Source of the DNA: Tanticharoenia sakaeratensis NBRC 103193
GTDB lineage: Bacteria; Pseudomonadota; Alphaproteobacteria; Acetobacterales; Acetobacteraceae
Assembly (NCBI RefSeq): GCF_000963885.1
Contig: NZ_BALE01000009.1
Location: 1 to 64,000, forward strand
Length of the DNA: 64,000 nt
Direction: 5' to 3'
Shown: positions 1-64,000 of the stretch, piece by piece
Numbering within the stretch: the stretch's first letter is position 1
How the letters are laid out: every line of letters starts with the position of its first letter
Made by a program: the position numbers and the translations under genes
The notes under the pieces: model-generated
What the model was told of the DNA's origin: nothing
Seen by the model: the letters and a program-made list of their open reading frames with translations, nothing else
Databases searched by the model: none

Positions 1-1298
1 GCCAGCCGGTTCGAATGCAGCCCGCCCCGCCAGCGATGGACCAGATCAATCAGCCAGGCGCCGATGGCGGCCCCGGTCGCGCGGGGCGCGTTGACCAGGC
101 CGGAGGCGAAGGGCCCATCCGCCGGCGTGAGGTCGTTCGTCGCCATCATGACGAGCGGCACGACGATCATTGCCTCCGCCATGCCCTGCAAGGCCTGCCA
201 GAGATAGAACTGATCCCGATACCAATGCACCGTCACGAACGATTCACCGATGCACGCGGCAATGACCAGGCAGATCCCCGTTCCGAGCACGAGACGAGCA
301 TCAACCCATGGCTGGTTCAGCACCAGCGCCATGACGGGAAGGAACACGAACTGCAGGCAGGCGATTTCGGTCACGACGATCTGCGCCTGCTCGGGACGGA
401 AACCCATGGCGCCCTGCAGATAAAGCATCGGCAGCGTCGTCGAGCACTGTGACACGATCACGAACAGATTGAGCGTCACCACCCCGTAAGCGAAATTGCG
501 GCGCCGAAGCAGACGAAAGTCCAGCAGCGGCATCGGGTGCAGGATTTCGTTGATGATGAAGAGCGGCAATGCGCTGACCGACAGGACGGACAGAACGCAG
601 ATCAACGGACTGTTGAACCAGTCGAGCCGGTCTCCCTGTTCCAGGACGGTGGCACCGGAGGAGACCCCGACTACGACCAGCAGCACGCCGACCCAGTTGA
701 AGTCATTGAACCGGTGCAGTTCCATCGGATCCCGTGGCATGCCGTACCACATCAGAACCGCTGCAATGACTGCGAAGGGCACCGACTGATAGAAGGCGAA
801 CTGCCATCCGACGAGATCGGTCCAAAGGGCCGCGAACGCGAAATTGAGGTTCGGATAGAATGTCGCTGTCATGGCGTAACAGGCCAGTCCCCACAGCCGA
901 ATAGGCGGGGGCAGGGTGCGCAGGGCGATCGCCATAACCATGGGCACCGTGAAACCGGTGTCCAGACCCTGGAGCCAGCGCTCGATGTAAAGCAGGCTCA
1001 GGATATGGGTGAACGGCACGCAGACGGCCGGCAGAACACCGAACGCCGCCACGAACATGGCGAAGCGATAGATGGAGAATGTCTCCTCGCACCACGGCGC
1101 GAAGGCCATGCCGCAGATTTCGGCCGACGTATAAAGGCTCTGATACCAGGTGCCGGGATCATGACTGAACCCAAGTCCGCCGGAGACGTCGCCAATGGCT
1201 GCATCCGAGACCGTCTCGTTCAGTTCGTTGCCCATCGCGAGCACGATCATGCCGGCCAGGCCGATCAGCGGGCGCACCCGTTGCATCGTCAGAGCCAT
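1..1298 (-). CDS. MFS efflux transporter, DHA2-like (3' end outside window)
   Basis: The frame is open from the ATG at 1298 to the left edge of the window, giving the first 432 residues; the C-terminus is missing. The translation is a chain of hydrophobic segments with a long loop near residues 180-195, typical of the 14-helix DHA2 (EmrB/QacA-like) branch of the major facilitator superfamily. Early residues read MGNELNETV, roughly where drug pumps carry motif D1. Such proteins expel small amphipathic compounds using the proton gradient. It is transcribed away from a LysR regulator, with a dyad at 1407-1423 between them, so it is probably that regulator's target. The substrate cannot be told from sequence. 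No strong ribosome binding site is visible, so an earlier start is possible. Confidence 0.8.
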   Translation of the reverse strand, partial: MALTMQRVRPLIGLAGMIVLAMGNELNETVSDAAIGDVSGGLGFSHDPGTWYQSLYTSAEICGMAFAPWCEETFSIYRFAMFVAAFGVLPAVCVPFTHILSLLYIERWLQGLDTGFTVPMVMAIALRTLPPPIRLWGLACYAMTATFYPNLNFAFAALWTDLVGWQFAFYQSVPFAVIAAVLMWYGMPRDPMELHRFNDFNWVGVLLVVVGVSSGATVLEQGDRLDWFNSPLICVLSVLSVSALPLFIINEILHPMPLLDFRLLRRRNFAYGVVTLNLFVIVSQCSTTLPMLYLQGAMGFRPEQAQIVVTEIACLQFVFLPVMALVLNQPWVDARLVLGTGICLVIAACIGESFVTVHWYRDQFYLWQALQGMAEAMIVVPLVMMATNDLTPADGPFASGLVNAPRATGAAIGAWLIDLVHRWRGGLHSNRL

Positions 1299-1406
1299 GT
1301 CGATCTTGCACGCTTCACGTCGAAACTCTCCGGATCGGTGACGGAACAGGAGCCGGTTCTGGACGAGCATCGGTGGTGCGATAAGTGCCAATGTTGCAGC
1401 ATGAGC

Positions 1407-1423
1407 GTTTCACGTGGTGAAAC
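1407..1423. promoter_or_regulatory. Dyad operator between LysR gene and MFS pump
   Basis: GTTTCAC, a 3-bp spacer GTG, then GTGAAAC form a perfect 7-bp inverted repeat. It fits the T-N11-A layout of LysR binding sites (TTCAC...GTGAA) and lies in the short divergent promoter region, 28 bases before the regulator's ATG. It is probably the LysR operator controlling both directions. The arms also resemble the chromosome-partitioning parS site, but a 3-bp insertion breaks the parS spacing. Confidence 0.55.
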
Positions 1424-1450
1424 AGTCGTTTCGCCGCAAACGGATCCGCC

Positions 1451-2353
1451 ATGCCGAGACCGATCGACCTCAACCAGCTTCGGACGCTGGAAGTGCTCCT
1501 GGACGAATGCAGCGTCACACGAACCGCGCGGCGTCTGAATACAAGCTCGGCCACGATCAGCCGGGCCCTGGCGCGCATCCGGAGAGATTTCGGCGATGAG
1601 ATCCTTGTCCCATCGGGACGGGGGCTGGCGCCGACACAACGGGCAATCGATCTGCTGCCTCTGGTGCGGGACATCCTGGAAACCGCACGCGGCCTTTATG
1701 ACGTCGCGCCGATGCCCGACCTCCGGCGGCTCGCACCGCTTTTTACGGTCGTGATCGCCGAAGCCGTGATGGAAGCCTATGGCGCGGCCCTGACGGCGGC
1801 GATCTGGCGCGAATGTCCGGACGCACGGCTTCACTGTCTTGATGAGGTGCCGGTGCTGGAAAACGATCGTCTGCGCCGTGGCGAAGTGGATCTCTATATC
1901 GGCGCATTTGGCGAGATGCGTTCCGAAATCAGACGGCAGACGATCCGGTCAGGATTCACGCGCGGCGCCGTCAGGGTCGGCCATCCGCTGTTGTCCCGGC
2001 GGGCGGATATCGCGGGCATCATGGAATACGGTCATGTCATGGTTTCGCGCGACGGCGCGATGCGACAGCCGATCGACGACGTGATTGCGCGACACAGCGC
2101 ACAGAAGCGACGGATCACGCTTGTTGTGTCGACCTACGCCATGGCGCTTTCGATTGTGCAGACGACCGACCTGATACTGGGCCTGCCCGATTTTCTGCTC
2201 GATAGTCCGATGGTCGACAGCCACAACGTCGTTCTGCTGCCGGAACCGGCGCCCACGGCGCCGTTCGATATCTTTCAGGCCTGGCATCCGCGTTTCGGCA
2301 ACGATCCCGTGCATCGCTGGCTGCGCGGCGTTGTTCAACGGGCGATCGCCTGA
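1451..2353 (+). CDS. LysR-family transcriptional regulator
   Basis: 300 residues, the normal LysR length. The N-terminus (residues 1-65) is a winged helix-turn-helix: DLNQLRTLEVLL, then RTARRLNTSSATISRALARI as the recognition helix. The rest is a periplasmic-binding-like co-inducer domain. LysR proteins usually act from the divergent promoter region on their own gene and the neighbouring gene, here an MFS pump. The inducer is unknown. The assignment to the family is firm; the link to the pump is inferred from the divergent layout and the dyad between them. Confidence 0.9.
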   Translation: MPRPIDLNQLRTLEVLLDECSVTRTARRLNTSSATISRALARIRRDFGDEILVPSGRGLAPTQRAIDLLPLVRDILETARGLYDVAPMPDLRRLAPLFTVVIAEAVMEAYGAALTAAIWRECPDARLHCLDEVPVLENDRLRRGEVDLYIGAFGEMRSEIRRQTIRSGFTRGAVRVGHPLLSRRADIAGIMEYGHVMVSRDGAMRQPIDDVIARHSAQKRRITLVVSTYAMALSIVQTTDLILGLPDFLLDSPMVDSHNVVLLPEPAPTAPFDIFQAWHPRFGNDPVHRWLRGVVQRAIA

Positions 2354-2361
2354 AACTGAAA

Positions 2362-2384
2362 CGCCCGCTTCGAGAGAGTGGGCG
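2362..2384 (+). terminator. Weak hairpin after LysR gene
   Basis: CGCCCGCT and AGTGGGCG pair (one G-U) around a 7-base loop, 9 bases after the LysR stop codon. No run of T follows, so it may only stabilise the mRNA end. Confidence 0.3.
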
Positions 2385-2534
2385 ACCGTGATTTGTCCCG
2401 GACCGTTCGTTTCATTCGGGGCAACTCTGCGTGGCTGCTGACATCGGGAATCCAGCTGACCTGCATGGCTTTTTCTGCACGGCAGACCATCCGAAGTCCA
2501 GGACACATCCGCTGACATCAAACGTCATGAAGTC

Positions 2535-2553
2535 GCTAATGAGAATCAGTTGC
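2535..2553. promoter_or_regulatory. Fur-box-like site upstream of the siderophore receptor
   Basis: GCTAATGAGAATCAGTTGC matches the 19-bp Fur consensus GATAATGATAATCATTATC at 14 of 19 positions. It lies about 180 bases before the receptor ATG (2731) in a 377-base gene-free region that holds nothing else recognisable. A Fur-type repressor bound here would shut off receptor expression when iron is plentiful. Which iron regulator (Fur or another) acts here cannot be told. Confidence 0.6.
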
Positions 2554-2730
2554 AATAGCAACTGGCGGCCATGTATTGGATGCCGGCCCGAGAACGGGCG
2601 ATGCCAGCGGCCGTCTCTCCGGCCTCCTTTGCGAAAAATTTGTAGACTAATGCTGCATGATTCGCACGCGGAAGTGAGGAGGGTACTTTTCTGGTGTCGT
2701 GTCGCGTCAGAACTGAACAGGTGTCGGTAC

Positions 2731-5034
2731 ATGCCCGCAAAGAATCAGACCATCACTCCTCATGCGCCGGTAACAGCGCCTGCTGTGTCGGCATATACGC
2801 GACACGCGCTCGCCGTCCTCGCATTAGGGAGCGGTCTGGGGCTCGTGGAGACGCAGGAGGCCCATGCCCAGACAGATGACGGCGCAGCCGGACCGACGGA
2901 CAGTTCGATCAATCTCCCGGCCGTGAAAGTGCATGGCCAGACGGCCGACAGCAGCAACACCAACAACACCCCGCTCGACATTGGCCGCATGCCGGACACG
3001 GTGCGGGAAACCCCTCAGACGATCAGCGTGGTTCCGAAGGACCTTATCGAGCAGCAACGGCTTTTCACGCTGGATCAGGCGCTGGCGAACGTGCCCGGCA
3101 TCACGATGTCGACAGGGGAGGGCAATGGCGGCCTGAATGGCGACCAGTTTCGTATTCGCGGCCAGCAGGCGCGCGGTGACATCTACGAAGATGGCCTGCG
3201 TGATTTCGGAACCTATGTGCGCGATGTCTTCAACACGGAAAGTGTCGAGGTCATCAAGGGGCCGACCGGGGAATATTTCGGCGCGGGCAACATGGGCGGC
3301 CTGATCAACCAGACCCTCAAGAAAGCCCATCTGGGCAACAAGCTCGACGTGGACCAGGCCTTTGCCAGCGGCATGCAATATCGCGGCACGGCGGATGCGA
3401 ATTACGAGATCAACGCCCACACGGCAGTTCGCGTCAATGCGATGTACAACAAGCAGGATGTCGCCGACCGCCGCAACGTGCGCACCGATCGCTATGGCGT
3501 GGCGGCCGACGCGGGTTTCGGTCTTGGCACCAGGACGACGTGGCACCTGAACTACCAGTGGCTCGGCAGTCGCGGCACGCCGGATTACGGTGTGCCGATG
3601 ATCAAGGTCGGCGGCATATCCCGACCCATCACCGAATATGGTCTGGATCGCGACACGAGCTACACGCGAAACTTCGATTTCGATCACTCGAACATTCATA
3701 TGGTCACGTCGAAATTCGCAGCCAGGGTGGCGCCTTGGCTGAACCTGACGAATGACACGCGCTATACGCATTATCAGCGCGACTATACCGCAACGACGCC
3801 GTCTGCCTGTTCGGGCGCCTGCACGACCAGTTTTCTGGCAGGCGGAAATCCGGCCCTGACATATGGCGCCGGCGGCGGTGCGGCCTATCAGCAGAACGGC
3901 TGGGGCGTGCAGAATGTCTCGATGGCGCGCGCGCGGTTCAACACCGGCTTCCTGCGGCATGATCTGCGTGCGGGGGTGGATATCAATTACACGAAGGACG
4001 AGCGGAACATGGGAACGTTCGTCAACCGGACGAACAACCAGACCATCCGCGATCCCCAGTATTACTATCCCAGCACGTATCTGACCTGGCCCGCGACCGG
4101 TTATCGGACAGCCGATGCACGCGATCTTGGTCTTTTCCTGGCTGACAAGGTCTGGTTCACGAAGCGGTTGTCCGCCTTCGGCACGTTCCGCTGGGACAGC
4201 TTCAAGAGTACGTATTTCAGTGCGGCCGCGGCATCCTCAGGTGTTCAGCAGCAGAGCTCCAACCGGTTCAGCCCGTCGGCCAGCCTGATGTATGAACCGC
4301 TGGACAACACGACCTTCTATTTCACGTTTTCCCGGTCCTACAAGCCGGTAGGAACGGACGTGTCGTCCGAAATCACCAACCAGCCGAGCGTCGGCGATGT
4401 CGCGGTCAACGGCCGTGACCTCAAGCCGCAGCGCAGCGATCTGTTCGAGGTCGGCGGCAAGGCGGATTTCTTCCAGAAGCGTCTTGGCGTGACGGCAGCA
4501 CTGTTCCAGATCAACCAGAACAATTCCTACACCTATGACGAAAACGGCGACATTTTGACGGGCTTTCAGGACGCAGGCACTGGCCGTCGCATTCGCGGTG
4601 TCGAGTTGAGCGCGACGGGCAAGATCACGCGGGACTGGGAAATCTATGCGGCCTATTCCTACATGGGCGGCAAAATCACCCATGCGACCACGACCGAAGG
4701 CAATCAGGCGCCCCAGCTGCCGCACAACAACCTGTCGATCTGGAGCACCTATAATCTTTCGGATCTGATGCTCCGGCCGGGTCACGGAAAGCTGACGGCG
4801 GGCGGCGGCGTGCAGTATTCGTCCGGCTACTGGGCCGATGAAGCCAACACGGCGCGCATGCCCGACAATTTCTCGCTCAATGGCATGGTTTCGTATCAGT
4901 TCGGCCGCTATCGCGTGCAATTCAACGCCAACAACCTGACCAACAACCTCAATTACGCATCTGCCTTCAGCACGTCGCGCGCCGTGCCGCTGTCGGGCCG
5001 GACGTTCCTCGGCAATATCGGGATAAGCTTCTGA
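2731..5034 (+). CDS. TonB-dependent siderophore receptor (Fiu/PiuA-like)
   Basis: 767 residues from the ATG at 2731, chosen because AGGTG lies 7 bases upstream and a clear signal peptide follows, cleaved after AHA near residue 47. The plug domain follows: RETPQTISVVPKDLIEQQ, then the block ending VEVIKGPTGEYFGAGNMGG. A long beta-barrel ends in the terminal phenylalanine typical of outer-membrane proteins (NIGISF). Such receptors import ferric siderophores using energy from TonB-ExbBD, encoded 1.6 kb downstream. The neighbours (Sel1-repeat protein, PiuC hydroxylase) match the conserved setting of Fiu/PiuA catecholate receptors, so a catecholate ligand is likely but not proven. The frame is open for 100 codons further upstream, without a signal peptide at its N-terminus. 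Confidence 0.88.
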   Translation: MPAKNQTITPHAPVTAPAVSAYTRHALAVLALGSGLGLVETQEAHAQTDDGAAGPTDSSINLPAVKVHGQTADSSNTNNTPLDIGRMPDTVRETPQTISVVPKDLIEQQRLFTLDQALANVPGITMSTGEGNGGLNGDQFRIRGQQARGDIYEDGLRDFGTYVRDVFNTESVEVIKGPTGEYFGAGNMGGLINQTLKKAHLGNKLDVDQAFASGMQYRGTADANYEINAHTAVRVNAMYNKQDVADRRNVRTDRYGVAADAGFGLGTRTTWHLNYQWLGSRGTPDYGVPMIKVGGISRPITEYGLDRDTSYTRNFDFDHSNIHMVTSKFAARVAPWLNLTNDTRYTHYQRDYTATTPSACSGACTTSFLAGGNPALTYGAGGGAAYQQNGWGVQNVSMARARFNTGFLRHDLRAGVDINYTKDERNMGTFVNRTNNQTIRDPQYYYPSTYLTWPATGYRTADARDLGLFLADKVWFTKRLSAFGTFRWDSFKSTYFSAAAASSGVQQQSSNRFSPSASLMYEPLDNTTFYFTFSRSYKPVGTDVSSEITNQPSVGDVAVNGRDLKPQRSDLFEVGGKADFFQKRLGVTAALFQINQNNSYTYDENGDILTGFQDAGTGRRIRGVELSATGKITRDWEIYAAYSYMGGKITHATTTEGNQAPQLPHNNLSIWSTYNLSDLMLRPGHGKLTAGGGVQYSSGYWADEANTARMPDNFSLNGMVSYQFGRYRVQFNANNLTNNLNYASAFSTSRAVPLSGRTFLGNIGISF

Positions 5035-5055
5035 TCGATCGGCAGGATCAGGTCG

Positions 5056-5766
5056 ATGCCCGTCGAATTGCCCCGGCAGGTTCAGGCGCAGCTGCTGCTG
5101 GGGCAGCTGCATCTGGATCAGGGACGCGATAAGGATGCATTCGCCTATTTCGAGATTGCCGCACGCAGCGGTCATCCGGTGGCGGTGAACATGCTGGGCC
5201 GCGCCTACGAGCGCGGCTGGGGCGTCTCGCGCGATCCCCGGTTTGCCGCGCGCTGTTTCGCGGTCGCGGCGAACGGAGGTGACAGCTGGGCGATGTTCAA
5301 TCTCGCCGACCTGCTGCTGTCGGGCCGGCAGGAACCGTTCGATCGACTGGAGGCCTACCGGCTGTATGTTCGTGCAGCGCAGGGCGGCAATGCCAAGGCC
5401 CTCAACATGATCGGGCTTCTGCACGAGGACGGCATCGCGGGCCAGCCGGACAGGGAGAGCGCCCGGCAATTCTTTCAGGCGGCGGCGGAAGCCGGCGACT
5501 GTTGGGGATGGCTCAATCTGGGGCGTCTGCGGCTTGAGGACGGTGATAGTCCGAACGCGCTGCCGTGTTTCGAACAGGCCCTGGATACGGGGTTTCCGGA
5601 TGTCTTCCGTGCGCTCGCCTCATGCCTGCGCCCCTATGCCGATCCCGAACTCCGAAGACTGGCGCGTCAAGCGAAGCAGCGGACCATTACCGGAAATTCG
5701 GAGTGTTCGACCGCATCGTCATCGATCGCAGTCGAGGTAGGTGCAAATATGACACCGCCCGGATAG
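5056..5766 (+). CDS. Sel1-repeat protein of the iron-uptake locus
   Basis: 236 residues made mostly of Sel1/TPR-like alpha-helical repeats, for example VAVNMLGRAYERGWGVSRDP, AKALNMIGLLHEDGIAG and CWGWLNLGRLRLEDG. There is no signal peptide, so it should be cytoplasmic. It starts 21 bases after the receptor stop with AGG 8-10 bases before the ATG, so it is probably co-transcribed with the receptor. Sel1 proteins act as scaffolds for protein-protein contacts. Genes of this kind recur between Fiu/PiuA-like receptors and PiuC hydroxylases in other proteobacteria, but their role is not established. Confidence 0.8.
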   Translation: MPVELPRQVQAQLLLGQLHLDQGRDKDAFAYFEIAARSGHPVAVNMLGRAYERGWGVSRDPRFAARCFAVAANGGDSWAMFNLADLLLSGRQEPFDRLEAYRLYVRAAQGGNAKALNMIGLLHEDGIAGQPDRESARQFFQAAAEAGDCWGWLNLGRLRLEDGDSPNALPCFEQALDTGFPDVFRALASCLRPYADPELRRLARQAKQRTITGNSECSTASSSIAVEVGANMTPPG

Positions 5767-5781
5767 GACAATGAGGTCCTG

Positions 5782-6465
5782 TTACAGCTCTGCCCATTGC
5801 CGGAGCAGATTGTTGTAGGTGGCCGTCAATCCCAGCACGGCGGGATGCGTATCCGGAATGACTTTTCTGGTCTCGATGATGGAGTTGTCGAACTCATGGA
5901 GCAGCGCGCGCTTCGTGTCGTCGCGGACCATCGATTGTGTCCAGAAGAATGACGCCCAGCGGCTCCCCCGCGTGATCTGGTTGACGCTGTGCAGGCTCGT
6001 CGCCGGATAGAGCACCATGTCGCCCGCGGGCAGCTTTACGGTCTGGTTTCCATACGTGTCCTGAATGACCAGTTCGCCACCGTCGTACTCCTCAGCCGGG
6101 GTCAGGAACAATGTGGAGGACACGTCGGTCCGGATGCGGAACCCGGCGCCTGGAATGGGGCGAATGGCATTGTCGACATGGGCATGAAAATGCATGCCGG
6201 TATCGTATCGGTTGAAAAGCGGCGGATAGACCCGCAACGGGAGTGCGGCGCTGTTGAATATGGGATTTCGGCCCAGAGCGCGCAGGATGATGTCGCCCAG
6301 CTCCCGACATTCCGGCGAATCCTGCGGGATCTGCAGGTTGAGCTTCGCTTTTGCCGACTGTTCGCCGGCGGTGACGCGCCCGTCCGTCCACTCTGCCGTT
6401 TCCAGTCGCTGACGAAGATGACGGACTTCGTCCTGCGACAGGACATTCGGAATATGGACCAGCAT
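5782..6465 (-). CDS. piuC: PKHD-type Fe(II)/2-oxoglutarate hydroxylase PiuC
   Basis: 227 residues, the usual length of the PiuC/YbiX family. The iron-binding facial triad is visible: H96-x-D98 in HAHVDNA and H159 in SLHSVN, followed by an arginine (R166 or R169) that would hold 2-oxoglutarate. The family is iron-regulated and sits beside catecholate siderophore receptors; its substrate is still not firmly known. It is convergent with the Sel1 gene (15 bases between stops) and divergent from exbB, sharing a Fur-like box at 6516-6533. The cofactor assignment is firm; the substrate is open. Confidence 0.9.
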
Positions 6466-6515
6466 GACGTGAGCGTTCCCGGGACAGTGGAAAATGAATG
6501 GATTAAATCTTGCAC

Positions 6516-6533
6516 ATGAGAATGACTCTCATT
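6516..6533. promoter_or_regulatory. Fur-box-like dyad in the piuC/exbB divergent promoter
   Basis: ATGAGA, a 5-base spacer ATGAC and TCTCAT form an exact inverted repeat of the GAGAATG...CTCATT type seen in Fur sites. It lies 51 bases before the piuC start and 102 bases before the exbB start, so one repressor could control the hydroxylase and the energy-transducing operon together. Confidence 0.65.
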
Positions 6534-6634
6534 AACGTCTCCTAGAACGGTTCGGGTGCATGCGCAACTGCGCGAGACGCCGACGCGGCGCCCGACGACA
6601 TGAAAAACATCTGATCCGGAACAGGAGAGTGCGC

Positions 6635-7396
6635 ATGATCGCGCCGCCCGACATGACGATCCCCGTGTCGTTTTCGCCATGGCACATGTTTCTGGGCGTG
6701 GGCCTGGTGGTGCGTTCCGTGATGGTCATCCTTATTGCGGCGGCTCTGGCCACGTGGACGATCTTCATCGCGAAGACCATCGAGCTCGCGCGCCTGAAAG
6801 CACGCCTGCGATCCGCGGAAGAGACGCTCGAAGACACCGACACGCTCAAACCCGGGGCCGACTGGATTCAGGATGGTGCCACCATCGTGCACGCGATGGT
6901 CCGCGCGGCGGAGACCGAGCGACGCCGCTCTCACGACCTCCCGGAGGACCGCGAGGGCGTCAAAGAACGGATCGTTCTGCATCTGGAGCGGCTCGAAGCC
7001 GGGGAAGGACGGCGCCTCATGCGGGGCACCGGTGTGCTCGCGACGATCGGGGCCACGGCACCGTTCATCGGGCTGTTCGGCACGGTGTGGGGCATCATGT
7101 CGTCCTTTACGGGAATCGCGGCAGCCCATGCGACGAGCCTTGCCGTCGTGGCACCCGGGATCGCCGAGGCACTGCTCGCAACGGCGCTCGGTCTGGTCGC
7201 CGCCATCCCCGCCGTTGTGATCTATAACCATCTGGCGCGTCAGACCGCGGCATGCCGCGCCTGCATCGCGGATCTGACATCGCTCGTCATGCGTCTGGTG
7301 TCGCGCGATCTCGCCCGGATCGCGGCGTCGCGCAGCGCCGAGGTGCTGCGCTTCAACCAGCGCGAACTCCGCGCCTCGGTCTCCGTCGCGGAGTAG
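6635..7396 (+). CDS. exbB: ExbB/TolQ-family proton channel, TonB system
   Basis: 253 residues from the ATG at 6635, which has AGGAG 7 bases upstream; the frame is open further left without a ribosome site. A first membrane helix follows at about residues 23-45. The MotA/TolQ/ExbB core has the paired helices around GVLATIGATAPFIGLFGTVWG and AEALLATALGLVAAIPAVV. ExbB forms the pentameric inner-membrane channel whose proton flow drives TonB. It is the first gene of exbB-exbD-tonB. Its presence beside a siderophore receptor and a Fur-like box favours ExbB over TolQ, and no tolA-tolB-pal genes are nearby. Confidence 0.9.
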   Translation: MIAPPDMTIPVSFSPWHMFLGVGLVVRSVMVILIAAALATWTIFIAKTIELARLKARLRSAEETLEDTDTLKPGADWIQDGATIVHAMVRAAETERRRSHDLPEDREGVKERIVLHLERLEAGEGRRLMRGTGVLATIGATAPFIGLFGTVWGIMSSFTGIAAAHATSLAVVAPGIAEALLATALGLVAAIPAVVIYNHLARQTAACRACIADLTSLVMRLVSRDLARIAASRSAEVLRFNQRELRASVSVAE

Positions 7397-7403
7397 GGCC
7401 GTC

Positions 7404-7838
7404 ATGGCCATCCATATTCGCCACGCCGACGAAGGCGCGTCCGAGGCGTATGAGATCAACGTGACGCCGTTCATCGACGTCATGCTGGTCCTGCTGGTGA
7501 TCTTCATGGTGACCGCGCCGCTGACCACGGTGAACGTGCCGGTTGAGCTTCCATCATCGACGCAGCAGCCGGCCCCGCGTCCCGACGAGCCTGTCTTCCT
7601 CACGGTGAAGGCGAGCCACGATCTTGCGCTGGGAGAAGACGATATCGCCGCATCCGACTTGAGCGCCGCGCTCGAGAAGGCGACAAAAGGCAACAAGGAC
7701 GAGCGGATCTTCCTCCGCGCTGACAAGTCGGTGGATTACGGGACGTTGATGGACGTCATGGATCGCCTCCGTCAGGCAGGGTATCTCAAGGTGGCGCTCG
7801 TGACCCTGCAAGGTCAGAAGGCCGGGGATACGCCGTGA
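7404..7838 (+). CDS. exbD: ExbD-family subunit of the TonB motor
   Basis: 144 residues: a short cytoplasmic N-terminus, one membrane helix (about 20-42) and a periplasmic domain. The helix carries INVTPFIDVMLVLLVIFMV, in which Asp25 is the conserved proton-carrying residue of ExbD. It follows exbB after 7 bases and overlaps the tonB start by four bases, which indicates translational coupling. Works with ExbB to energise TonB for outer-membrane uptake. Confidence 0.93.
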   Translation: MAIHIRHADEGASEAYEINVTPFIDVMLVLLVIFMVTAPLTTVNVPVELPSSTQQPAPRPDEPVFLTVKASHDLALGEDDIAASDLSAALEKATKGNKDERIFLRADKSVDYGTLMDVMDRLRQAGYLKVALVTLQGQKAGDTP

Positions 7839-8662
7839 TCGGGGAAGACCTTGCAGCGCCATCTGCATTTCGTCTCTGGCATCTGGCCCAGTCTCGAAGC
7901 GATGACCGGCGGCTTGCAACGCTCTGGGGCAGCGCGGGCCTTGCGGTCTGCCTGATCACGGGCTTGGGCAGCTGGTGGGCCTTCAGACATGCGCTGCCAC
8001 TGCCGGCGGCAGTTAGTGCACCGCCTCCCGCCGCGATCAGTATCGATCTTGCGCCAGTACCCCAGCCGACCCCGACCCCGCCGCAGGACGTGGCCCCCGG
8101 ACCGCAGCAGACCGCTGCGCCGCCGCCGCCCGAGCCGGACGCGCCGCCGCGTGTGGAAGCGCCCCCCGTTCCGGCGCCGCATCCGCCGGTGCCGGTTCCG
8201 AAGGCAACGCATTCCCGAAAGCTTACGCAGAAAATCAGGGCACACGCGCCGCCTGTTCCGCCATTGCCGGCGGCCACCGCCACGGCGACAAGCGCTCCCC
8301 TGGGAACGACGACCGCCACCCGGTCGGCGAGCGCGGCTGACGCCAGCCCCGCGTCACAGCCGTCTCATGATCCGATTACTTGGCAGGGGGCGCTTCTGGC
8401 GCGTCTGGAGCGGTTCAAGCGCTATCCGGCCGAAGCGCAGGCTGACCATCAGGAGGGCACGGCCATGCTGCATTTCGTCATGGATCGGCGCGGCCATGTC
8501 CTGTCGGCCAGTCTCACGCACGGCGCCGGCTATGAGCGGCTCGACCGTGAGACACTGGAGCTGATCCGGCGCGCCGAGCCCCTGCCGGCACCGCCGGACA
8601 CGGTACCGGGCGAGCATCTGAGCCTCACCGTGCCGATCGAGTTCTATCTCGAGCAGCATTGA
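7835..8662 (+). CDS. tonB: TonB energy transducer
   Basis: 275 residues starting at a GTG inside the GTGA overlap with exbD. A single membrane helix spans about residues 31-49. A long proline-rich stretch (about 54-150) follows that would span the periplasm, with a C-terminal TonB domain (about 185-275) containing the RYPAEAQ motif and ending SLTVPIEFYLEQH. It links the ExbBD motor to the TonB box of outer-membrane receptors such as the one at 2731-5034. The gene is the last of the operon and converges on a carboxylesterase gene. Confidence 0.92.
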   Translation: MIGEDLAAPSAFRLWHLAQSRSDDRRLATLWGSAGLAVCLITGLGSWWAFRHALPLPAAVSAPPPAAISIDLAPVPQPTPTPPQDVAPGPQQTAAPPPPEPDAPPRVEAPPVPAPHPPVPVPKATHSRKLTQKIRAHAPPVPPLPAATATATSAPLGTTTATRSASAADASPASQPSHDPITWQGALLARLERFKRYPAEAQADHQEGTAMLHFVMDRRGHVLSASLTHGAGYERLDRETLELIRRAEPLPAPPDTVPGEHLSLTVPIEFYLEQH

Positions 8663-8731
8663 TCAGGGGCGAGCAGGTCAGTGCACATCGGGCAGCCATG
8701 GTAATAATGCGCCTGATTTCCATGCGTGGGT

Positions 8732-10330
8732 CTATGGGAACAGCCTGTTGGGGATGTCGGTGTGCTGCGCCCAGAAATCACAGTGATGGGCCGCATATCG
8801 TGTCGTTCGCGGTCCGATGCTGTGGTCACCCGGCAGGCTGATCCACAGGACAGCGTGCGTTCTTGCATCGTAAGGCGGCCAGCGACCGGGTTCGTGCACC
8901 AGCGAGACCCAGACCTGTGCCATCCGGTCCGCAAGGATATCCTGCTCGGGCGTGAGATTGCGACTGCGCGCACGGTAGCCGAACAGATAGGGCAACTCGG
9001 ACGTGTGTGATGCACCTCCGTCAAAGCCGGGCGGTCGAGGCAGGCTCAGGGCCAGCGAACGAAACGGCGGGGCTCTGCGGTCACCGAATTCGTACATTGC
9101 CGTCGGCCGAATTTTCGAGACTGCGTCGGCAAACTGATAGCTCGGGCAGATGATCATCTGGTCAGACCGGATCGCGGCGAGCACGTAAAGCGGCTCGCGC
9201 CCGGCCGTGGGATACAGGCGATCCAGATCCTGTCGGATCGGCCCGTAATCGCGTGCGATGATCGCGGCGAACCGATCGGACGACATCGGATACATGCCTG
9301 CGAAAAAACCGCGCAGCTCGTCCTCGTCATATCCGATCACGACCGGGCCGGGTGCGATGTCTCCGGCCGCAATCGCCGCCATCGGTGCGCGCGGCAAAAG
9401 CGCGCTTCCGACAGGCGTCACAGGAAAAAGAGGGCGAGGCACACGGCTTTTATCCGGGAGAGCGATCTCGGAGGTTGTCCAGACACGATCCCATGCGGTC
9501 TTGAGCGCCGATACCGGCTTGCTGCGCAGGCAGCGCAGAGCCGTGCCCGGATCATCACAGCCGACCTCATGCGCAACCATGCGTCCCATCGCCTGTGCCG
9601 TCTCCAGCGTCGGTCGCGGCCGACAGAACGTGCTTTGCATGATGCTGGCCTGAAACAGCCCACGTGCCCCGGGCGACACCAGCAGGTCACAGACATCGGC
9701 TGCCCCTGCTGACTCTCCAGCCAGAAGCACATGGGCGGGATCGCCGCCGAAACGTGCGGCATTCGCTTGAGCCCATTTCAATGCTGCGATCTGGTCTCCA
9801 AGCGCGAGACTGCCGTCAGGGCCATCTGGCAGCGCGAGAAAGCCCATGATCCCATATCGATAGGCCGGCATGACGACGATGGCATGCGCCGCCCGGGCCA
9901 TACGCGCACCGTCATAGATATCGGTCTCACCGCTGGTATTGCCGCCGCCGTGAAAAAACACCACGACCGGCAGATGCGCGTTTTCCAAGGCGCCGGCCGG
10001 GCGCCAGACGTTGAGATAGAGACAGTCCTCGTTGTCCCGTGCAGGGCCGTCGGCACTGAGATCGGCGACGCAGCCCTCGTGGCCGATCCGCGCATCCCGT
10101 ATCCCGTGCCACGCGTCGGGAGGCGCTGCGGGCATCCAGCGTTGCGGTCCTGTTGGAGGTATCGCGAACGGCACGCCCATGAACCGGTCGACCCCACCTT
10201 CGGATACGCCGCGCAAAAGCCCGGCCGTTGTGCTGACCGTCGGTACCGCTGACGCGGCGAGGGATGATTTGGCCCAGAAAAGGGAAGCGAGGACGAAAGC
10301 AAGAGCTGTGATGGTGCAGGTTTTTTTCAT
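8732..10330 (-). CDS. Exported type-B carboxylesterase/lipase family protein
   Basis: 532 residues from the ATG at 10330, chosen because a signal peptide begins there (MKKTCTITALAF...KSSLAASA). The type-B carboxylesterase signatures are present: EDCLYLNVW near residue 101, the oxyanion HGGG at 127-130, and the nucleophile elbow GESAG with Ser207. A likely acid residue lies in VIGYDEDEL, and a likely catalytic His in the GASHTSELPYLFG block. The enzyme should hydrolyse carboxylic esters in the periplasm or outside the cell; the natural substrate is unknown. It is convergent with tonB and divergent from the YffB-like gene. An in-frame start 12 codons earlier is less likely. Confidence 0.88.
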   Translation of the reverse strand: MKKTCTITALAFVLASLFWAKSSLAASAVPTVSTTAGLLRGVSEGGVDRFMGVPFAIPPTGPQRWMPAAPPDAWHGIRDARIGHEGCVADLSADGPARDNEDCLYLNVWRPAGALENAHLPVVVFFHGGGNTSGETDIYDGARMARAAHAIVVMPAYRYGIMGFLALPDGPDGSLALGDQIAALKWAQANAARFGGDPAHVLLAGESAGAADVCDLLVSPGARGLFQASIMQSTFCRPRPTLETAQAMGRMVAHEVGCDDPGTALRCLRSKPVSALKTAWDRVWTTSEIALPDKSRVPRPLFPVTPVGSALLPRAPMAAIAAGDIAPGPVVIGYDEDELRGFFAGMYPMSSDRFAAIIARDYGPIRQDLDRLYPTAGREPLYVLAAIRSDQMIICPSYQFADAVSKIRPTAMYEFGDRRAPPFRSLALSLPRPPGFDGGASHTSELPYLFGYRARSRNLTPEQDILADRMAQVWVSLVHEPGRWPPYDARTHAVLWISLPGDHSIGPRTTRYAAHHCDFWAQHTDIPNRLFP

Positions 10331-10415
10331 GCGCTCTCGCGTCCGCCTTGTCTCGGAGAAATCCATTGCGGAATCGACACTACATGCTTGATGTGCCTCG
10401 TGCTATCTTGGCTAC

Positions 10416-10778
10416 ATGAACGACTGCACGACGATCTACGGGATCAAGGCCTGCTCCACGATGCAGAAGGCGCAGGCGTGGCTTGCCGCGCATGGCGTGG
10501 ACGCGATTTTCCATGACTACAAGAAATCCGGGATCGACGCTGAAACGCTTTCCGCCTGGTGCGCGAAGGCAGGATGGGAAAAGCTTCTGAACAGGTCCGG
10601 CACCACGTTCCGCAAGCTCGACGAGGCGGACAAGCACGATCTGGACGCGGCCAGGGCCCAGACCCTTATGTTGCGCCAGCCGTCGATGATCCGCAGGCCG
10701 GTGCTTGTTCGAAACGGCCGGATCCTCATCGGATTTTCACCCGAGACATATGCCGCGTTTTGCGATGTCTCTGACTGA
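10416..10778 (+). CDS. ArsC/Spx-superfamily protein, YffB-like
   Basis: 120 residues with the thioredoxin-like ArsC/Spx fold. It resembles E. coli YffB along its length: YGIKACSTMQKAQAWL at the start, then HDYKKSGID, NRSGTTFRKLDE and IRRPVLVRNGR. Only one cysteine stands in the active-site loop, not the CXXC of Spx. Annotators often call such proteins arsenate reductase, but YffB-type members have no proven arsenate activity and no ars genes are nearby; a glutathione-dependent thiol reductase role has been proposed for the group. Monocistronic as far as can be seen. Confidence 0.8.
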   Translation: MNDCTTIYGIKACSTMQKAQAWLAAHGVDAIFHDYKKSGIDAETLSAWCAKAGWEKLLNRSGTTFRKLDEADKHDLDAARAQTLMLRQPSMIRRPVLVRNGRILIGFSPETYAAFCDVSD

Positions 10779-10932
10779 CCTGCGAAGTGACCCAAGGCAG
10801 ATCGAGACGCCCGGCAACGAGTGGCTGATTTCGATCGCGCAGGAGCGGGCGTTGAGTCCCGACTTCCATGACGCGCGGGTTTTGTGCGGAAATGGTCCGC
10901 ATATATAAACCGACAATCACGCGCGGCCGAAA

Positions 10933-10956
10933 TTGCCGTCATTCAAATGACGGCAA
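10933..10956 (-). terminator. Terminator hairpin after the CHRD gene
   Basis: TTGCCGTCATT and AATGACGGCAA are perfect 11-base arms around two bases, 14 bases past the CHRD stop codon. On the minus strand the hairpin is followed by a short TTT. This is the only strong hairpin in the 190 bases between the two convergent genes, so it may serve both. Confidence 0.6.
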
Positions 10957-10970
10957 CTGCCGGAGCGCGC

Positions 10971-11384
10971 TTATTTTGCCATCAGCTGAGCGCGTGCCTC
11001 GCCGTCGGCATGGGCCGCTGTGTGAAGATTGAAATACGTCTTGCCGTCCTGGATGTCCTTGACCTGATCGGCGGTCAGATGAAGCACACCGTGCATCTTC
11101 GTTGTATAAGGTCCCGGCACGGGCACCAGCACGCCGGCATCTTGCCCGTCATCAGCCGGGCCATGCAGGTGGATGGCGTTAATCGGCCCGGTCAGGCCGC
11201 GATAATGCAGGTGATAGGTGAGCGTATCCTTTACGGTATCGAGCTTGCCGCCGATGCCTCCGCCGACTGTATTGGTCGCGCCGTGCTCGACCTTGAACTG
11301 CCCCTGAACATGCAGGACTTCGGCTGACGCCGGCAACGAGACGGCAAGGCCCAGAGCGAGGGCCGTAATCGAACGATAACGCAT
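10971..11384 (-). CDS. Exported CHRD-domain protein
   Basis: 137 residues: a signal peptide (MRYRSITALALGLAVSLPASA) and then one CHRD domain, recognised by YHLHYRGLTGPINAIHLHGP, a DAGVLVPV stretch and NLHTAAHADGEARAQL. CHRD domains were first described in chordin and occur in many small bacterial exported proteins; no enzyme activity or ligand is established. GGAG lies about 9 bases before the ATG. It starts 24 bases after the HNH endonuclease gene on the same strand and may be read from the same transcript. Confidence 0.85.
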   Translation of the reverse strand: MRYRSITALALGLAVSLPASAEVLHVQGQFKVEHGATNTVGGGIGGKLDTVKDTLTYHLHYRGLTGPINAIHLHGPADDGQDAGVLVPVPGPYTTKMHGVLHLTADQVKDIQDGKTYFNLHTAAHADGEARAQLMAK

Positions 11385-11408
11385 GCAAGAACTCCGGTGA
11401 TGGACCCG

Positions 11409-11987
11409 TCAGCTCGCCTCGAGCTCGGTGTCCCAATATAAATAATCCCGCCAACTTTCATGAAGATAGTTTGGCGGGAAGCTGCGTCCGTTTTCCTGAA
11501 GAAGTCTGGTGCTGGGCTGCGCAGGCCTTCGTTTCGGATGCATCCCGATCTCGTGCGGCAGCTTCGAGCCTTTCAGGAGATTGCACGGACTGCAGGCTGC
11601 CACGACATTTTCCCATGTCGTCCGGCCGCCGCGCGCACGCGGAATGACGTGATCAAACGTCAGATCGTGCGTCTGAAGCCTGTCATGACAATACTGGCAG
11701 GAAAAATTGTCGCGCAGAAAGACGTTGAACCGCGTGAACGCAGGCTTGCGCGCGGTCGGCACATAGTCCTTCAGCGCGATGACAGAGGGCAGGCGAAGCG
11801 ACACGCTCGGAGAGTGCACTTCGCTGTCGTATTCGCTCAGAACGGACACACGATCGAGACAAACGGCCTTGACCGCTTCCTGCCACGACCATAGCGACAG
11901 CGGGAAATATGAAAGCGGCCTGAAATCCGCATTCAAAACGAGGGCTGGGTAATGCTGACCGCCAACAGTCACGGCTTCCATCCTCAT
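11409..11987 (-). CDS. HNH endonuclease family protein
   Basis: 192 residues from the ATG at 11987; the frame stays open 26 codons further, but the conserved family start is near MEAVTVGGQHYPALVLN. The HNH module lies in the middle: zinc cysteines in CQYC, then LTFDHVIPRARGG and WENVVAACSPCN. A basic tail follows. This stand-alone form is widespread in alphaproteobacterial chromosomes, so a housekeeping nucleic-acid role is more likely than a mobile-element one, but the function is not established. It is divergent from gluQ (137 bases between starts). Confidence 0.85.
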   Translation of the reverse strand: MRMEAVTVGGQHYPALVLNADFRPLSYFPLSLWSWQEAVKAVCLDRVSVLSEYDSEVHSPSVSLRLPSVIALKDYVPTARKPAFTRFNVFLRDNFSCQYCHDRLQTHDLTFDHVIPRARGGRTTWENVVAACSPCNLLKGSKLPHEIGMHPKRRPAQPSTRLLQENGRSFPPNYLHESWRDYLYWDTELEAS

Positions 11988-12124
11988 GTCGAGACGGCGT
12001 GGGCGGCAACTGGCGGGCGACTCGTAACGGGCCAGGTGATGCGCGCCGTCGATATCTTCAGGCAAAGTATTTCAGGATTCGCCGCCACCCGCAAGCACGC
12101 GGCATGTTACAGTCCGATGTCGCC

Positions 12125-12961
12125 ATGAAGCCCTCTCACCGCACACGGTTCGCACCGAGCCCGACCGGCTTCCTGCATCTCGGCCATGTCGTCTCGGCCT
12201 GCCATGCACGCGATATGGCAGGCCCGGCGGGCGAGTTCCTGATCCGGATCGAGGACATCGATCGGACGCGCTGCCGGCCGGCGTTTGAGCAGGCAACGCT
12301 GGAGGATCTCGACTGGCTCGGCATTCGCACCGGTCTGCCCATCCGGCGCCAGTCGGATCACCTTGCCGACTACCGAGCGACACTCGATGCCCTGCGCGCA
12401 CGGGGGCTCGTCTATCCCTGCACCTGCACGCGCACGGACGTCATGCGCCACGGATGCGAGACCGCGCCGGATGGCAGCATGGTCTATCCCGGGATCTGCC
12501 GCGATCCTGCCCATCGGGTTGAGGACCGGCCTCCGGTCTGGCGGCTCGACATGGGCCGCGCGCTCGACCTCGTCGGTGAACCGGGCTGGCTGGAGGAAGG
12601 AAGCGGTCGCGTTGCGTCACGCGCTGCCGCGTTCGGCGATGTCGTGCTGGGGCGGCGGGACAGCGGCGTGTCATATCACCTGTGCGTCACGCATGACGAC
12701 GCGCAGCAGGGCATCGATCTTGTCACGCGCGGCATGGATCTGTTTGCCGCCACATCGGTTCATCGTGTGCTGCAACGCCTGTGCGGCTGGCCGGAACCTG
12801 CCTACGCCCATCATCAGCTCGTCTGTGATGCGGACGGGCGGAAACTCTCGAAAAGGGACGGCGCCGCTGGCATTCGGACACTGCGGGAAACCGGTGTCGA
12901 CCCGCAAACGATCCTGACAGACGCGCGGGCGCTTTACTCCGGCGGATACGTCAACGGGTAA
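12125..12961 (+). CDS. gluQ: Glutamyl-Q tRNA(Asp) synthetase
   Basis: 278 residues, short for a glutamyl-tRNA synthetase because the anticodon-binding domain is absent, as in GluQ-RS. The class I signatures are present: PSPTGFLHLGH (HIGH region) and KLSKRDG (KMSKS region). A zinc site is suggested by CTCTR and YPGIC. The enzyme attaches glutamate to the queuosine base of tRNA-Asp. The ATG at 12125 begins directly before the catalytic domain; an earlier in-frame start would add 42 unrelated residues. Its 3' end overlaps the antisense lptM gene by 28 bases. Confidence 0.92.
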   Translation: MKPSHRTRFAPSPTGFLHLGHVVSACHARDMAGPAGEFLIRIEDIDRTRCRPAFEQATLEDLDWLGIRTGLPIRRQSDHLADYRATLDALRARGLVYPCTCTRTDVMRHGCETAPDGSMVYPGICRDPAHRVEDRPPVWRLDMGRALDLVGEPGWLEEGSGRVASRAAAFGDVVLGRRDSGVSYHLCVTHDDAQQGIDLVTRGMDLFAATSVHRVLQRLCGWPEPAYAHHQLVCDADGRKLSKRDGAAGIRTLRETGVDPQTILTDARALYSGGYVNG

Positions 12962-13068
12962 GTGATCTTGTCGGCGGGCCCGGGCGCATGGGGCGCGCCT
13001 TTCTTCCCACAACCGGACAGGCCGGTCGCAAGTCCCAGGCCGATCAGCACCACAAGCAGCGCTCTCAT
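12934..13068 (-). CDS. lptM: Small lipoprotein LptM (YifL family)
   Basis: A 44-residue gene that is easily missed. It starts in an ATGA overlap with the argH stop. The product has a short lipoprotein signal with lipobox LSGC (Cys20), then the family hallmark CGKKGAP and a short proline-rich tail ending [10 protein letters not shown]. LptM/YifL proteins help the LptD-LptE lipopolysaccharide translocon mature in E. coli. A gene of this kind commonly follows argH in alphaproteobacteria, usually with lysA behind it; here lysA is missing and gluQ converges on it instead. Confidence 0.85.
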
Positions 13069-14507
13069 GCGTCTTCTCCCAGCCGGTCGATCCAGAGCTG
13101 CGCCGCACGGGCAACATTGGATGGTGCCGTGCCGCCATGACTCGTGCGCGAGGCGAGGGAGGCCTCGACGGTCAGGACGGAAAACACGTCATCGGTAATC
13201 GCGGGTTCGACGCTCTGCATGTCCGCCAGCGATAGCCCGGACAGATCACACCCTCGCGCTTCGGCCATAGCCACCAGCTTGCCGGTCACATGATGGGCGT
13301 TCCGGAACGGCATCTTGAGGACGCGCACGAGCCAGTCGGCAAGATCGGTCGCCGTCGCGAAACCCGATCCCGCGAAAAGCCGAAGCCGTTCGACATTAGG
13401 CGCCAGATCCCGCACCATGCCGTCTGTTGCCGCGATGGACAGCATGGCCGCGTCGGTCGCGGCAAACACCGGCTCCTTGTCCTCCTGCATGTCCTTCGCA
13501 TAGGCGAGCGGCAGGCCCTTCATGACGGTCATCAGCCCGATCAGGTGCCCCGCAATCCGGCCGATCTTCGCGCGGACCAGTTCGGCGGCATCGGGATTGC
13601 GCTTCTGCGGCATGATCGAGGAGCCGGTGGTGAATGCATCGGACAGCGTCACGAACCCGTAGGGCCCGGAGCACCAGATCACGATTTCCTCGGCAAAGCG
13701 CGAGAGATGTATGCCCAGGATCGACAGGGCCGAGAGATACTCCAGCGCAAAATCCCGATCCGAGACCGAATCGAGCGAGTTGGCGGTCGGTCGGTCGAAA
13801 CCCAATGCCTGCGCGGTCGCATGGCGGTCGATCGGAAAGGACGTGCCCGCAAGAGCGGCGGAACCCAGCGGACACTCGTTCAGGCGCGCGCGGGCGTCCG
13901 AGAGGCGTCCACGATCGCGCGCCAGCATTTCGACGTAAGCAAGGAGATGGTGTCCGAACGTGACCGGCTGGGCGACCTGAAGATGCGTGAAGCCCGGCAT
14001 GGGGGTCGCGTGAAATTCCATCGCGCGCGTGCTCAGCGCCCGCATGAGGCTGACCAGCCGCGCGTCGATCGCATCGATCGCATCACGCACCCAGAGCCTG
14101 AAATCGGTTGCCACCTGATCGTTCCGCGAACGCGCGGTATGCAGGCGCTTGCCCGGCTCGCCGATCCGTTCGGACAGGCGCGCCTCGATGTTCATGTGAA
14201 TGTCTTCAAGGCCCGGATCGAAATCGAAGCGTCCGGCCTCGATCTCGCCTGCGATATCCGCGAGCCCCGCCCGAATGGCAGCCTCATCGTCGGGCGTTAT
14301 GATGCCTTGCGCGCTGAGCATCCTCGCATGGGCGAGCGAGCCGCGAATGTCCTGACGCCACAGGGCGCGATCGAAGCCGATCGACGCGTTGATCTCGGCC
14401 ATGATCGCGGACGGCCCGCCGGCGAAACGGCCTCCCCATTGCGGGTTTCCCTTGCCCTGAACGGATGAGAGCTGGTCCAGGGAGGGCGGGCGCGATTGGT
14501 CAGACAT
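13065..14507 (-). CDS. argH: Argininosuccinate lyase
   Basis: 480 residues from the ATG at 14507. It is the last enzyme of arginine synthesis, splitting argininosuccinate into arginine and fumarate. The fumarase/aspartase superfamily signature [12 protein letters not shown], with the catalytic serine loop, is clear, as are [11 protein letters not shown] and [15 protein letters not shown]. The N-terminus [12 protein letters not shown] is typical. Starts at 14540 (ATG) or 14546 (GTG) have a slightly better AGG upstream and would add 11-13 residues. It is coupled to lptM and divergent from a TlpA-like gene. Confidence 0.95.
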
Positions 14508-14956
14508 GGGGGTGGGATGTGGTCCATCTGGTTGTATCATGCGCACCTGAGATCAGGCGCAGGGGCGCGAGCGTATCCACCGCCCGAGCCGCGCGCAACG
14601 CGTCTGCCGCGAGGACAACGCGTTTTCGGCAAGGGGAGCGCATCGTCGCGTCCCGGTTCGTCCGGAAACGGCGCGTTGAACCTTTGTTGTCGCAGCGCAC
14701 AACAGGGGCGATCCAGGATGGGGATCAGCTAGACCCTTGCCTGTTCAGCCTCGCCCCGACACCTTCGATAAGACCAGCACAGGCCGCTCGAATGGCCCGC
14801 CCGAGGGGTTCGACATACGCCGTGGAGGCACCCTATATACAATGGGCAAAGAGTCTGATCCCGCATCCGTTTCGGGGAGACCGCCATCATTGCGGGCGCC
14901 GCCCGCACAACGAGGTCGCCATGTCCTCGGCCCGTCATGCCGACGCAGGAGAAATT
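14508..14956. other. Gene-free divergent region argH/tlpA-like
   Basis: About 450 bases with no supported gene. A loose plus-strand promoter, TTCGAC (14809) and TATATA (14834) with a 19-base gap, could serve the TlpA-like gene. A small inverted repeat GTTGT...ACAAC lies near 14690. Nothing else is recognisable. Confidence 0.4.
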
Positions 14957-15565
14957 ATGATCGCCAGTCCCACACGCCGCGCGGTTTTCGCAGGAACGAT
15001 GACGGTCTGTGTCGGTCTGGGCATGCTGCGTACCGGTGCACTGGCGGCCGGGGCATCTGTCGAAGAGCCTGACGACGAACGCCCGATCGGCCGAATGACG
15101 CACGCGGCAAATCCGCTGCCGCCGCTTTCGGCCACATTTCTGGACGAGAAGGGACAGACCGTGTCGCTTGCGCAGTTTCGCGGACGGCCGGTCGTGCTGC
15201 ATCTCTGGGCGACATGGTGCGGCCCGTGCCGGACCGAACTGCCGCAGGTCGAACACGCGCTGGCCGATCTGAAGCGGGTTCCTGAGGGCCCGCTGATCGT
15301 GCCCGTCGCGGTCCAGAGCGGCGATGCCGGGAAAGTCCGTGCATTCTACGCGAAGACCGGCCTCGACAGCCTGCCGCTTTACGTCGATGCACCGGCTGCG
15401 CTGGTGAACGAACTGACGGCTCGCGACCGGCTGTCCGAGACATTGCCGGCAACCTTCATCCTGAATGCGGACGGACAGATCGTGGCTCACCATTTTGGTG
15501 ACATGCAGTGGAGCGCGGCAGGCGTGCGTCAGGCGATCGCCACCGCCACAGGAAAGGCATCATGA
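14957..15565 (+). CDS. TlpA-like exported thioredoxin-fold protein
   Basis: 202 residues. The ATG at 14957 has AGGAG 6 bases upstream and opens a signal sequence with a twin-arginine motif (SPTRRAVFAG), so export by Tat is likely. The mature part is an AhpC/TSA-thioredoxin fold of the TlpA/ResA type, with the redox motif WCGPC in LHLWATWCGPCRTELP and the cis-proline region LPATFILNADG. Such proteins reduce cysteines in the periplasm, often for cytochrome c or oxidase assembly. A TlpA gene divergent from argH is a recurring alphaproteobacterial arrangement. Its stop overlaps the next gene as ATGA. Confidence 0.88.
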   Translation: MIASPTRRAVFAGTMTVCVGLGMLRTGALAAGASVEEPDDERPIGRMTHAANPLPPLSATFLDEKGQTVSLAQFRGRPVVLHLWATWCGPCRTELPQVEHALADLKRVPEGPLIVPVAVQSGDAGKVRAFYAKTGLDSLPLYVDAPAALVNELTARDRLSETLPATFILNADGQIVAHHFGDMQWSAAGVRQAIATATGKAS

Positions 15566-16338
15566 GCAGTCGTTCCCTCCTCGCCGAGAGCGATCCGCAT
15601 CCCGTAAGGGCCCATCCCGCTAAACATGCATCGCCTTTCGTGCTGGTCAGCGATCACGCGGGGCGGGCCGTGCCACTGGCGCTGGGCGATCTCGGGGTCC
15701 ATGCCGACGACTGGGACCGGCACATCGCATGGGATATCGGCATCGCGGGCGTCGGCCACAAACTGCGCGACCGGTTGGGCGCGACCCTCATCGAGCAGAC
15801 CTATTCGCGGCTGGTGATCGACTGCAACCGGGCACCCGGTCATCCGACATCCGTCGTCATCTCCTCGGACGGGACGACGGTTCCGGTGAACGCATCGGCG
15901 CCGGCGGACTGTCATGCGCGTCGGGCCCACGAGATCCTGCACCCGTATCACGGCCGGATCGCCGAGGAACTCAACGCGCGCGAAGGCGAACCAACCGCGC
16001 TGATCGCGCTGCACAGCTTCACGCCGGTCATGGGCGGCGTGGCGCGTCCATGGCAGATCGGATTGCTGCACAACCGCGACAGTCGCCTGACGAGCATCAT
16101 GCTCGAACTCCTGCGGGCGGAAGGCGATCTGTGCGTGGGTGACAACGAGCCTTACGTCCTGACCGATACGTCGGATTACACCGTCCCGCTGCATGCCGAG
16201 GCGCGGGGCCTTCCCTATCTCGAGGTCGAGATCCGGCAGGATCTGATCGCGGACGAGGCCGGGCAATGTGCATGGGCGGACCGGCTCGCGCGTCTGCTGC
16301 CGATCGCCTGGGCGCGTTTCTGCGCGACGCACGCCTGA
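15562..16338 (+). CDS. N-formylglutamate amidohydrolase family protein
   Basis: 258 residues. The N-formylglutamate amidohydrolase (HutG-like) fold is shown by VLVSDHAGRAVP near the start, YSRLVIDCNRAPGHP, ALIALHSFTPVM and YLEVEIRQDLI; the conserved His, Asp and Glu residues fit a zinc hydrolase. Classical members release formate from N-formylglutamate in histidine breakdown, but no hut genes are nearby, so the true substrate may be another N-acylated amino acid. It is translationally coupled to the TlpA-like gene (ATGA) and to aroE (TGATG). Confidence 0.85.
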   Translation: MSSRSLLAESDPHPVRAHPAKHASPFVLVSDHAGRAVPLALGDLGVHADDWDRHIAWDIGIAGVGHKLRDRLGATLIEQTYSRLVIDCNRAPGHPTSVVISSDGTTVPVNASAPADCHARRAHEILHPYHGRIAEELNAREGEPTALIALHSFTPVMGGVARPWQIGLLHNRDSRLTSIMLELLRAEGDLCVGDNEPYVLTDTSDYTVPLHAEARGLPYLEVEIRQDLIADEAGQCAWADRLARLLPIAWARFCATHA

Positions 16339-17165
16339 TGCCGATCCGGGGTACGACGCGGCTGGCCGGTGTCATCGGCTGGCCGGTCAAACATTCGCGC
16401 TCGCCGCTGCTGCACAATCACTGGTGCGCACATTACGCGATCGACGGGGCCTACGTGCCGCTGGCCGTGCGTCCGGACGATCTCGGGACCGCGCTGAAAG
16501 GCCTATGCGCGGCCGGTTTCGCAGGCGTGAACCTGACGATCCCGCACAAGGAAGCAGCGCTGTCCCTGATGGACCGGATGGACCGTTCGGCGGAGCGGGC
16601 AGGGGCGGTCAACACGGTCGTCTTCGCGGCGGATGGCGAGACGGTCGGGCTTTGTTCGGATGGGACCGGATTCGTCGCCAATCTCGATGCGCATGGCGTG
16701 TCGCCCAAAGGCCGCGTGCTCGTGCTCGGGGCGGGCGGCGCGGCGCGGGCCGTCGTCGCAGCACTGCTGGATCGCGGCTGTGAAGTGACGATCACGAACC
16801 GCACGGCGGCACGCGCGATCGAATTGCGGGAAGCGCTGGATGCACATGATACGCTTCCATGGGATGCCTGGCCGGAGGCGCTCGGCGATTTCGACCTTCT
16901 GGTCAACACGACCTCGCTTGGCATGGACGGGCACGGGAATGCCGTGTTCGATCTCGGTCAGGCGTCGTCCGGCTTGTCTGTCGCCGATATCGTCTACGTG
17001 CCGCGCCAGACACCGCTTCTGGCGGCGGCGGAGGCCCGGGGTCTGCGCGGCGTGAACGGTCTGGGCATGCTGGCGCATCAGGCCGTCATCGGTTTCGAGG
17101 CGTGGTTCGGCGTCCGTCCGGACGTGGATGCCGCCACCATGGCGCTGCTCGACGCGGATCTCTGA
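16338..17165 (+). CDS. aroE: Shikimate dehydrogenase
   Basis: 275 residues, the standard length. The substrate-binding start GWPVKHSRSPLLHN, the catalytic lysine in NLTIPHKEA and the NADP-binding loop VLGAGGAARAVV followed by NRT are all present. AroE reduces 3-dehydroshikimate to shikimate in aromatic amino acid synthesis; aroC is in the same window (51655). The start codon shares one base with the upstream stop (TGATG). The aroE-coaE-dnaQ order is common in alphaproteobacteria. Confidence 0.95.
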   Translation: MPIRGTTRLAGVIGWPVKHSRSPLLHNHWCAHYAIDGAYVPLAVRPDDLGTALKGLCAAGFAGVNLTIPHKEAALSLMDRMDRSAERAGAVNTVVFAADGETVGLCSDGTGFVANLDAHGVSPKGRVLVLGAGGAARAVVAALLDRGCEVTITNRTAARAIELREALDAHDTLPWDAWPEALGDFDLLVNTTSLGMDGHGNAVFDLGQASSGLSVADIVYVPRQTPLLAAAEARGLRGVNGLGMLAHQAVIGFEAWFGVRPDVDAATMALLDADL

Positions 17166-17172
17166 GGCAGGC

Positions 17173-17769
17173 GTGCTGGTGCTTGGTCTGACGGGGGGCA
17201 TGGGGGCCGGCAAGAGCACCATCGCCCGCCTGTTCCGTCTCCGACACATCCCGGTCTTCGACGCGGATGCGACCGTTCATCGGCTTCAGGGCCGCCATGG
17301 TGCAGCCGTCGCCCCGATCGCGACTCTCTGCCCGCAGGCAGTCGCGGACGGGCGGATCAGGCGCGACGTGCTGAGAACGTTCGCAACCCGCTCGCCTGAC
17401 GCGATGCGGGCGCTCGAGGCCATCATGCATCCACTGGTGGCACAGGCGCGCGCCCAATTCCTGCGCACGGCACGCGGCCGCGGCGCATGGCTCTGCGTAC
17501 TCGATATCCCGCTCCTGTTCGAGGTCGGCGCAGATCGGGACTGCGATCTGGTGGTCGTGGCACATGCGCCTCTGGCCACGCGACGCAGGCGGATCGCGGT
17601 ACGGCGCGGCGTGTCCATGGAGGCGGCGGATGCTCTCATCGCACGCCAGATGTCCGACCGCGCCCGTCTCGCGCGCGCCGATATCGTGATCCCGACAGGA
17701 CTTTCGCGTCATGTCGCCGCCGTGCAGGTGGCGCGCCTGCTCGATCGGCTCTACAAACTCAGGCCATGA
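17173..17769 (+). CDS. coaE: Dephospho-CoA kinase
   Basis: 198 residues from the GTG at 17173, which has GAGG just upstream and puts the P-loop GLTGGMGAGKST at the usual place near residue 5. It performs the last step of coenzyme A synthesis, adding the 3'-phosphate. Other family blocks are seen: DADATVHRL, IMHPLVAQAR and DIPLLFEVGAD. It begins 7 bases after aroE and ends in an ATGA overlap with dnaQ. The open frame extends leftwards into aroE without a better start. Confidence 0.93.
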   Translation: MLVLGLTGGMGAGKSTIARLFRLRHIPVFDADATVHRLQGRHGAAVAPIATLCPQAVADGRIRRDVLRTFATRSPDAMRALEAIMHPLVAQARAQFLRTARGRGAWLCVLDIPLLFEVGADRDCDLVVVAHAPLATRRRRIAVRRGVSMEAADALIARQMSDRARLARADIVIPTGLSRHVAAVQVARLLDRLYKLRP

Positions 17770-18443
17770 AACGTTCGATCCTGTTCGATACCGAGACCAC
17801 CGGCCTCGATCCCGCAACCGGCGATCGGGTCATTGAAATCGCTGCCCTGGAACTGATCGACGATCTGCCGACGGGCCGTAATTTCCATGTTTTGATCAAT
17901 CCCGAGCGCGATATCCCTCCTGAAGCCAGCCGCGTCCATGGGTTCACGCTGGCCGATCTGGAGGGCAAGCCGCTCTTCGCGGCCGTGGCGGACGGGTTCC
18001 TCGAATTCGTGGGCGAAGACGTGCTGATCGCGCACAACGCACCGTTCGATTTCGGCTTCATGAACGCAGAGCTCTCGGCCTGCGGGCGGCCGACTCTCGA
18101 TCGAGCGCGCATGGTCGACACGCTGGTTCTGGCCAAGAAGCGCTTCCCGGGACTGCCGAACAGTCTCGATGCGCTCTGCCGCCGTTTCAGCATCGACCTG
18201 TCGGAACGTACGACCCATAACGCGCTCTTGGACTGCAAGCTGCTGGCCGAGGTCTATCTCGAACTGATGGGCGGCCGGCAGCGCGGCCTCGGACTGGCTA
18301 CACCTGCGGCCGGCGGCAATGTCGCCTCCTACCAAATACAATCCGGTCGTATACCGCGCCCCATGCCCGAGCCGGACGAGGCGACCTTGGCCGCACATGC
18401 GGCCTTTCTCTCCAGCATCAAGTCGCCGATCTGGCAGCGTTGA
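17766..18443 (+). CDS. dnaQ: DNA polymerase III epsilon subunit (proofreading exonuclease)
   Basis: 225 residues. The three exonuclease motifs of the DEDDh family are clear: ILFDTETTGLDP (ExoI), LIAHNAPFDFGFMNAE (ExoII) and ERTTHNALLDCKLLAEVY (ExoIII). The protein gives 3'-5' proofreading to the replicative polymerase. The C-terminal 50 residues are less conserved and would hold the contact with the alpha subunit. It starts inside the stop of coaE. Confidence 0.94.
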   Translation: MKRSILFDTETTGLDPATGDRVIEIAALELIDDLPTGRNFHVLINPERDIPPEASRVHGFTLADLEGKPLFAAVADGFLEFVGEDVLIAHNAPFDFGFMNAELSACGRPTLDRARMVDTLVLAKKRFPGLPNSLDALCRRFSIDLSERTTHNALLDCKLLAEVYLELMGGRQRGLGLATPAAGGNVASYQIQSGRIPRPMPEPDEATLAAHAAFLSSIKSPIWQR

Positions 18444-18605
18444 TCGCGTGATATCCCGCGCAGTGAGCCGGAACGCTCCGGGCTTCCTTCAACCCGAGGC
18501 GTCCTTGGGCATCATGCGATGCGATTGCGGGCCGATCGATACAGACACCTGGCCGATGCGCTCCGCCTTGGACGCAGCCACCACCCGCGATATTGCTCGC
18601 GGCGC

Positions 18606-19496
18606 ATGAACATCCTTTTCATCACCGCGAACCGTCTGGGTGACGCGGTGCTCTCCACAGGGCTGCTCAACGCGCTCGGCCGACGATATCCTCGCGCCCG
18701 GTTCACGGTCGCCTGCGGACCGGTCGCCGCCAGCCTGTTTGCGCCGAACCCGCGCTGCGTACGGGTCATCACGGTCGAGAAGCGCCGCTACGACGCCCAC
18801 TGGCTGTCGCTCTGGCGCGAATGCGTCGGGACACGGTGGGACCTCGTCATCGACCTTCGCGGATCGGGCGTCAGCTTCTTCCTGTGGGCCCGGCGTCGCA
18901 GGATCATGCGTGGCGGTCGTCGGAACGGTCTGCGCATCGGTCATCTGGGTGCCGTTCTGAACCTCGATCCGCCGCCGCTTCCGGTCGTCTGGACCACACC
19001 AGGACAGGACGAGCTTGCGCACGAGGCATTGCCGGATGTGGCCCGGTATCTGGCACTTGGGCCGACCGCCAACTGGGATGGCAAAATCTGGCCTGCAGAA
19101 CATTTCATAGAACTTGCCCGCGCCCGGCCCGATCTCATCCCGGTGCTGTTCTACGGCCCGGGGACAGACGAGGAGCGGCGTGCGTCGCCCGTCCGCGCCG
19201 CCCTGCCACATGCGATCGACCTCGGCGGCGATCGGCCTCTGGGCGAGGTGGCGGCCCTGCTGCGACGCTGCGCGCTGTTCGTCGGCAACGATTCGGGCCT
19301 GATGCATCTCGCAGCCGCGGCCGGCGTGCCGACGCTGGGCCTGTTCGGCCCGTCGCGCGTCTCGGAATATGCACCGAGCGGGATATGCGCGCGCGCCGTC
19401 ATCGCACCCGGACCGGAGGGACAGGCGCCGATTGCGGGATTGGACGTCGCTACCGTTCTGGCCTCTGCCGACGAGATGTGCCCGGCCCGCATGTGA
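18606..19496 (+). CDS. Glycosyltransferase family 9 (heptosyltransferase-like)
   Basis: 296 residues. It starts MNILFITANRLGDAVLSTGL, the typical family 9 beginning, and carries the donor-binding block FVGNDSGLMHLAAAAGVPTLGLFGP near residues 220-245. Family 9 enzymes add heptose or related sugars to the inner core of lipopolysaccharide. It is followed after 40 bases by a family 4 transferase and asnB, suggesting a surface-polysaccharide or core assembly group. The 162 bases between dnaQ and this gene hold no other gene. Confidence 0.88.
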   Translation: MNILFITANRLGDAVLSTGLLNALGRRYPRARFTVACGPVAASLFAPNPRCVRVITVEKRRYDAHWLSLWRECVGTRWDLVIDLRGSGVSFFLWARRRRIMRGGRRNGLRIGHLGAVLNLDPPPLPVVWTTPGQDELAHEALPDVARYLALGPTANWDGKIWPAEHFIELARARPDLIPVLFYGPGTDEERRASPVRAALPHAIDLGGDRPLGEVAALLRRCALFVGNDSGLMHLAAAAGVPTLGLFGPSRVSEYAPSGICARAVIAPGPEGQAPIAGLDVATVLASADEMCPARM

Positions 19497-19536
19497 AGGC
19501 TGAGGGCGACTGCATTTCGTGATAAGGGCAGCCGCG

Positions 19537-20598
19537 ATGTCCGGATCGATCGACCCACTCCCGCAGGCTGCCTTGCCTTCTGTCGCCCATGTCATGGCCG
19601 GCAGCCCGGCCGGTGGTGCGGAACTGTTCTACGAGCGTCTGTGCGCCGCGCATCAGCGTGAAGGACGCAGGCTTCTCAGTGTCATCCGGCGGGACGATGC
19701 CCGGGCCGCGCGGCTGAACAGGGCAGACGTCTTCCCGAAGATGCTGGCTTTCGGCGGCGCGCTCGATCTGCTGACGCGCCCGCGCCTCGGACGCCTGCTC
19801 AAAGCGTTTGCCCCTGCAGTCACCGTTGCCTGGATGAGCCGAGCTGCCCGCATGACGCCGCGCGGCCCCTGGACGCTCGCCGGGCGGCTCGGCGGCTATT
19901 ACGATCTTTCGACCTATCGTCATTGCGACCACCTGATCGGCAATACGAGAGGTCTGGCGGAATGGATGGTATCCCAGGGCTGGGCCGCCTCGCGGGTGCA
20001 TCACCTGCCGAATTTCGCGACCGATTTCGGCACCGTCGCGCCACGTCGCCCCGATTTTCTCCCGCCCGACGCCCCGTTCGTGCTGGCACTCGGCCGGCTC
20101 CATGCGAACAAGGGGTTCGATGTGCTGATCCGCGCCATGGTGCACGTGCCGGGCGCGCATCTGGTCATCGCAGGCGAGGGCCCGGAGCGTGCGGCCCTTG
20201 AAACGCTCGCGCGAGGCGGAGGCGTGGCTGACCGTGTGCATATGCCGGGCTGGGTGCAGGATAGTGGCGCGCTGCTGCGGGCCTGCGACGTGCTGGTTTG
20301 CTCGTCTCGGATCGAGCCGCTCGGAAATGTCGTGATCGAGGCTCAGTCGGCGGCTGTTCCCGTGGTCGCAACCGCCATTCAGGGACCACATGAAATCCTT
20401 GAGGGCACACAGGACGGACTCTTGGCGGACGTCGAGGATCCCCGGTCGCTGGGGCTCAGGATCGCCGAGGTTCTGGAGGATCGCGCCCTCGCGGAAATGC
20501 TGGCACGAAATGGACGGGCCCGTTTCGAGCGGGAGTTCGCCGAGCCGGTGGTGATGGCGCAATGGCGCGCGTTTCTGGCAACCGTGGGGCAGGCATAG
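19537..20598 (+). CDS. Glycosyltransferase family 4
   Basis: 353 residues from the ATG at 19537, with AAGG about 9 bases upstream; a GTG six codons earlier is also possible. The GT-B fold is shown by AGSPAGGAELFYERL at the N-terminus and LALGRLHANKGFDVLIRA plus EPLGNVVIEAQSAAVPVVAT in the C-terminal half, where the EX7E-like region binds the nucleotide sugar. It probably adds a sugar to a lipid-linked or lipopolysaccharide acceptor in the cytoplasm. The stop TAG is immediately followed by the asnB ATG, so the two are coupled. Confidence 0.88.
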   Translation: MSGSIDPLPQAALPSVAHVMAGSPAGGAELFYERLCAAHQREGRRLLSVIRRDDARAARLNRADVFPKMLAFGGALDLLTRPRLGRLLKAFAPAVTVAWMSRAARMTPRGPWTLAGRLGGYYDLSTYRHCDHLIGNTRGLAEWMVSQGWAASRVHHLPNFATDFGTVAPRRPDFLPPDAPFVLALGRLHANKGFDVLIRAMVHVPGAHLVIAGEGPERAALETLARGGGVADRVHMPGWVQDSGALLRACDVLVCSSRIEPLGNVVIEAQSAAVPVVATAIQGPHEILEGTQDGLLADVEDPRSLGLRIAEVLEDRALAEMLARNGRARFEREFAEPVVMAQWRAFLATVGQA

Positions 20599-22362
20599 AT
20601 GTGCGGCATTGCAGGCATCTCGTGCCGGCCGGGGCTTGTGCCCGATGCCGCCATGCTGGACGCGATGGAAGCGGCGCTGGTGCATCGCGGCCCGGACGGC
20701 GGCGGACGATATTGCTGCAACGGTGCGGGACTTGTGCACCGCAGGTTGTCGATCGTCGACCTCGACGGCGGCGCGCAGCCGATCCTGTCGGATGACGCTG
20801 CCCTGATCGCCAATGGCGAGATCTACAACGATCCCGAATTGCGCGCGGCGATGCCGGATACGGCGTTCGCGACCGGCAGCGACTGCGAACCCGCACTCCA
20901 TTTGTGGCGCGACGAAGGGCTCGGCTTCGCGGGTCGGTTGCGCGGCATGTATGCGATTGCCGTCGCGCAGACGCGGGGAAGCGGCCACGAGATCGTGCTG
21001 GCGCGCGACCCTTTCGGGATCAAGCCGCTCTATCTCGCGCAGTGTCCCTCGGGCATCGCCTTTGCATCCGAACCCGAGGCCCTGCTTGCAGCAGGCATCG
21101 GTCGCCGCGAAGCGCGCGATTCTGCACGGGACGAGCTTCTGCAACTCCAGTTCACGACAGGCTCGGATACGATCTTTCCGGGAATCCGGCGCGTAAATCC
21201 GGGCGAGACGGTCCATCTGGTCGATGGCAGGATCGCAAGCCAGCGCCGCGTCCCGGTCTTGCCGCGTGCCTCGGGTGTCTTCACGTCCGAGGCTCCGGCG
21301 CTCGCGGCGCTCGATGCCGCCCTGGCCGACAGCGTGCGCGCTCATCTGCGTGCCGACGTGCCGGTTGGCATGTTTCTCTCCGGCGGGATCGACAGCGCCG
21401 CCGTGCTGGCCACCATGGCGCGCGTGGGCGACGCCCGCCCGGTCGCATGGACCGCGCGCTTCGATGTGCCTGGCTCCGCCGATGAGAGTGTTCACGCACG
21501 CGCGCTCGCGCAGGCCGTGGGCGCGGATCATCGCGTCATGACCATCACGCGTGACATGGTATGGCGGGACCTGCCGAAGATCGTCGCCTGCCTTGATGAT
21601 CCGGTGGCCGATTATGCCACGATTCCAACCTGGTTCCTCGCCCAGGAAGCGGCGCGGGAGGTGAAGGTCGTGCTCAGCGGAGAAGGCGGCGACGAGCTGT
21701 TCGCGGGTTACGGCCGTTATCGCCGGGCCATGCGTCCCTGGTGGCGCGGTGGGCGAGCGCCCTGGACCAGCGGTGCCCTGTCCGGCATGGGCGTATTGCG
21801 CCGCGATGATCGCTCATGGAGACGTGGCATGGCGGCGGCTCTGGCCAGCTGGTCGGATGTCGGCCGGCTGGCGCGTGCGCAGGCGCTGGACATCGGCGAA
21901 TGGCTGCCGAACGACCTGTTGATCAAACTCGATCGCTGCCTGATGGCCCATGCGGTCGAGGGGCGCACGCCGTTGCTGGATCCGGTCGTGGCTGCCGTCG
22001 CGCAAAGTCTCCCGGACTCGATGAAAATCAGGGGCGGGCAGGGGAAATGGCTGCTGCGCCGGTGGCTGGCAGACGCCCTGCCGCAGGCGCGCCCGTTTGC
22101 GCCGAAGCAGGGGTTCACGGTGCCGATCGCCGACTGGATCATGCAGAATGGCGCGCAAATCGGTGCACTGGTCGCACGCGCCCCGTGCATCGCAGAGATT
22201 GCCCATCCCGAACGGGTGCGTGCGCTGTTTGCCGACGCCAGTCGGCGCAAGGCGCGGCGCGGAGCATGGACGCTCCTGTTTTATACCCTGTGGCATGCCA
22301 TTCACATCGACGGCGCGGATGCCGACGGCGATGTGATGGATACTCTGGCGCAAGGCGCCTGA
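20599..22362 (+). CDS. asnB: Asparagine synthase (glutamine-hydrolysing) family
   Basis: 587 residues. The glutaminase domain begins with the catalytic Cys2 (MCGIAGISC) and has VHRGPDGGGRY and IANGEIYND. The synthetase domain has the ATP pyrophosphatase loop VGMFLSGGIDSAAVL and SGEGGDELFAGYGRYRRA. It makes asparagine from aspartate with glutamine as ammonia donor. Because it is fused in an operon with two glycosyltransferases, it could instead be an AsnB-like amidotransferase that modifies a sugar or peptide in envelope synthesis; the sequence alone does not decide. Confidence 0.88.
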   Translation: MCGIAGISCRPGLVPDAAMLDAMEAALVHRGPDGGGRYCCNGAGLVHRRLSIVDLDGGAQPILSDDAALIANGEIYNDPELRAAMPDTAFATGSDCEPALHLWRDEGLGFAGRLRGMYAIAVAQTRGSGHEIVLARDPFGIKPLYLAQCPSGIAFASEPEALLAAGIGRREARDSARDELLQLQFTTGSDTIFPGIRRVNPGETVHLVDGRIASQRRVPVLPRASGVFTSEAPALAALDAALADSVRAHLRADVPVGMFLSGGIDSAAVLATMARVGDARPVAWTARFDVPGSADESVHARALAQAVGADHRVMTITRDMVWRDLPKIVACLDDPVADYATIPTWFLAQEAAREVKVVLSGEGGDELFAGYGRYRRAMRPWWRGGRAPWTSGALSGMGVLRRDDRSWRRGMAAALASWSDVGRLARAQALDIGEWLPNDLLIKLDRCLMAHAVEGRTPLLDPVVAAVAQSLPDSMKIRGGQGKWLLRRWLADALPQARPFAPKQGFTVPIADWIMQNGAQIGALVARAPCIAEIAHPERVRALFADASRRKARRGAWTLLFYTLWHAIHIDGADADGDVMDTLAQGA

Positions 22363-22380
22363 GCGAGTCATAGAACGCGC

Positions 22381-23700
22381 ATGCGCTACGATCTCATCAT
22401 CCGTAACGGACTGTGCGTTCTCCCGTGGGGCGAGGTGCAGACCTCGCTCGGCGTCCGCGATGGACGCATCGCAAGCCTCGGCGTGCGCGCGGACGACGAA
22501 GCCCACGAAGTCATCGACGCGTCCGGCCTCCATGTCCTGCCCGGCCTGATCGACAGCCACGTGCATCTGCGCGAACCCGGCAATGCCGGCGTGGAGACGA
22601 TCGAGACCGGCACGCGCGGCGCAGCCCTGGGCGGGGTGACGATGGTGTTCGACATGCCGAACACGAACCCTCCGATCACGGATCGGGACATGATCGCGTG
22701 GAAGCAGGAGCACGTGCCGCGGCACGCCTGGACGGATTTTGCCTTCTTCGTCGGCGCCACGCGTGAGAACACGCCGCAGCTCGCAGCGCTGGAGCAGATG
22801 CGCGGCGTGTGTGCGATCAAGGTCTTCGCCGGATCATCTACCGGCAACCTGATGATCGAGGACGATGCCGGGATCGAGGCCGTCATGCGGTCCGGGCACC
22901 GCCGGATCGCCTTTCATTCCGAAGACGAATACCGCCTCCAGGCACGCAAGCCTTCGTTTCACAGCGGGCAGCCCTATGCGACGCACAGCGAGTGGCGCGA
23001 CGTCGAATGTGCCTTTCTCGGCACGCGGCGGATCATGGCGCTTGCCCGCAAAACTGGCCGCCCGGCACATATTCTTCATGTCTCGACCGCGGAAGAGCTG
23101 TCTTATCTCCAAGGTTATCGCGATGTCTCGACGGTCGAGGTGCTGGTCAATCACCTGACCCAGATCGCCCCGGACTGTTACGAGCGGCTGGAGGGGCTTG
23201 CGGTCATGAACCCGCCCCTGCGCGATCGGCGCCATTACGCGGCGAGTTGGGCGGCCATTGCCGACGGCACTGTGGACGTCGTCTCATCCGACCACGCCCC
23301 GCATCCGCTCGAGGCAAAGCGTAGGCCATGGCCGGATTGCCCCGCCGGCCTGACGGGCACGCAGACCATCGTGCCCCTGATGCTGGATCATGTGAACGCC
23401 GGGCGGCTTAGTCTTGCGCGCCTTGTCGACCTGATGGCGGCAGGACCGGCGCGCGTCTACGGCTTGCAGGGCAAGGGCCGGATCGCCGCAGGGTATGATG
23501 CGGACTTCACCCTTGTGGACATGAAAGCCGAGCGCACGATCGAAAACGCGTGGATCGCAAGCCCTTGCGGATGGACGCCTTTCGACGGACAGCGCGTGAA
23601 GGGCTGGCCGATGGCGACTATCGTGCGCGGCCGCGCGATCATGCGCGACAACGCGATGATCGGTGCGCCGGACGGTTGGCTTGCCCGATTTGCGCCGTAA
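22381..23700 (+). CDS. pyrC: Dihydroorotase (class I type)
   Basis: 439 residues of the amidohydrolase superfamily. Metal ligands are visible in SHVHLREPG (HxH), in the lysine of CAIKVFAGSSTG, and in the HILHVSTAEE and SSDHAPHP blocks. It closes carbamoyl-aspartate to dihydroorotate in pyrimidine synthesis. It follows asnB after 18 bases on the same strand, ending the long co-directional run that starts at 14957. A related role as a dihydroorotase-like hydantoinase cannot be fully excluded, but the motifs favour PyrC. Confidence 0.88.
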   Translation: MRYDLIIRNGLCVLPWGEVQTSLGVRDGRIASLGVRADDEAHEVIDASGLHVLPGLIDSHVHLREPGNAGVETIETGTRGAALGGVTMVFDMPNTNPPITDRDMIAWKQEHVPRHAWTDFAFFVGATRENTPQLAALEQMRGVCAIKVFAGSSTGNLMIEDDAGIEAVMRSGHRRIAFHSEDEYRLQARKPSFHSGQPYATHSEWRDVECAFLGTRRIMALARKTGRPAHILHVSTAEELSYLQGYRDVSTVEVLVNHLTQIAPDCYERLEGLAVMNPPLRDRRHYAASWAAIADGTVDVVSSDHAPHPLEAKRRPWPDCPAGLTGTQTIVPLMLDHVNAGRLSLARLVDLMAAGPARVYGLQGKGRIAAGYDADFTLVDMKAERTIENAWIASPCGWTPFDGQRVKGWPMATIVRGRAIMRDNAMIGAPDGWLARFAP

Positions 23701-23745
23701 ATTCGGGGCACATGCCTGCGACCTTTTCCAGGAGCCGATGGTCCC

Positions 23746-24111
23746 GTGACCCGAATTCTTCCAGTCCTTCTCATGGCCGCAACGGCCATATCCCCGGCCA
23801 TGGCCCAGAGCACGTGGACGGCCGCGCAGTGCGGCGCGGAGCCCAAGGTGCCGACCGTCAGCACCACGAACGTCTCGCAGTACAACGCGAGCGTCGATGC
23901 GGTTCAGGCCTATGACCACGCCGCCCGAATCTACAATGCCTGCGTGAACCAGCATGCGCAGCAGGAAGAAACCGCGATCAGCGAGGATGCGCGCACGAAG
24001 ATTGCCCGTATCCAGTCCGGCAGCACGGCGGTGCAGAAACGAATCGGCGCCAATTTCGCGGCGCTCGCGCAGCAGCTGAGTGCTGGCGCGCACAAACTCG
24101 GCGGCCACTGA
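23746..24111 (+). CDS. Small exported protein of unknown function
   Basis: 121 residues from a GTG at 23746, with AGGAG about 12 bases upstream. A signal peptide (about 20 residues, ending SPAMAQ) is followed by a small helical domain with two cysteines (AAQCGAEP and YNACVNQHA), which may form a disulfide, and a lysine- and glutamine-rich second half. No known domain was recognised. It starts 45 bases after pyrC and converges on a small lipoprotein gene. Confidence 0.65.
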   Translation: MTRILPVLLMAATAISPAMAQSTWTAAQCGAEPKVPTVSTTNVSQYNASVDAVQAYDHAARIYNACVNQHAQQEETAISEDARTKIARIQSGSTAVQKRIGANFAALAQQLSAGAHKLGGH

Positions 24112-24130
24112 GACACGCGGCACGCATGGT

Positions 24131-24439
24131 TTATTGACCGGTGCGTGCGCGATTCTGATCGGGCGTGAGACTGGTCGGGCCTTCCGCCACCTGCCGCGCC
24201 ACGCCGGGCATCAGATCCGGCCGGGCCCAGCAGTCCACGCCTTCGAAGCCTTGGGTGCAGTAGGGCTGGGGCGGTGGCGGCCCCTTCGGCGGCGCGCAGA
24301 AACTGTCGCCATCATAAAGATAGGCGGTATTGCAGTCGCGACCCGTGACTTCCGATGCGAGATAGTCCGCGCCGCATCCTGCCAGGGGAACGCAGAGCGC
24401 GCTCGCCCGTAACATCGTCAAAACAAACGGTCCCGTCAT
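24131..24439 (-). CDS. Putative lipoprotein of unknown function
   Basis: 102 residues. The N-terminus ends in a lipobox-like stretch (CVPLAGC), so the protein is probably lipid-anchored through that cysteine. The mature part is short, with three or four further cysteines (DCNTAY, SFCAPP, PYCTQ, VDCWAR) and a proline cluster. No domain was recognised. The start at 24439 leaves only 28 bases to the divergent gene at 24468; a second start at the later Met (MLRASAL) would also keep the lipobox. Confidence 0.6.
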   Translation of the reverse strand: MTGPFVLTMLRASALCVPLAGCGADYLASEVTGRDCNTAYLYDGDSFCAPPKGPPPPQPYCTQGFEGVDCWARPDLMPGVARQVAEGPTSLTPDQNRARTGQ

Positions 24440-24467
24440 TCACGCCATCCCCAAGAGTCCGCGCAGG

Positions 24468-25457
24468 ATGCCGTATAAGTCCGAAGATTTGGTTAATACG
24501 CGACGGTGGCGCCTCTTTGCGGGGGCCGTGCTGCTGCGGCTTGCCTGCGGTGCCGCCGCGGCAATGCCTGGAGACGATCAGGCCTATACGGGAACGCTCG
24601 ATTCGCCGCCGGTGCCTCTGACGAAGGCGGGCGGCGTCTATGTCCAGCCCTACCTTTATCTCGGCGCACCAACGGGTGTCTTCAATGCGGAGGGGGACGA
24701 ACACCCGGTCGAGAATGCCGAGACATCCGCCAGCAGCCTCACCATCGTCAAATACGGTCTGACACACTGGCTCTCCATCTACACGACGCCGGAAGTCTCC
24801 TACGGGTGGGGACCGGCAGGCACGACGTCGGGGCCACGCCTGAACGACCTTCCGGTCATCCTGCAAGGCTATGTTCTCGATCGGCAGGGACGCACATGGC
24901 ATACGAGCGTCACACTCGACCTCGGCATGGATTTTCCGACCGGCGCCTATGATCGTCTGTCACGCGGGCAGAACGGTACCGGCTCAGGGGCCTACGCATT
25001 CCGCTACGGGCTGATCGATCAGACGGCTTTCAAATTCCAGGGGCTGCCGCCGTTTCGCACGCGGTTGTGGGCCCTGAACGGGCAGCCGCTCGCCACGGCA
25101 CCGCTGCATGGTCTGAGCGTCTATGGAACGCACGCGGGGTTTTCGGGGCACGTGGCACCGGAGGCATTCGGCAGCGCGGGCGGCGCGATCGAGCTTGCGC
25201 TGGATCGCCATGTGGTCCTGGGGCTCGACGTCATTCGGGACTGGTCCAGCGGCAGCCGCGTGAGCGGGCGCTGTGCAGGGCAGAACAGCGGCACGACGTT
25301 CAACACGGCGGCAGGGAACGACTGGTTCTTCGTTCCAGCGGTGGAATATAATTTCTCGTCGACACTGGGGCTTGTCGGCGGCGTCGGCGTCACCGGGCAT
25401 GGCCATGACGCAACGCAGCAGATCGTGGGCACGGCGGCCCTTGCAATGACGTTCTGA
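24468..25457 (+). CDS. Putative outer-membrane beta-barrel protein
   Basis: 329 residues with an N-terminal export signal (RRWRLFAGAVLL...GAAAA), then alternating polar/apolar strands rich in Gly, Tyr and Trp. It ends in phenylalanine (ALAMTF), as outer-membrane barrels do. The pattern (VYVQPYLYLGAPTG, FFVPAVEYNFSSTLGLVGGV) resembles proteins often labelled transporter or MetA-like, whose function is unknown. The RR in the signal could suggest Tat, but barrels normally use Sec. Not recognised further. Confidence 0.6.
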   Translation: MPYKSEDLVNTRRWRLFAGAVLLRLACGAAAAMPGDDQAYTGTLDSPPVPLTKAGGVYVQPYLYLGAPTGVFNAEGDEHPVENAETSASSLTIVKYGLTHWLSIYTTPEVSYGWGPAGTTSGPRLNDLPVILQGYVLDRQGRTWHTSVTLDLGMDFPTGAYDRLSRGQNGTGSGAYAFRYGLIDQTAFKFQGLPPFRTRLWALNGQPLATAPLHGLSVYGTHAGFSGHVAPEAFGSAGGAIELALDRHVVLGLDVIRDWSSGSRVSGRCAGQNSGTTFNTAAGNDWFFVPAVEYNFSSTLGLVGGVGVTGHGHDATQQIVGTAALAMTF

Positions 25458-25571
25458 GACTTGGCGGCGGACGTTTGCTCCGCCCGCGCGGTGCCTGTAT
25501 GGTCCGCGCCCGAATGGCAGGTGCGCAGCGGGCATGCGCGCCGCGATCAGGATCCGGCAGAGAGGGCACGC

Positions 25572-26276
25572 GTGGCCGACGATATTTTCAGTCATGACAT
25601 GGCGGACTGGCACGCCGAGCGCAATCGCGCGTTCGCGCGCCGCGTCGCGGCAGGCGGGGTCATTGCGGCATGTGCCATCGTGGTGGGCCTCGGCGCGTGG
25701 CAATATACCGCGTATCGCCACGGCAAGACCGATGATGCGGCGTCGGCCCGCTATTTCGATGCCGCGCGCACGGTTCAGACCGCACACGGCCTGAAAGCGC
25801 CGCTGCCGGCAAATGTCGCAAGCGCGGGTTCCACCCTTGCCGACCTGCAGGCAAACGGGCCGGCCGCGATGCGTGGCTATGCCGGGTTCCAGCTGGCAAA
25901 TCTCCGCCAGCAGAGCGGCGATCTCGCCGGGGCCCAGCAAGCCTGGCATACGATTTCCGCCGCGAACGACGTCCCGGAATCACAGCGCCAGCTCGCGACC
26001 CTTCTGTCGCTTGAGGCCTCCGAAGGCCATGCGGATGCGAAAGTGCTGCGTGAGGGCTTTACAAGCCTGAGCCAACGGCCCGGTCCATGGCAGGCTCTGG
26101 CCCAGGAACAACTCGTGGGTCTCGATCTCGCGCCCGGCGCTACAGCAGCCCAGAGCGCGGAAGCACAGAGAATCCTGACGCGCCTTTCGCAGAATGCGGC
26201 CGCACCGGAAGGCGTGCGAGAACGGGCGCAGATGATGTTGCAGACATTTGGCGACGCAACCGGAGGCGCCGGCTGA
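25572..26276 (+). CDS. YfgM-like membrane-anchored TPR protein
   Basis: 234 residues from a GTG at 25572, with AGAGAGG upstream. A cytoplasmic start is followed by one membrane helix (about 28-46) and a TPR-like periplasmic part with MRGYAGFQLANLRQQSGDLAGA and a typical Ala-rich helical pattern. In E. coli, YfgM is a SecYEG-associated periplasmic chaperone encoded just before bamB and der, exactly as here. The frame extends leftwards, but the family usually begins shortly before the membrane helix. It ends 1 base before the bamB ATG. Confidence 0.82.
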   Translation: MADDIFSHDMADWHAERNRAFARRVAAGGVIAACAIVVGLGAWQYTAYRHGKTDDAASARYFDAARTVQTAHGLKAPLPANVASAGSTLADLQANGPAAMRGYAGFQLANLRQQSGDLAGAQQAWHTISAANDVPESQRQLATLLSLEASEGHADAKVLREGFTSLSQRPGPWQALAQEQLVGLDLAPGATAAQSAEAQRILTRLSQNAAAPEGVRERAQMMLQTFGDATGGAG

Positions 26277-26277
26277 G

Positions 26278-27654
26278 ATGACTTACAATACCAACCAGAC
26301 GCGCCTCGGGCGCCGCGCCCTGCTCGGCGGCGTCATTGCGTTGCCCATGCTGTCCGGATGCGATGAGGACAAGAAGCCGGTTCTGGCGGGCCATCGCGTG
26401 GACGTTCTCTCCAGCGGCGCGGGACTGACCGTCGACAAGGACGACAGCACGCCGATCGCGTTGCCGCCGGTCCAGACGCTCGACAACTGGCCCCAGTCCG
26501 GCGTCCATCCCGATCATGTCGCGATCAACGCCGCATGGCCGGGCACGACGAAGCAGCTCTGGACGCATTCCATCGGCCACGGCGTCTCCGAGCCGAGCCT
26601 CTGGTCGTTCGCGGCGCTGGGCTCGAACGGCCGCGGCGCGATCCAGTCCCCGCCGGTCGTCGGCGGAGGCCGTATCTATACCGTGGACGGCATCGGTACC
26701 GTGCGGGCATGGAACTGGCCCGGCATGACGCAGGTCTGGTCGCTCACGCCGACGCCGCGCAAGATGAAATCCAGCAACATCGGCGGCGGGATCGGTCTCG
26801 ACGGCGATACGCTCTACATCGTCGATGGCGTGGCGCAGACCCTGGCGGTCGATGCGGCGACTGGCCATGTGAAATGGCGCACCGATCTCGGCACGCCCGG
26901 TCGCTCGGCACCGACGATCGTCGACGGGCGCGTCTTCTTCGGTACGATCGACGAGCGCCTGTTCGCACTCGACGCCAAGACCGGCAAACAGATCTGGACC
27001 TATTCCGCAACACCCGCCGATACGGTGATGTTCGGGCAGCCGGCACCCGCGGTTGTCGACGGCATCGTGCTGGCCGGATTTGGCTCGGGCGATCTCGTGG
27101 CGCTGCGTGCTGTGACCGGCGAGATGGTGTGGAGCGACAGCCTCGGTGGCTCGAACGGCCGCGACGAGACGATGGACTTCGCCTGCGTGCGGGGTGCCCC
27201 CGTAATTTCCGAAGGCACGGCCTATGCCGTGAGCATGTCGCGCGTGCTGGTGGCCATCGACATGCGCTCCGGCCGCAGGCTGTGGGAACGCGAGGTCGCC
27301 AGCCAGAACGCGTTGTGCGTCGCCGGGGACTGGATCTACGTCCTTTCGGCGGACGAACAGGTCGCCTGCGTCGACAAGCTTTCGGGCCATGTGCGCTGGA
27401 TCAGCCAGCTGCGCCGTTTCGTTCGCATGGAAGCGCAGAAGAATGCAATCGAATGGCTCGGCCCGGTTCTCGCGGGCGGCAAGCTCGTGTGCATCTCGAC
27501 CTGGAACAAGAACGGCATGGCCGTGCTCGATGCGGTCAGCGGCAAGATCACCGATATCGTGCCCACCCATAAACCATCGCTCGTCGCGCCGATCGTCTGT
27601 GACGGGCAAGTTCTCGTCATCAGCGAGGACGGCAACCTGACTGCCTACGGATGA
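26278..27654 (+). CDS. bamB: Outer-membrane assembly lipoprotein BamB (PQQ-like beta-propeller)
   Basis: 458 residues. A lipoprotein signal ends in LSGC (Cys28); it carries the pair R12-R13 (GRRALLGG), so Tat export is possible. The rest is an eight-bladed PQQ-type propeller with repeats such as VDGVAQTLAVDAATGHVKWR, ALDAKTGKQIWTYSA and ALRAVTGEMVWSDS. BamB supports beta-barrel insertion as part of the BAM complex. It is longer than E. coli BamB (392). It overlaps der by the ATGA junction. Confidence 0.92.
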   Translation: MTYNTNQTRLGRRALLGGVIALPMLSGCDEDKKPVLAGHRVDVLSSGAGLTVDKDDSTPIALPPVQTLDNWPQSGVHPDHVAINAAWPGTTKQLWTHSIGHGVSEPSLWSFAALGSNGRGAIQSPPVVGGGRIYTVDGIGTVRAWNWPGMTQVWSLTPTPRKMKSSNIGGGIGLDGDTLYIVDGVAQTLAVDAATGHVKWRTDLGTPGRSAPTIVDGRVFFGTIDERLFALDAKTGKQIWTYSATPADTVMFGQPAPAVVDGIVLAGFGSGDLVALRAVTGEMVWSDSLGGSNGRDETMDFACVRGAPVISEGTAYAVSMSRVLVAIDMRSGRRLWEREVASQNALCVAGDWIYVLSADEQVACVDKLSGHVRWISQLRRFVRMEAQKNAIEWLGPVLAGGKLVCISTWNKNGMAVLDAVSGKITDIVPTHKPSLVAPIVCDGQVLVISEDGNLTAYG

Positions 27655-29021
27655 ACACCTCTGAAAACCTGCCGGTCGTCGTGATCGCGGGCCGACCCAA
27701 TGTCGGGAAGTCCACGCTGTTCAACCGGCTCGTCGGACGGCGTCAGGCGCTGGTATCCGACATGCCGGGGGTCACGCGCGACCGCAAGGAAGGCGAGGCG
27801 ATGCTTCGCGGTCGGCGGGTTAGGCTGATCGACACCGCAGGCCTCGAGGAAGCGGCGCCCGATACGCTGTTCGGACGGATGCGCGCATCGTCGGAATCCG
27901 CCGTGGCGCAGGCGGACCTCGTGCTGTTCTGCATCGACGCGCGCGCCGGCATTACCCCGGCCGACGCCCATTTCGCAGCATGGCTCCGCAGGCAGGATCG
28001 ACCTGTGCTTCTCCTGGCCAACAAGGCGGAAGGGCAGGCGGGGACGGACGCGGCGCTCGAAGCCTATTCGCTGGGGCTGGGCACGCCGCTCGCGCTTTCG
28101 GCGGAGCACGGCGAAGGCATCGCCGATCTGATGGGCGAGATCGCGGACCGTCTTCCGGACGCGCCACGCGCGCAGGCGCCGCACAGCGAGGACCGTCCGG
28201 AAGGACCGCTGCGTCTGGCGATCGTCGGCCGCCCAAACGCGGGCAAGTCGACGCTCCTGAACCGTCTGCTGGGCGAGGAGCGCATGATCACCGGCCCCGA
28301 GCCGGGCCTGACGCGCGATGCGATTTCGGTCGTGCTGGACGATCCCGGCGGTCCGATCCAGATCGTCGATACGGCGGGCATGCGCAAACGTGCGCGCGTC
28401 GAGCAGTCGCTCGAGCGGATGTCGGTCTCGGCCTCGATCGAGGCGCTGAAGATGGCCGAGGTCGTGGTCCTGACGCTGGATGCGACTTTGGGTGTTCACG
28501 AGCAGGATTTGCAGATTGCCCGCCTGATCGAGCGCGAGGGGCGCGCCTGCGTGCTCGCCCTGAACAAGTGGGACGCTGTCGAGGATCGCGCCAAGACCCG
28601 TCAGGCGATCGCCGACCGCATCGAGACGTCGCTTGCGCAGATGCGCGGCATTCCCGTGGTCACGTTCTCGGCCATGACGGGGGCCGGGGTGAAGCATCTG
28701 CTGCCGGCAGTGCGACGTGCCCACGAGGTCTGGAATGCCCGTGTGACGACAGGCGAACTGAACCGCTGGTTCGAAGGCGCGCTCGAGCGGCACCAGCCGC
28801 CGCTCGTCGATGGACGGCGCCTCAAGCTGCGATACATGACGCAGGCCAAGTCCCGGCCCCCGACATTCATCATTTTCGGCACACGCGCGGAAATGCTGCC
28901 GGATTCCTACAAGCGTTATCTGGTGAACGGCCTGCGCGAGACGTTCCATCTGCCCGGAACGCCGATCCGTATTCAGCTGCGCGGCACAAAAAACCCCTAC
29001 GCCGAGAACACCGAGCGGTAA
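27651..29021 (+). CDS. der: Ribosome assembly GTPase Der (EngA)
   Basis: 456 residues with two GTPase domains in tandem, the unique mark of Der. The first P-loop is GRPNVGKST near residue 14, the second GRPNAGKST near residue 192. Switch II motifs DTAGLEE and DTAGMRK and the guanine-specific LNKWD in the second domain are present; the first domain has NKAE at that position. A C-terminal KH-like domain contains RPPTFIIFGTRAEM. Der helps mature the 50S ribosomal subunit. Starts inside the bamB stop. Confidence 0.97.
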   Translation: MNTSENLPVVVIAGRPNVGKSTLFNRLVGRRQALVSDMPGVTRDRKEGEAMLRGRRVRLIDTAGLEEAAPDTLFGRMRASSESAVAQADLVLFCIDARAGITPADAHFAAWLRRQDRPVLLLANKAEGQAGTDAALEAYSLGLGTPLALSAEHGEGIADLMGEIADRLPDAPRAQAPHSEDRPEGPLRLAIVGRPNAGKSTLLNRLLGEERMITGPEPGLTRDAISVVLDDPGGPIQIVDTAGMRKRARVEQSLERMSVSASIEALKMAEVVVLTLDATLGVHEQDLQIARLIEREGRACVLALNKWDAVEDRAKTRQAIADRIETSLAQMRGIPVVTFSAMTGAGVKHLLPAVRRAHEVWNARVTTGELNRWFEGALERHQPPLVDGRRLKLRYMTQAKSRPPTFIIFGTRAEMLPDSYKRYLVNGLRETFHLPGTPIRIQLRGTKNPYAENTER

Positions 29022-29030
29022 GCAATGGCG

Positions 29031-29057
29031 GCGCGCGTGCCTGCGCCGCACGCGCGC
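29031..29057 (+). terminator. Hairpin after der
   Basis: GCGCGCGTGC and GCACGCGCGC are perfect 10-base arms around a 7-base loop, 10 bases past the der stop. No T-run follows, so it may act as an mRNA-stabilising end or a weak terminator. Confidence 0.45.
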
Positions 29058-29124
29058 GCCGTATTGCCTGGGGCCGCGACGGGATGGCAGCCCGAACCTG
29101 CACATCGGCTCAAGGCCGGTTTAC

Positions 29125-29214
29125 TTATTGGAAGGCCTTGGGCCGGCTGGGCGGTCCGTCGTGGTCTGCGTGGGTCTCGAGCATCAGCCACAGCGTATGC
29201 GTGATGGCGGTCAT
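29125..29214 (-). CDS. Possible 29-residue small ORF
   Basis: A short minus-strand frame beginning MTAITHTLWLMLETHADHDG and ending in TAA. It stands out because it lies in a gene-free region and has coherent amino acid use, but no strong ribosome site precedes it. It may be chance; conservation in related genomes would decide. Confidence 0.25.
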   Translation of the reverse strand: MTAITHTLWLMLETHADHDGPPSRPKAFQ

Positions 29215-29488
29215 TGTGGGAACGTAACATTTAGAATTTGCGGTCTATTTAAGCAGCCCGACAAAGTGCGATGATATGTAATCGTCACTGAGCGGAGGCG
29301 ATTGTCGTTTCGAACAGGGGTCTCTCTGTTCCGGCGCCTGCACGGACGGGCGTGTCCTGTATCTCATAGGTTCCTGGCGCGACGCCAGCGGTCTTCCAAA
29401 GTGGTCATCTCGGCGTCAGAGCGCGATCGGGAAGATATCCGGCCATAGACAGTCGCTTGCGACGGTGCGTTTCGCGGGATACAGCCAT
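29215..29488. other. Gene-free region with several small hairpins
   Basis: No protein gene is supported. Short stem-loops cluster here: GAACAG/CTGTTC (29312-29331), CTGGCG/CGCCAG (29374-29388) and GTCGC/GCGAC (29452-29463). A small RNA is possible, but no promoter or terminator pair was found to define one. Confidence 0.3.
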
Positions 29489-29514
29489 AAAAAAGCCGTG
29501 CACGAGGCACGGCT
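29489..29514 (-). terminator. Rho-independent terminator of hdeD
   Basis: On the minus strand AGCCGTGC, a 5-base loop and GCACGGCT are followed by a run of T (six A on the plus strand, 29489-29494). It is the clearest intrinsic terminator in the window, 48 bases after the hdeD stop. Confidence 0.85.
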
Positions 29515-29561
29515 GGATATGATCCGCCCGGCACGAATGTCGGACAGTCAGATTCGGGTGG

Positions 29562-30101
29562 TCAGCGGATAGACCGTGCAGGGCGCATCGCCAGACCCAG
29601 CTGCAGCCAGGCCACGCCTGCGATGATCAGTTCGACGGCCACGAATGTGCCGATCAGCCACAGCCCGGACCACGGCAGGCTCGTGTACAGTAGGATGCCG
29701 ATCAGCAGCGTGACCACGCCTCCCAGCGCCATGAGCTGCCAGCCGCCGGTTTCGCGATGGGAAAACGCGATGGCCAGCCGCGCCACGCCTGCGATCATCA
29801 TGCAGATCGAGATCACGGCGGTGATGAAGATCGAGCCAGCCACCGGTTCGGCCATCAGCAGCACGCCACCGAGCACGTAAAGACACCCACCGGCGAGGGC
29901 GAACAGCCGGCCGCTCCAGTCCCGCGCGCTGATCGCATGGGCAATCTGAAAGATGCCCGCCACGACGATCGCAATGCCAAGCAACATGACACTGGCAAGC
30001 GATACACTCATCGCATCGATCCAGGCGAGGACACCGAGCACGATGCTCGCAACGCCAAGGCCTACGAACCAGGTCCAGCGGTCGGAATTATAGATGGCCA
30101 T
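29562..30101 (-). CDS. HdeD/DUF308 membrane protein
   Basis: 179 residues forming six membrane helices in three similar pairs (for example WFVGLGVASIVLGVLAWI and LFALAGGCLYVLGGVLLM), as in the HdeD/DUF308 family. HdeD contributes to acid resistance at high cell density in E. coli; here the role is inferred from family only, although acid tolerance would suit an acetic acid bacterium. It lies 34 bases after an SDR gene on the same strand and ends at a strong terminator. Confidence 0.85.
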   Translation of the reverse strand: MAIYNSDRWTWFVGLGVASIVLGVLAWIDAMSVSLASVMLLGIAIVVAGIFQIAHAISARDWSGRLFALAGGCLYVLGGVLLMAEPVAGSIFITAVISICMMIAGVARLAIAFSHRETGGWQLMALGGVVTLLIGILLYTSLPWSGLWLIGTFVAVELIIAGVAWLQLGLAMRPARSIR

Positions 30102-30135
30102 GGCGGTCCTCGTTCAGGGGAAGGAAAGGGTGACT

Positions 30136-30918
30136 TCAGCTCGGAAACGGCGGCTGGCCGTTGCCTGCAGTGATACCACCATCGACGGGCAGGATGGCAC
30201 CCGAGATGAACCCTGCGGCGTCGCTGGCCAGAAACACGATGGCAGACGCCATGTCCTCGGGCTGCCCGATGCGACGCAGGGGAATCGCACTGACGAGTTT
30301 GTCGAGGTATTCCTTGTTGTCCATCATGCCGTCCGTCATGCCGGTATGCGTGACGGACGGGCAGATCGCATTGACCCGGACGCCGTCCGGACCATGCGCC
30401 AGCGCCAGCGCACGGGTCATGTTCACGACAGCGCCCTTGGAGACGTTGTAGAGCGTCGTGTTCCAGTCCCCGCCCGTGCCGGAGACCGAGGCGGTGTTGA
30501 CGATGCATCCGCCGCTCTTGATCAGGTGCGGCAAGGCTGCCTTGGACGAGAACAATGCCCCATCGATATTGACGGCCACAACGCGATGCCAGTCCTCGAC
30601 GGAATTGTCGAGAATGGTGCCGAGAACTGTCGTCCCCGCGTTGTTGACCAGCACATCGAGCCGTCCAAAACGCTCCAGCGCCGTCTCAATGCTGCGTGCG
30701 GCTTCGCTCGCCTGGCTCTGATCGACGATGCACGCAACGCTGCGGTCCTCGGGCGCGCCGGCCATGGCGTCCTTGAGCGTATCCTCGTCCTGATCGGACC
30801 AGACGACCGACGCGCCCTGTGACAGGAACTTCAGCGCTGTCGCCTTGCCGATGCCGGACGCGGCACCCGTGACGACGACAACCTTGTCGGCGAATGTTCC
30901 GCTTACATTATCAGTCAT
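30136..30918 (-). CDS. Short-chain dehydrogenase/reductase
   Basis: 260 residues, classical SDR. The cofactor loop VTGAASGIGKA (about 17-27), the structural NNAGTT, the catalytic serine region NTASVSG and the YNVSKGA active site (Tyr-x3-Lys) are all present, and it ends with an SGAILPVDGG block. The Asp at the end of beta-2 (VVWSDQDE) favours NAD(H) over NADP(H). The substrate, probably an alcohol, keto sugar or polyol, cannot be named. It is followed by hdeD, possibly in one transcript. Confidence 0.88.
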   Translation of the reverse strand: MTDNVSGTFADKVVVVTGAASGIGKATALKFLSQGASVVWSDQDEDTLKDAMAGAPEDRSVACIVDQSQASEAARSIETALERFGRLDVLVNNAGTTVLGTILDNSVEDWHRVVAVNIDGALFSSKAALPHLIKSGGCIVNTASVSGTGGDWNTTLYNVSKGAVVNMTRALALAHGPDGVRVNAICPSVTHTGMTDGMMDNKEYLDKLVSAIPLRRIGQPEDMASAIVFLASDAAGFISGAILPVDGGITAGNGQPPFPS

Positions 30919-31020
30919 GAAAAAGACTTTCTCGAAATGACAGGAGACAAAATGCGCCTCGGTGTCGTGTTTCGAATAAAGTCCTCGGTGGACCGAATGG
31001 TTCCCCTATGGACTGACGCG

Positions 31021-31443
31021 TCAATCCTCGGACGGACGGCTGCGGCCCTGCTTGATCTGGCCCCGATGGAGTTTGCTTTCGAGCCGACGACGCTTTTCAC
31101 CACGTGACGGACGCGTCGCGATCCGTCGGACCGGCGCGATCAGGGCTTCACGAATCAGGTCCGCCAATCGCTCCCGGGCGTCCTCCCGGTTGCGGGTCTG
31201 ACTGCGGAAACGCTGCGCCGTCAGAACGATGACGCCGTCCTTGGTCAGCCGTCCGCCCGCGAGTGCCTGAAGCCGGGCCCGGACGCGGGGCGGCAGGGAC
31301 GGGGAGTGCCGCGCATCGAAACGAAGCTGGGCCGCGGTGGCCAGCTTGTTGACGTTCTGGCCTCCGGGGCCGGACGCGAGGATGTAGGAGATTGCGATCT
31401 CTTCATCCGGGATCTGGACGGTCGGGCCGATGCGTAGGGACAT
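31021..31443 (-). CDS. arfB: Ribosome rescue peptidyl-tRNA hydrolase ArfB
   Basis: 140 residues. The release-factor catalytic motif is present in ASGPGGQNVNKLATAAQLRF (GGQ), and the C-terminal tail is strongly basic (RPSRGEKRRR...), which in ArfB/YaeJ enters the empty mRNA channel of stalled ribosomes. It lacks the codon-recognition domain of true release factors. It starts 84 bases after the gntP stop and is separated from it by a hairpin. Confidence 0.93.
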   Translation of the reverse strand: MSLRIGPTVQIPDEEIAISYILASGPGGQNVNKLATAAQLRFDARHSPSLPPRVRARLQALAGGRLTKDGVIVLTAQRFRSQTRNREDARERLADLIREALIAPVRRIATRPSRGEKRRRLESKLHRGQIKQGRSRPSED

Positions 31444-31469
31444 GACGCCAGATGTAGACCGAAACGGAA

Positions 31470-31499
31470 CCGGCGCGCACCGCGATGTGCACGCGCCGG
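31470..31499 (-). terminator. Hairpin between gntP and arfB
   Basis: CCGGCGCG and CGCGCCGG pair perfectly around 14 bases, with partial extra pairing inside. It lies 28 bases after the gntP stop and before the arfB start. No T-run follows, so termination may be partial. Confidence 0.45.
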
Positions 31500-31526
31500 C
31501 CTCCGCATCGCCCGGACGTCACGCCA

Positions 31527-32870
31527 TCAGCTGATGAACTGGGCCAGCAGGAGGCAGAACGCCAGGCCGAAGAACGCAATCAGCGTCTCGACCGCCGACC
31601 ATGTCTTGATCGTCTGGGGGACGGTCAGGCCGAGATATTCCTTCATCTGCCAGAAGCCCGCATCGTTCATGGGGCCGAATGCCACCGACCCGGCGCCGGT
31701 CACCAGAACCATCAGCTCGGGCGACACACCATGCGCCTTCAACAGGATCGGTCCGGCGATCGAGGAAGCCGTGCTCATGGCGACCGTGGCCGATCCGCAG
31801 GCAACGCGCACGACCACGGCGAGAAGCCATGCCAGCACCAGCAACGGCACATGCGCACCCAGAGCGACGTCGGTGATCGTCTTGGAGACACCGCTGTCCA
31901 CCAGCTCACGTCCGAAACCGCCGCCGGCACCGACCAGCAGCATGATGAGTGCCGTCGGGCCAAGGCACTCGTTGGTGAAGCGCAGAATGGTCTCGCGCGA
32001 GAAGCCGCGGGCCAGACCGAGGACGTAGAACGAGAGGATGGTCGCAAGGACAAGCGCGATATCGGTGTTGCCGATGAAGTGCAGCAGCTGGTTGGCCTGC
32101 GTCTTGGGCGTTGTCACAACGTCGGCGATCGAGCCCACGAGCATCAGGATGACCGGCGAGAGGACCGTCACGACGGTAATGGTGAAGGACGGAAGCTTCT
32201 CCGGCACCTGACGGTTCGTGAACTGCTCGCCAAGTGCGTTCGTGCCCTCGATCTTGATGCGCGGGGCGACGAAGCGGGCAAAGATCGGACCGGCCAGGAT
32301 CGCCGTCGGGATGCCGACGAGGATGCCCCAGAAGATCGTGCGGCCGGTATTGGCGTGATAGGCTTGGAGCGCGAGCAGGGTCGCAGGATGCGGCGGCACC
32401 ATCGCATGGGTGACCGACAGCGCGGCGCCCAGCGGAAGGGCGAGGCGCAACAGGGGCGTGTTGTGTCGCTGGGCCATGACGAAGGCCAGCGGGATCAGCA
32501 GCACGAACCCGACTTCGAAAAACACCGGCAGACCCACGATCAGGCCGATCAGCATCATGGCCCAGTCGAGTTTGCTTTTGCCGAACGCCTGGGAGACCGT
32601 GATCGTGATGCGGTCCGCACCCCCCGATTCGGCCAGCATCTTGCCCAGCATCGTGCCGAGCGCAATCACGGTGCCCACGTGGCCCAGCACGTGTCCGGCG
32701 CCGGCTTCGAACGAGGCCACCACCTTGTCGGGTGGCATGCCTGCCGCCAGCGCCAGGATCAGCGACACCGTGAACAACACGATGAACGGGTTGAGGCGGA
32801 AATAGGCGATCAGGACGATGATCGCGGCGATTGCGGCGGTCGCAAGACCTATGGCGAAGACGGGTGTCAT
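31527..32870 (-). CDS. gntP: Gluconate:proton symporter family permease
   Basis: 447 residues, a membrane protein with a dozen or more helices and the GntP family pattern: EAGAGHVLGHVGTVIALGTM near residue 55, PHPATLLALQAYHANTGRT, and VAFGPMNDAGFWQMKEYLG near the end. GntP carriers import gluconate and related sugar acids. In an acetic acid bacterium it would recover gluconate made by periplasmic glucose oxidation. Divergent from a sugar porter; the shared region holds two inverted repeats. Confidence 0.92.
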   Translation of the reverse strand: MTPVFAIGLATAAIAAIIVLIAYFRLNPFIVLFTVSLILALAAGMPPDKVVASFEAGAGHVLGHVGTVIALGTMLGKMLAESGGADRITITVSQAFGKSKLDWAMMLIGLIVGLPVFFEVGFVLLIPLAFVMAQRHNTPLLRLALPLGAALSVTHAMVPPHPATLLALQAYHANTGRTIFWGILVGIPTAILAGPIFARFVAPRIKIEGTNALGEQFTNRQVPEKLPSFTITVVTVLSPVILMLVGSIADVVTTPKTQANQLLHFIGNTDIALVLATILSFYVLGLARGFSRETILRFTNECLGPTALIMLLVGAGGGFGRELVDSGVSKTITDVALGAHVPLLVLAWLLAVVVRVACGSATVAMSTASSIAGPILLKAHGVSPELMVLVTGAGSVAFGPMNDAGFWQMKEYLGLTVPQTIKTWSAVETLIAFFGLAFCLLLAQFIS

Positions 32871-32924
32871 GACGAAGGATGACGACGGGATGCGCCGGAT
32901 CCTGTCAACAGAGGTGCGGATGAC

Positions 32925-32950
32925 GATAAATTGTCCACCGCTGATTTATC
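32925..32950. promoter_or_regulatory. Inverted repeat between gntP and sugar porter
   Basis: GATAAAT and ATTTATC are perfect 7-base arms separated by 12 bases, 55 bases before the gntP start. The size and position suit a repressor site or part of a promoter; the regulator is unknown. Confidence 0.4.
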
Positions 32951-32971
32951 TCGCAACGAATGTGATCCTCT

Positions 32972-32987
32972 GAACACAGGGGTGTTC
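32972..32987. promoter_or_regulatory. Second inverted repeat in the gntP/sugar porter promoter
   Basis: GAACAC, spacer AGGG and GTGTTC form an exact dyad of 16 bases, 22 bases from the first repeat. Together the two could give shared control of the divergent carbohydrate transporters. Confidence 0.4.
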
Positions 32988-33083
32988 GCATCGCATTCGG
33001 GCCGCCATAAAGACCAGCGCGTGTTCCGGTGCCGACATCCGGTGCGCGCGTGTGCATGGGATTCGGAAGGGAATACGCGTCGT

Positions 33084-34511
33084 ATGGTTGGAGTGGCGGC
33101 AACACGGACCGAAAGTACGGATGGGGCGATGGGGTCGGCCAGCACCGGACGCGCGATCGGCCTCGGAATTCTGGCCGCGCTGGCGGGTCTGATGTTCGGG
33201 CTCGATACAGGCGTCGTCGCCGGCGCGCTGCCGTTCATCGCCACCGATTTCCATATTCCGGCCCGGACCGAGGAATGGATCGTCTCGTCCATGATGGCGG
33301 GTGCCGCATTTGGTTCGCTTGTCGCAGGTTCGATCTCGGCCCGCTTTGGGCGCACAGGTGCCATGCTCGGCTCGGCCTTGCTGTTCCTCGCCGGTACGGC
33401 GGCCTGCGCGCTGGCGCCGTCGCCTGCCTTCCTGATCGGCGGTCGGCTCGTCCTGGGTCTCGCCGTCGGCGTCGCGGCCTTCGCGGCCCCGCTCTATATC
33501 TCCGAGATCACGGTGGAATCCGCGCGCGGCGCCATGATCAGCTTCTATCAGCTGATGGTGAGCTTTGGCATTTTCGCGGCCTTCGTGTCGGACAGCCTGC
33601 TGGCATCAGGCGGCCATTGGCGCTGGATGCTGGGCGTGATGGCCGTGCCCGCGACGCTGTTCCTGCTGGGTGTGCTGTTCCTGCCGCATACGCCGCGCTG
33701 GCTGATGATGCAGGGGCGCACCGAACGCGCGCGCTCGGTCCTGCGGATGCTGCGGACCGACAACGACGTGGCGGAATCCGAGCTGCAGGAGATTCAGGCC
33801 CGGCTCAATCAGGACAGCCACAAGGGCTTCGCCCTGTTCCGGTCGTCCGGAAATTTCCGACGGTCGGTCCTGCTCGGCATGGTGCTGCAGGTCATGCAGC
33901 AGCTCACCGGCATCAACGTCCTGATGTACTACGCCCCGCGCGTTTTCCAGGCTGCGCATTTCGGAACGTCGGCAGCGGTCTGGGCCACCACGCTGGTCGG
34001 GCTGACTAACATGGCGCTGACGGGCGTTGCGATCGTTTTCGTGGATCGCTGGGGGCGCCGGCCCCTGCTGGTCCTGTCGTGCCTCATCGCCGCGATCAGC
34101 ATGGCGGGCGTCGGCGTGCTTCTGCTCAGTGGCGCGCAGAGCTTTTCGACACAGCTTGCGCTCGTGGGGTTCGTCCTGCTGTTCGTGGCCGGGTTCGCGA
34201 TCGGTGAAGGCCCCCTGGTGTGGACGCTGTGTTCCGAGGTTCAGCCGACGCGCGGCCGCGATTTCGGCATCGGCTGCTCGACGGTCACGAACTGGGCCGC
34301 GAACTGGCTGGTCAGCAACACCTTCCTGACCCTGATGGCGGCTCTCGGCTCCGCGCATACATTCCTTCTGTTCGCCCTGCTCAACGGTTTGTTCATCGTC
34401 GTGACGGTCCTTTTCGTGCCAGAGACACGCGGCGTCTCGTTGGAAACGATCGAGGCGCGCCTGTTCGCGGGCAAGCGGCTGCGCGATCTCGGGCAGACGA
34501 ACGCGCGCTGA
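33084..34511 (+). CDS. Sugar porter family MFS transporter (GalP/XylE-like)
   Basis: 475 residues from the ATG at 33084, after AAGGGA; ATG 33129 is also possible, while the long open frame further left has no membrane character. It has 12 helices with sugar porter signatures: GLMFGLDTGVVAGAL, the QQLTGINVLMYYAP block in helix 7, DRWGRRPLL and VPETRGVSLETIE near the end. Members carry hexoses or pentoses with protons. It is followed by a dienelactone hydrolase-like gene 13 bases downstream and is divergent from gntP. Confidence 0.9.
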   Translation: MVGVAATRTESTDGAMGSASTGRAIGLGILAALAGLMFGLDTGVVAGALPFIATDFHIPARTEEWIVSSMMAGAAFGSLVAGSISARFGRTGAMLGSALLFLAGTAACALAPSPAFLIGGRLVLGLAVGVAAFAAPLYISEITVESARGAMISFYQLMVSFGIFAAFVSDSLLASGGHWRWMLGVMAVPATLFLLGVLFLPHTPRWLMMQGRTERARSVLRMLRTDNDVAESELQEIQARLNQDSHKGFALFRSSGNFRRSVLLGMVLQVMQQLTGINVLMYYAPRVFQAAHFGTSAAVWATTLVGLTNMALTGVAIVFVDRWGRRPLLVLSCLIAAISMAGVGVLLLSGAQSFSTQLALVGFVLLFVAGFAIGEGPLVWTLCSEVQPTRGRDFGIGCSTVTNWAANWLVSNTFLTLMAALGSAHTFLLFALLNGLFIVVTVLFVPETRGVSLETIEARLFAGKRLRDLGQTNAR

Positions 34512-34524
34512 AGGAACACGCGAC

Positions 34525-35265
34525 ATGCTGATCAGGACGGACGAGACCTGCGACATCGCAACCCCCACAGGTCCGATGCGCGTGCATGTATCGCGCCCGG
34601 TCAAGGCGGGCCGGTTTCCGGCCGTCGTGCTGTATTCGGAAATCTACCAAGTCACGGCACCGGTCGCGCGACTTGCCGCGATGATCGCCGGGCAGGGCTA
34701 TCTGGTGGCGACACCCGAGGTATACCACGAATACGAACCTGCGGGATCGGTCCTGGAATATGACGTTCCGGGAACGAACCGGGGCAATGCGCTCAAATAC
34801 GAGAAGCCGGTGTCGGGCTACGATACAGATCTCGATGCGCTCACCGACTGGCTGAGAAGCCACCCGGACTGCACGGGCCGAATCGGCTCGTTCGGCGTGT
34901 GCCTGGGCGGTCACCTGGCCTTCCGTGCAGCACTGCATCCGGCCATTTTGGGCGCGGCCTGTTTTTATGCGACGGATCTGCACACGGCATCCCTCGGTGC
35001 GGGCCGCTCGGACGACAGCCTTGCGCGCGTGTCCGAAATCCGCGGCGAACTCATGATGACATGGGGCCGATCGGACCCGCACGTTCCTTATGAGGGACGC
35101 CGCAAGATCCGCGATGCGCTTGAGGCGGCCGGCACGGCGCTCGAATGGCATGAGGTCGATGGCCAGCATGCGTTCCTGCGCGACGGCGCGCCGCGCTTCG
35201 ATGCAGCGCTCTTCCTGCAGGCAATGGCCAACACCAACGCGTTGTTCGCACGCACGCTCCGGTAA
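34525..35265 (+). CDS. Dienelactone hydrolase family protein
   Basis: 246 residues with the alpha/beta hydrolase fold. The nucleophile is a cysteine in FGVCLGGH, as in true dienelactone hydrolases; the acid and base are probably in WGRSDPHVP and DGQHAFLRD. Dienelactone hydrolases act on lactones from chlorocatechol breakdown, but no such pathway is nearby, so the natural substrate may be another lactone or ester. It sits between two transporters and its stop shares a base with the next start (TAATG). Confidence 0.85.
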   Translation: MLIRTDETCDIATPTGPMRVHVSRPVKAGRFPAVVLYSEIYQVTAPVARLAAMIAGQGYLVATPEVYHEYEPAGSVLEYDVPGTNRGNALKYEKPVSGYDTDLDALTDWLRSHPDCTGRIGSFGVCLGGHLAFRAALHPAILGAACFYATDLHTASLGAGRSDDSLARVSEIRGELMMTWGRSDPHVPYEGRRKIRDALEAAGTALEWHEVDGQHAFLRDGAPRFDAALFLQAMANTNALFARTLR

Positions 35266-36662
35266 TGGGCAGTCCCGGCATTTCGACGACACAGGGGCCG
35301 ACCGGCCTGCCGCAGCCGTTGCGCTGGCAGGCGATGCTGGCGGTCGCTCTCTCCGTCCTGCTGTCGGTTCTCGACTACGCGGTCGCAAACGTAGCACTGC
35401 CGACGATCGCGCGAGATATGCAGGCGACGTCATCACAGTCGATCTGGGTCATCAACGCCTACCAGTTGGCATCGCTCGCCGCATTGCTGCCGCTGGCATC
35501 GATCGGCGCGCGAATCGGTTTCGCCCGCATGTGCCGCATCGGCATCATGCTGTTCATGGTCGCATCCGCGCTCTGCGCGCTTTCGCATACCCTGCTGGAA
35601 TTGACGCTGGCGCGTGCGCTGCAGGGGTTCGGAGGCGCCTGCATCATGAGCGTCAACATCGCCCTGATCCGCTTCATCTATCCGCACGAGCAGATCGGCC
35701 GCGGTATCGCGCTGAACGGTCTCGTCATCGGCAGCGGCGTGGCCCTCGGGCCGACGATCGGGTCGATCGTCCTGTCGGTTGCAACCTGGCCATGGATCTT
35801 CTGGATCAATATCCCGCTGGCACTGGCGGCACTCGGGCTCGCCTGGTCCGCGCTGCCGCAGACGCCGCGCTCCACCGTGGCGGTCGATGTCGCGGGTATC
35901 GTGGCAACGCTTGCGGCGTTCGTGTTCACGGTGCTGGGACTCGACGACATCGTGCACGGACACGCCGATTCGGGCGGTGTGATGTTCGTGGTCGGCATCA
36001 TCGCATGGGCGTTGCTGCTGCGCCGTCAGCGCGGGCGCGCCAATCCGATCGTGCCGGTCGACCTGCTGCGCGATCCGGAATTCGCGGTCGCGTTCTTCGT
36101 CGGCATGGTCGCGTTCATCGCGTCCAACTTCTTCATCATCTCGATGCCGTTCACACTCGAGACGCTGATGCACCGCAGTCCTTCGGTCACAGGCTTCCTC
36201 ATTGCGCCATGGGCCGTGGGTGTTGCGGTCATGTCCTATACCATCGGCAAGGTCGCGGACCGACTGCCGGCAGGCGTTCTGTCGACCGTCGGGATCGGGG
36301 TGACGGCGCTGGGCTTCCTGCTGCTGCGTCTGTTGCCGCCCGATGCATCGAATGTCGATATCGTGTGGCGCACGGCGCTGGCGGGCTGCGGCTTCGGCGC
36401 TTTCCAGCCGCCGAACAATCGCATGATGATGATCCTCGCACCGCGCGGCCGGGAAGGCGGGGCCAGCGGTCTGCTGTCGGTCGCACGTCTCGGCGGCCAG
36501 ACGCTGGGCGCGCTTCTGGTGGCAGGGGTCTTTGCGATCCACGCCGATCTGGCGCCAGAGCGCTGTCTGGCGCTGGCGACATTGTCCGGTCTCGTTGCGT
36601 GTCTGTTGAGCGGGTCGCGTCTGGTCGTCGGCAGACGGCGTCAGGCCGGCGTCACGCGATAA
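35265..36662 (+). CDS. DHA2-type MFS multidrug transporter
   Basis: 465 residues with many hydrophobic helices. It carries the drug-antiporter pattern LDYAVANVALPTIARDMQ in helix 1 (motif D1) and ARALQGFGGACIMS with GSGVALGPTIGSIV (motif C) in helix 5, marking an exporter. The closest general type is the EmrB/QacA group, 14 helices. Co-transcription with the upstream dienelactone hydrolase could mean both handle the same toxic compound. The 3' end overlaps the convergent methyltransferase gene by 22 bases. Confidence 0.87.
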   Translation: MGSPGISTTQGPTGLPQPLRWQAMLAVALSVLLSVLDYAVANVALPTIARDMQATSSQSIWVINAYQLASLAALLPLASIGARIGFARMCRIGIMLFMVASALCALSHTLLELTLARALQGFGGACIMSVNIALIRFIYPHEQIGRGIALNGLVIGSGVALGPTIGSIVLSVATWPWIFWINIPLALAALGLAWSALPQTPRSTVAVDVAGIVATLAAFVFTVLGLDDIVHGHADSGGVMFVVGIIAWALLLRRQRGRANPIVPVDLLRDPEFAVAFFVGMVAFIASNFFIISMPFTLETLMHRSPSVTGFLIAPWAVGVAVMSYTIGKVADRLPAGVLSTVGIGVTALGFLLLRLLPPDASNVDIVWRTALAGCGFGAFQPPNNRMMMILAPRGREGGASGLLSVARLGGQTLGALLVAGVFAIHADLAPERCLALATLSGLVACLLSGSRLVVGRRRQAGVTR

Positions 36663-37282
36663 AGCGTGGTCCGGCGTGTGGTGCGGTCTTCAAGCTCTTC
36701 AGACGTCGGAACGATCCGGCTCGTGATCTCGGCCAGACCCATCGTCGGGCGATAGGCCCGTCCCGGGTCGGCGATCCAGACTTCGGCCGTTCGGGCGCAG
36801 CGTTGCAGCCATGGCATGATGTGGGCTGCCATCGGAGCGTTGTAGCAGATATCGCCGCACAGGATCAGATCCCATGCGCAGTCCCGGCCAACGAGATCCG
36901 CGGTCTCGGTCTCGACGGCTATGTTATTGAGGCCTGCGTTCAAGGCGACGGCAAAGGCTGCCATTGGGTCGATATCATTGCACAGGACCGAGGCAGCCCC
37001 CGCCATGGCGCAGGCGATGCCGGCAAGCCCGGAGCCGGAGGCGAAATCCAGAACGCGGCGTCCGGCAACCAGCTCCGGATTGTCCAGAACATGCCGGGCG
37101 ATGAGCTGACTGCCGGGCCAGGCAAATGCCCAGAACGGCGGTTCGATGCCCGATCGTGCCAGATGTGTCTCGGTTGCCTGCCACAACGGTGTAATCTCGG
37201 TCGCCAGATGCAGGGCGATTTCCGGCACCAGCGGCGGGTGGGCCGCGACCGTCTGCTGCGTGACGAATTCGATTTCGTTCAT
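36641..37282 (-). CDS. SAM-dependent methyltransferase (ETFB/NNMT-like)
   Basis: 213 residues from the ATG at 37282, just after the ubiA stop. The SAM-binding motif is VLDFASGSGLAGIACAMAGA, followed by the acidic NDIDPMAA. The N-terminal PPFWAFAWPGSQ resembles a block found in protein-lysine methyltransferases that modify electron transfer flavoprotein and in nicotinamide N-methyltransferase-like proteins. The substrate is not known. It follows ubiA after 1 base, so the two are co-transcribed. Confidence 0.83.
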   Translation of the reverse strand: MNEIEFVTQQTVAAHPPLVPEIALHLATEITPLWQATETHLARSGIEPPFWAFAWPGSQLIARHVLDNPELVAGRRVLDFASGSGLAGIACAMAGAASVLCNDIDPMAAFAVALNAGLNNIAVETETADLVGRDCAWDLILCGDICYNAPMAAHIMPWLQRCARTAEVWIADPGRAYRPTMGLAEITSRIVPTSEELEDRTTRRTTLYRVTPA

Positions 37283-37283
37283 T

Positions 37284-38216
37284 TCAGAGCAGACGTCCGC
37301 AGGCAAACGCGAGCGCCAGTATCCAGCCTGCCGGGACGTTTGCCTTGAAGAGCCTGAGGGCTCGCGGCCCATTGGCTGGATCGAGTATCGCGACCTGCCA
37401 TCCGAGCAGCGCGCATCCAAGCGCGAAGGGGGGCCAGAACCACAATCCGAGCCCGGCCGCGCGTGCCGAAAGCGCCAGCAGCACGAGTGCCGCGGCGTAA
37501 CAACCGCCGATGAACATGCGCGCCCGGCCTGCCATCAGCCGCGAAGTCGATTTCACACCGATCCGCGCATCGTCCTCCATGTCCTGGAAGCCGTAGATCG
37601 TATCGAAGCCCAGCTGCCACAGGATCACGCCGGCATACAGCGCCAGAAGCGGCTCGATCATGGGCGAAAGCTCGCCCGGCGTCGCCGCCACGACGCCCAT
37701 GGGGGCGCCGAATCCGAACGTGAATCCCATCACCAGCTGCGGCCACCACGTCACGCGCTTGGCCAGCGGATACAGCGCGGTCAGCACGAGCCCGAGCGGC
37801 GCCAGAGCCCAGGCTGCCGGTCGGAGCTGCGCAAGCACGAGAACCGCGATCAGCAGCCATGCGACCAGAAACAGGAGCGCGTCGCGTGGCCTCAGGGCAC
37901 CGCAGGCCAGCGGCCGCCCTGCCGTGCGGGCGACCTTCGCGTCGATATCGCGATCCCACAGATCGTTGATGACGCAGCCCGCCGACCGCATGGCCAGCGA
38001 GCCGATCGCAAACAGGATGGCCAGATGAAGCCGGGACCAGACGGATACCCCCGGCGGCAGCAGGAGCCCCCAGAGCCCCGGCAGAAAAAGCAGCCAGGTG
38101 CCGACCGGCCGGTCGAGCCGCGCCAGAAGCACATAGGCGCGCGCGCGGGGGGGCAGGCGCGCGGCCCATCCGGTGGACTTGATATCGGTATGGGCGGCCG
38201 GGCGCGCAGGGATCAT
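37284..38216 (-). CDS. ubiA: 4-Hydroxybenzoate polyprenyltransferase
   Basis: 310 residues from the ATG at 38216, with GGAG 7-8 bases upstream; a GTG 10 codons earlier is possible. The two aspartate-rich motifs of UbiA are present: NDLWDRDIDAKVARTAGRP and DMEDDARIGVKSTSRLMAG, in a protein of about nine helices. It attaches the polyprenyl tail to 4-hydroxybenzoate in ubiquinone synthesis, at the inner membrane. Ubiquinone is the electron acceptor for the periplasmic dehydrogenases of acetic acid bacteria. Confidence 0.94.
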   Translation of the reverse strand: MIPARPAAHTDIKSTGWAARLPPRARAYVLLARLDRPVGTWLLFLPGLWGLLLPPGVSVWSRLHLAILFAIGSLAMRSAGCVINDLWDRDIDAKVARTAGRPLACGALRPRDALLFLVAWLLIAVLVLAQLRPAAWALAPLGLVLTALYPLAKRVTWWPQLVMGFTFGFGAPMGVVAATPGELSPMIEPLLALYAGVILWQLGFDTIYGFQDMEDDARIGVKSTSRLMAGRARMFIGGCYAAALVLLALSARAAGLGLWFWPPFALGCALLGWQVAILDPANGPRALRLFKANVPAGWILALAFACGRLL

Positions 38217-38320
38217 GACGGGCTCCGGCAGGACATCCACCGACACGGACCCCGCGAGGGGTTTCGGTCCGCTTCGCTGTGGTTCATTTTCATCGTCGTT
38301 CTTATAGACCAGATAGCGGA

Positions 38321-39142
38321 TTGGAGGACACCATCGCGCAGGACAGCCCCCGCCTGTTCATCGAACCGGGCGATACGGTCTGGCAGCCGGATGCGGATAT
38401 CGCGCTGTCGCCCGAGCATGCCCATTATCTCGGCGTGGTGCTTCGCCTTGCCGAAGGGGCCGAAGTGCGCCCCTTCAATGCGCGTGACGGTGAATGGCTC
38501 GGCCGGATCGGGCACATCCGCAAGGGACGCGGGCAGGTGCATCTGCAGTCCCGTCTGCGCGAACCCGCGCCGCCCGGCGGTCCGACACTCGTCTTCTCAC
38601 CGCTCAAGCGTGATGCAACCGATCTCGTGATCCGTATGGCGACCGAGCTGGGCGTGGGCCGGCTTGCACCCGTCACGACCGAGCGGACCAACACGCATCG
38701 AATCAATCCCGAACGCTGGCGCGCCATCTGCATCGAGGCCGCGGAACAATGCGAACGCCTCGATATCCCGCAGATCGATCCGTTGATCACGCTGGGAGCT
38801 GCACTCGATGGCTGGCCATCGGATGTTCCTCTGTATGCGGCCTTGGAACGCATGACGGATCCGAAGACGGATCTGTCAGCAATGCCGCAGGGTTTTGCGG
38901 CACTGATCGGGCCGGAGGGAGGATTCTCACCCGGTGAGGCGGCCCGGCTCGAGCGCGCGGCCTTCGTGCGCCCGATATCCCTTGGCCCGCTGGTGCTTCG
39001 GGCCGATACGGCGGCCTGTGTCACGCTTGGACTGTTGCAAGCACGCTCGCGGGCTGGCACGGAGGGGGACACGTCCGGGCATTCAGACCTGGCACGCCTT
39101 CAGGCAGGATTTTCCGCGAACGCCCATGTCCAATCCCGGTGA
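38321..39142 (+). CDS. rsmE: 16S rRNA (uracil-1498-N3)-methyltransferase RsmE
   Basis: About 273 residues, a SPOUT methyltransferase. The knot motifs are clear: ALIGPEGGFSPGEAARLE and ISLGPLVLRADTAA near the C-terminus; LVFSPLKRDATDLVIRMATE precedes them. It methylates U1498 of 16S rRNA. The start is uncertain: no ATG lies near the conserved N-terminus (DSPRLFIE). A TTG at 38321 is used here. A strong GGAGG (38323-38327) sits 5 bases before an in-frame ATC at 38333, and an upstream GTG at 38279 is in frame too. The 3' end overlaps gshA. Confidence 0.85.
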   Translation: MEDTIAQDSPRLFIEPGDTVWQPDADIALSPEHAHYLGVVLRLAEGAEVRPFNARDGEWLGRIGHIRKGRGQVHLQSRLREPAPPGGPTLVFSPLKRDATDLVIRMATELGVGRLAPVTTERTNTHRINPERWRAICIEAAEQCERLDIPQIDPLITLGAALDGWPSDVPLYAALERMTDPKTDLSAMPQGFAALIGPEGGFSPGEAARLERAAFVRPISLGPLVLRADTAACVTLGLLQARSRAGTEGDTSGHSDLARLQAGFSANAHVQSR

Positions 39143-40517
39143 AGAGAATGATACGCCCATCCGCCAGCGGGCGGAACTGATCGGGATCCTCGCGCGCGGC
39201 TGTAAACCGCGGGAGGACTGGCGGATCGGCACGGAGCACGAGAAGTTCGGCTTCCGCCTGCCGGGGCATGGCGGTACCGCGTTCATGCCGCCGCCGTTCC
39301 GTCCCGACGGGATCGAGGCGCTGTTGCAGGCCATCGGACGCGACGAAGCCGCATGGTCGCCGATCATGGACGACGCGATCGAGCCTGCCGGCGCATTGAT
39401 CGGGCTCAAGGGACAGGGGCCGGAGAAGGGATCCTCGATCTCGCTCGAGCCTGCCGGCCAGTTCGAACTTTCCGGCGGTCCGTTGCGGACCCTGCATGAG
39501 ACGCGCGACGAGATGGCGGCTCATTTCGAATCCGTGCGCGGCCCGGCGGAAGCGCTCGGCTATGGTTTCGCGCCGATCGGTTTTCAGCCTCTCGTTCCGC
39601 GCGACCAGATGCCGTGGATGCCGAAAGGCCGCTACGCCATCATGCGACGCCACATGCCGCGCGTGGGCAAGCTTGGCCTCGACATGATGACGCGGACCTG
39701 CACGGTCCAGGTCAATCTCGATTTCGCCGATGAAGCCGACATGGCGCGCAAGATGCGGGTCTCGCTGGCGCTCCAGCCTCTGGCGACGGCCCTGCTGGCC
39801 AACTCCCCCTTCGTTGACGGAAAGCCCAACGGCTACCTCTCGAACCGCGCGCGGATCTGGACCGATACGGACAATACGCGTTCCGGCATGCCGATGCAGT
39901 TCTTCGAAGGTGATTTCAGCTTCGATGCCTATGTCGACTGGCTGCTCGACGTGCCGATGTATTTCGTCATGCGCAACGGCCGGATGATCGATGCCGCCGG
40001 ATGTTCGTTCCGCGACTGGATGGGTGGTCGTCCGGCGCCTGTACTCGAAGGGCTCGAGCCGACGCTGGGGGACTTCGAAGATCATCTGACGACGGCTTTC
40101 CCGGACGTCCGCCTCAAGCAGTTTCTCGAGATGCGCGGCGCGGACGCCGGCTCGCCGGAGATGATGCTGGCGCAGTCCGCCCTCTGGGTCGGACTGCTGT
40201 ATGACGACGCCGCCCTGCATGCGGCGGAGAAGCTGGTGCGCGAGCATCCATGGTCGGCCTATGCCGACCTGCGGGCTGCTGTTCCGACAGATGCCATGAA
40301 CGCGGCATTCCCCGGCGGCCTGCGCCCGTTCGCCCGCCGGGTACTCTCGATTGCAGCCGACGGCCTTCTGGCACGGGGCCTGGGCGAACGTCCGTATCTC
40401 GCGCCGCTCGAGGCTATCGCGGATGGCGCGCCGACACAGGCGGAGCATTGGCTCGAGCGCTATCGCACGGTCTGGAGCGGCGACGTGACGCCCATCTTTA
40501 CGGAAGCACGCGTCTGA
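39126..40517 (+). CDS. gshA: Glutamate-cysteine ligase
   Basis: 463 residues of the proteobacterial/plant-type glutamate-cysteine ligase. Typical stretches are [14 protein letters not shown] with the metal-binding glutamates, [18 protein letters not shown], and [20 protein letters not shown]. The enzyme makes gamma-glutamylcysteine, the first step to glutathione. It starts inside the end of rsmE (17-base overlap) and is followed 1 base later by mbfA, so glutathione synthesis and iron export are transcribed together. Confidence 0.94.
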
Positions 40518-40518
40518 C

Positions 40519-41475
40519 ATGCCCAAGCTCGTCGATCTGACCGAGCAGCAGGTTCTGGCGCTTGCGATTTCCAACGAGGAGGAGGACGGCCGGATCTATG
40601 CGGATCTCGGCCAGCTGATCGCGGACGACTACCCCGACAGCGCGCAGATCTTCTTCGAGATGGCGGCCGAGGAAGATGCCCACAGGCGTCATCTGATCGA
40701 CCTCTACATGAAGCGGTTCGGCAGTCACATACCGCTGGTCCGTCGTCAGGATATCGCCGGATTTCCGGCCCGTCGTCCGGCCTGGCAGCTCAAGTCACGC
40801 AGCATCGACACGATTCGCGATCAGGCGCGTCAGATGGAACAGGACGCGGCCCGATTCTATCGCGAGGCCGCCGGACGCTGCACGGATGCCGAAGCACGAT
40901 TGCTGCTGGGCGACCTTGCGGCGGAGGAAGACCGTCACACGCAGACCGCGGACCGGATCGCCCGTGAGAACCTGCCCGACGACAAGCGTGAGACCGAAGA
41001 CGAGGCGGCACGACGCCGGCTTGTCCTGCAGGTCGTCCAGCCAGGCCTCGTGGGCCTCATGGACGGCTCGGTCTCGACGCTTGCTCCGGTGTTTGCCGCA
41101 GCCCTGGCTTCCCACAACCCGCACGAGGCGTTTCTCGTCGGGCTTGCGGCATCCGTGGGCGCCGGCATCTCGATGGGATTTGCCGAAGCGCTATCGGATG
41201 ACGGGCGCCTTTCGGGGCGTGGCGCGCCTCTGCTCCGGGGCGTCATCTGCGGGCTCATGACCACGAGCGGTGGCATCCTTCACACGCTGCCGTTCCTTAT
41301 TCACGATTTCCGGGTGGCGTTCGCGGTCGCCATGATCGCGGTGCTGTTCGAGCTGATGCTGATCTCGTGGATCCGCTGGCGCTATCAGGACACCCCGTTC
41401 GGCAGTGCCGTCGTCCAGATCGTTCTGGGTGGCGCCCTGGTATTCGCGGCAGGTGTCGCCATCGGCGCGTCCTGA
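40519..41475 (+). CDS. mbfA: Membrane-bound ferritin MbfA (iron exporter)
   Basis: 318 residues with two parts. Residues 1-160 are a ferritin-like four-helix bundle with the metal ligands [27 protein letters not shown] and EEDRHTQTA. Residues 170-318 form a VIT1/CCC1-like membrane domain ([20 protein letters not shown], then helices to the C-terminus). In Bradyrhizobium and Agrobacterium MbfA exports iron and protects against peroxide and iron stress, under Irr control. No Irr-type site was seen here, and the gene is read with gshA. Confidence 0.92.
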
Positions 41476-41488
41476 CAGGAAAAGACCA

Positions 41489-42112
41489 ATGTTTCGACGT
41501 TCTCTCGTCCTCGCGCTTCTGGCAGCGGCCATGTCCGGCATGCCGGGCGCGGCCCATGCGCAGGCCGTGCCGGCGCCGCTGACGCCTGTCGATCGCGGCT
41601 GGATCGACCGGATCCAGGATCAGCTCGGCACGATCACGACACTTCAGGCCCGGTTTCAGCAGATCGCGCCCGATGGCCGCCGGAGCACGGGCATGGCGTC
41701 CATGTCCCGCCCCGGGCGGATGCGGTTCGACTACGACAAGCCAAGCCCGCTCCTGCTCGTCGCCAATCAGGGGCAGGTCGTCTATCAGGATCGCGATATC
41801 GGGCAGGTGACGACGATTCCGCTCGACCGGACGCCACTGGGGCTCCTGCTGGCGCCCACGATCGCTCTGTCGGGTGCCGTGACCATCACGGGCTTCAGTC
41901 ATCGGAACGGCCAGATCCAGATGACGCTGGTGCGCACGGCAACGCCGGGCGAGGGAAGCCTGACGCTGCTTCTGAACGACCACCCGCTGTCGCTTCACGG
42001 CTGGGTCGCCAACGACGCGCAAGGACGCGAGACCGAGATCGACCTGTTCGACATCAGGACGCCGGCCTCTCTTCCGGCATCCCTGTTCGATCTGCCGAAG
42101 CAGCAGGACTGA
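41489..42112 (+). CDS. lolA: Outer-membrane lipoprotein carrier LolA-like protein
   Basis: 207 residues from the ATG at 41489, with AGGAAAAG upstream. A signal peptide ends at AAHAQA. The mature protein has the LolA pattern: LGTITTLQARFQQIAPDGRR and MSRPGRMRFDYDKPSPLLLVA, with a hydrophobic cup for lipoprotein acyl chains. LolA carries lipoproteins from the LolCDE machine across the periplasm. It starts 13 bases after mbfA, probably in one transcript with rsmE-gshA-mbfA, and converges on rsmI. Confidence 0.88.
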   Translation: MFRRSLVLALLAAAMSGMPGAAHAQAVPAPLTPVDRGWIDRIQDQLGTITTLQARFQQIAPDGRRSTGMASMSRPGRMRFDYDKPSPLLLVANQGQVVYQDRDIGQVTTIPLDRTPLGLLLAPTIALSGAVTITGFSHRNGQIQMTLVRTATPGEGSLTLLLNDHPLSLHGWVANDAQGRETEIDLFDIRTPASLPASLFDLPKQQD

Positions 42113-42118
42113 GGCGGA

Positions 42119-42976
42119 TCACTCCGCTTCGCGGGCGAGTTCCAGCGCGCGCGCATACACGGTCCGCCGGGGCAGCTGCACGATCCCGGCAACCAGGGTC
42201 GCCGCATCCTTGACGGAATGATCGCGCAACGCCTGCCGCAGGTGCTCGTCCAGTGAGGCCGCGCCATTGTCGTCGGCCGGCGGCGGCCCGACCAGAAGGG
42301 TGATTTCTCCGCGCGGAGCCGTTTCGGCGAAGTGGGCCGAGACCTCGCTTACCGTCCCGCGCACGACCTCCTCGAACCGTTTGGTCAGTTCGCGTGCTAC
42401 TGCCGTCGGCCGGTCCGGCCCGAACACCAGGGCCAGATCCTCGAGCGTTTCGCATAAGCGGTGCGGCGCTTCGTGCCAGATCAGCGTCGCGTGCAGGCCA
42501 GCCTGTTCGGCGGCCCGAAGCCGGGCGAACGCGGTCTGCCGTGCCTGCGCGCGCGGTGGTGGAAATCCCACGAACAGAAAGGGATGCGGAGGAAGTCCCG
42601 AGAGCGTCAGCGCCATGATGGCGGCATTCGGCCCCGGCACGGCACTGACGGGCACGCGCGCCTCGATGCAGGCGAGCACCAGCCGGTAGCCGGGGTCCGA
42701 CATCAACGGTGTCCCGGCGTCCGAGACGAGCGCCAGGCGTGCGCCGGATTGAAGCTTGTCGACCAGAAACGAAACCTGGTTCTGCTCGTTGTGGTCGTGC
42801 AACGCCCGAGTGGGTGTTGCAATGCCGCGCGATGACAACAGACGGGACGTGACCCGGGTATCCTCACACAGAATCAGATCGGCCTGGCCGAGAACCGCCG
42901 CAGCCCGATCGCTCAGGTCGCCGAGGTTGCCGATCGGGGTCGCGACGAGTGTGAGGCCCGGGCTGTGCGAGCCCAT
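42119..42976 (-). CDS. rsmI: 16S rRNA (cytidine-1402-2'-O)-methyltransferase
   Basis: 285 residues from the ATG at 42976, the family's usual length. The tetrapyrrole-methylase fold is shown by LVATPIGNLGDLSDRA, CEDTRVTSRLL, VSDAGTPLMSDPG and VPGPNAAIMALTLSGLP. It methylates the ribose of C1402 in 16S rRNA. A long open frame continues 39-173 codons upstream, but that would overlap the divergent activator gene and has no conserved content. The rsmI/lpoA divergent pair is also found in enterobacteria. Confidence 0.93.
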   Translation of the reverse strand: MGSHSPGLTLVATPIGNLGDLSDRAAAVLGQADLILCEDTRVTSRLLSSRGIATPTRALHDHNEQNQVSFLVDKLQSGARLALVSDAGTPLMSDPGYRLVLACIEARVPVSAVPGPNAAIMALTLSGLPPHPFLFVGFPPPRAQARQTAFARLRAAEQAGLHATLIWHEAPHRLCETLEDLALVFGPDRPTAVARELTKRFEEVVRGTVSEVSAHFAETAPRGEITLLVGPPPADDNGAASLDEHLRQALRDHSVKDAATLVAGIVQLPRRTVYARALELAREAE

Positions 42977-43050
42977 GGTTTGCGCTACAGAAGCATCGGC
43001 CTCGACATCCGAGCGGGTGCCGGACGATGAGACAGGAGTATCGGGTCGAG

Positions 43051-44391
43051 ATGAATGGCCGGACAAGCGGACCTCCGGATCGGAACGGTTCATTCTTTTC
43101 ACAGCCCGCGGGTGCACGGTGCAAGCTGCTATCGGCAACCATGCTCGCCCTCGGGCTTGCGGCCTGTGCAGGCGGGGGCTCCGAAAACACGCCCGCGGGC
43201 GGCGTCGGCGGCCTTCCGCCAGCGCCTGCAACGCCTCAGGCAGCATCCGTCGGCGCTCTTCTGCCGCTGTCCGGCCCGATGGCGGGACTTGGGCACGAGA
43301 TGCTCGATGCGATGCATCTTGCGCTGCCGAGCGGCCCGAGCATGCCCGAGATCGATGCGCATGATACTGCGGCACCGGGCGGCGCCGATACGGCCGCGCG
43401 GGAAGCGATTGGCCATGGCGACAAGCTTCTGCTCGGGCCGCTGACGGCGTCCGACACAGCGAAGGTCGCTCCGCTCGCAATCGCTGCGAACACACCGGTT
43501 CTGGCGTTTACCAGCGATACGAACCGCGCGCAGGCCGGTGTCTGGACTTTGGGACTGACGCCGGAACAGCAGGTCAGGCGCATGGTGTCGGCTGCCAAGG
43601 CGGCCGGGCGCCAGCATTTCGCGGCATTCCTTCCGGACAATGCACTGGGCCATGCGATGGGTCAGGCGCTGGTTCAGGCCTGCGCGGATGAAGCGCTTGC
43701 GCCGCCGAATGTCGTTTATCACGGTCCGACAGCCGATGCGATCCGCGGCAGCCTGCGCACGCTGTCGGCGTTCGACAGCCGACAGGCCAGCACAGCGCCG
43801 GCACAGCCGCCGGCGTCACAGAGCCCTGTCGATCCGGCTGTCGATCCGACAAGCGCCGGGCAACCGGCAGCGCCTTCACCTGCACCGGTGACGCCGCCCG
43901 CCAATCAGCCAGCCGCACCTCTTGCCCCACCGCCGTTCGACGCGCTTCTGCTGGCCGATACGGGTCTGCAGCTGGGTGAGACGATCAGCGCGCTTCAGGC
44001 CGATCAGGTCTCCGGAGACAAGGTACAGATCATGGGGCCTGCCCTATGGGATGCCTTCGCAACGAAGTTGTCGGCTCTGAGCGGTGCCTGGTATGCCGCG
44101 CCCGATCCGGCGGCCCGGCAGGGTTTCCTTCGGTCTTTCCGCCTGCACTACAAGATCACGCCGACGCCGGTCGCCTATCTGGCATTCGATGCGGCCGCGA
44201 TCGCGGGCATCATGGCGCATGCCGGGTACGATCCTGCGCGCCTGACGCAGTCGCAGGGCTTCTCCGGAACGGACGGCGTCTTCGCGCTGTCCCCTGACGG
44301 GCATGTGGCGCGATCTCTCGCTATTTTCGCAATTCAGAAGGGCGGCGGGTCACAGATCGCGATCCCTGCACCTGCCAGCGCACATTCCTGA
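43051..44391 (+). CDS. LpoA-like penicillin-binding protein activator
   Basis: 446 residues from the ATG at 43051; ATG 43027 is also in frame, and AGGAG stands 13 bases before 43051. A lipobox LAAC ends the signal (LALGLAACAGG). The mature protein is a type I periplasmic-binding fold (VGALLPLSGPMAGLGHEMLD), as in LpoA, which activates PBP1A in the outer membrane-peptidoglycan space. A proline/alanine-rich stretch of about 55 residues (STAPAQPPASQ... to ...LAPPPF) is inserted in the middle. Divergent from rsmI, as lpoA is in E. coli. Confidence 0.85.
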   Translation: MNGRTSGPPDRNGSFFSQPAGARCKLLSATMLALGLAACAGGGSENTPAGGVGGLPPAPATPQAASVGALLPLSGPMAGLGHEMLDAMHLALPSGPSMPEIDAHDTAAPGGADTAAREAIGHGDKLLLGPLTASDTAKVAPLAIAANTPVLAFTSDTNRAQAGVWTLGLTPEQQVRRMVSAAKAAGRQHFAAFLPDNALGHAMGQALVQACADEALAPPNVVYHGPTADAIRGSLRTLSAFDSRQASTAPAQPPASQSPVDPAVDPTSAGQPAAPSPAPVTPPANQPAAPLAPPPFDALLLADTGLQLGETISALQADQVSGDKVQIMGPALWDAFATKLSALSGAWYAAPDPAARQGFLRSFRLHYKITPTPVAYLAFDAAAIAGIMAHAGYDPARLTQSQGFSGTDGVFALSPDGHVARSLAIFAIQKGGGSQIAIPAPASAHS

Positions 44392-44425
44392 AGCGCGGGG
44401 CCGCCTTCGGGCGGCCGCACCGCTT

Positions 44426-44809
44426 TCAGGCGGCCGCGATATCGCGGATCGGAAGCACGGGGCGGATCGCGTTCAGCGCGGCCTCGAAGCTCGAGTAGAT
44501 ACCAAGATCGCTCTCGCGGATCTGGTCGATCAGAACCCAGCGCATGCCCTGGGGACGAATCAGGTAGGCCGGATCCGCGCTTTCGCGCACCCAGACCAGC
44601 ACGTGATTGACGACTTCGCCGCAACCGGGGCGGCTGTCGGAGTAGATGTCCGCGTCGCACAGGCCCATCCGCAGCCCGGCATCCAGCCAGCGCGCGAGAT
44701 ACTCGCGATGACGGGGCAGTACGTCCTGCCGGAGCGGAACGACATTACTGATGACAGCGGATTCAACGCGGTCGAACGGGCACTCTTGTTTAGAAAACGC
44801 CTGGGCCAT
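44426..44809 (-). CDS. Conserved-looking protein of unknown function
   Basis: 127 residues, probably cytoplasmic: no signal peptide, no membrane segment. The sequence is balanced and structured (LARWLDAGLRMGLCDADIYS, then MRWVLIDQIRESDLGIYSSF), so it reads as a real protein, but no family was recognised. Two related inverted repeats lie 130-215 bases upstream, so it may be under specific control. It converges on the LpoA-like gene with 34 bases between stops. Confidence 0.65.
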   Translation of the reverse strand: MAQAFSKQECPFDRVESAVISNVVPLRQDVLPRHREYLARWLDAGLRMGLCDADIYSDSRPGCGEVVNHVLVWVRESADPAYLIRPQGMRWVLIDQIRESDLGIYSSFEAALNAIRPVLPIRDIAAA

Positions 44810-44939
44810 GAACGGGTCCTTGCAAAAAGCGGGGACGAGGATCGGGCGAAGGCTGCGGCCGTGAGAAACATCACGCGACTGCGGGGCGATCGTGTGATGA
44901 AAAGTTACTCACCGAGTTGCCTGGTCCACAATCTTAAAT

Positions 44940-44957
44940 GTTCCGCAATTGCGGAAC
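44940..44957. promoter_or_regulatory. 18-bp perfect palindrome
   Basis: GTTCCGCAATTGCGGAAC is identical to its reverse complement. It lies 131 bases before the start of the unknown gene at 44426-44809, beside a possible promoter (TTAAGAT on the minus strand). A second, degenerate copy is at 45001. Such a symmetric site is most likely a dimeric repressor operator; the regulator is not known. Confidence 0.6.
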
Positions 44958-45000
44958 CGGCGCACAAATAGCGGGCAATGTGGCAAAAAAACCATGATCA

Positions 45001-45024
45001 GTTCCGCAAACGCCATAGTTGCGG
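45001..45024. promoter_or_regulatory. Second copy of the GTTCCGCAA/TTGCGG half-sites
   Basis: GTTCCGCAA, nine bases, then TTGCGG: the same half-sites as the palindrome at 44940 but spaced apart. The pair suggests a regulator binding two sites, or a site duplication that has drifted. Confidence 0.5.
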
Positions 45025-45095
45025 CAGTGAATCGTATTATGGATGCCTAATTTTTGTGCGCTGGCCCTGACTTTCTCCCGTTCGTGGCGGATTCA

Positions 45096-46019
45096 TCATT
45101 TTTCCGGGCGATAGAATGCCTTCGGGAAGCGTCGGTGCATCCAGAGCCAGCTTGCCGGCACCTCGCGGATCCAGGCTTCCATCCGGTCATTGATCGTCTG
45201 GGTCAGAGCCTGGATATCCGCCTTACGATCAGGGCCCGGCTCCGGCGTCAGCACGCGATCGACCGTCAGGGTGAACCGCGCCGGTCCGTCGCGACGCACA
45301 TGTCCCAGCACGATCGGCGCGCGATACTTCAGGGAAAACGCGGCAGCGGCGCTGGGCGTCATCGCCGGATATCCGAAAAGCCGGGCCTCGATCCCGTCGT
45401 TCATTTTCTGATCCGACAGGACGCCGAGATGCCCGCCGCGCGCGATGTGGAGCAGGGCCTCGCGGGCACCCTTCGCCCCTTTGGGAAAAAGCGGCGTCTC
45501 GATTCCCATGGCCTCGCGTCGCAGATCGCGCACCATGCGATCGACCAGCGGATTGTCGGCTGCACGATAGAAGGGGGCGAACGCCAGACCATAGCGCGCG
45601 CAGACCGGCGGCATGACCTCCCAGTTGCCGATATGCCCGGACACGAACAGGGCAGCACCACCTCGTGCCGCCTGATCGATCAGCATCTCTTCGCCCAGAA
45701 GTCGCCATCCCGGCCCGGCCGCCGTGTCGCGCTCCAGACCTGCGATATGCGGAAACTCGCCGACCGTGCGGCCGAGGTTTTCCCACATGTCCCGGATGAT
45801 CCGGCGATGCGCGCGCCCGCCGAGCCATGGCATGGCAAGCGTCAGGTTCCGCGCGGCGATGCGTGACACCGGAAGGCGAGGCCCGACGAGACGCGCCACG
45901 CGCCCCCCGAAATCAGAGGCGCGCGCCGGCCCGAGCTTGCGCAGCAGGGCAAGCACGCCGCTGGCGAGCCCCGCCTCGATACGATGCTGAAGACGGATTT
46001 TCGGTGCTGATTCGCTCAT
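45096..46019 (-). CDS. Lipid A acyltransferase, LpxL/HtrB family
   Basis: 307 residues, the standard length of LpxL/LpxM proteins, with an N-terminal hydrophobic segment. The acyltransferase motif is H-x4-E in FVSGHIGNWEVMPP. The LGVLSDQKMNDGIEARLFG block and the C-terminal WLWMHRRFPKAFYRP are also typical. It would transfer a fatty acid to Kdo2-lipid IVA on the inner membrane. It overlaps lpxK by four bases at its start (ATGA) and is the last gene of the uspA-waaA-lpxK operon. Confidence 0.9.
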   Translation of the reverse strand: MSESAPKIRLQHRIEAGLASGVLALLRKLGPARASDFGGRVARLVGPRLPVSRIAARNLTLAMPWLGGRAHRRIIRDMWENLGRTVGEFPHIAGLERDTAAGPGWRLLGEEMLIDQAARGGAALFVSGHIGNWEVMPPVCARYGLAFAPFYRAADNPLVDRMVRDLRREAMGIETPLFPKGAKGAREALLHIARGGHLGVLSDQKMNDGIEARLFGYPAMTPSAAAAFSLKYRAPIVLGHVRRDGPARFTLTVDRVLTPEPGPDRKADIQALTQTINDRMEAWIREVPASWLWMHRRFPKAFYRPEK

Positions 46020-46993
46020 GATGTGGCGAGTAACCGGTCCAGGATGGCTTCAGGTGCACGACGATCGGCCCAGCGCAGGCCGACACGCACGACGAACGCG
46101 CGGTCGCGCAGTTCTTCGGGCAGTTTCACAGCATCTTTCTCCGTGGTCGCAAGGAACGTGTCGCCGCGCTCGGCAAGCGCCAGAAGCCGGCTGACATCCT
46201 TGGCGCGATAGCGATGATGATCAGGGAAGGACAGGCATCGGACAGGCGTGATGCCGGCCTCGATGAGAGAGGAGAAGAATTTCGCAGGCCTGCCTATTCC
46301 GGCGAATGCGGTCACGCGCTTGCCGGCCAGCCGGCGCAGCGACAGGTCAGGTTCGATCCAGGCTTGCGTCCGCCACAGGCCCGGCGGCCACACGATCGGG
46401 CTGCGCTCGGTGCCGATGACGAGGGCCGCATCGGCTCGCAGCAGCGCGTCGTCCAGCGGCTCGCGGAGCGGCCCTGCCGGCAGCAGACGACCGTTGCCGA
46501 AGCCCATGGCACCATCGACCACGATCAGCCGGAATGTCTGTTCGAGCGTATGGTTCTGCAGGCCGTCATCCATGACGAGACAATCGGCGCCACTTGCGAT
46601 GGCGCGCCGCGCTGTCTCCGCACGATTGGCGCCAATCCATGTCGGTGCCACGGCGGCCAACAGCAGCGGCTCGTCTCCCACCGCATCGGCATCGTGGATC
46701 GCCGGATCGACGCGGATGGGTCCGGCCAGTCGACCGCCGTATCCGCGTGACAGGAAATGAGGCGTGCGACCGCGCAGGATCAGCCTTCGGGCAAAATCGA
46801 GGGCGGCGATCGTCTTTCCGGTGCCGCCAACGGTGACGTTCCCGCAACACAGAACGGGGACGCCGCAGACGAATGGCGCACGGCTCAGCCTGCGCTGTGC
46901 AATCTTCGCCGTGATCCGGGAAACGGGCTCGAGTGCCCGCGCCCGCATACCCGCAGGCGAGTACCAGAACGACGGCGGCCCGAGCACGGTCAT
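46016..46993 (-). CDS. lpxK: Tetraacyldisaccharide 4'-kinase
   Basis: 325 residues. The P-loop GNVTVGGTGKTIAALDFARR lies near residue 50, and the catalytic LVMDDGLQNHTL around residue 140 matches the DDGFQH motif of LpxK. It adds the 4'-phosphate in lipid A synthesis. It overlaps both neighbours by four bases (waaA upstream, the LpxL-like gene downstream), showing tight coupling of the lipid A and Kdo steps. Confidence 0.95.
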   Translation of the reverse strand: MTVLGPPSFWYSPAGMRARALEPVSRITAKIAQRRLSRAPFVCGVPVLCCGNVTVGGTGKTIAALDFARRLILRGRTPHFLSRGYGGRLAGPIRVDPAIHDADAVGDEPLLLAAVAPTWIGANRAETARRAIASGADCLVMDDGLQNHTLEQTFRLIVVDGAMGFGNGRLLPAGPLREPLDDALLRADAALVIGTERSPIVWPPGLWRTQAWIEPDLSLRRLAGKRVTAFAGIGRPAKFFSSLIEAGITPVRCLSFPDHHRYRAKDVSRLLALAERGDTFLATTEKDAVKLPEELRDRAFVVRVGLRWADRRAPEAILDRLLATS

Positions 46994-49026
46994 GCGCCGT
47001 ACTCCCGCGTCATGGTGTCGACCCTGGAGACCAGCGATGCGATCGTCGCATCATTCCCACCCGCACGTTCCCGTGCCCGGGCGCCCATTGCCGAAGCCGC
47101 ACTCGGGTCTGCCAGCAATCCTGCCACGCTGTCTGCCAGCGAATCATCCCGTGTCAGGATGGCGGCATCGCCAAGAGCCGCGAAGGCATCCTTGAAATTT
47201 TCTATGCGCAGGCCCGAAATCACGGCGCTTCCCAACCTCGCGGGCTCGTAGGGGTTATGTCCGCCGCCTGAAGGCGCGACCTCCAGAGAGTTGCCGACAA
47301 ATGCGACCGGACAGAGGCGATAGAACAGTCCGAGTTCGCCCAGCGTATCCGCGACCCAGAAGAAATCCGCCTCAGACGGTGTCTCACCCAGGCTCCGTCG
47401 CGGCGCATTATCAAGAATGGCCGAGACTGCCGCGCCGCGCGGGGGATGACGGGGCACGACGATCGTCAGCAGAGCGGGGAAGCGATCCCGCAAGCGCAAT
47501 GCGGCATTCCGGATGACCGCTTCCTCGCCCGGATGGGTCGCAGCGCACAACCACAGGGGGCGGTCTGTCAGAAAGGTGCGCAGCTCCGCGAGGTCGTCGG
47601 GGTCGGCGGCAAGCGGGGGGGCTGCCTTTTTGAGATCCCCCAGTTCAAGGACCTCGCGTGCACCCAAGGCCCGGAACCTGGTGGCATCTTCCGGGCCGCG
47701 TGCCGCAACCCAGGCCAGATCGCCAAAGAACGCCGAGGTCATGCGCCCCAGGCGTGTCCAGTGTGACCATGATCGTTCGGACATGCGCCCGTTGACGATC
47801 GCGACCGGAATCCCGCGGGCCCTGCATTCGCCGAGCAGCCCCGGCCAGATTTCGCTCTCCGCAAGGATGGCGGCGGCCGGGCGCCAGTGATCGAGAAAGC
47901 GGCCGATCCAGCGCGGCACATCGAACGGGATGAACTGATGCACAATGGACCCTGCATGGGCGCGTGCATGGCTCTCGATGATGTCCGCACCAGTGACGGT
48001 CGCCGTGGTGACCAGAATCGTGCGTGCGGGATCGGCGGCGACGAGGGCATCCAGCAGCGGGCGAAGCGAGATGGCTTCGCCCACGCTTGCGGCGTGCAGC
48101 CAGATCAACCGGCCGTCAGGACGTGGGAAGGCAGCAAAGCCCAGGCGCTCGCGGCGTCTGCTGCGAATTTCCCGCCCGCGGGTAATCCGCCGCTGCACCA
48201 GCGCAATCAGAAACGGCGCCGCCACGGTGCCGAATGCCGCCCATGCCCGATCCTGAAGGCGACGCGTCGCCACGCGGTGACGATGGAGCGCGGATTCGCT
48301 CGTCGACTTCAGGGCCGTCTCGAGTGCAGCCAGCTCGCAGCCGTCATCGAGCGGTTGGCCGCAGACGAAGATGCCGCGTCCGAAAGGGCGAGGGAGGACC
48401 ATGCGATCCCACGATCCCAGCCGCCACCCCGATGCAGCACCACCCACCGGCACGATTTTCCGATGGCCGAGCCGGGCCAAGGCAAGGGTGCCGGGTTGTG
48501 CATGATGAAGGGGGCCACGGGGCCCGTCAGGGGTGATGGCGACCAGCATGCCGGCCTGCAGGGCACGCGTTGCCTGACGCAGGGCCTGGGCGCCGCCCTT
48601 GTCCTTGCCGCGCCGGGATGTGGAGCCTGCAATGCCGATGATGTCCCATGGTGCCACGATGTCGCTGATGAGACGGCCATCGCGATTGCGACTGATTAGG
48701 ACACGAAGGGAGAGGGTGGGCTCGATCGCGCGCGCCCAGCTCCAGAGCGCTGGTGTCAGTGGCAGGATCTGATGCCAGAACGCCACCACGGCGCCCGCGT
48801 CGGCCTGCGCGGGCGAACGTGTCAGAAGAGCGCGGGCGTCGGGATGACCCTCGATCCGCCAGCGCGTCGTGCGCAGGGCGAAATCCAGATACAGGCGAAT
48901 GACACAGACCGCGATCGCATCTGGCCCTGATCGTGGCAGCGAAATTTCCGTATCGGCGCGAGATCCGATGTCGCCTGCATCCATGAGCGTCGCGGTAGCA
49001 TGGCGGCAACGCCTTGGCAAAAACAC
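46990..49026 (-). CDS. waaA: DUF374 acyltransferase-like domain fused to Kdo transferase WaaA
   Basis: Up to 678 residues in one uninterrupted frame. Residues 40-230 match the DUF374 lysophospholipid-acyltransferase-like domain: VVAFWHQILPLTPALWSWAR and AITPDGPRGPLHH. Residues 265-678 are WaaA (KdtA): LIWLHAASVGEAISL, AAILAESEIWPGLLGEC and APSGGGHNPYEPA. WaaA adds Kdo to lipid IVA; the role of DUF374 near kdtA is unclear. In many relatives these are two adjacent genes, so a fusion is notable. The start is GTG 49026 or ATG 48984; neither has a clear ribosome site. Confidence 0.88.
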   Translation of the reverse strand: MFLPRRCRHATATLMDAGDIGSRADTEISLPRSGPDAIAVCVIRLYLDFALRTTRWRIEGHPDARALLTRSPAQADAGAVVAFWHQILPLTPALWSWARAIEPTLSLRVLISRNRDGRLISDIVAPWDIIGIAGSTSRRGKDKGGAQALRQATRALQAGMLVAITPDGPRGPLHHAQPGTLALARLGHRKIVPVGGAASGWRLGSWDRMVLPRPFGRGIFVCGQPLDDGCELAALETALKSTSESALHRHRVATRRLQDRAWAAFGTVAAPFLIALVQRRITRGREIRSRRRERLGFAAFPRPDGRLIWLHAASVGEAISLRPLLDALVAADPARTILVTTATVTGADIIESHARAHAGSIVHQFIPFDVPRWIGRFLDHWRPAAAILAESEIWPGLLGECRARGIPVAIVNGRMSERSWSHWTRLGRMTSAFFGDLAWVAARGPEDATRFRALGAREVLELGDLKKAAPPLAADPDDLAELRTFLTDRPLWLCAATHPGEEAVIRNAALRLRDRFPALLTIVVPRHPPRGAAVSAILDNAPRRSLGETPSEADFFWVADTLGELGLFYRLCPVAFVGNSLEVAPSGGGHNPYEPARLGSAVISGLRIENFKDAFAALGDAAILTRDDSLADSVAGLLADPSAASAMGARARERAGGNDATIASLVSRVDTMTREYGA

Positions 49027-49039
49027 GGTCGAGCGGAAA

Positions 49040-49918
49040 TCAGCGGCTCATCAGTACCGTCAGATCAGCCTTCTCCAGAACATGCCGCGTGACGCCCCCG
49101 ATGATCATCTGGCGCAGGCGCGAATGCGAATACGCGCCCAACGAGAGCATGTCGGCCTCGAATGCCCGCGCGGCCGCCAGCATGCCCGCGCCCACGCTGC
49201 GGTCGATCGACCGGAATTCGTGCAGATCGGCATGAACGCCGTGCAGATTGAGGTAGGCGATAACGCGTTCGCCCTCCGGACCGATGCGGTGATAATCCGG
49301 ACTGACCAGAACGCGGACCGCATCGGCGCTCTGGGCCACGGCGAGGGTGGAGCGCAGGGCGGCGGATGCCTCGGCCGTGCCGTTCCAGGCGATGCAGAGC
49401 CTGCGGCCCACGACGGCGGGGATCCGCGGCGGCGCCACGATCAGCGGCCGGCCGCTGTCGAAAAGGATCGCATGCAGCGTCTCGGTCGCGCGCGCATTGT
49501 CCGTCTCGGACATGTGCGGCACGACCGTCATGTCGGCCAGGCGGGCGCGCCAGACCACGGCATCATGCGCTGACCCGGTGACGATATCGAAGCTCGCGCT
49601 CAGGCCGGTATCGTCGGGCGAACGATCCCACGACAGAGGCCGCTGCGGGCGAAGGTCGTGCTTCTGGGTAAAGGCGTCGAACTTGGCCTTGATCTGCAGG
49701 ACGCGCTTGCGGTCTTCCGCTTCCGTCGCCTGCATCATCTCCTCGACCATGGCACCCGACAGGCCTTCGCCCGCCAGGGGCGCGACGTCGCGCGCATCGC
49801 CTGTCGCCACCAGAGCCGAGATGTGGGCACCGAACTTCCGGGCGAACAAAAGCGCCGTCGTCAGGGCCGAATCGGTGCCGCCGTCATAGAGCGGAACCAG
49901 AATGTTACGAATGTCCAT
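49040..49918 (-). CDS. Universal stress protein, UspA family
   Basis: 292 residues from the ATG at 49918, which has GGAGG 8 bases upstream. It looks like two UspA modules: MDIRNILVPLYDGGTDSALT at the start, and RRLCIAWNGTAEASAALRST in the second half. The end LGAYSHSRLRQMIIGGVTRHVLE matches the ATP-binding Usp loop G-x2-G-x9-G-S/T only loosely. Its role in the lipid A operon is unclear; Usp proteins respond to starvation and other stress. It ends 13 bases before the WaaA fusion frame. Confidence 0.85.
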   Translation of the reverse strand: MDIRNILVPLYDGGTDSALTTALLFARKFGAHISALVATGDARDVAPLAGEGLSGAMVEEMMQATEAEDRKRVLQIKAKFDAFTQKHDLRPQRPLSWDRSPDDTGLSASFDIVTGSAHDAVVWRARLADMTVVPHMSETDNARATETLHAILFDSGRPLIVAPPRIPAVVGRRLCIAWNGTAEASAALRSTLAVAQSADAVRVLVSPDYHRIGPEGERVIAYLNLHGVHADLHEFRSIDRSVGAGMLAAARAFEADMLSLGAYSHSRLRQMIIGGVTRHVLEKADLTVLMSR

Positions 49919-49989
49919 GAACTTGGCCTCCATGATCACTTGTGGCCGGGATCACTGACAGCCGGCGCGAAGCTGGTTCAACCCAACGC

Positions 49990-50601
49990 TCAGGGGAACA
50001 GCCTCGTTCCGTTCCATCCCGCCTCGGTCTTCTCCCACCGCACGCGGTCGTGCAGGCGATGCGGTCGGTCCTGCCAGAGTTCCACGGCTTCGGGCATGAT
50101 CCGGAAGCCGGACCAGTAGCCGGGGCGGGGGATATCGTCATCACCGTAGCGTGCGCGCAACTCCTCGACGCGGCGCTCGAAGGCTTCGCGGTCGGGCATG
50201 GGGCGGGACTGATCCGAGGCCAGGGCGCCGCGCCGCGATTCGGGATGGCGGCTGGCGAAATACCGGTCCGCTTCAGCGGGCGTGACTTTCTGGGCACGGC
50301 CTTCGATCCGCACCTGCCGACGCAGCGATTTCCAGTGCCACAGAAGCGCGGCATTCGGGTTGCCGTGAAGGTCCGTTCCCTTGCGGCTCTGGAGGTTGGT
50401 GAAGAACACGACACCGTCCGGTCCGACCGCCTTGGCGAGCACCATGCGGACCGACGGTCGGCCGCGCGAATCAACGGTTGCGAGCGCCACCGCCGTCGGG
50501 TCGTTCAACTCGTGCTCCGCGGCCTCGTTCATCCACGCCGCAATGGTGGGAAAGGGGGCCGTTGCCGGGTCGAGCAGCGGAGGGAAGGCGTTTTCAGTCA
50601 T
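49990..50601 (-). CDS. pdxH: Pyridoxamine 5'-phosphate oxidase
   Basis: 203 residues. The FMN-binding split-barrel pattern is clear: NDPTAVALATVDSRGRPSVR, VVFFTNLQSRKGTDLHGNP and the C-terminal RLHDRVRWEKTEAGWNGTRL. PdxH oxidises pyridoxamine or pyridoxine phosphate to pyridoxal phosphate. It is divergent from fabI (190 bases between starts); 71 bases separate its stop from the uspA start, so it may also lead the lipid A operon. Confidence 0.94.
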   Translation of the reverse strand: MTENAFPPLLDPATAPFPTIAAWMNEAAEHELNDPTAVALATVDSRGRPSVRMVLAKAVGPDGVVFFTNLQSRKGTDLHGNPNAALLWHWKSLRRQVRIEGRAQKVTPAEADRYFASRHPESRRGALASDQSRPMPDREAFERRVEELRARYGDDDIPRPGYWSGFRIMPEAVELWQDRPHRLHDRVRWEKTEAGWNGTRLFP

Positions 50602-50792
50602 CGGATCGCGTCTCTCCGAAAGGGTATGACCGCGGGTATATCAGCTTTCTGAGCCAAGGTCGTGACAGGGGTATGGCGCGGGCATGGGCGCCCACAGAGG
50701 TTTTGAGGGCTTGTTCGGCAGTGCGGCCTGTGCGACCACCGGGCCGAATGCGCGTTCAGCGCCCTTTTGCCATTCATTCGGGAACCGCCATC

Positions 50793-51635
50793 ATGTCAAA
50801 AGCCTCGCTTGCGCCAGCCACCGGAACGCTGATGCACGGCAAGCGCGGCGTGGTGATGGGCGTCGCCAACGACCGCTCGATTGCCTGGGCTATCGCCAAT
50901 GCCTGCGCGGCCCAGGGTGCCGAGCTGGCTTTCACCTATCAGGGTGAGGCACTGGGCAAGCGCGTGCGTCCGCTTGCGGAAAGCGTGGGTTCGGACATCG
51001 TCCTGCCGTGCGACGTCAGCGATGATGCCGCGATCGATGCGACCTTCGCCGAGATCGAACGCATCTGGGGCAAGATCGACTTTCTCGTCCATGCGATCGG
51101 CTGGGCGGACAAGCAGTTCCTGCGCGGGCGTTACGTCGACACCCCGCGCGACGCGTTCCTGACCGCGATGGACATCTCCTGCTACTCCTTCACGGCGGTG
51201 GCCAAGCGGGCGGCGGCGATGATGAACCCGGGCGGGTCGATGCTCACGCTGACCTATCTCGGCGGCGAGCGCTGGATGCCCCATTATAATGTCATGGGTG
51301 TCGCCAAGGCGGCGCTGGAGGCATCGGTGCGCTACATGGCGGCCGATCTCGGGCCCGACAATATCCGCGTGAACGCGATCTCGGCCGGTCCGATCATGAC
51401 GCTGGCCGCCAACGGCATCGGGGATTTCCGCTACATTCTCCGCTGGAACCAGCTCAATGCGCCGATGGAGCGCAATGTGACGCTGGACGACGTCGGCGGG
51501 TCGGGACTCTACTTCCTGTCGAGCCTGTCCTCGGGCGTGACGGGGGAGACCCATCACGTTGATTGCGGTTACCACATCGTCGGCATGAAGAACCCGAACG
51601 CGCCTGACATCGCGGTCGCCGGCGCCGGCGACTGA
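50793..51635 (+). CDS. fabI: Enoyl-[acyl-carrier-protein] reductase (NADH)
   Basis: 280 residues. The modified Rossmann start [19 protein letters not shown] and the active-site [12 protein letters not shown] (Tyr-x6-Lys) identify FabI rather than an ordinary [15 protein letters not shown] and [12 protein letters not shown] agree. It performs the last reduction in each fatty acid elongation round. Monocistronic or coupled to aroC, whose ATG lies 20 bases downstream. The ATG at 50793 is preceded by a long open frame without conserved content. Confidence 0.95.
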
Positions 51636-51654
51636 TCCGAAACGCGCGCGGGCC

Positions 51655-52752
51655 ATGTCGGACAACAGCTTCGGCCATCTCTTCCGTGTCACGACCTGGG
51701 GCGAAAGCCACGGGCCCGCGATCGGCTGCGTCGTGGACGGATGCCCGCCGCGCATTCCTCTGAGTGAAGCGGATATCCAGCCGTTCCTCGATCGCAGACG
51801 GCCGGGGCAGTCGAAGTTCACGACCCAGCGGCGGGAAGCCGATCAGGTGCGGATCCTGTCAGGCGTGTTCGAAGGCATGACGACAGGCACGCCGATATCG
51901 CTGTTCATCGAGAATACCGATCAGCGCTCGAAGGACTATGGCGATATCGCAACCCGTTATCGCCCGGGCCACGCCGACGTCACGTATGACCTGAAATACG
52001 GTCATCGCGATTATCGCGGCGGCGGCCGTTCCTCCGCCCGCGAGACCGCCTGCCGTGTGGCGGCCGGCGCGGTCGCGCGACGCGTGCTGGACACCCTCTT
52101 TCCGCATTCCGTCCTGATCCGTGCGGCCCTGACGCGCATCGGTGACATCGGAATCGATCCTGCCGCTTGGAACTGGGATGAGGTCGGGCGCAATCCGCTG
52201 TTCTGTCCGGATGCCGGCACGGTGCCAGCGTGGGAAACGCTGCTGGGCGAGATACGCAAGGCCGGATCATCCATCGGCGCCGTCGTTGAAGTCAGGGCAG
52301 AGGGCGTGCTCCCCGGGCTGGGCGCGCCGGTCTATGGAAAGCTCGACGCCGATCTGGCATTCGCTCTGATGGGCATCAATGGCGTGAAAGGTGTCGAGAT
52401 CGGCGACGGGTTCGAGGTTGCCGGCCTGCGCGGTGAGCAGAACGCGGACCCGATGCGACCCGATCCCATGGCGCCCGGCGGCATCGCGTTCGATGCCAAT
52501 CACGCAGGCGGCGTACTGGGCGGGATCTCTACCGGGCAGCCGGTCGTGGCGCGCTTTGCGATCAAGCCGACCAGTTCGATCCTGACGGAGGTGGCCTCCG
52601 TCGATCGTGCACGCAACGCGGTGGCGGTCGCAACGCGCGGGCGGCATGACCCGTGTGTCGGCATCCGGGCCGTTCCGGTTGCCGAAGCCATGATGGCCTG
52701 TGTGCTCGCGGATCACGCACTGCGCCATCGAGGACAGATCGGCGCGTTCTAA
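51655..52752 (+). CDS. aroC: Chorismate synthase
   Basis: 365 residues. All three signatures are visible: [40 protein letters not shown] and the [14 protein letters not shown] block, plus [19 protein letters not shown] at the end. AroC turns EPSP into chorismate with reduced FMN, the last common step to aromatic amino acids and a source of 4-hydroxybenzoate for ubiquinone. It follows fabI by 20 bases. Confidence 0.96.
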
Positions 52753-52886
52753 GACTGTCTCTCGGCTGGGCGATCAACGGCGTTGACGTGCATGTATCCG
52801 GGCCTCTTCCAGCTCCGCATCGTTCATTGCGGATAACCCGCTGCAAGCTGAGCAGGGCCTTGCCTAGGGCCGTGTTGTGACGGCCG

Positions 52887-53141
52887 TCAGGATCGCGAGG
52901 AGCGGAAGAATTGCCATTCTTCCTTCACGCTTCCATCAGGCAAGTGACAGTAGCCCACCTGTCCACCGGGTTCGTTGCGAAGCTCCAGCGTGCCGCCGTG
53001 CTTGAGGCAGTAGACCGACGCTGGGTTGGGCATTCCGATCGATCTGTCGGCAGCCGGCGATGTCGCGCAGCCAGCAAGTGCTGTGCAGGCGAGCATCAAC
53101 GGGGCGGTCAGCAGGCTTGAGGCCCGTCTCTTGTCAGTCAT
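52887..53141 (-). CDS. DUF333-type small lipoprotein
   Basis: 84 residues. A lipobox TALAGC ends the signal peptide. The mature part is the DUF333 motif: MPNPASVYCLKHGGTLEL, then GQVGYCHLPDGSVKEEWQFF. The two cysteines probably form a disulfide. Proteins with this domain are sometimes called putative hemolysins, but no activity is established. A good ribosome site (AAGGAAG) stands before the ATG. It is convergent with aroC. Confidence 0.82.
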   Translation of the reverse strand: MTDKRRASSLLTAPLMLACTALAGCATSPAADRSIGMPNPASVYCLKHGGTLELRNEPGGQVGYCHLPDGSVKEEWQFFRSSRS

Positions 53142-53812
53142 CTGCTTCCTTCAGGCCGTGAAAAACACTGCTATCCATTTGCCGGTTCGGCCAGGATATC
53201 GGGCGAATCAAGCACGAAGTCTTTTGATCAGTGTCAGACGCGTCAAGCAGATTCCCGCCTTCAATCCGCTTTGTCACGAGAGCTGTTGTCTGAGATCACC
53301 TTGCTGGCTCGCCGGAATATCTTGTCGCTGGCGAAACGTCCTGAATGCGTCACAAGACTGATTTTGATGGGAGTCGTGGTCGCCTTCCGCAAATACTTGC
53401 CGAAAGCAAAGTCGCGGAGTCTCCCCACTCAGATGGAGCCGCATGTTGCTCCACGGAATGCCTCGAACGGATGAGCAGCGCTGAAGGCCGCAGGCTGCCG
53501 CACATCACGCCCGACCGCGGTGGTGTCGCGACGATCCGTTGGCGCAGCATGCCCAAAGAACTGCCCTGCAATAAATCCGGGTCAGCGGAGGGGGCGTCTT
53601 CCTCTTCCTGAGCCGAAATCCTGAAAGCTGGATGGCGAGACATTGTCAGCGACTGGACCCGATATCCCAAGTGGCGTCACCCCAATCAACGCATGTGATC
53701 AGGAAGCCTCGGTGTCCTCGCGAGGGCATCCGTCCTCGGTTGTTTCACATCCTGCCGCGCCGAGCCGGCGGCGGGGCCTGAAGCAGACCGGCAAATTCTC
53801 TTGCTGTGATGC
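53142..53812. other. Long gene-free region before the GntR-ABC operon
   Basis: About 670 bases without a supported gene; short open frames on both strands show no recognisable family and no ribosome sites. It is the largest gap in the window and may hold the promoter of the small lipoprotein gene on the left, gene remnants, or an unrecognised RNA. Confidence 0.4.
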
Positions 53813-53836
53813 GGTGATATAGTTACCTATAACACC
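53813..53836. promoter_or_regulatory. GntR (YtrA-type) operator
   Basis: GGTGATATAG, spacer TTAC and CTATAACACC form an inverted repeat with 9 of 10 matching positions. The core is AT-rich and probably overlaps the -10 region, 33 bases before the regulator's ATG. Regulators of this family usually repress their own operon from such a site, so the whole regulator-ABC exporter operon is likely to be controlled here. Confidence 0.7.
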
Positions 53837-53869
53837 AGAGCACGCGTTCAGGGCTCGTGAGAGGGGCGC

Positions 53870-54232
53870 ATGGAGCGATCTTGGAATGAAAACCAGCCGA
53901 TCTATCGGCAACTGCGCGACAGGGTGATTGCGATGATCATCGAAGGACAACTGGGCCCGGGAGAGGCGCTGCCGTCCGTTCGGCAGGTTTCAGCCGAATT
54001 GCAGATCAACCCGCTGACAGTTCTCAAGGCGTATCAGGAACTGGCGGACGAGGGACTGGTCGAAAAGCGCCGTGGGCTTGGCATGTTCGTGGCCGAGGGC
54101 GCGCGCGAAGCTCTCCTGCGGACCGAGCGCGAAGTGTTTCTCCATGAACGATGGCCGGAAATCCGCGCGACTATCCGGCGTCTTGGCTTCACAGCCGAGG
54201 ATCTGCTCAGTGACAAGGGAGAGCCGTCATGA
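53870..54232 (+). CDS. GntR-family regulator, YtrA subfamily
   Basis: 120 residues, short because the family has only the DNA-binding domain and a brief helical tail, as in YtrA. The winged helix is PIYRQLRDRVIAMIIEGQLG followed by LPSVRQVSAELQINPLTVLK. YtrA-type regulators repress an adjacent ABC transporter operon until a cell-wall or peptide stress relieves it. It overlaps the ATPase gene by four bases (ATGA), so the three genes are co-translated. Confidence 0.9.
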   Translation: MERSWNENQPIYRQLRDRVIAMIIEGQLGPGEALPSVRQVSAELQINPLTVLKAYQELADEGLVEKRRGLGMFVAEGAREALLRTEREVFLHERWPEIRATIRRLGFTAEDLLSDKGEPS

Positions 54233-55131
54233 ACGTCATTGAGGCGCGAGGCCTCCGCAAGCGCTTCGGTGCGAAGGTCGCACTGGACAGGATCGACCTG
54301 AGTGTCGGCAAGGGTCGGATCGTGGGTCTGATCGGGCCCAACGGTGCGGGCAAGACAACGGCATTGAATGCCATTCTCGGTCTCATCCCGTTCGAAGGCG
54401 AACTTCGTGTTCTGGGGCTTGATCCCTGGCGGGAGCGGGAGGCACTGATGCGCGAGGTCTGCTTCATTGCGGATGTCGCCGTGCTGCCGCGCTGGATGCG
54501 GGTTTCGCAGACGCTCGACTACGTGGGAGGCGTGCATCCCCGCTTTGATCGGCGTCGAGCGGAACAATTTCTGGCGCGAACGGATATCCGGATGAAATCG
54601 CGCGTGCGGGAGTTGTCCAAGGGCATGGTCGCCCAGCTTCATCTGGCGCTGGTCATGGCGATCGACGCGAAGCTTCTGGTGCTGGACGAGCCGACGCTGG
54701 GGCTCGACCTCCTGTATCGCAAGGAATTCTATATCTCGCTGCTGAACGATTACTTCGACCATGACCGGACGATCCTGATCACGACGCATCAGGTCGAGGA
54801 AATCCAGGATATTCTGACCGACCTCATCTTCATCGATCAGGGACGCGTCGTTCTCGACTGTTCGATAGACGCTGTGGCCGAGCGCTTCGTCGAACTGATG
54901 CCGCGTCCGGAGCATGTCGAGGAGGCGCGGTCGCTCGGGCCGGTTCATGAGCATCTGCTCATGGGCCGAAGCATCATGCTGTTCGATACCGTGGCCCCAG
55001 AGGGCTTGGCGGGACTGGGGGATGTGCGGACGCCGAGTGTGGCCGACCTGTTCGTCGTACTGCTGGGACGGCATCACGCGCTTCGGCGCAACCAGACGCA
55101 GGGCGACCGGACACGAGGAGAAGCAGCATGA
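54229..55131 (+). CDS. ABC transporter ATP-binding protein
   Basis: 300 residues. Walker A is GLIGPNGAGKTTALNA (about residue 38), the signature is a variant ELSKGMVAQLHLAL (LSKGM, not LSGGQ), and Walker B is LLVLDEPTLGLDLLY with the downstream TTHQVEEI switch histidine. It drives the permease encoded next. LSKGM-type signatures are common in this drug/lantibiotic exporter subfamily. It overlaps the permease start by four bases. Confidence 0.93.
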   Translation: MNVIEARGLRKRFGAKVALDRIDLSVGKGRIVGLIGPNGAGKTTALNAILGLIPFEGELRVLGLDPWREREALMREVCFIADVAVLPRWMRVSQTLDYVGGVHPRFDRRRAEQFLARTDIRMKSRVRELSKGMVAQLHLALVMAIDAKLLVLDEPTLGLDLLYRKEFYISLLNDYFDHDRTILITTHQVEEIQDILTDLIFIDQGRVVLDCSIDAVAERFVELMPRPEHVEEARSLGPVHEHLLMGRSIMLFDTVAPEGLAGLGDVRTPSVADLFVVLLGRHHALRRNQTQGDRTRGEAA

Positions 55132-56105
55132 GCGCGTTCACGAACGATGCCGAAGCCGTGAGCGCGGTGCTCCCTGTCGAGCGCACGATATCGCGGGCGC
55201 GCGTGTTCATGTGGTCGGTTCGGCGCGAAATCTGGGAATACCGCTGGCTGACGGCATCGCCGCTGATCGGTGTCGCGATCCTGCTGCTGGGTTTCTTGCT
55301 CGCAACCATTCAGGGCGCCATTCACGGATTCCACCTGTCGATCACGGCCGAGGAGCGTCGGGAGATGACCGCCGCCAGCGGGATCATCCTGCATGCCCTA
55401 CTGGATTTGGGGATTGCGATCGTTCTGATCTGCGCGGCGTTTGCGGGCATCGTTTATTGTCTGGGCACCCTCCACAACGAGCGCCGCGACCGGACAATCC
55501 TGTTCTGGAAATCGCTCCCGGTCTCCAATGTCATGACCGTGATGGCCAAGGCATTCATACCCCTGGCGCTTCTGCCGATCGTCATCATCGCTGCTGAAAT
55601 CCTGATCCAGATCGCACTCGGTATCGGCCTGCTCTGCGCCAGGTCCTGGTTCGACGTGCCGGTTGCGCAGGGATTCGTCACGCTGCTGACCAAGGGGATG
55701 CTGGTAGATCACGCACTGATCTTCTCGTTGTCGATGGCGCCGATCTTTGGGTGGTTTCTTGCCGTATCCTCCGCGTCGCGTCGCTCGCCGGCGCTCTGGG
55801 GATTTGGAATACCGTTCGCGGCCGTGGTGATCGAGCGGATCGCGACCGGTCAATCCATGATCGGCACCTGGATCGAGCGGTGCTTCACCCGCTGCTTCGA
55901 CGGACTGGCCATCAATGCCCATATCGATCTGACGATGGCTGACAATTCTGCGTCGTTCCAAACCCAGACCGCCAGCCTTGCGGACGGCTGGCATGCTGCG
56001 GCGATGCAGGCATGGGCGTCCCAGGCGCTGTGGGGCGGCCTGATCGGAACGGCCGTCTGTATCGCCTTTGCGATCTGGATGCGTCGCCGACAGGAGCCGG
56101 CCTGA
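55128..56105 (+). CDS. ABC-2-like transporter permease
   Basis: 325 residues with about six hydrophobic segments (for example GVAILLLGFLLATIQGAI, ALLDLGIAIVLICAAFAGIV, PLALLPIVIIAAEILIQIAL) and a large extracytoplasmic stretch near the end. It is the membrane part of the exporter. The inner loop NERRDRTILFWKSLPVSN is typical of YtrC/D-like ABC-2 permeases. The substrate is unknown; YtrA-type operons respond to cell-envelope stress. Confidence 0.86.
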   Translation: MSAFTNDAEAVSAVLPVERTISRARVFMWSVRREIWEYRWLTASPLIGVAILLLGFLLATIQGAIHGFHLSITAEERREMTAASGIILHALLDLGIAIVLICAAFAGIVYCLGTLHNERRDRTILFWKSLPVSNVMTVMAKAFIPLALLPIVIIAAEILIQIALGIGLLCARSWFDVPVAQGFVTLLTKGMLVDHALIFSLSMAPIFGWFLAVSSASRRSPALWGFGIPFAAVVIERIATGQSMIGTWIERCFTRCFDGLAINAHIDLTMADNSASFQTQTASLADGWHAAAMQAWASQALWGGLIGTAVCIAFAIWMRRRQEPA

Positions 56106-56456
56106 GACACGCCTTGACACAAGTGTAAACCGGTCGCGGGGTTTGCGATTTGCATCGTATATGTGTTGGGCAGGGATAGCCTTGATGCCACACAGCGTAT
56201 TCGGCAGACGCCCGCGCCATACTTGTGTCGTCGGCACCTGCGACACAAAGGCGGCTGAGCTGTGGTCGAAGAAGCGCCGCGCTACATAGGGAATGACGTG
56301 CTGCTACGTTGCAGCGGTCGTGGGGCAATACTGGACGATGCGCGGAAAGTGCTGACGGTCTGTCTTGGCGGCCAAGGGCTTTACGGCGCGTCCCACATCG
56401 AGCGGTTGCCAATGAAGGAGACGCTGATCCCGCAGACGACGCGCTTCAAGCGCTGA
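56106..56456 (+). pseudogene. Possible Tm-1-like (UPF0261) gene remnant
   Basis: Between the permease and osmC, a short frame gives HTCVVGTCDTKAAEL (near 56218-56262), which resembles the start of Tm-1-like ATP-binding proteins. It soon stops, and a second frame reads on to 56456 without a recognised domain. This suggests decayed DNA, but the similarity covers only about 15 residues and could be chance. Confidence 0.25.
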
Positions 56457-56557
56457 CGTGCGTGCCATCCTGATCGCACATCGCGGCGGAGGAGGGCGGC
56501 CAAGGGCGCGGGCGTCTGGTCGACAAACCCACGACGTCCGTGCTTGAGCACTGTAAC

Positions 56558-56582
56558 GCCAAGGGACGGATTGTCCCTTGGC
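56558..56582 (-). terminator. Hairpin after osmC
   Basis: GCCAAGGGAC and GTCCCTTGGC are perfect 10-base arms around a 5-base loop, 36 bases past the osmC stop on the minus strand. No long T-run follows. It could end the osmC message or block read-through from the plus strand. Confidence 0.5.
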
Positions 56583-56617
56583 AGAGCGCCGGAAACAAGG
56601 CGTCCCGGCAGGCGCGT

Positions 56618-57049
56618 TCAGGCTGCGAGCGTCGCTGACAACGTGATCTCGGTGTTGAACAGCTGCGAAACCGGGCAGCCTTCCTTGGCCTTGGTCGCGA
56701 TCTCCTCGAACCTGGCCTGATCGGCGCCCGGCACGGTGCCGGTCAGGGCAAGGTGGATCTTGGTGATCGCAAAGCCTTCGCCCTTCTTGTCGAGGGAGAC
56801 GGTTGCCTTGGTGTCGAGCGCGGTCGCGGTCAGTCCGGCTTCACCGAGCATCATCGACAACGCCATGGTGAAACAGCCTGCATGGGCCGCGCCCAGCAGT
56901 TCTTCCGGATTCGTGCCCGGCCTGCCTTCGAATCGGGTATTGAAGCCGTAGGGCTGACCCGTGAGGGCACCACTCTGGGTCGAGATCTGACCGGTTCCGT
57001 CCCTCAGGCCGCCTTCCCAGTGGGCTGATGCGGTTTTGTCGATGCTCAT
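56618..57049 (-). CDS. osmC: Peroxiredoxin OsmC
   Basis: 143 residues from the ATG at 57049, the same length as E. coli OsmC, to which it is clearly alike: SAHWEGGLRDGTGQISTQSG, GFNTRFEGRPGTNPEELLGA, and the two redox cysteines in AHAGCFTMAL and EGCPVSQLF. OsmC reduces organic hydroperoxides using these cysteines. It is divergent from nrdA (267 bases between starts). The frame extends leftwards for 27 codons without conserved content. Confidence 0.94.
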   Translation of the reverse strand: MSIDKTASAHWEGGLRDGTGQISTQSGALTGQPYGFNTRFEGRPGTNPEELLGAAHAGCFTMALSMMLGEAGLTATALDTKATVSLDKKGEGFAITKIHLALTGTVPGADQARFEEIATKAKEGCPVSQLFNTEITLSATLAA

Positions 57050-57316
57050 GGTGATATCCTTCTTCCGACTCCATGGACTCCAGACCTCCTGTCCAGAGGG
57101 CGGGGTCTCGTGATGCCGAACGCGTGGCACAAAAAATGTTTGCCTCCGGGTTTGCTGGTTTCATGCGGCCTGCGCCCGGATCGGGTCCTCTGGCCCCCTA
57201 ACCCACGCTTGACGCAACACCGTCCACATCTGGTAGTCTGGACCCATCAACAGACGAAATGTGGTGCCGGACGCGGTTTAGCGCGGGACCGGTCACGGCA
57301 GACAGGGATGACGGCG

Positions 57317-59323
57317 ATGAGCCTGCTAGAGCACGATACGGCCATTTCAGACACGACGACGGCCGACCATCAGGGCTCTGTGAGCGCAGATTCGCACCGC
57401 CGCCCGGACGGGCGACCGGCGCCGTCGGACGATCCTGAACCCAGCATGCTCGAACAGGGCATGCTGGATGATATCGTGCAGCTGCCGGGCCATCATCCGG
57501 TGCGTGTCGATCGTTCGCGCGATGCGTTGCTGACCGATTTCGGCCGGGCCACCCTCGACAACCGCTATCTCCTGCCGGGCGAGCACTATCAGGATCTGTT
57601 CGGCCGTGTCGCGTCCTACTATGGCGCCGATGCTGGCCATGCCCAGCGCATCTACGACTATATCTCGCGTCACTGGTTCATGCCGGCGACACCGGTCCTG
57701 TCCAATGGCGGTACGACCCGCGGTCTGCCGATCTCGTGCTTCCTGAACGAGTCCGAAGACAGCCTCGATGGCATCGTCGGCCTCTGGAACGAGAATGTCT
57801 GGCTGGCCAGCAAGGGCGGCGGCATCGGCTCGTACTGGGGCAACCTTCGTTCGATCGGCGAGAATGTCGGCCGCAACGGCAAGACCTCCGGCGTGATCCC
57901 GTTCATCCGCGTGATGGACAGCCTGACGCTCGCCATCAGCCAGGGTTCGCTGCGCCGTGGATCGGCCGCCGTGTATCTGCCGGTCTGGCATCCGGAGGTC
58001 GAGGAATTCGTCGAGATGCGCCGTCCGACCGGCGGCGATCCGAATCGCAAGGCGCTCAACCTGCATCACGGCGTGCTGATCACGGACGACTTCATGCGCG
58101 CCGTCGAAGCGGATGCGGAATGGGGACTGCGGTCGCCGAAGGACCAGTCGGTCATCCGCTCCGTCTCCGCGCGTCAGCTGTGGATCCGGATCCTGACGGC
58201 GCGGATGGAGCAGGGCGAGCCCTACATCATCTATTCCGACCACGTGAACAGCGCGCGCCCCGAGCACCACAAGATGGCCGGGCTGGAGGTGAAGACCTCC
58301 AATCTCTGCGCCGAAATCACGCTGCCGACCGGCATCGATCATCACGGGAAGAACCGGACGGCCGTCTGCTGCCTGTCGTCGCTCAATCTCGAAACATGGG
58401 ACGAGTGGAAAGACGAGCCGAACTTCGTCGAGGACGTACTCCTGTTCCTCGACAACGTGCTGCAGGATTTCATCGACCGCGCGCCGGACGAGATGGCGCG
58501 CGCCAAATACGCCGCCGCGCGCGAGCGCTCGGTGGGCCTGGGCGTCATGGGATTCCATTCGTTCCTGCAGGCCCGCAACATCCCGTTCGAGAGCGTGATC
58601 GCCAAGGTCTGGAACCGCAAGATCTTCACCCAGATCAAGAGCCAGGCGGACGCAGCCTCGAAGCATCTCGCGGAGTTGCGCGGCCCGTGTCCGGATGCCG
58701 CCGAATACGGCTTCATGGAGCGTTTTTCCAACAAGCTCGCCATTGCACCGACGGCATCGATCTCGATCATCGCGGGGAATGCCAGCCCCGGGATCGAGCC
58801 GATCGCAGCCAACGTCTTCCTGCAGAAGACGCTCTCGGGCTCGTTCACGGTGCGCAACCGGCATCTGACCAAGCTGCTCGATCAGAAGGGGCAGAACACG
58901 GACGCGGTGTGGTCTTCGATCACGCTGAACAAGGGCTCGGTCCAGCATCTGGATTTCCTCGACCAGCAGGAAAAGGACGTCTTCAAGACGGCCTTCGAGC
59001 TGGACCAGCGCTGGGTGGTTGAGCATGCCTGCGACCGCGCGCCGCTCATCTGCCAGGCACAGTCGGTCAACCTGTTCCTGCCGGCCGACGTTCACAAGCG
59101 CGACCTGCACCAGATCCACATGATGGCCTGGAAGAAGGGACTGAAGTCGCTCTACTATTGTCGCTCCCTGTCCGTGCAGCGCGCGGATACGGTCAGCACG
59201 ATCGCGGTCAAGCGCGACATCATGGACGAGGACGAGAAAGTGCCCGTGGCGACGACAGCATCGGTTGCCGCCCGCTCGAAGGCGGATGGTCCGGATTACG
59301 AGGAATGCCTCGCCTGCCAGTAA
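57317..59323 (+). CDS. nrdA: Ribonucleoside-diphosphate reductase alpha subunit (class I)
   Basis: 668 residues from the ATG at 57317, which has AGGGA 8 bases upstream; ATG 57308 is close by. The active-site cysteines lie in GLPISCFLNES, SNLCAEITLP and AVCCLSSLNLE. The paired tyrosines of radical transfer are in SLYYCRS, and the C-terminal reducible pair is in EECLACQ. It makes deoxyribonucleotides with NrdB. No ATP-cone is recognisable at the N-terminus, so overall activity may not be controlled by dATP at that site. A loose promoter (TTGACG 57209, TAGTCT 57234, 19-base gap) precedes it. Confidence 0.95.
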   Translation: MSLLEHDTAISDTTTADHQGSVSADSHRRPDGRPAPSDDPEPSMLEQGMLDDIVQLPGHHPVRVDRSRDALLTDFGRATLDNRYLLPGEHYQDLFGRVASYYGADAGHAQRIYDYISRHWFMPATPVLSNGGTTRGLPISCFLNESEDSLDGIVGLWNENVWLASKGGGIGSYWGNLRSIGENVGRNGKTSGVIPFIRVMDSLTLAISQGSLRRGSAAVYLPVWHPEVEEFVEMRRPTGGDPNRKALNLHHGVLITDDFMRAVEADAEWGLRSPKDQSVIRSVSARQLWIRILTARMEQGEPYIIYSDHVNSARPEHHKMAGLEVKTSNLCAEITLPTGIDHHGKNRTAVCCLSSLNLETWDEWKDEPNFVEDVLLFLDNVLQDFIDRAPDEMARAKYAAARERSVGLGVMGFHSFLQARNIPFESVIAKVWNRKIFTQIKSQADAASKHLAELRGPCPDAAEYGFMERFSNKLAIAPTASISIIAGNASPGIEPIAANVFLQKTLSGSFTVRNRHLTKLLDQKGQNTDAVWSSITLNKGSVQHLDFLDQQEKDVFKTAFELDQRWVVEHACDRAPLICQAQSVNLFLPADVHKRDLHQIHMMAWKKGLKSLYYCRSLSVQRADTVSTIAVKRDIMDEDEKVPVATTASVAARSKADGPDYEECLACQ

Positions 59324-59345
59324 GGCGCGGGGAGGCAGCCTCTTC

Positions 59346-60251
59346 ATGACATTCCTCGACGATCGGCTCATGGATGTGAGCCGGTGGCTGGCCGCCCGAA
59401 ACGGGCCGGCTGCCATCCCGTTCATCCGGCTCGGGTTCGACCGCGGCAACGTGCGTCTGGCTCAGATGATGCAACGCCATCTCGGCCCGAGCCCGCCATC
59501 GCCTCGGACCCTGCGCTATCGCGGTCCCTACAAGGCCGACGTCTATCTGGCGCCCAGTGCCGCCAGTACTACGCCGCTGGTCGTGTGGATTCATGGCGGC
59601 GGATGGATCGCCGGGTCACGCCGTCATGTCGGACCCTATTGCGCGCTGTTCGCCGAGCGCGGGTTCGATGCAGCTGCCATCGACTACATGCTGACCCCCC
59701 GCGCGCAATTCCCCAACCCGTTGCGCGATCTCGATGCTGCGCTGACCTGTCTTGCCCGTGATACGCAGCGCCCGTTCGTGCTAGCAGGTGACTCGGCGGG
59801 CGCGCATATCGCCATGAGCTTCATGCTGGCAGCCCACATGCCGCATTACGCCCGCGCGGCAGGCTTCACTCCGGTCACGCCAGCCCGGCGTCTCGCAGGC
59901 CAGATGCTGTATTGCGGTGTGTTCAGCACACGCCTGAGCGACACGCCGCCTGACATGCGCGATATCCGGCGTGCCTTTCTGGGCGCCTACGCCAGGAAGT
60001 CGCCTGCAGCCGACCTGCTTTCCCAGCCCGGCGTGCGCCTCCCGCCGACCCTGATTGCCGCAGGCGATGCAGATACGCTCTATCCGCAGTCGGTCGCTCT
60101 TGCCGACAGTTTGCAACAGGCCGGCACACCGGTTACACGTCTGTTCATGCCGGCGGGCGCCGGACTGGGCCACGAATATCAGTTCGACCTCGACCGGCTC
60201 GAAGCACGCGACACTCTCGATCACTCGGTAGAGTTTCTCCGCGCGCTCTAA
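59346..60251 (+). CDS. Alpha/beta hydrolase (hormone-sensitive lipase type)
   Basis: 301 residues from the ATG at 59346, with GGGGAGG about 10 bases upstream. The esterase motifs are present: the oxyanion HGGGWIAGS and the nucleophile GDSAGAHIAM, with a later TLIAAGDADTLYPQ (acid) and GLGHEY (His), the layout of the hormone-sensitive lipase family. Substrate unknown. It is one of two genes that separate nrdA from nrdB. Confidence 0.85.
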   Translation: MTFLDDRLMDVSRWLAARNGPAAIPFIRLGFDRGNVRLAQMMQRHLGPSPPSPRTLRYRGPYKADVYLAPSAASTTPLVVWIHGGGWIAGSRRHVGPYCALFAERGFDAAAIDYMLTPRAQFPNPLRDLDAALTCLARDTQRPFVLAGDSAGAHIAMSFMLAAHMPHYARAAGFTPVTPARRLAGQMLYCGVFSTRLSDTPPDMRDIRRAFLGAYARKSPAADLLSQPGVRLPPTLIAAGDADTLYPQSVALADSLQQAGTPVTRLFMPAGAGLGHEYQFDLDRLEARDTLDHSVEFLRAL

Positions 60252-60266
60252 TGACCCCAGCGTCCG

Positions 60267-61823
60267 TCAGCGAGCGGCAAACACGACGCAGAATATGCCA
60301 GCGTGCCGGAACACGCTGTAGCTCGCATCGCGATACACGGCGGTGTCGGGGCCTATGAACGCCCGCGCGGCCAGCCAGTCCGCATGGTCGTGATCCGCGA
60401 CCGGAAGGCCGTTTCGCTGAAAACGTGACGTACCGAAAAAGCCGTCGTCATCCAGCTGGTCACGCGGCAGAAGACTGGCCAGCGCAGGGAAAATCGCGGT
60501 GGCATTGTCGGCTTCCGGAGACCGTGGCGCCTTGCCGTAGACCATGACCTGGTCATTTGAGGTAAAGCCCAGCGAGAACAGTCGATCTGCAAGCGACAGG
60601 GCCAACCCGTCGTCGAACCGGTTCCGCTCGTGCATCGCGTTGCCATAGGCGAACGACAACGTCAGGCAGAACACGAGAGGCAGGACGGCCACCACGCGCA
60701 TCCAGCGCTGACCGTCCGCGACCATCAGGCCGATCAGAACCATGACGCCTGAAAATCCCATCATGGTCCGGGGCTCGATGATGCTGTGGCGGAGCAGAAG
60801 GGTCAGCCCCGGCGCGCTCAGGATCAGCACGAACGGCGACACCATGAGAAGGAGGCTCGCCGCCAGCGATCCGTTCCGCCCCGTCCTGAGTGCCAGCGAC
60901 CAGACGGCGACAGCGGCAACGGCAAAAAGGCCGTACAGCAGAATGCACGCCGCATCGAAGCCAAGGCATCCGAGAAGATGCACGGCGTTGCGCACGTTCT
61001 CGCTCAGCCCCGCGACCAGGCCATCATGAAGCCCGAGCAGACGATCATGATCGTTCGTGTAGGTTCCGCGCAGGAAGGGGGCGATCAGCACGCGATAGAC
61101 CAGAAGCGTCGGGACCATGCAGGCGATCTGGAATCCTGCCGTCTGCAGCCCGACACGGGCGTCGCCATCCTGACATCTGCGGATAAAGATCAAGGCAACC
61201 GCCGCCGCGAAGCTGTCGATGCCGATCTGGTATAGGGTCAGGATCGCCAGCAGGGACGTGCAGATCCCGACCCCGTCGCGGCGCGTGCGACCGCAGAACA
61301 GGGCAGGGGCGAGAAAGCCGAGACCCTGCGCCAGCGACATCGGCAGGCAGTCATAGCGATACGACAGATTCTCCAGAAAGAACGGCTGCATGAACACCGG
61401 CAGGGCGCAGGCAAGACGGGGCAGCATCCCCTCGGCCCGCCGGGCCTCGAAGAGACGGGCGGCGAACACCCAGGCTGCGAAGGACAGGAAGGCAATGCCG
61501 GCCAACTGCCCAAGCGGCGCCAGATCGGGCAGATTGCGACTTCTGAAGCCGAGAAATGCCATCAGGAGGCTGGCAAGCGGACGCCCGCTCTTGGTCCACC
61601 CGTAACCGTCCATGGTCCGGGGTGCGTCGTCCATGTAGCAGGTATCGGCGAGGACGATTGGCAGGACGAACAGGGCGCCTGCCGACAGAATCGCACCGAG
61701 ATGCGCGGGCCGGCAGGACAGGCCCCGAATCCAGATTGCGGGCTCTGAGGCCGCCGTATTCTGCCACAGCATGGGATGACGTACTCCGCGTCGGAACGGC
61801 AGCCCGGCCGTATTGCCCGACAT
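60267..61823 (-). CDS. GtrII-family membrane glucosyltransferase-like protein
   Basis: 518 residues, an integral membrane protein with many helices. The family mark is the loop CYMDDAPRTMDGYGWTKSGR (residues 62-81), matching the DD...R...G...W...GRP pattern of GtrII, and there is a soluble C-terminal part of about 110 residues. GtrII proteins add glucosyl branches to O-antigen in Shigella phages and islands. No gtrA/gtrB partner genes are nearby. It stands alone on the minus strand between the nrd genes, so it could be an insertion. Confidence 0.75.
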   Translation of the reverse strand: MSGNTAGLPFRRGVRHPMLWQNTAASEPAIWIRGLSCRPAHLGAILSAGALFVLPIVLADTCYMDDAPRTMDGYGWTKSGRPLASLLMAFLGFRSRNLPDLAPLGQLAGIAFLSFAAWVFAARLFEARRAEGMLPRLACALPVFMQPFFLENLSYRYDCLPMSLAQGLGFLAPALFCGRTRRDGVGICTSLLAILTLYQIGIDSFAAAVALIFIRRCQDGDARVGLQTAGFQIACMVPTLLVYRVLIAPFLRGTYTNDHDRLLGLHDGLVAGLSENVRNAVHLLGCLGFDAACILLYGLFAVAAVAVWSLALRTGRNGSLAASLLLMVSPFVLILSAPGLTLLLRHSIIEPRTMMGFSGVMVLIGLMVADGQRWMRVVAVLPLVFCLTLSFAYGNAMHERNRFDDGLALSLADRLFSLGFTSNDQVMVYGKAPRSPEADNATAIFPALASLLPRDQLDDDGFFGTSRFQRNGLPVADHDHADWLAARAFIGPDTAVYRDASYSVFRHAGIFCVVFAAR

Positions 61824-62035
61824 ACACTTTGAAATGCTGCGTCATAAACGAGTTACGGAATATGTCACCACCACCGCGGAACGCAGTCGTTTTCCCGCGT
61901 ACACATATTGATGCCGTTCCCGCTGCGATGCGCTGATGCGAATCACTTCGCGGGCGCCTATGCTCGCGCCCATCCTGCTCCCTTCGACGGGAGCCCGCCG
62001 CGCCGGTCATTCGGCCATCACCGGAGCAAACGCCT

Positions 62036-63058
62036 ATGAGCGAACCCGCCCCATCGACCCCGGTCGACCAGTCGACCGAGCGTCTCGATCTCCTGACCGC
62101 CAATCCGGTCTACAAGCCCTTCCGCTACCCCTGGGCCTACGACGCGTGGCTGACGCAGCAGCGTGTTCACTGGCTGCCGGAAGAAGTTCCGCTCGCGGAT
62201 GACGTCAAGGACTGGCACCGGACGCTGACGGAAGGCGAGCGCCACCTGGTCACGCAGATCTTCCGGTTCTTCACGCAGGCCGACGTCGAGGTGAACTCGG
62301 CGTACATGAAGCACTACAGCCAGGTGTTCAAACCCACCGAAGTGCTGATGATGCTGTCCGCGTTCTCGAACATCGAGACGATCCACATCGCCGCCTATTC
62401 GCATCTGCTCGATACGATCGGCATGCCTGAAACTGAGTACTCGGCCTTCCTCAAGTACAAGGAGATGAAGGACAAGTACGATTTCATGCAGTCGTTCTCG
62501 ATCGACAACAAGCGTGAAATCGCCAAGACCATGGCGGCGTTCGGGGCGTTCATGGAAGGGCTGCAGCTCTTCGCAAGCTTCGCGATCCTGCTGAACTTCC
62601 CGCGTTTCAACAAGCTCAAGGGCATGGGGCAGATCGTCACGTGGTCGATCCGCGACGAGACGCTGCACTGCCTGTCGATGATCCGCCTGTTCCGCACCTT
62701 TGTCCGCGAAAACCCCGAAATCTGGACCGAGGATTTCCGGGCGGAACTCGCGGAGATCTGCCGCACGACGGTCAGCCACGAGGACGCGTTCATCGATCTC
62801 GCGTTCGAGATGGGCGCGGTCGAGGGGCTCAGTGCCGATCAGGTGAAGACCTACATCCGTTTCATCGCGGACCGCCGGATGACGCAGCTTGGCCTCGATC
62901 CGATCTACGACACGACGGAGAATCCGCTTCCGTGGCTGGACGACCTGCTCAACGCCGTCGAGCATGCGAACTTCTTCGAAAATCGCGCCACCGAGTATTC
63001 CCGCGCCTCGACCAGCGGCACCTGGGAAGAAGCGTTCGAAGGCAGCGTCTTCAGCTGA
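62036..63058 (+). CDS. nrdB: Ribonucleoside-diphosphate reductase beta subunit (class I)
   Basis: 340 residues. The metal and radical site is readable: QADVEVNSAY near residue 81, ETIHIAAYSH (Glu114, His117, and Tyr121 at the radical position), EGLQLFASF near residue 175 and RDETLHCLSM. A tyrosine is kept at the radical position, so it is of the tyrosyl-radical type. CGGAG lies about 10 bases before the ATG. A strong hairpin ends the gene. The expected partner nrdA is 2.7 kb upstream, not adjacent. Confidence 0.95.
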   Translation: MSEPAPSTPVDQSTERLDLLTANPVYKPFRYPWAYDAWLTQQRVHWLPEEVPLADDVKDWHRTLTEGERHLVTQIFRFFTQADVEVNSAYMKHYSQVFKPTEVLMMLSAFSNIETIHIAAYSHLLDTIGMPETEYSAFLKYKEMKDKYDFMQSFSIDNKREIAKTMAAFGAFMEGLQLFASFAILLNFPRFNKLKGMGQIVTWSIRDETLHCLSMIRLFRTFVRENPEIWTEDFRAELAEICRTTVSHEDAFIDLAFEMGAVEGLSADQVKTYIRFIADRRMTQLGLDPIYDTTENPLPWLDDLLNAVEHANFFENRATEYSRASTSGTWEEAFEGSVFS

Positions 63059-63070
63059 ACCAAAACGCAA

Positions 63071-63098
63071 TCCGGCATCAGCACGCGCTGATGCCGGA
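63071..63098 (+). terminator. Rho-independent-like terminator of nrdB
   Basis: TCCGGCATCAGC and GCTGATGCCGGA are perfect 12-base arms around four bases, 12 bases after the nrdB stop, followed by the T-rich stretch CCTGTCTTTC. The strongest plus-strand terminator in the window. Confidence 0.75.
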
Positions 63099-63294
63099 CC
63101 TGTCTTTCACCAAAGCCTCTTCCTGAAGTCGGCCGTATGCGGCGGTACTCGACGGTCCGAAGGCGAGGTTTTTGCGACTACGCTTGCGCTGGCTGACTGC
63201 GCCGAACGGACGATCGATCCCGCTGTAGTCCCGCGCCTCATGAAGACGGTGCCGATCAGAAGTATCCGACCCGGCCGGGATGTTCAGAGTTAGC

Positions 63295-64000
63295 TCAGAT
63301 CGCAAGAGCTGCGCCATCGCGCAGGATGGCTTTGGCGGCATCTGTAAAACGCCCGTCCTGATCGTGCAGCACGAGGCCGGGCGCCAGAATGGCGTCGCCG
63401 CGCCCACCGAGCACGGCGCGGATCAGGCATAGTCGCGCCGCGCGCCCCGTCTTCGGCCAGAGCGGCATGAGAACGGCCGAGCCGAATCCTTCCGCACGTA
63501 GCGCGGCAAAAGCCGAATCCATCAGTGCGGAGGGCAGGGCGAGCGTCAGCGTGCCGCGATGCCGAAGGAACGGCCTGAGTGCCCCGATCCAGATATCGAG
63601 CACGTTGGCAGGCGCGGTCCGCGCCAGGCGGCGTCGTGCCTGATCCGGAACGCTCGCCTGGGCGCGATGCCATGGCGGGTTTGCAAACACGTGGTGCACC
63701 GTGCCGCGGGACGATTCGAGCGACGAGACGTCTGGAAGCAATGTGTGATGAACGGGCCACGCACCGAAGCCGTTGGCGGCGAGGTTCATCCGGGCAAGGG
63801 CTGCGGTCGCTCCGTCCCCCTCCAGCCCAACGCCCAACAGACCGGGCACGCGCGCGCCAAGGCACAGAAGACCCGCGCCTGCGCCACATCCGGCCTCGAG
63901 CACGCACTGCCCGGGACGGGCGGGCACGAACGCCGCCATCAGCACCGGCTCGAGCCCCGTGCGATGTCCGTGTCGAAATTGCCGGTAGGCAACACGACCG
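63295..64000 (-). CDS. TrmN6-like SAM-dependent methyltransferase (5' end outside window)
   Basis: The minus-strand frame stays open to the right edge, so the N-terminus is missing; 235 codons are visible. The upstream part reads YRQFRHGHRTGLEPVLMAAF, which is the usual TrmN6-type approach to the first motif, so the GTG at 63945 is an internal start. The SAM site is VLEAGCGAGAGLLCLGARVP, and the target-base motif NPPW follows in VFANPPWHRAQ. TrmN6 methylates A37 of tRNA-Val; the exact target here is inferred from family. Confidence 0.85.
   Translation of the reverse strand, partial: GRVAYRQFRHGHRTGLEPVLMAAFVPARPGQCVLEAGCGAGAGLLCLGARVPGLLGVGLEGDGATAALARMNLAANGFGAWPVHHTLLPDVSSLESSRGTVHHVFANPPWHRAQASVPDQARRRLARTAPANVLDIWIGALRPFLRHRGTLTLALPSALMDSAFAALRAEGFGSAVLMPLWPKTGRAARLCLIRAVLGGRGDAILAPGLVLHDQDGRFTDAAKAILRDGAALAI

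Follow-up and report, generated by a model that had tools for sequence, protein, structure and literature searches.

In the genome of Tanticharoenia sakaeratensis NBRC 103193, two related dyads lie between an htrB-type lipid A acyltransferase gene and the presumed promoter of a downstream gene encoding a 127-amino-acid (127-aa) protein. The locus was analyzed within a DNA stretch of 64,000 nucleotides (the window). In our preferred, still tentative reading, the two dyads are an operator pair specific to this lineage, superimposed on a more ancient promoter shared by acetic acid bacteria. An operator is a reasonable interpretation because the pair is nonrandom, is found nowhere else in the genome, and is positioned between htrB and the presumed promoter. 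The palindrome would be a local operator at most and no widespread switch. The features of the locus are listed in Table 1.

Table 1. Features of the interval between htrB and the 127-aa gene and of its flanks (window coordinates).
Feature	Position	Strand	Sequence or description	Basis or remark
127-aa gene	44426-44809	-	No recognized family	Adjoins htrB in 53/56 loci
Presumed -10 element	44902-44907	-	TAACTT, 18 bp from -35	Alignments and fixed-motif scan
Presumed -35 element	44926-44931	-	TTGTGG	TTG at +47 from box I; fixed-motif scan
47-nt spacer, box I to -35	44932-44978	-	Length kept, sequence variable	Contains site 1
Site 1	44940-44957	.	Perfect 18-bp palindrome, GTTCCGCAATTGCGGAAC	Sequence
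Outer inverted repeat	44957-45064	.	Arms 44957-44977 and 45044-45064, 76% complementary	Encloses box I and site 2
Box I	44979-44996	-	CATGGTTTTTTTGCCACA, conserved upstream element of the 127-aa gene	Alignments and motif scan
Site 2	45001-45027	.	Imperfect dyad, GTTCCGCAA-N9-TTGCGGCAG	16/18 positions as in site 1
htrB-type lipid A acyltransferase gene	45096-46019	-	Upstream neighbor, end of the lipid A gene block	PF03279, E 3.6e-37

The initial annotation placed the palindrome between lipid A genes and a gene without recognized family, and both flanks are as it described them. The lipid A genes waaA, lpxK, and the htrB-type acyltransferase gene are on the minus strand, and the 127-aa protein has no Pfam match above the cut-off, no NCBIfam match, and no sequence relative in the PDB. 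The gene was matched in 10 of 60 genomes searched (its own included, and one of the matches weak) and in 47 loci of a genome collection, the titles of which name Acetobacteraceae or genera that we take to be Acetobacteraceae. htrB is upstream of it in 53 of the 56 mapped loci, and an lppC-like gene is present somewhere in the stretch in 49 of the 56, at a distance of about 3 kb in two of these. An alignment of 26 of the 48 distinct proteins contains 23 invariant columns. Further along the lipid A block, a 678-aa open frame on the minus strand (46990-49026) carries a DUF374 domain (residues 105 to 172) and a Kdo transferase domain (residues 290 to 466), an apparent fusion located before lpxK.

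Alignment of the intervals between htrB and the 127-aa gene revealed two conserved blocks in a regular layout: box I is followed after exactly 47 nt by TTG, and 17 to 18 nt after the -35 hexamer by TAnnnT. In relatives, box I is an 18-bp element resembling CATTGCTTTTTTGYCACA, and the presumed -10 element reads TAGCCT, TAGCGT, TACCGT, and similar. When representatives thinned at 85% identity were compared at fixed offsets without gaps, 22 of the 23 showed TTG at position +47 relative to box I (L011 and L045 were left out of this set). In the aligned regions, the spacer is 47 nt long in 48 of 52, and its sequence is not kept; the apparent 14-nt spacer of L011 reflects a failed alignment and is no measurement. 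In addition, an alignment-free motif scan located the best promoter exactly 47 nt from box I in 46 of 56 upstream regions, window included, with L008 and L055 (one contig) and other near-identical species counted separately. The ten exceptions are L009 (46 nt), L012 (34 nt), L048 (48 nt), L045 (57 nt), L010, L011, and L056 to L059. A box score of at least 15 was reached in approximately 0.6% of shuffled regions; the box consensus of the scan was written from the same sequences, so that its scores are not independent but the fixed distance is. L013, a weak match of 45 residues, was dropped before all counts, and L010 before the interval alignment. L009, L012, and L048, which have no htrB in the stretch, are absent from the interval alignment and spacer comparisons and included in the 56-region scan.

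The conserved TTG and TAnnnT presumably form the promoter of the 127-aa gene. Promoters of Gluconobacter oxydans mapped by RNA sequencing are summarized as -35 ttGnnn and -10 nAtnnn, 16 to 23 bp apart (PMC5756330). TTGTGG-N18-TAACTT fits the -35 of that summary and the conserved A of its -10, not the weak third-position t. A scan for Escherichia coli-type promoters found nothing in 44300-45300. In its layout, with a weak -10 and a box exactly 47 bp from TTG in 46 of 56 loci, the region is similar to class I type activator-dependent sigma70 promoters, in which upstream sites have a fixed spacing. Box I is not known to match any described motif. In L012 (genome G010), a distant relative, the upstream sequence that best matches box I is a dyad, CTGTTGTAA-TT-TTACAACAG, with perfect 9-bp arms, which hints that box I, too, may be a dyad in degenerate form. 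The 5' untranslated region of the 127-aa gene is longer in the window than in relatives, and an inverted repeat, CATCACGCGA/TCGTGTGATG, spans 44869-44899 at the presumed start site and in this untranslated region.

Site 1 had been annotated from the sequence as a perfect 18-bp palindrome, and both its letters and its coordinates are correct. The second copy, 43 bp away, was described as the same half-sites with a 9-base gap. This is accurate over 45001-45024, which reads GTTCCGCAA-N9-TTGCGG. However, the likeness is less complete over the full 9-bp arms, to 45027: the right arm is TTGCGGCAG instead of TTGCGGAAC, and site 2 therefore matches site 1 at only 16 of 18 positions. The gap between half-sites is 0 bp in site 1 and 9 bp in site 2.

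In a window with 64.6% GC, perfect 18-bp palindromes occur twice (at 44940 and 51615), whereas 30 first-order Markov simulations gave 0.6 on average. A single palindrome is thus unremarkable, and the initial claim that the perfect symmetry was unlikely by chance does not stand. Dyads with 9-bp arms and gaps of 0 to 20 are also somewhat commoner than simulated (22 versus 14.6). Of 8,000 simulations, run under two background models, 0.04% and 0.05% produced a second dyad of at least this similarity no more than 150 bp away in either direction; over 846 further pieces of 150 bp from the window, the highest value was 15 of 18. The related pair of dyads is remarkable and beyond chance by simulation, although these figures overstate the surprise, since the site was picked by eye from 64 kb. 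The other perfect palindrome, GTCGCCGGCGCCGGCGAC (51615-51632), lies where an open frame, presumably for an enoyl-ACP reductase, ends.

These counts bear on a serious rival to the operator pair, neutral drift, in which the palindrome arose by chance in a rapidly evolving spacer, the resemblance of the box I flank to one of its halves is coincidental, and no protein reads the dyads. Such an origin is quite possible, if somewhat doubtful. Besides the frequency of palindromes and 9-bp arms in the window, it agrees with the location of the palindrome in the unconserved part of the control region and with the absence of the sites from every relative examined. Moreover, on the minus strand one half of site 2, GCGGAAC, coincides in part with the moderately conserved CGnAAC that flanks box I, which indicates that the second copy contains some older sequence. 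The rarity of the pair in the simulations argues against drift, as does the folding of the region: 196 and 198 of 200 shuffles folded less well than the 141 nt of 44930-45070 (z -2.2 on the minus strand and z -3.1 on the plus strand).

The initial annotation considered that the palindrome might recur upstream of the gene in close relatives or at a regulon, or else at random throughout the genome. None of these was found in the genomes searched. Across the whole genome (3,506,749 bases in 94 contigs), TTCCGCAA-N0-12-TTGCGG occurs at two places, both at the palindrome locus. The motif is therefore not scattered over the 3.5 Mb, but its reversed control is almost as rare (one forward and one reverse match), so that the low copy number says little by itself. 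Allowing up to three mismatches to the palindrome added two further places, versus one for the reversed control, and the shorter core CCGCAA-N0-10-TTGCGG, with 7 places, fell short of its reversed control (9). Beyond the palindrome locus, the gapped, shorter-core, and three-mismatch searches of the genome thus gave no regulon clearly above the reversed-pattern control. The exact palindrome is absent from all 298 other family genomes; the single hit among the 299 sampled, drawn evenly from a larger group, is the source genome itself. A comparable dyad is likewise missing from the other 51 aligned spacers of the same gene, in which the best dyads score 2 to 6, compared to 9 in the source genome. 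Of the 52 spacers, that of the source genome is the only one whose dyad went unmatched in 200 mononucleotide shuffles. All relatives compared stand at genus distance or more from the source organism, and judged from these genomes the palindrome is not conserved at genus distance. The initial annotation had named absence from close relatives carrying the gene as a refutation, and at genus distance the comparison shows such an absence; the random genomic occurrence it also named was not seen. The 16-base core of the palindrome had no match in the literature searched, and looser and topic searches gave no title or abstract on the locus among the matches listed.

Several other identities were rejected. 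A mobile or repeated element (REP or MITE) is contradicted by 44925-45075 matching only itself, apart from short matches at E values of at least 0.86, which marks the region as single-copy. No plasmid match was obtained for 44800-45100 and no phage match for 41 bases of the region, and no known structured RNA was detected in the whole window by Rfam at gathering score. A direct repeat common to relatives at a lag of 61 bp was also dismissed, as this lag is outside the ten best of lags 12 to 79.

The position of the sites relative to the presumed promoter bears on how an operator might work. Site 1 is inside the 47-nt spacer, 8 bp upstream of the presumed -35. If transcription starts at about 44895, some 7 nt from the -10, as we infer, the centers of site 1, box I, and site 2 fall near -53, -92, and -119, respectively. 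The initial annotation had pointed to a dedicated repressor. An operator remains a reasonable interpretation, but the geometry does not favor repression, because site 1 stays clear of the presumed promoter, lying upstream of its -35. An activator, or a modulator of box I, would fit this position no less well.

In the proposed operator mechanism, the 127-aa gene downstream of htrB would be transcribed from its own promoter, composed of box I, 47 bp, the -35, 17 to 18 bp, and the -10. A dimeric DNA-binding protein encoded elsewhere would bind sites 1 and 2, on either side of box I, and this binding would tune transcription of the 127-aa gene, whether by activation, by interference with any factor bound at box I, or by looping. 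In having an inverted repeat of 16 to 20 bp near a presumed promoter and a related second site nearby, the locus resembles the operators of dimeric regulators (TetR, MarR, GntR, or LuxR type). However, it differs from these in that a Pfam scan finds no regulator among the five neighboring proteins, the genome searches gave no regulon, and the site is present in no relative examined. In addition, half-sites spaced by 0 and 9 bp would hardly be read alike by one dimer. We count all of these points against the operator pair, together with the negative E. coli-type scan, the -10 without the weak t, and the overlap of one half of site 2 with the flank of box I.

We also considered a role in RNA, in which the lipid A mRNA (minus strand) would carry tandem hairpins at its 3' end that, together with the U tract of box I, act as a terminator or decay barrier. 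This lesser rival is unlikely, although the locus shares with intrinsic terminators and 3' hairpins its self-complementary sites, placed close to a T tract downstream of an operon. Site 1 can fold into a hairpin of 7 bp around an AAUU loop (-11.9 kcal/mol; z -3.8), a stability equaled in 2 of 200 shuffles, and the site 2 hairpin precedes a run of seven U. A stem leads directly into this T tract in two relatives, L005 (-18.0 kcal/mol) and L007 (-10.2 kcal/mol), and L022 and L023 have a 7-bp stem directly before box I; box I may thus double as a terminator tract in some relatives. Nevertheless, a terminator scan found no sites in 44300-45300, and the stem of site 2 does not directly adjoin the U tract. 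Its folding is matched by shuffles (z -0.5 and -1.2), as is that of the minus strand of 44981-45095 (z +0.6). An intrinsic terminator, which calls for a GC-rich hairpin with a U run immediately behind it, was accordingly rejected. Folding before box I covered 19 regions, and by our reading of the output most of the other 14 relatives lack a strong stem touching box I. Finally, the T-tract box also precedes the 127-aa gene in L048 and, in weaker form, in L009, with no htrB in either stretch, which ties box I to the 127-aa gene and not to the end of htrB alone.

Autoregulation, in which the 127-aa protein controls its own gene from box I and perhaps, in this lineage, from the dyads as well, is very improbable. 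In line with a single-target site, the 12-base core of box I occurs once each in three of six genomes searched (G000, G022, and G025), always at the locus of the 127-aa gene; it occurs twice elsewhere in G030 and is absent from G008 and G001. However, the reversed control is about as rare, so that a single copy proves little. With the core single-copy or absent in most of these genomes and the control behaving alike, box I was also rejected as a regulon site. A structure model of the 127-aa protein has an N-terminal helix and a five-strand sheet, but its confidence is low (pLDDT 67), it has no PDB fold match at an E value of 0.001 or below, and no DNA-binding family is recognized, TrmB matching 2 of 26 members at an E value of 0.13 at best. 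A broader and rather speculative proposal, to which we give little weight, is that the 127-aa gene is under locus-specific control. A dedicated factor, possibly its own product, would read box I at the strict distance of 47 bp, and in this lineage the dyad pair added around box I would tie the gene to another signal, perhaps the state of the envelope.

Box I, the fixed 47 bp, and the presumed promoter together make up a clear regulatory footprint, which spans genera of acetic acid bacteria and precedes a family-less gene that is kept beside lipid A genes. With its fixed spacing, box I is a stronger lead to the regulator of the 127-aa gene than the palindrome. The footprint offers a concrete probe for this regulator and for a possible link of the 127-aa gene to the outer membrane.
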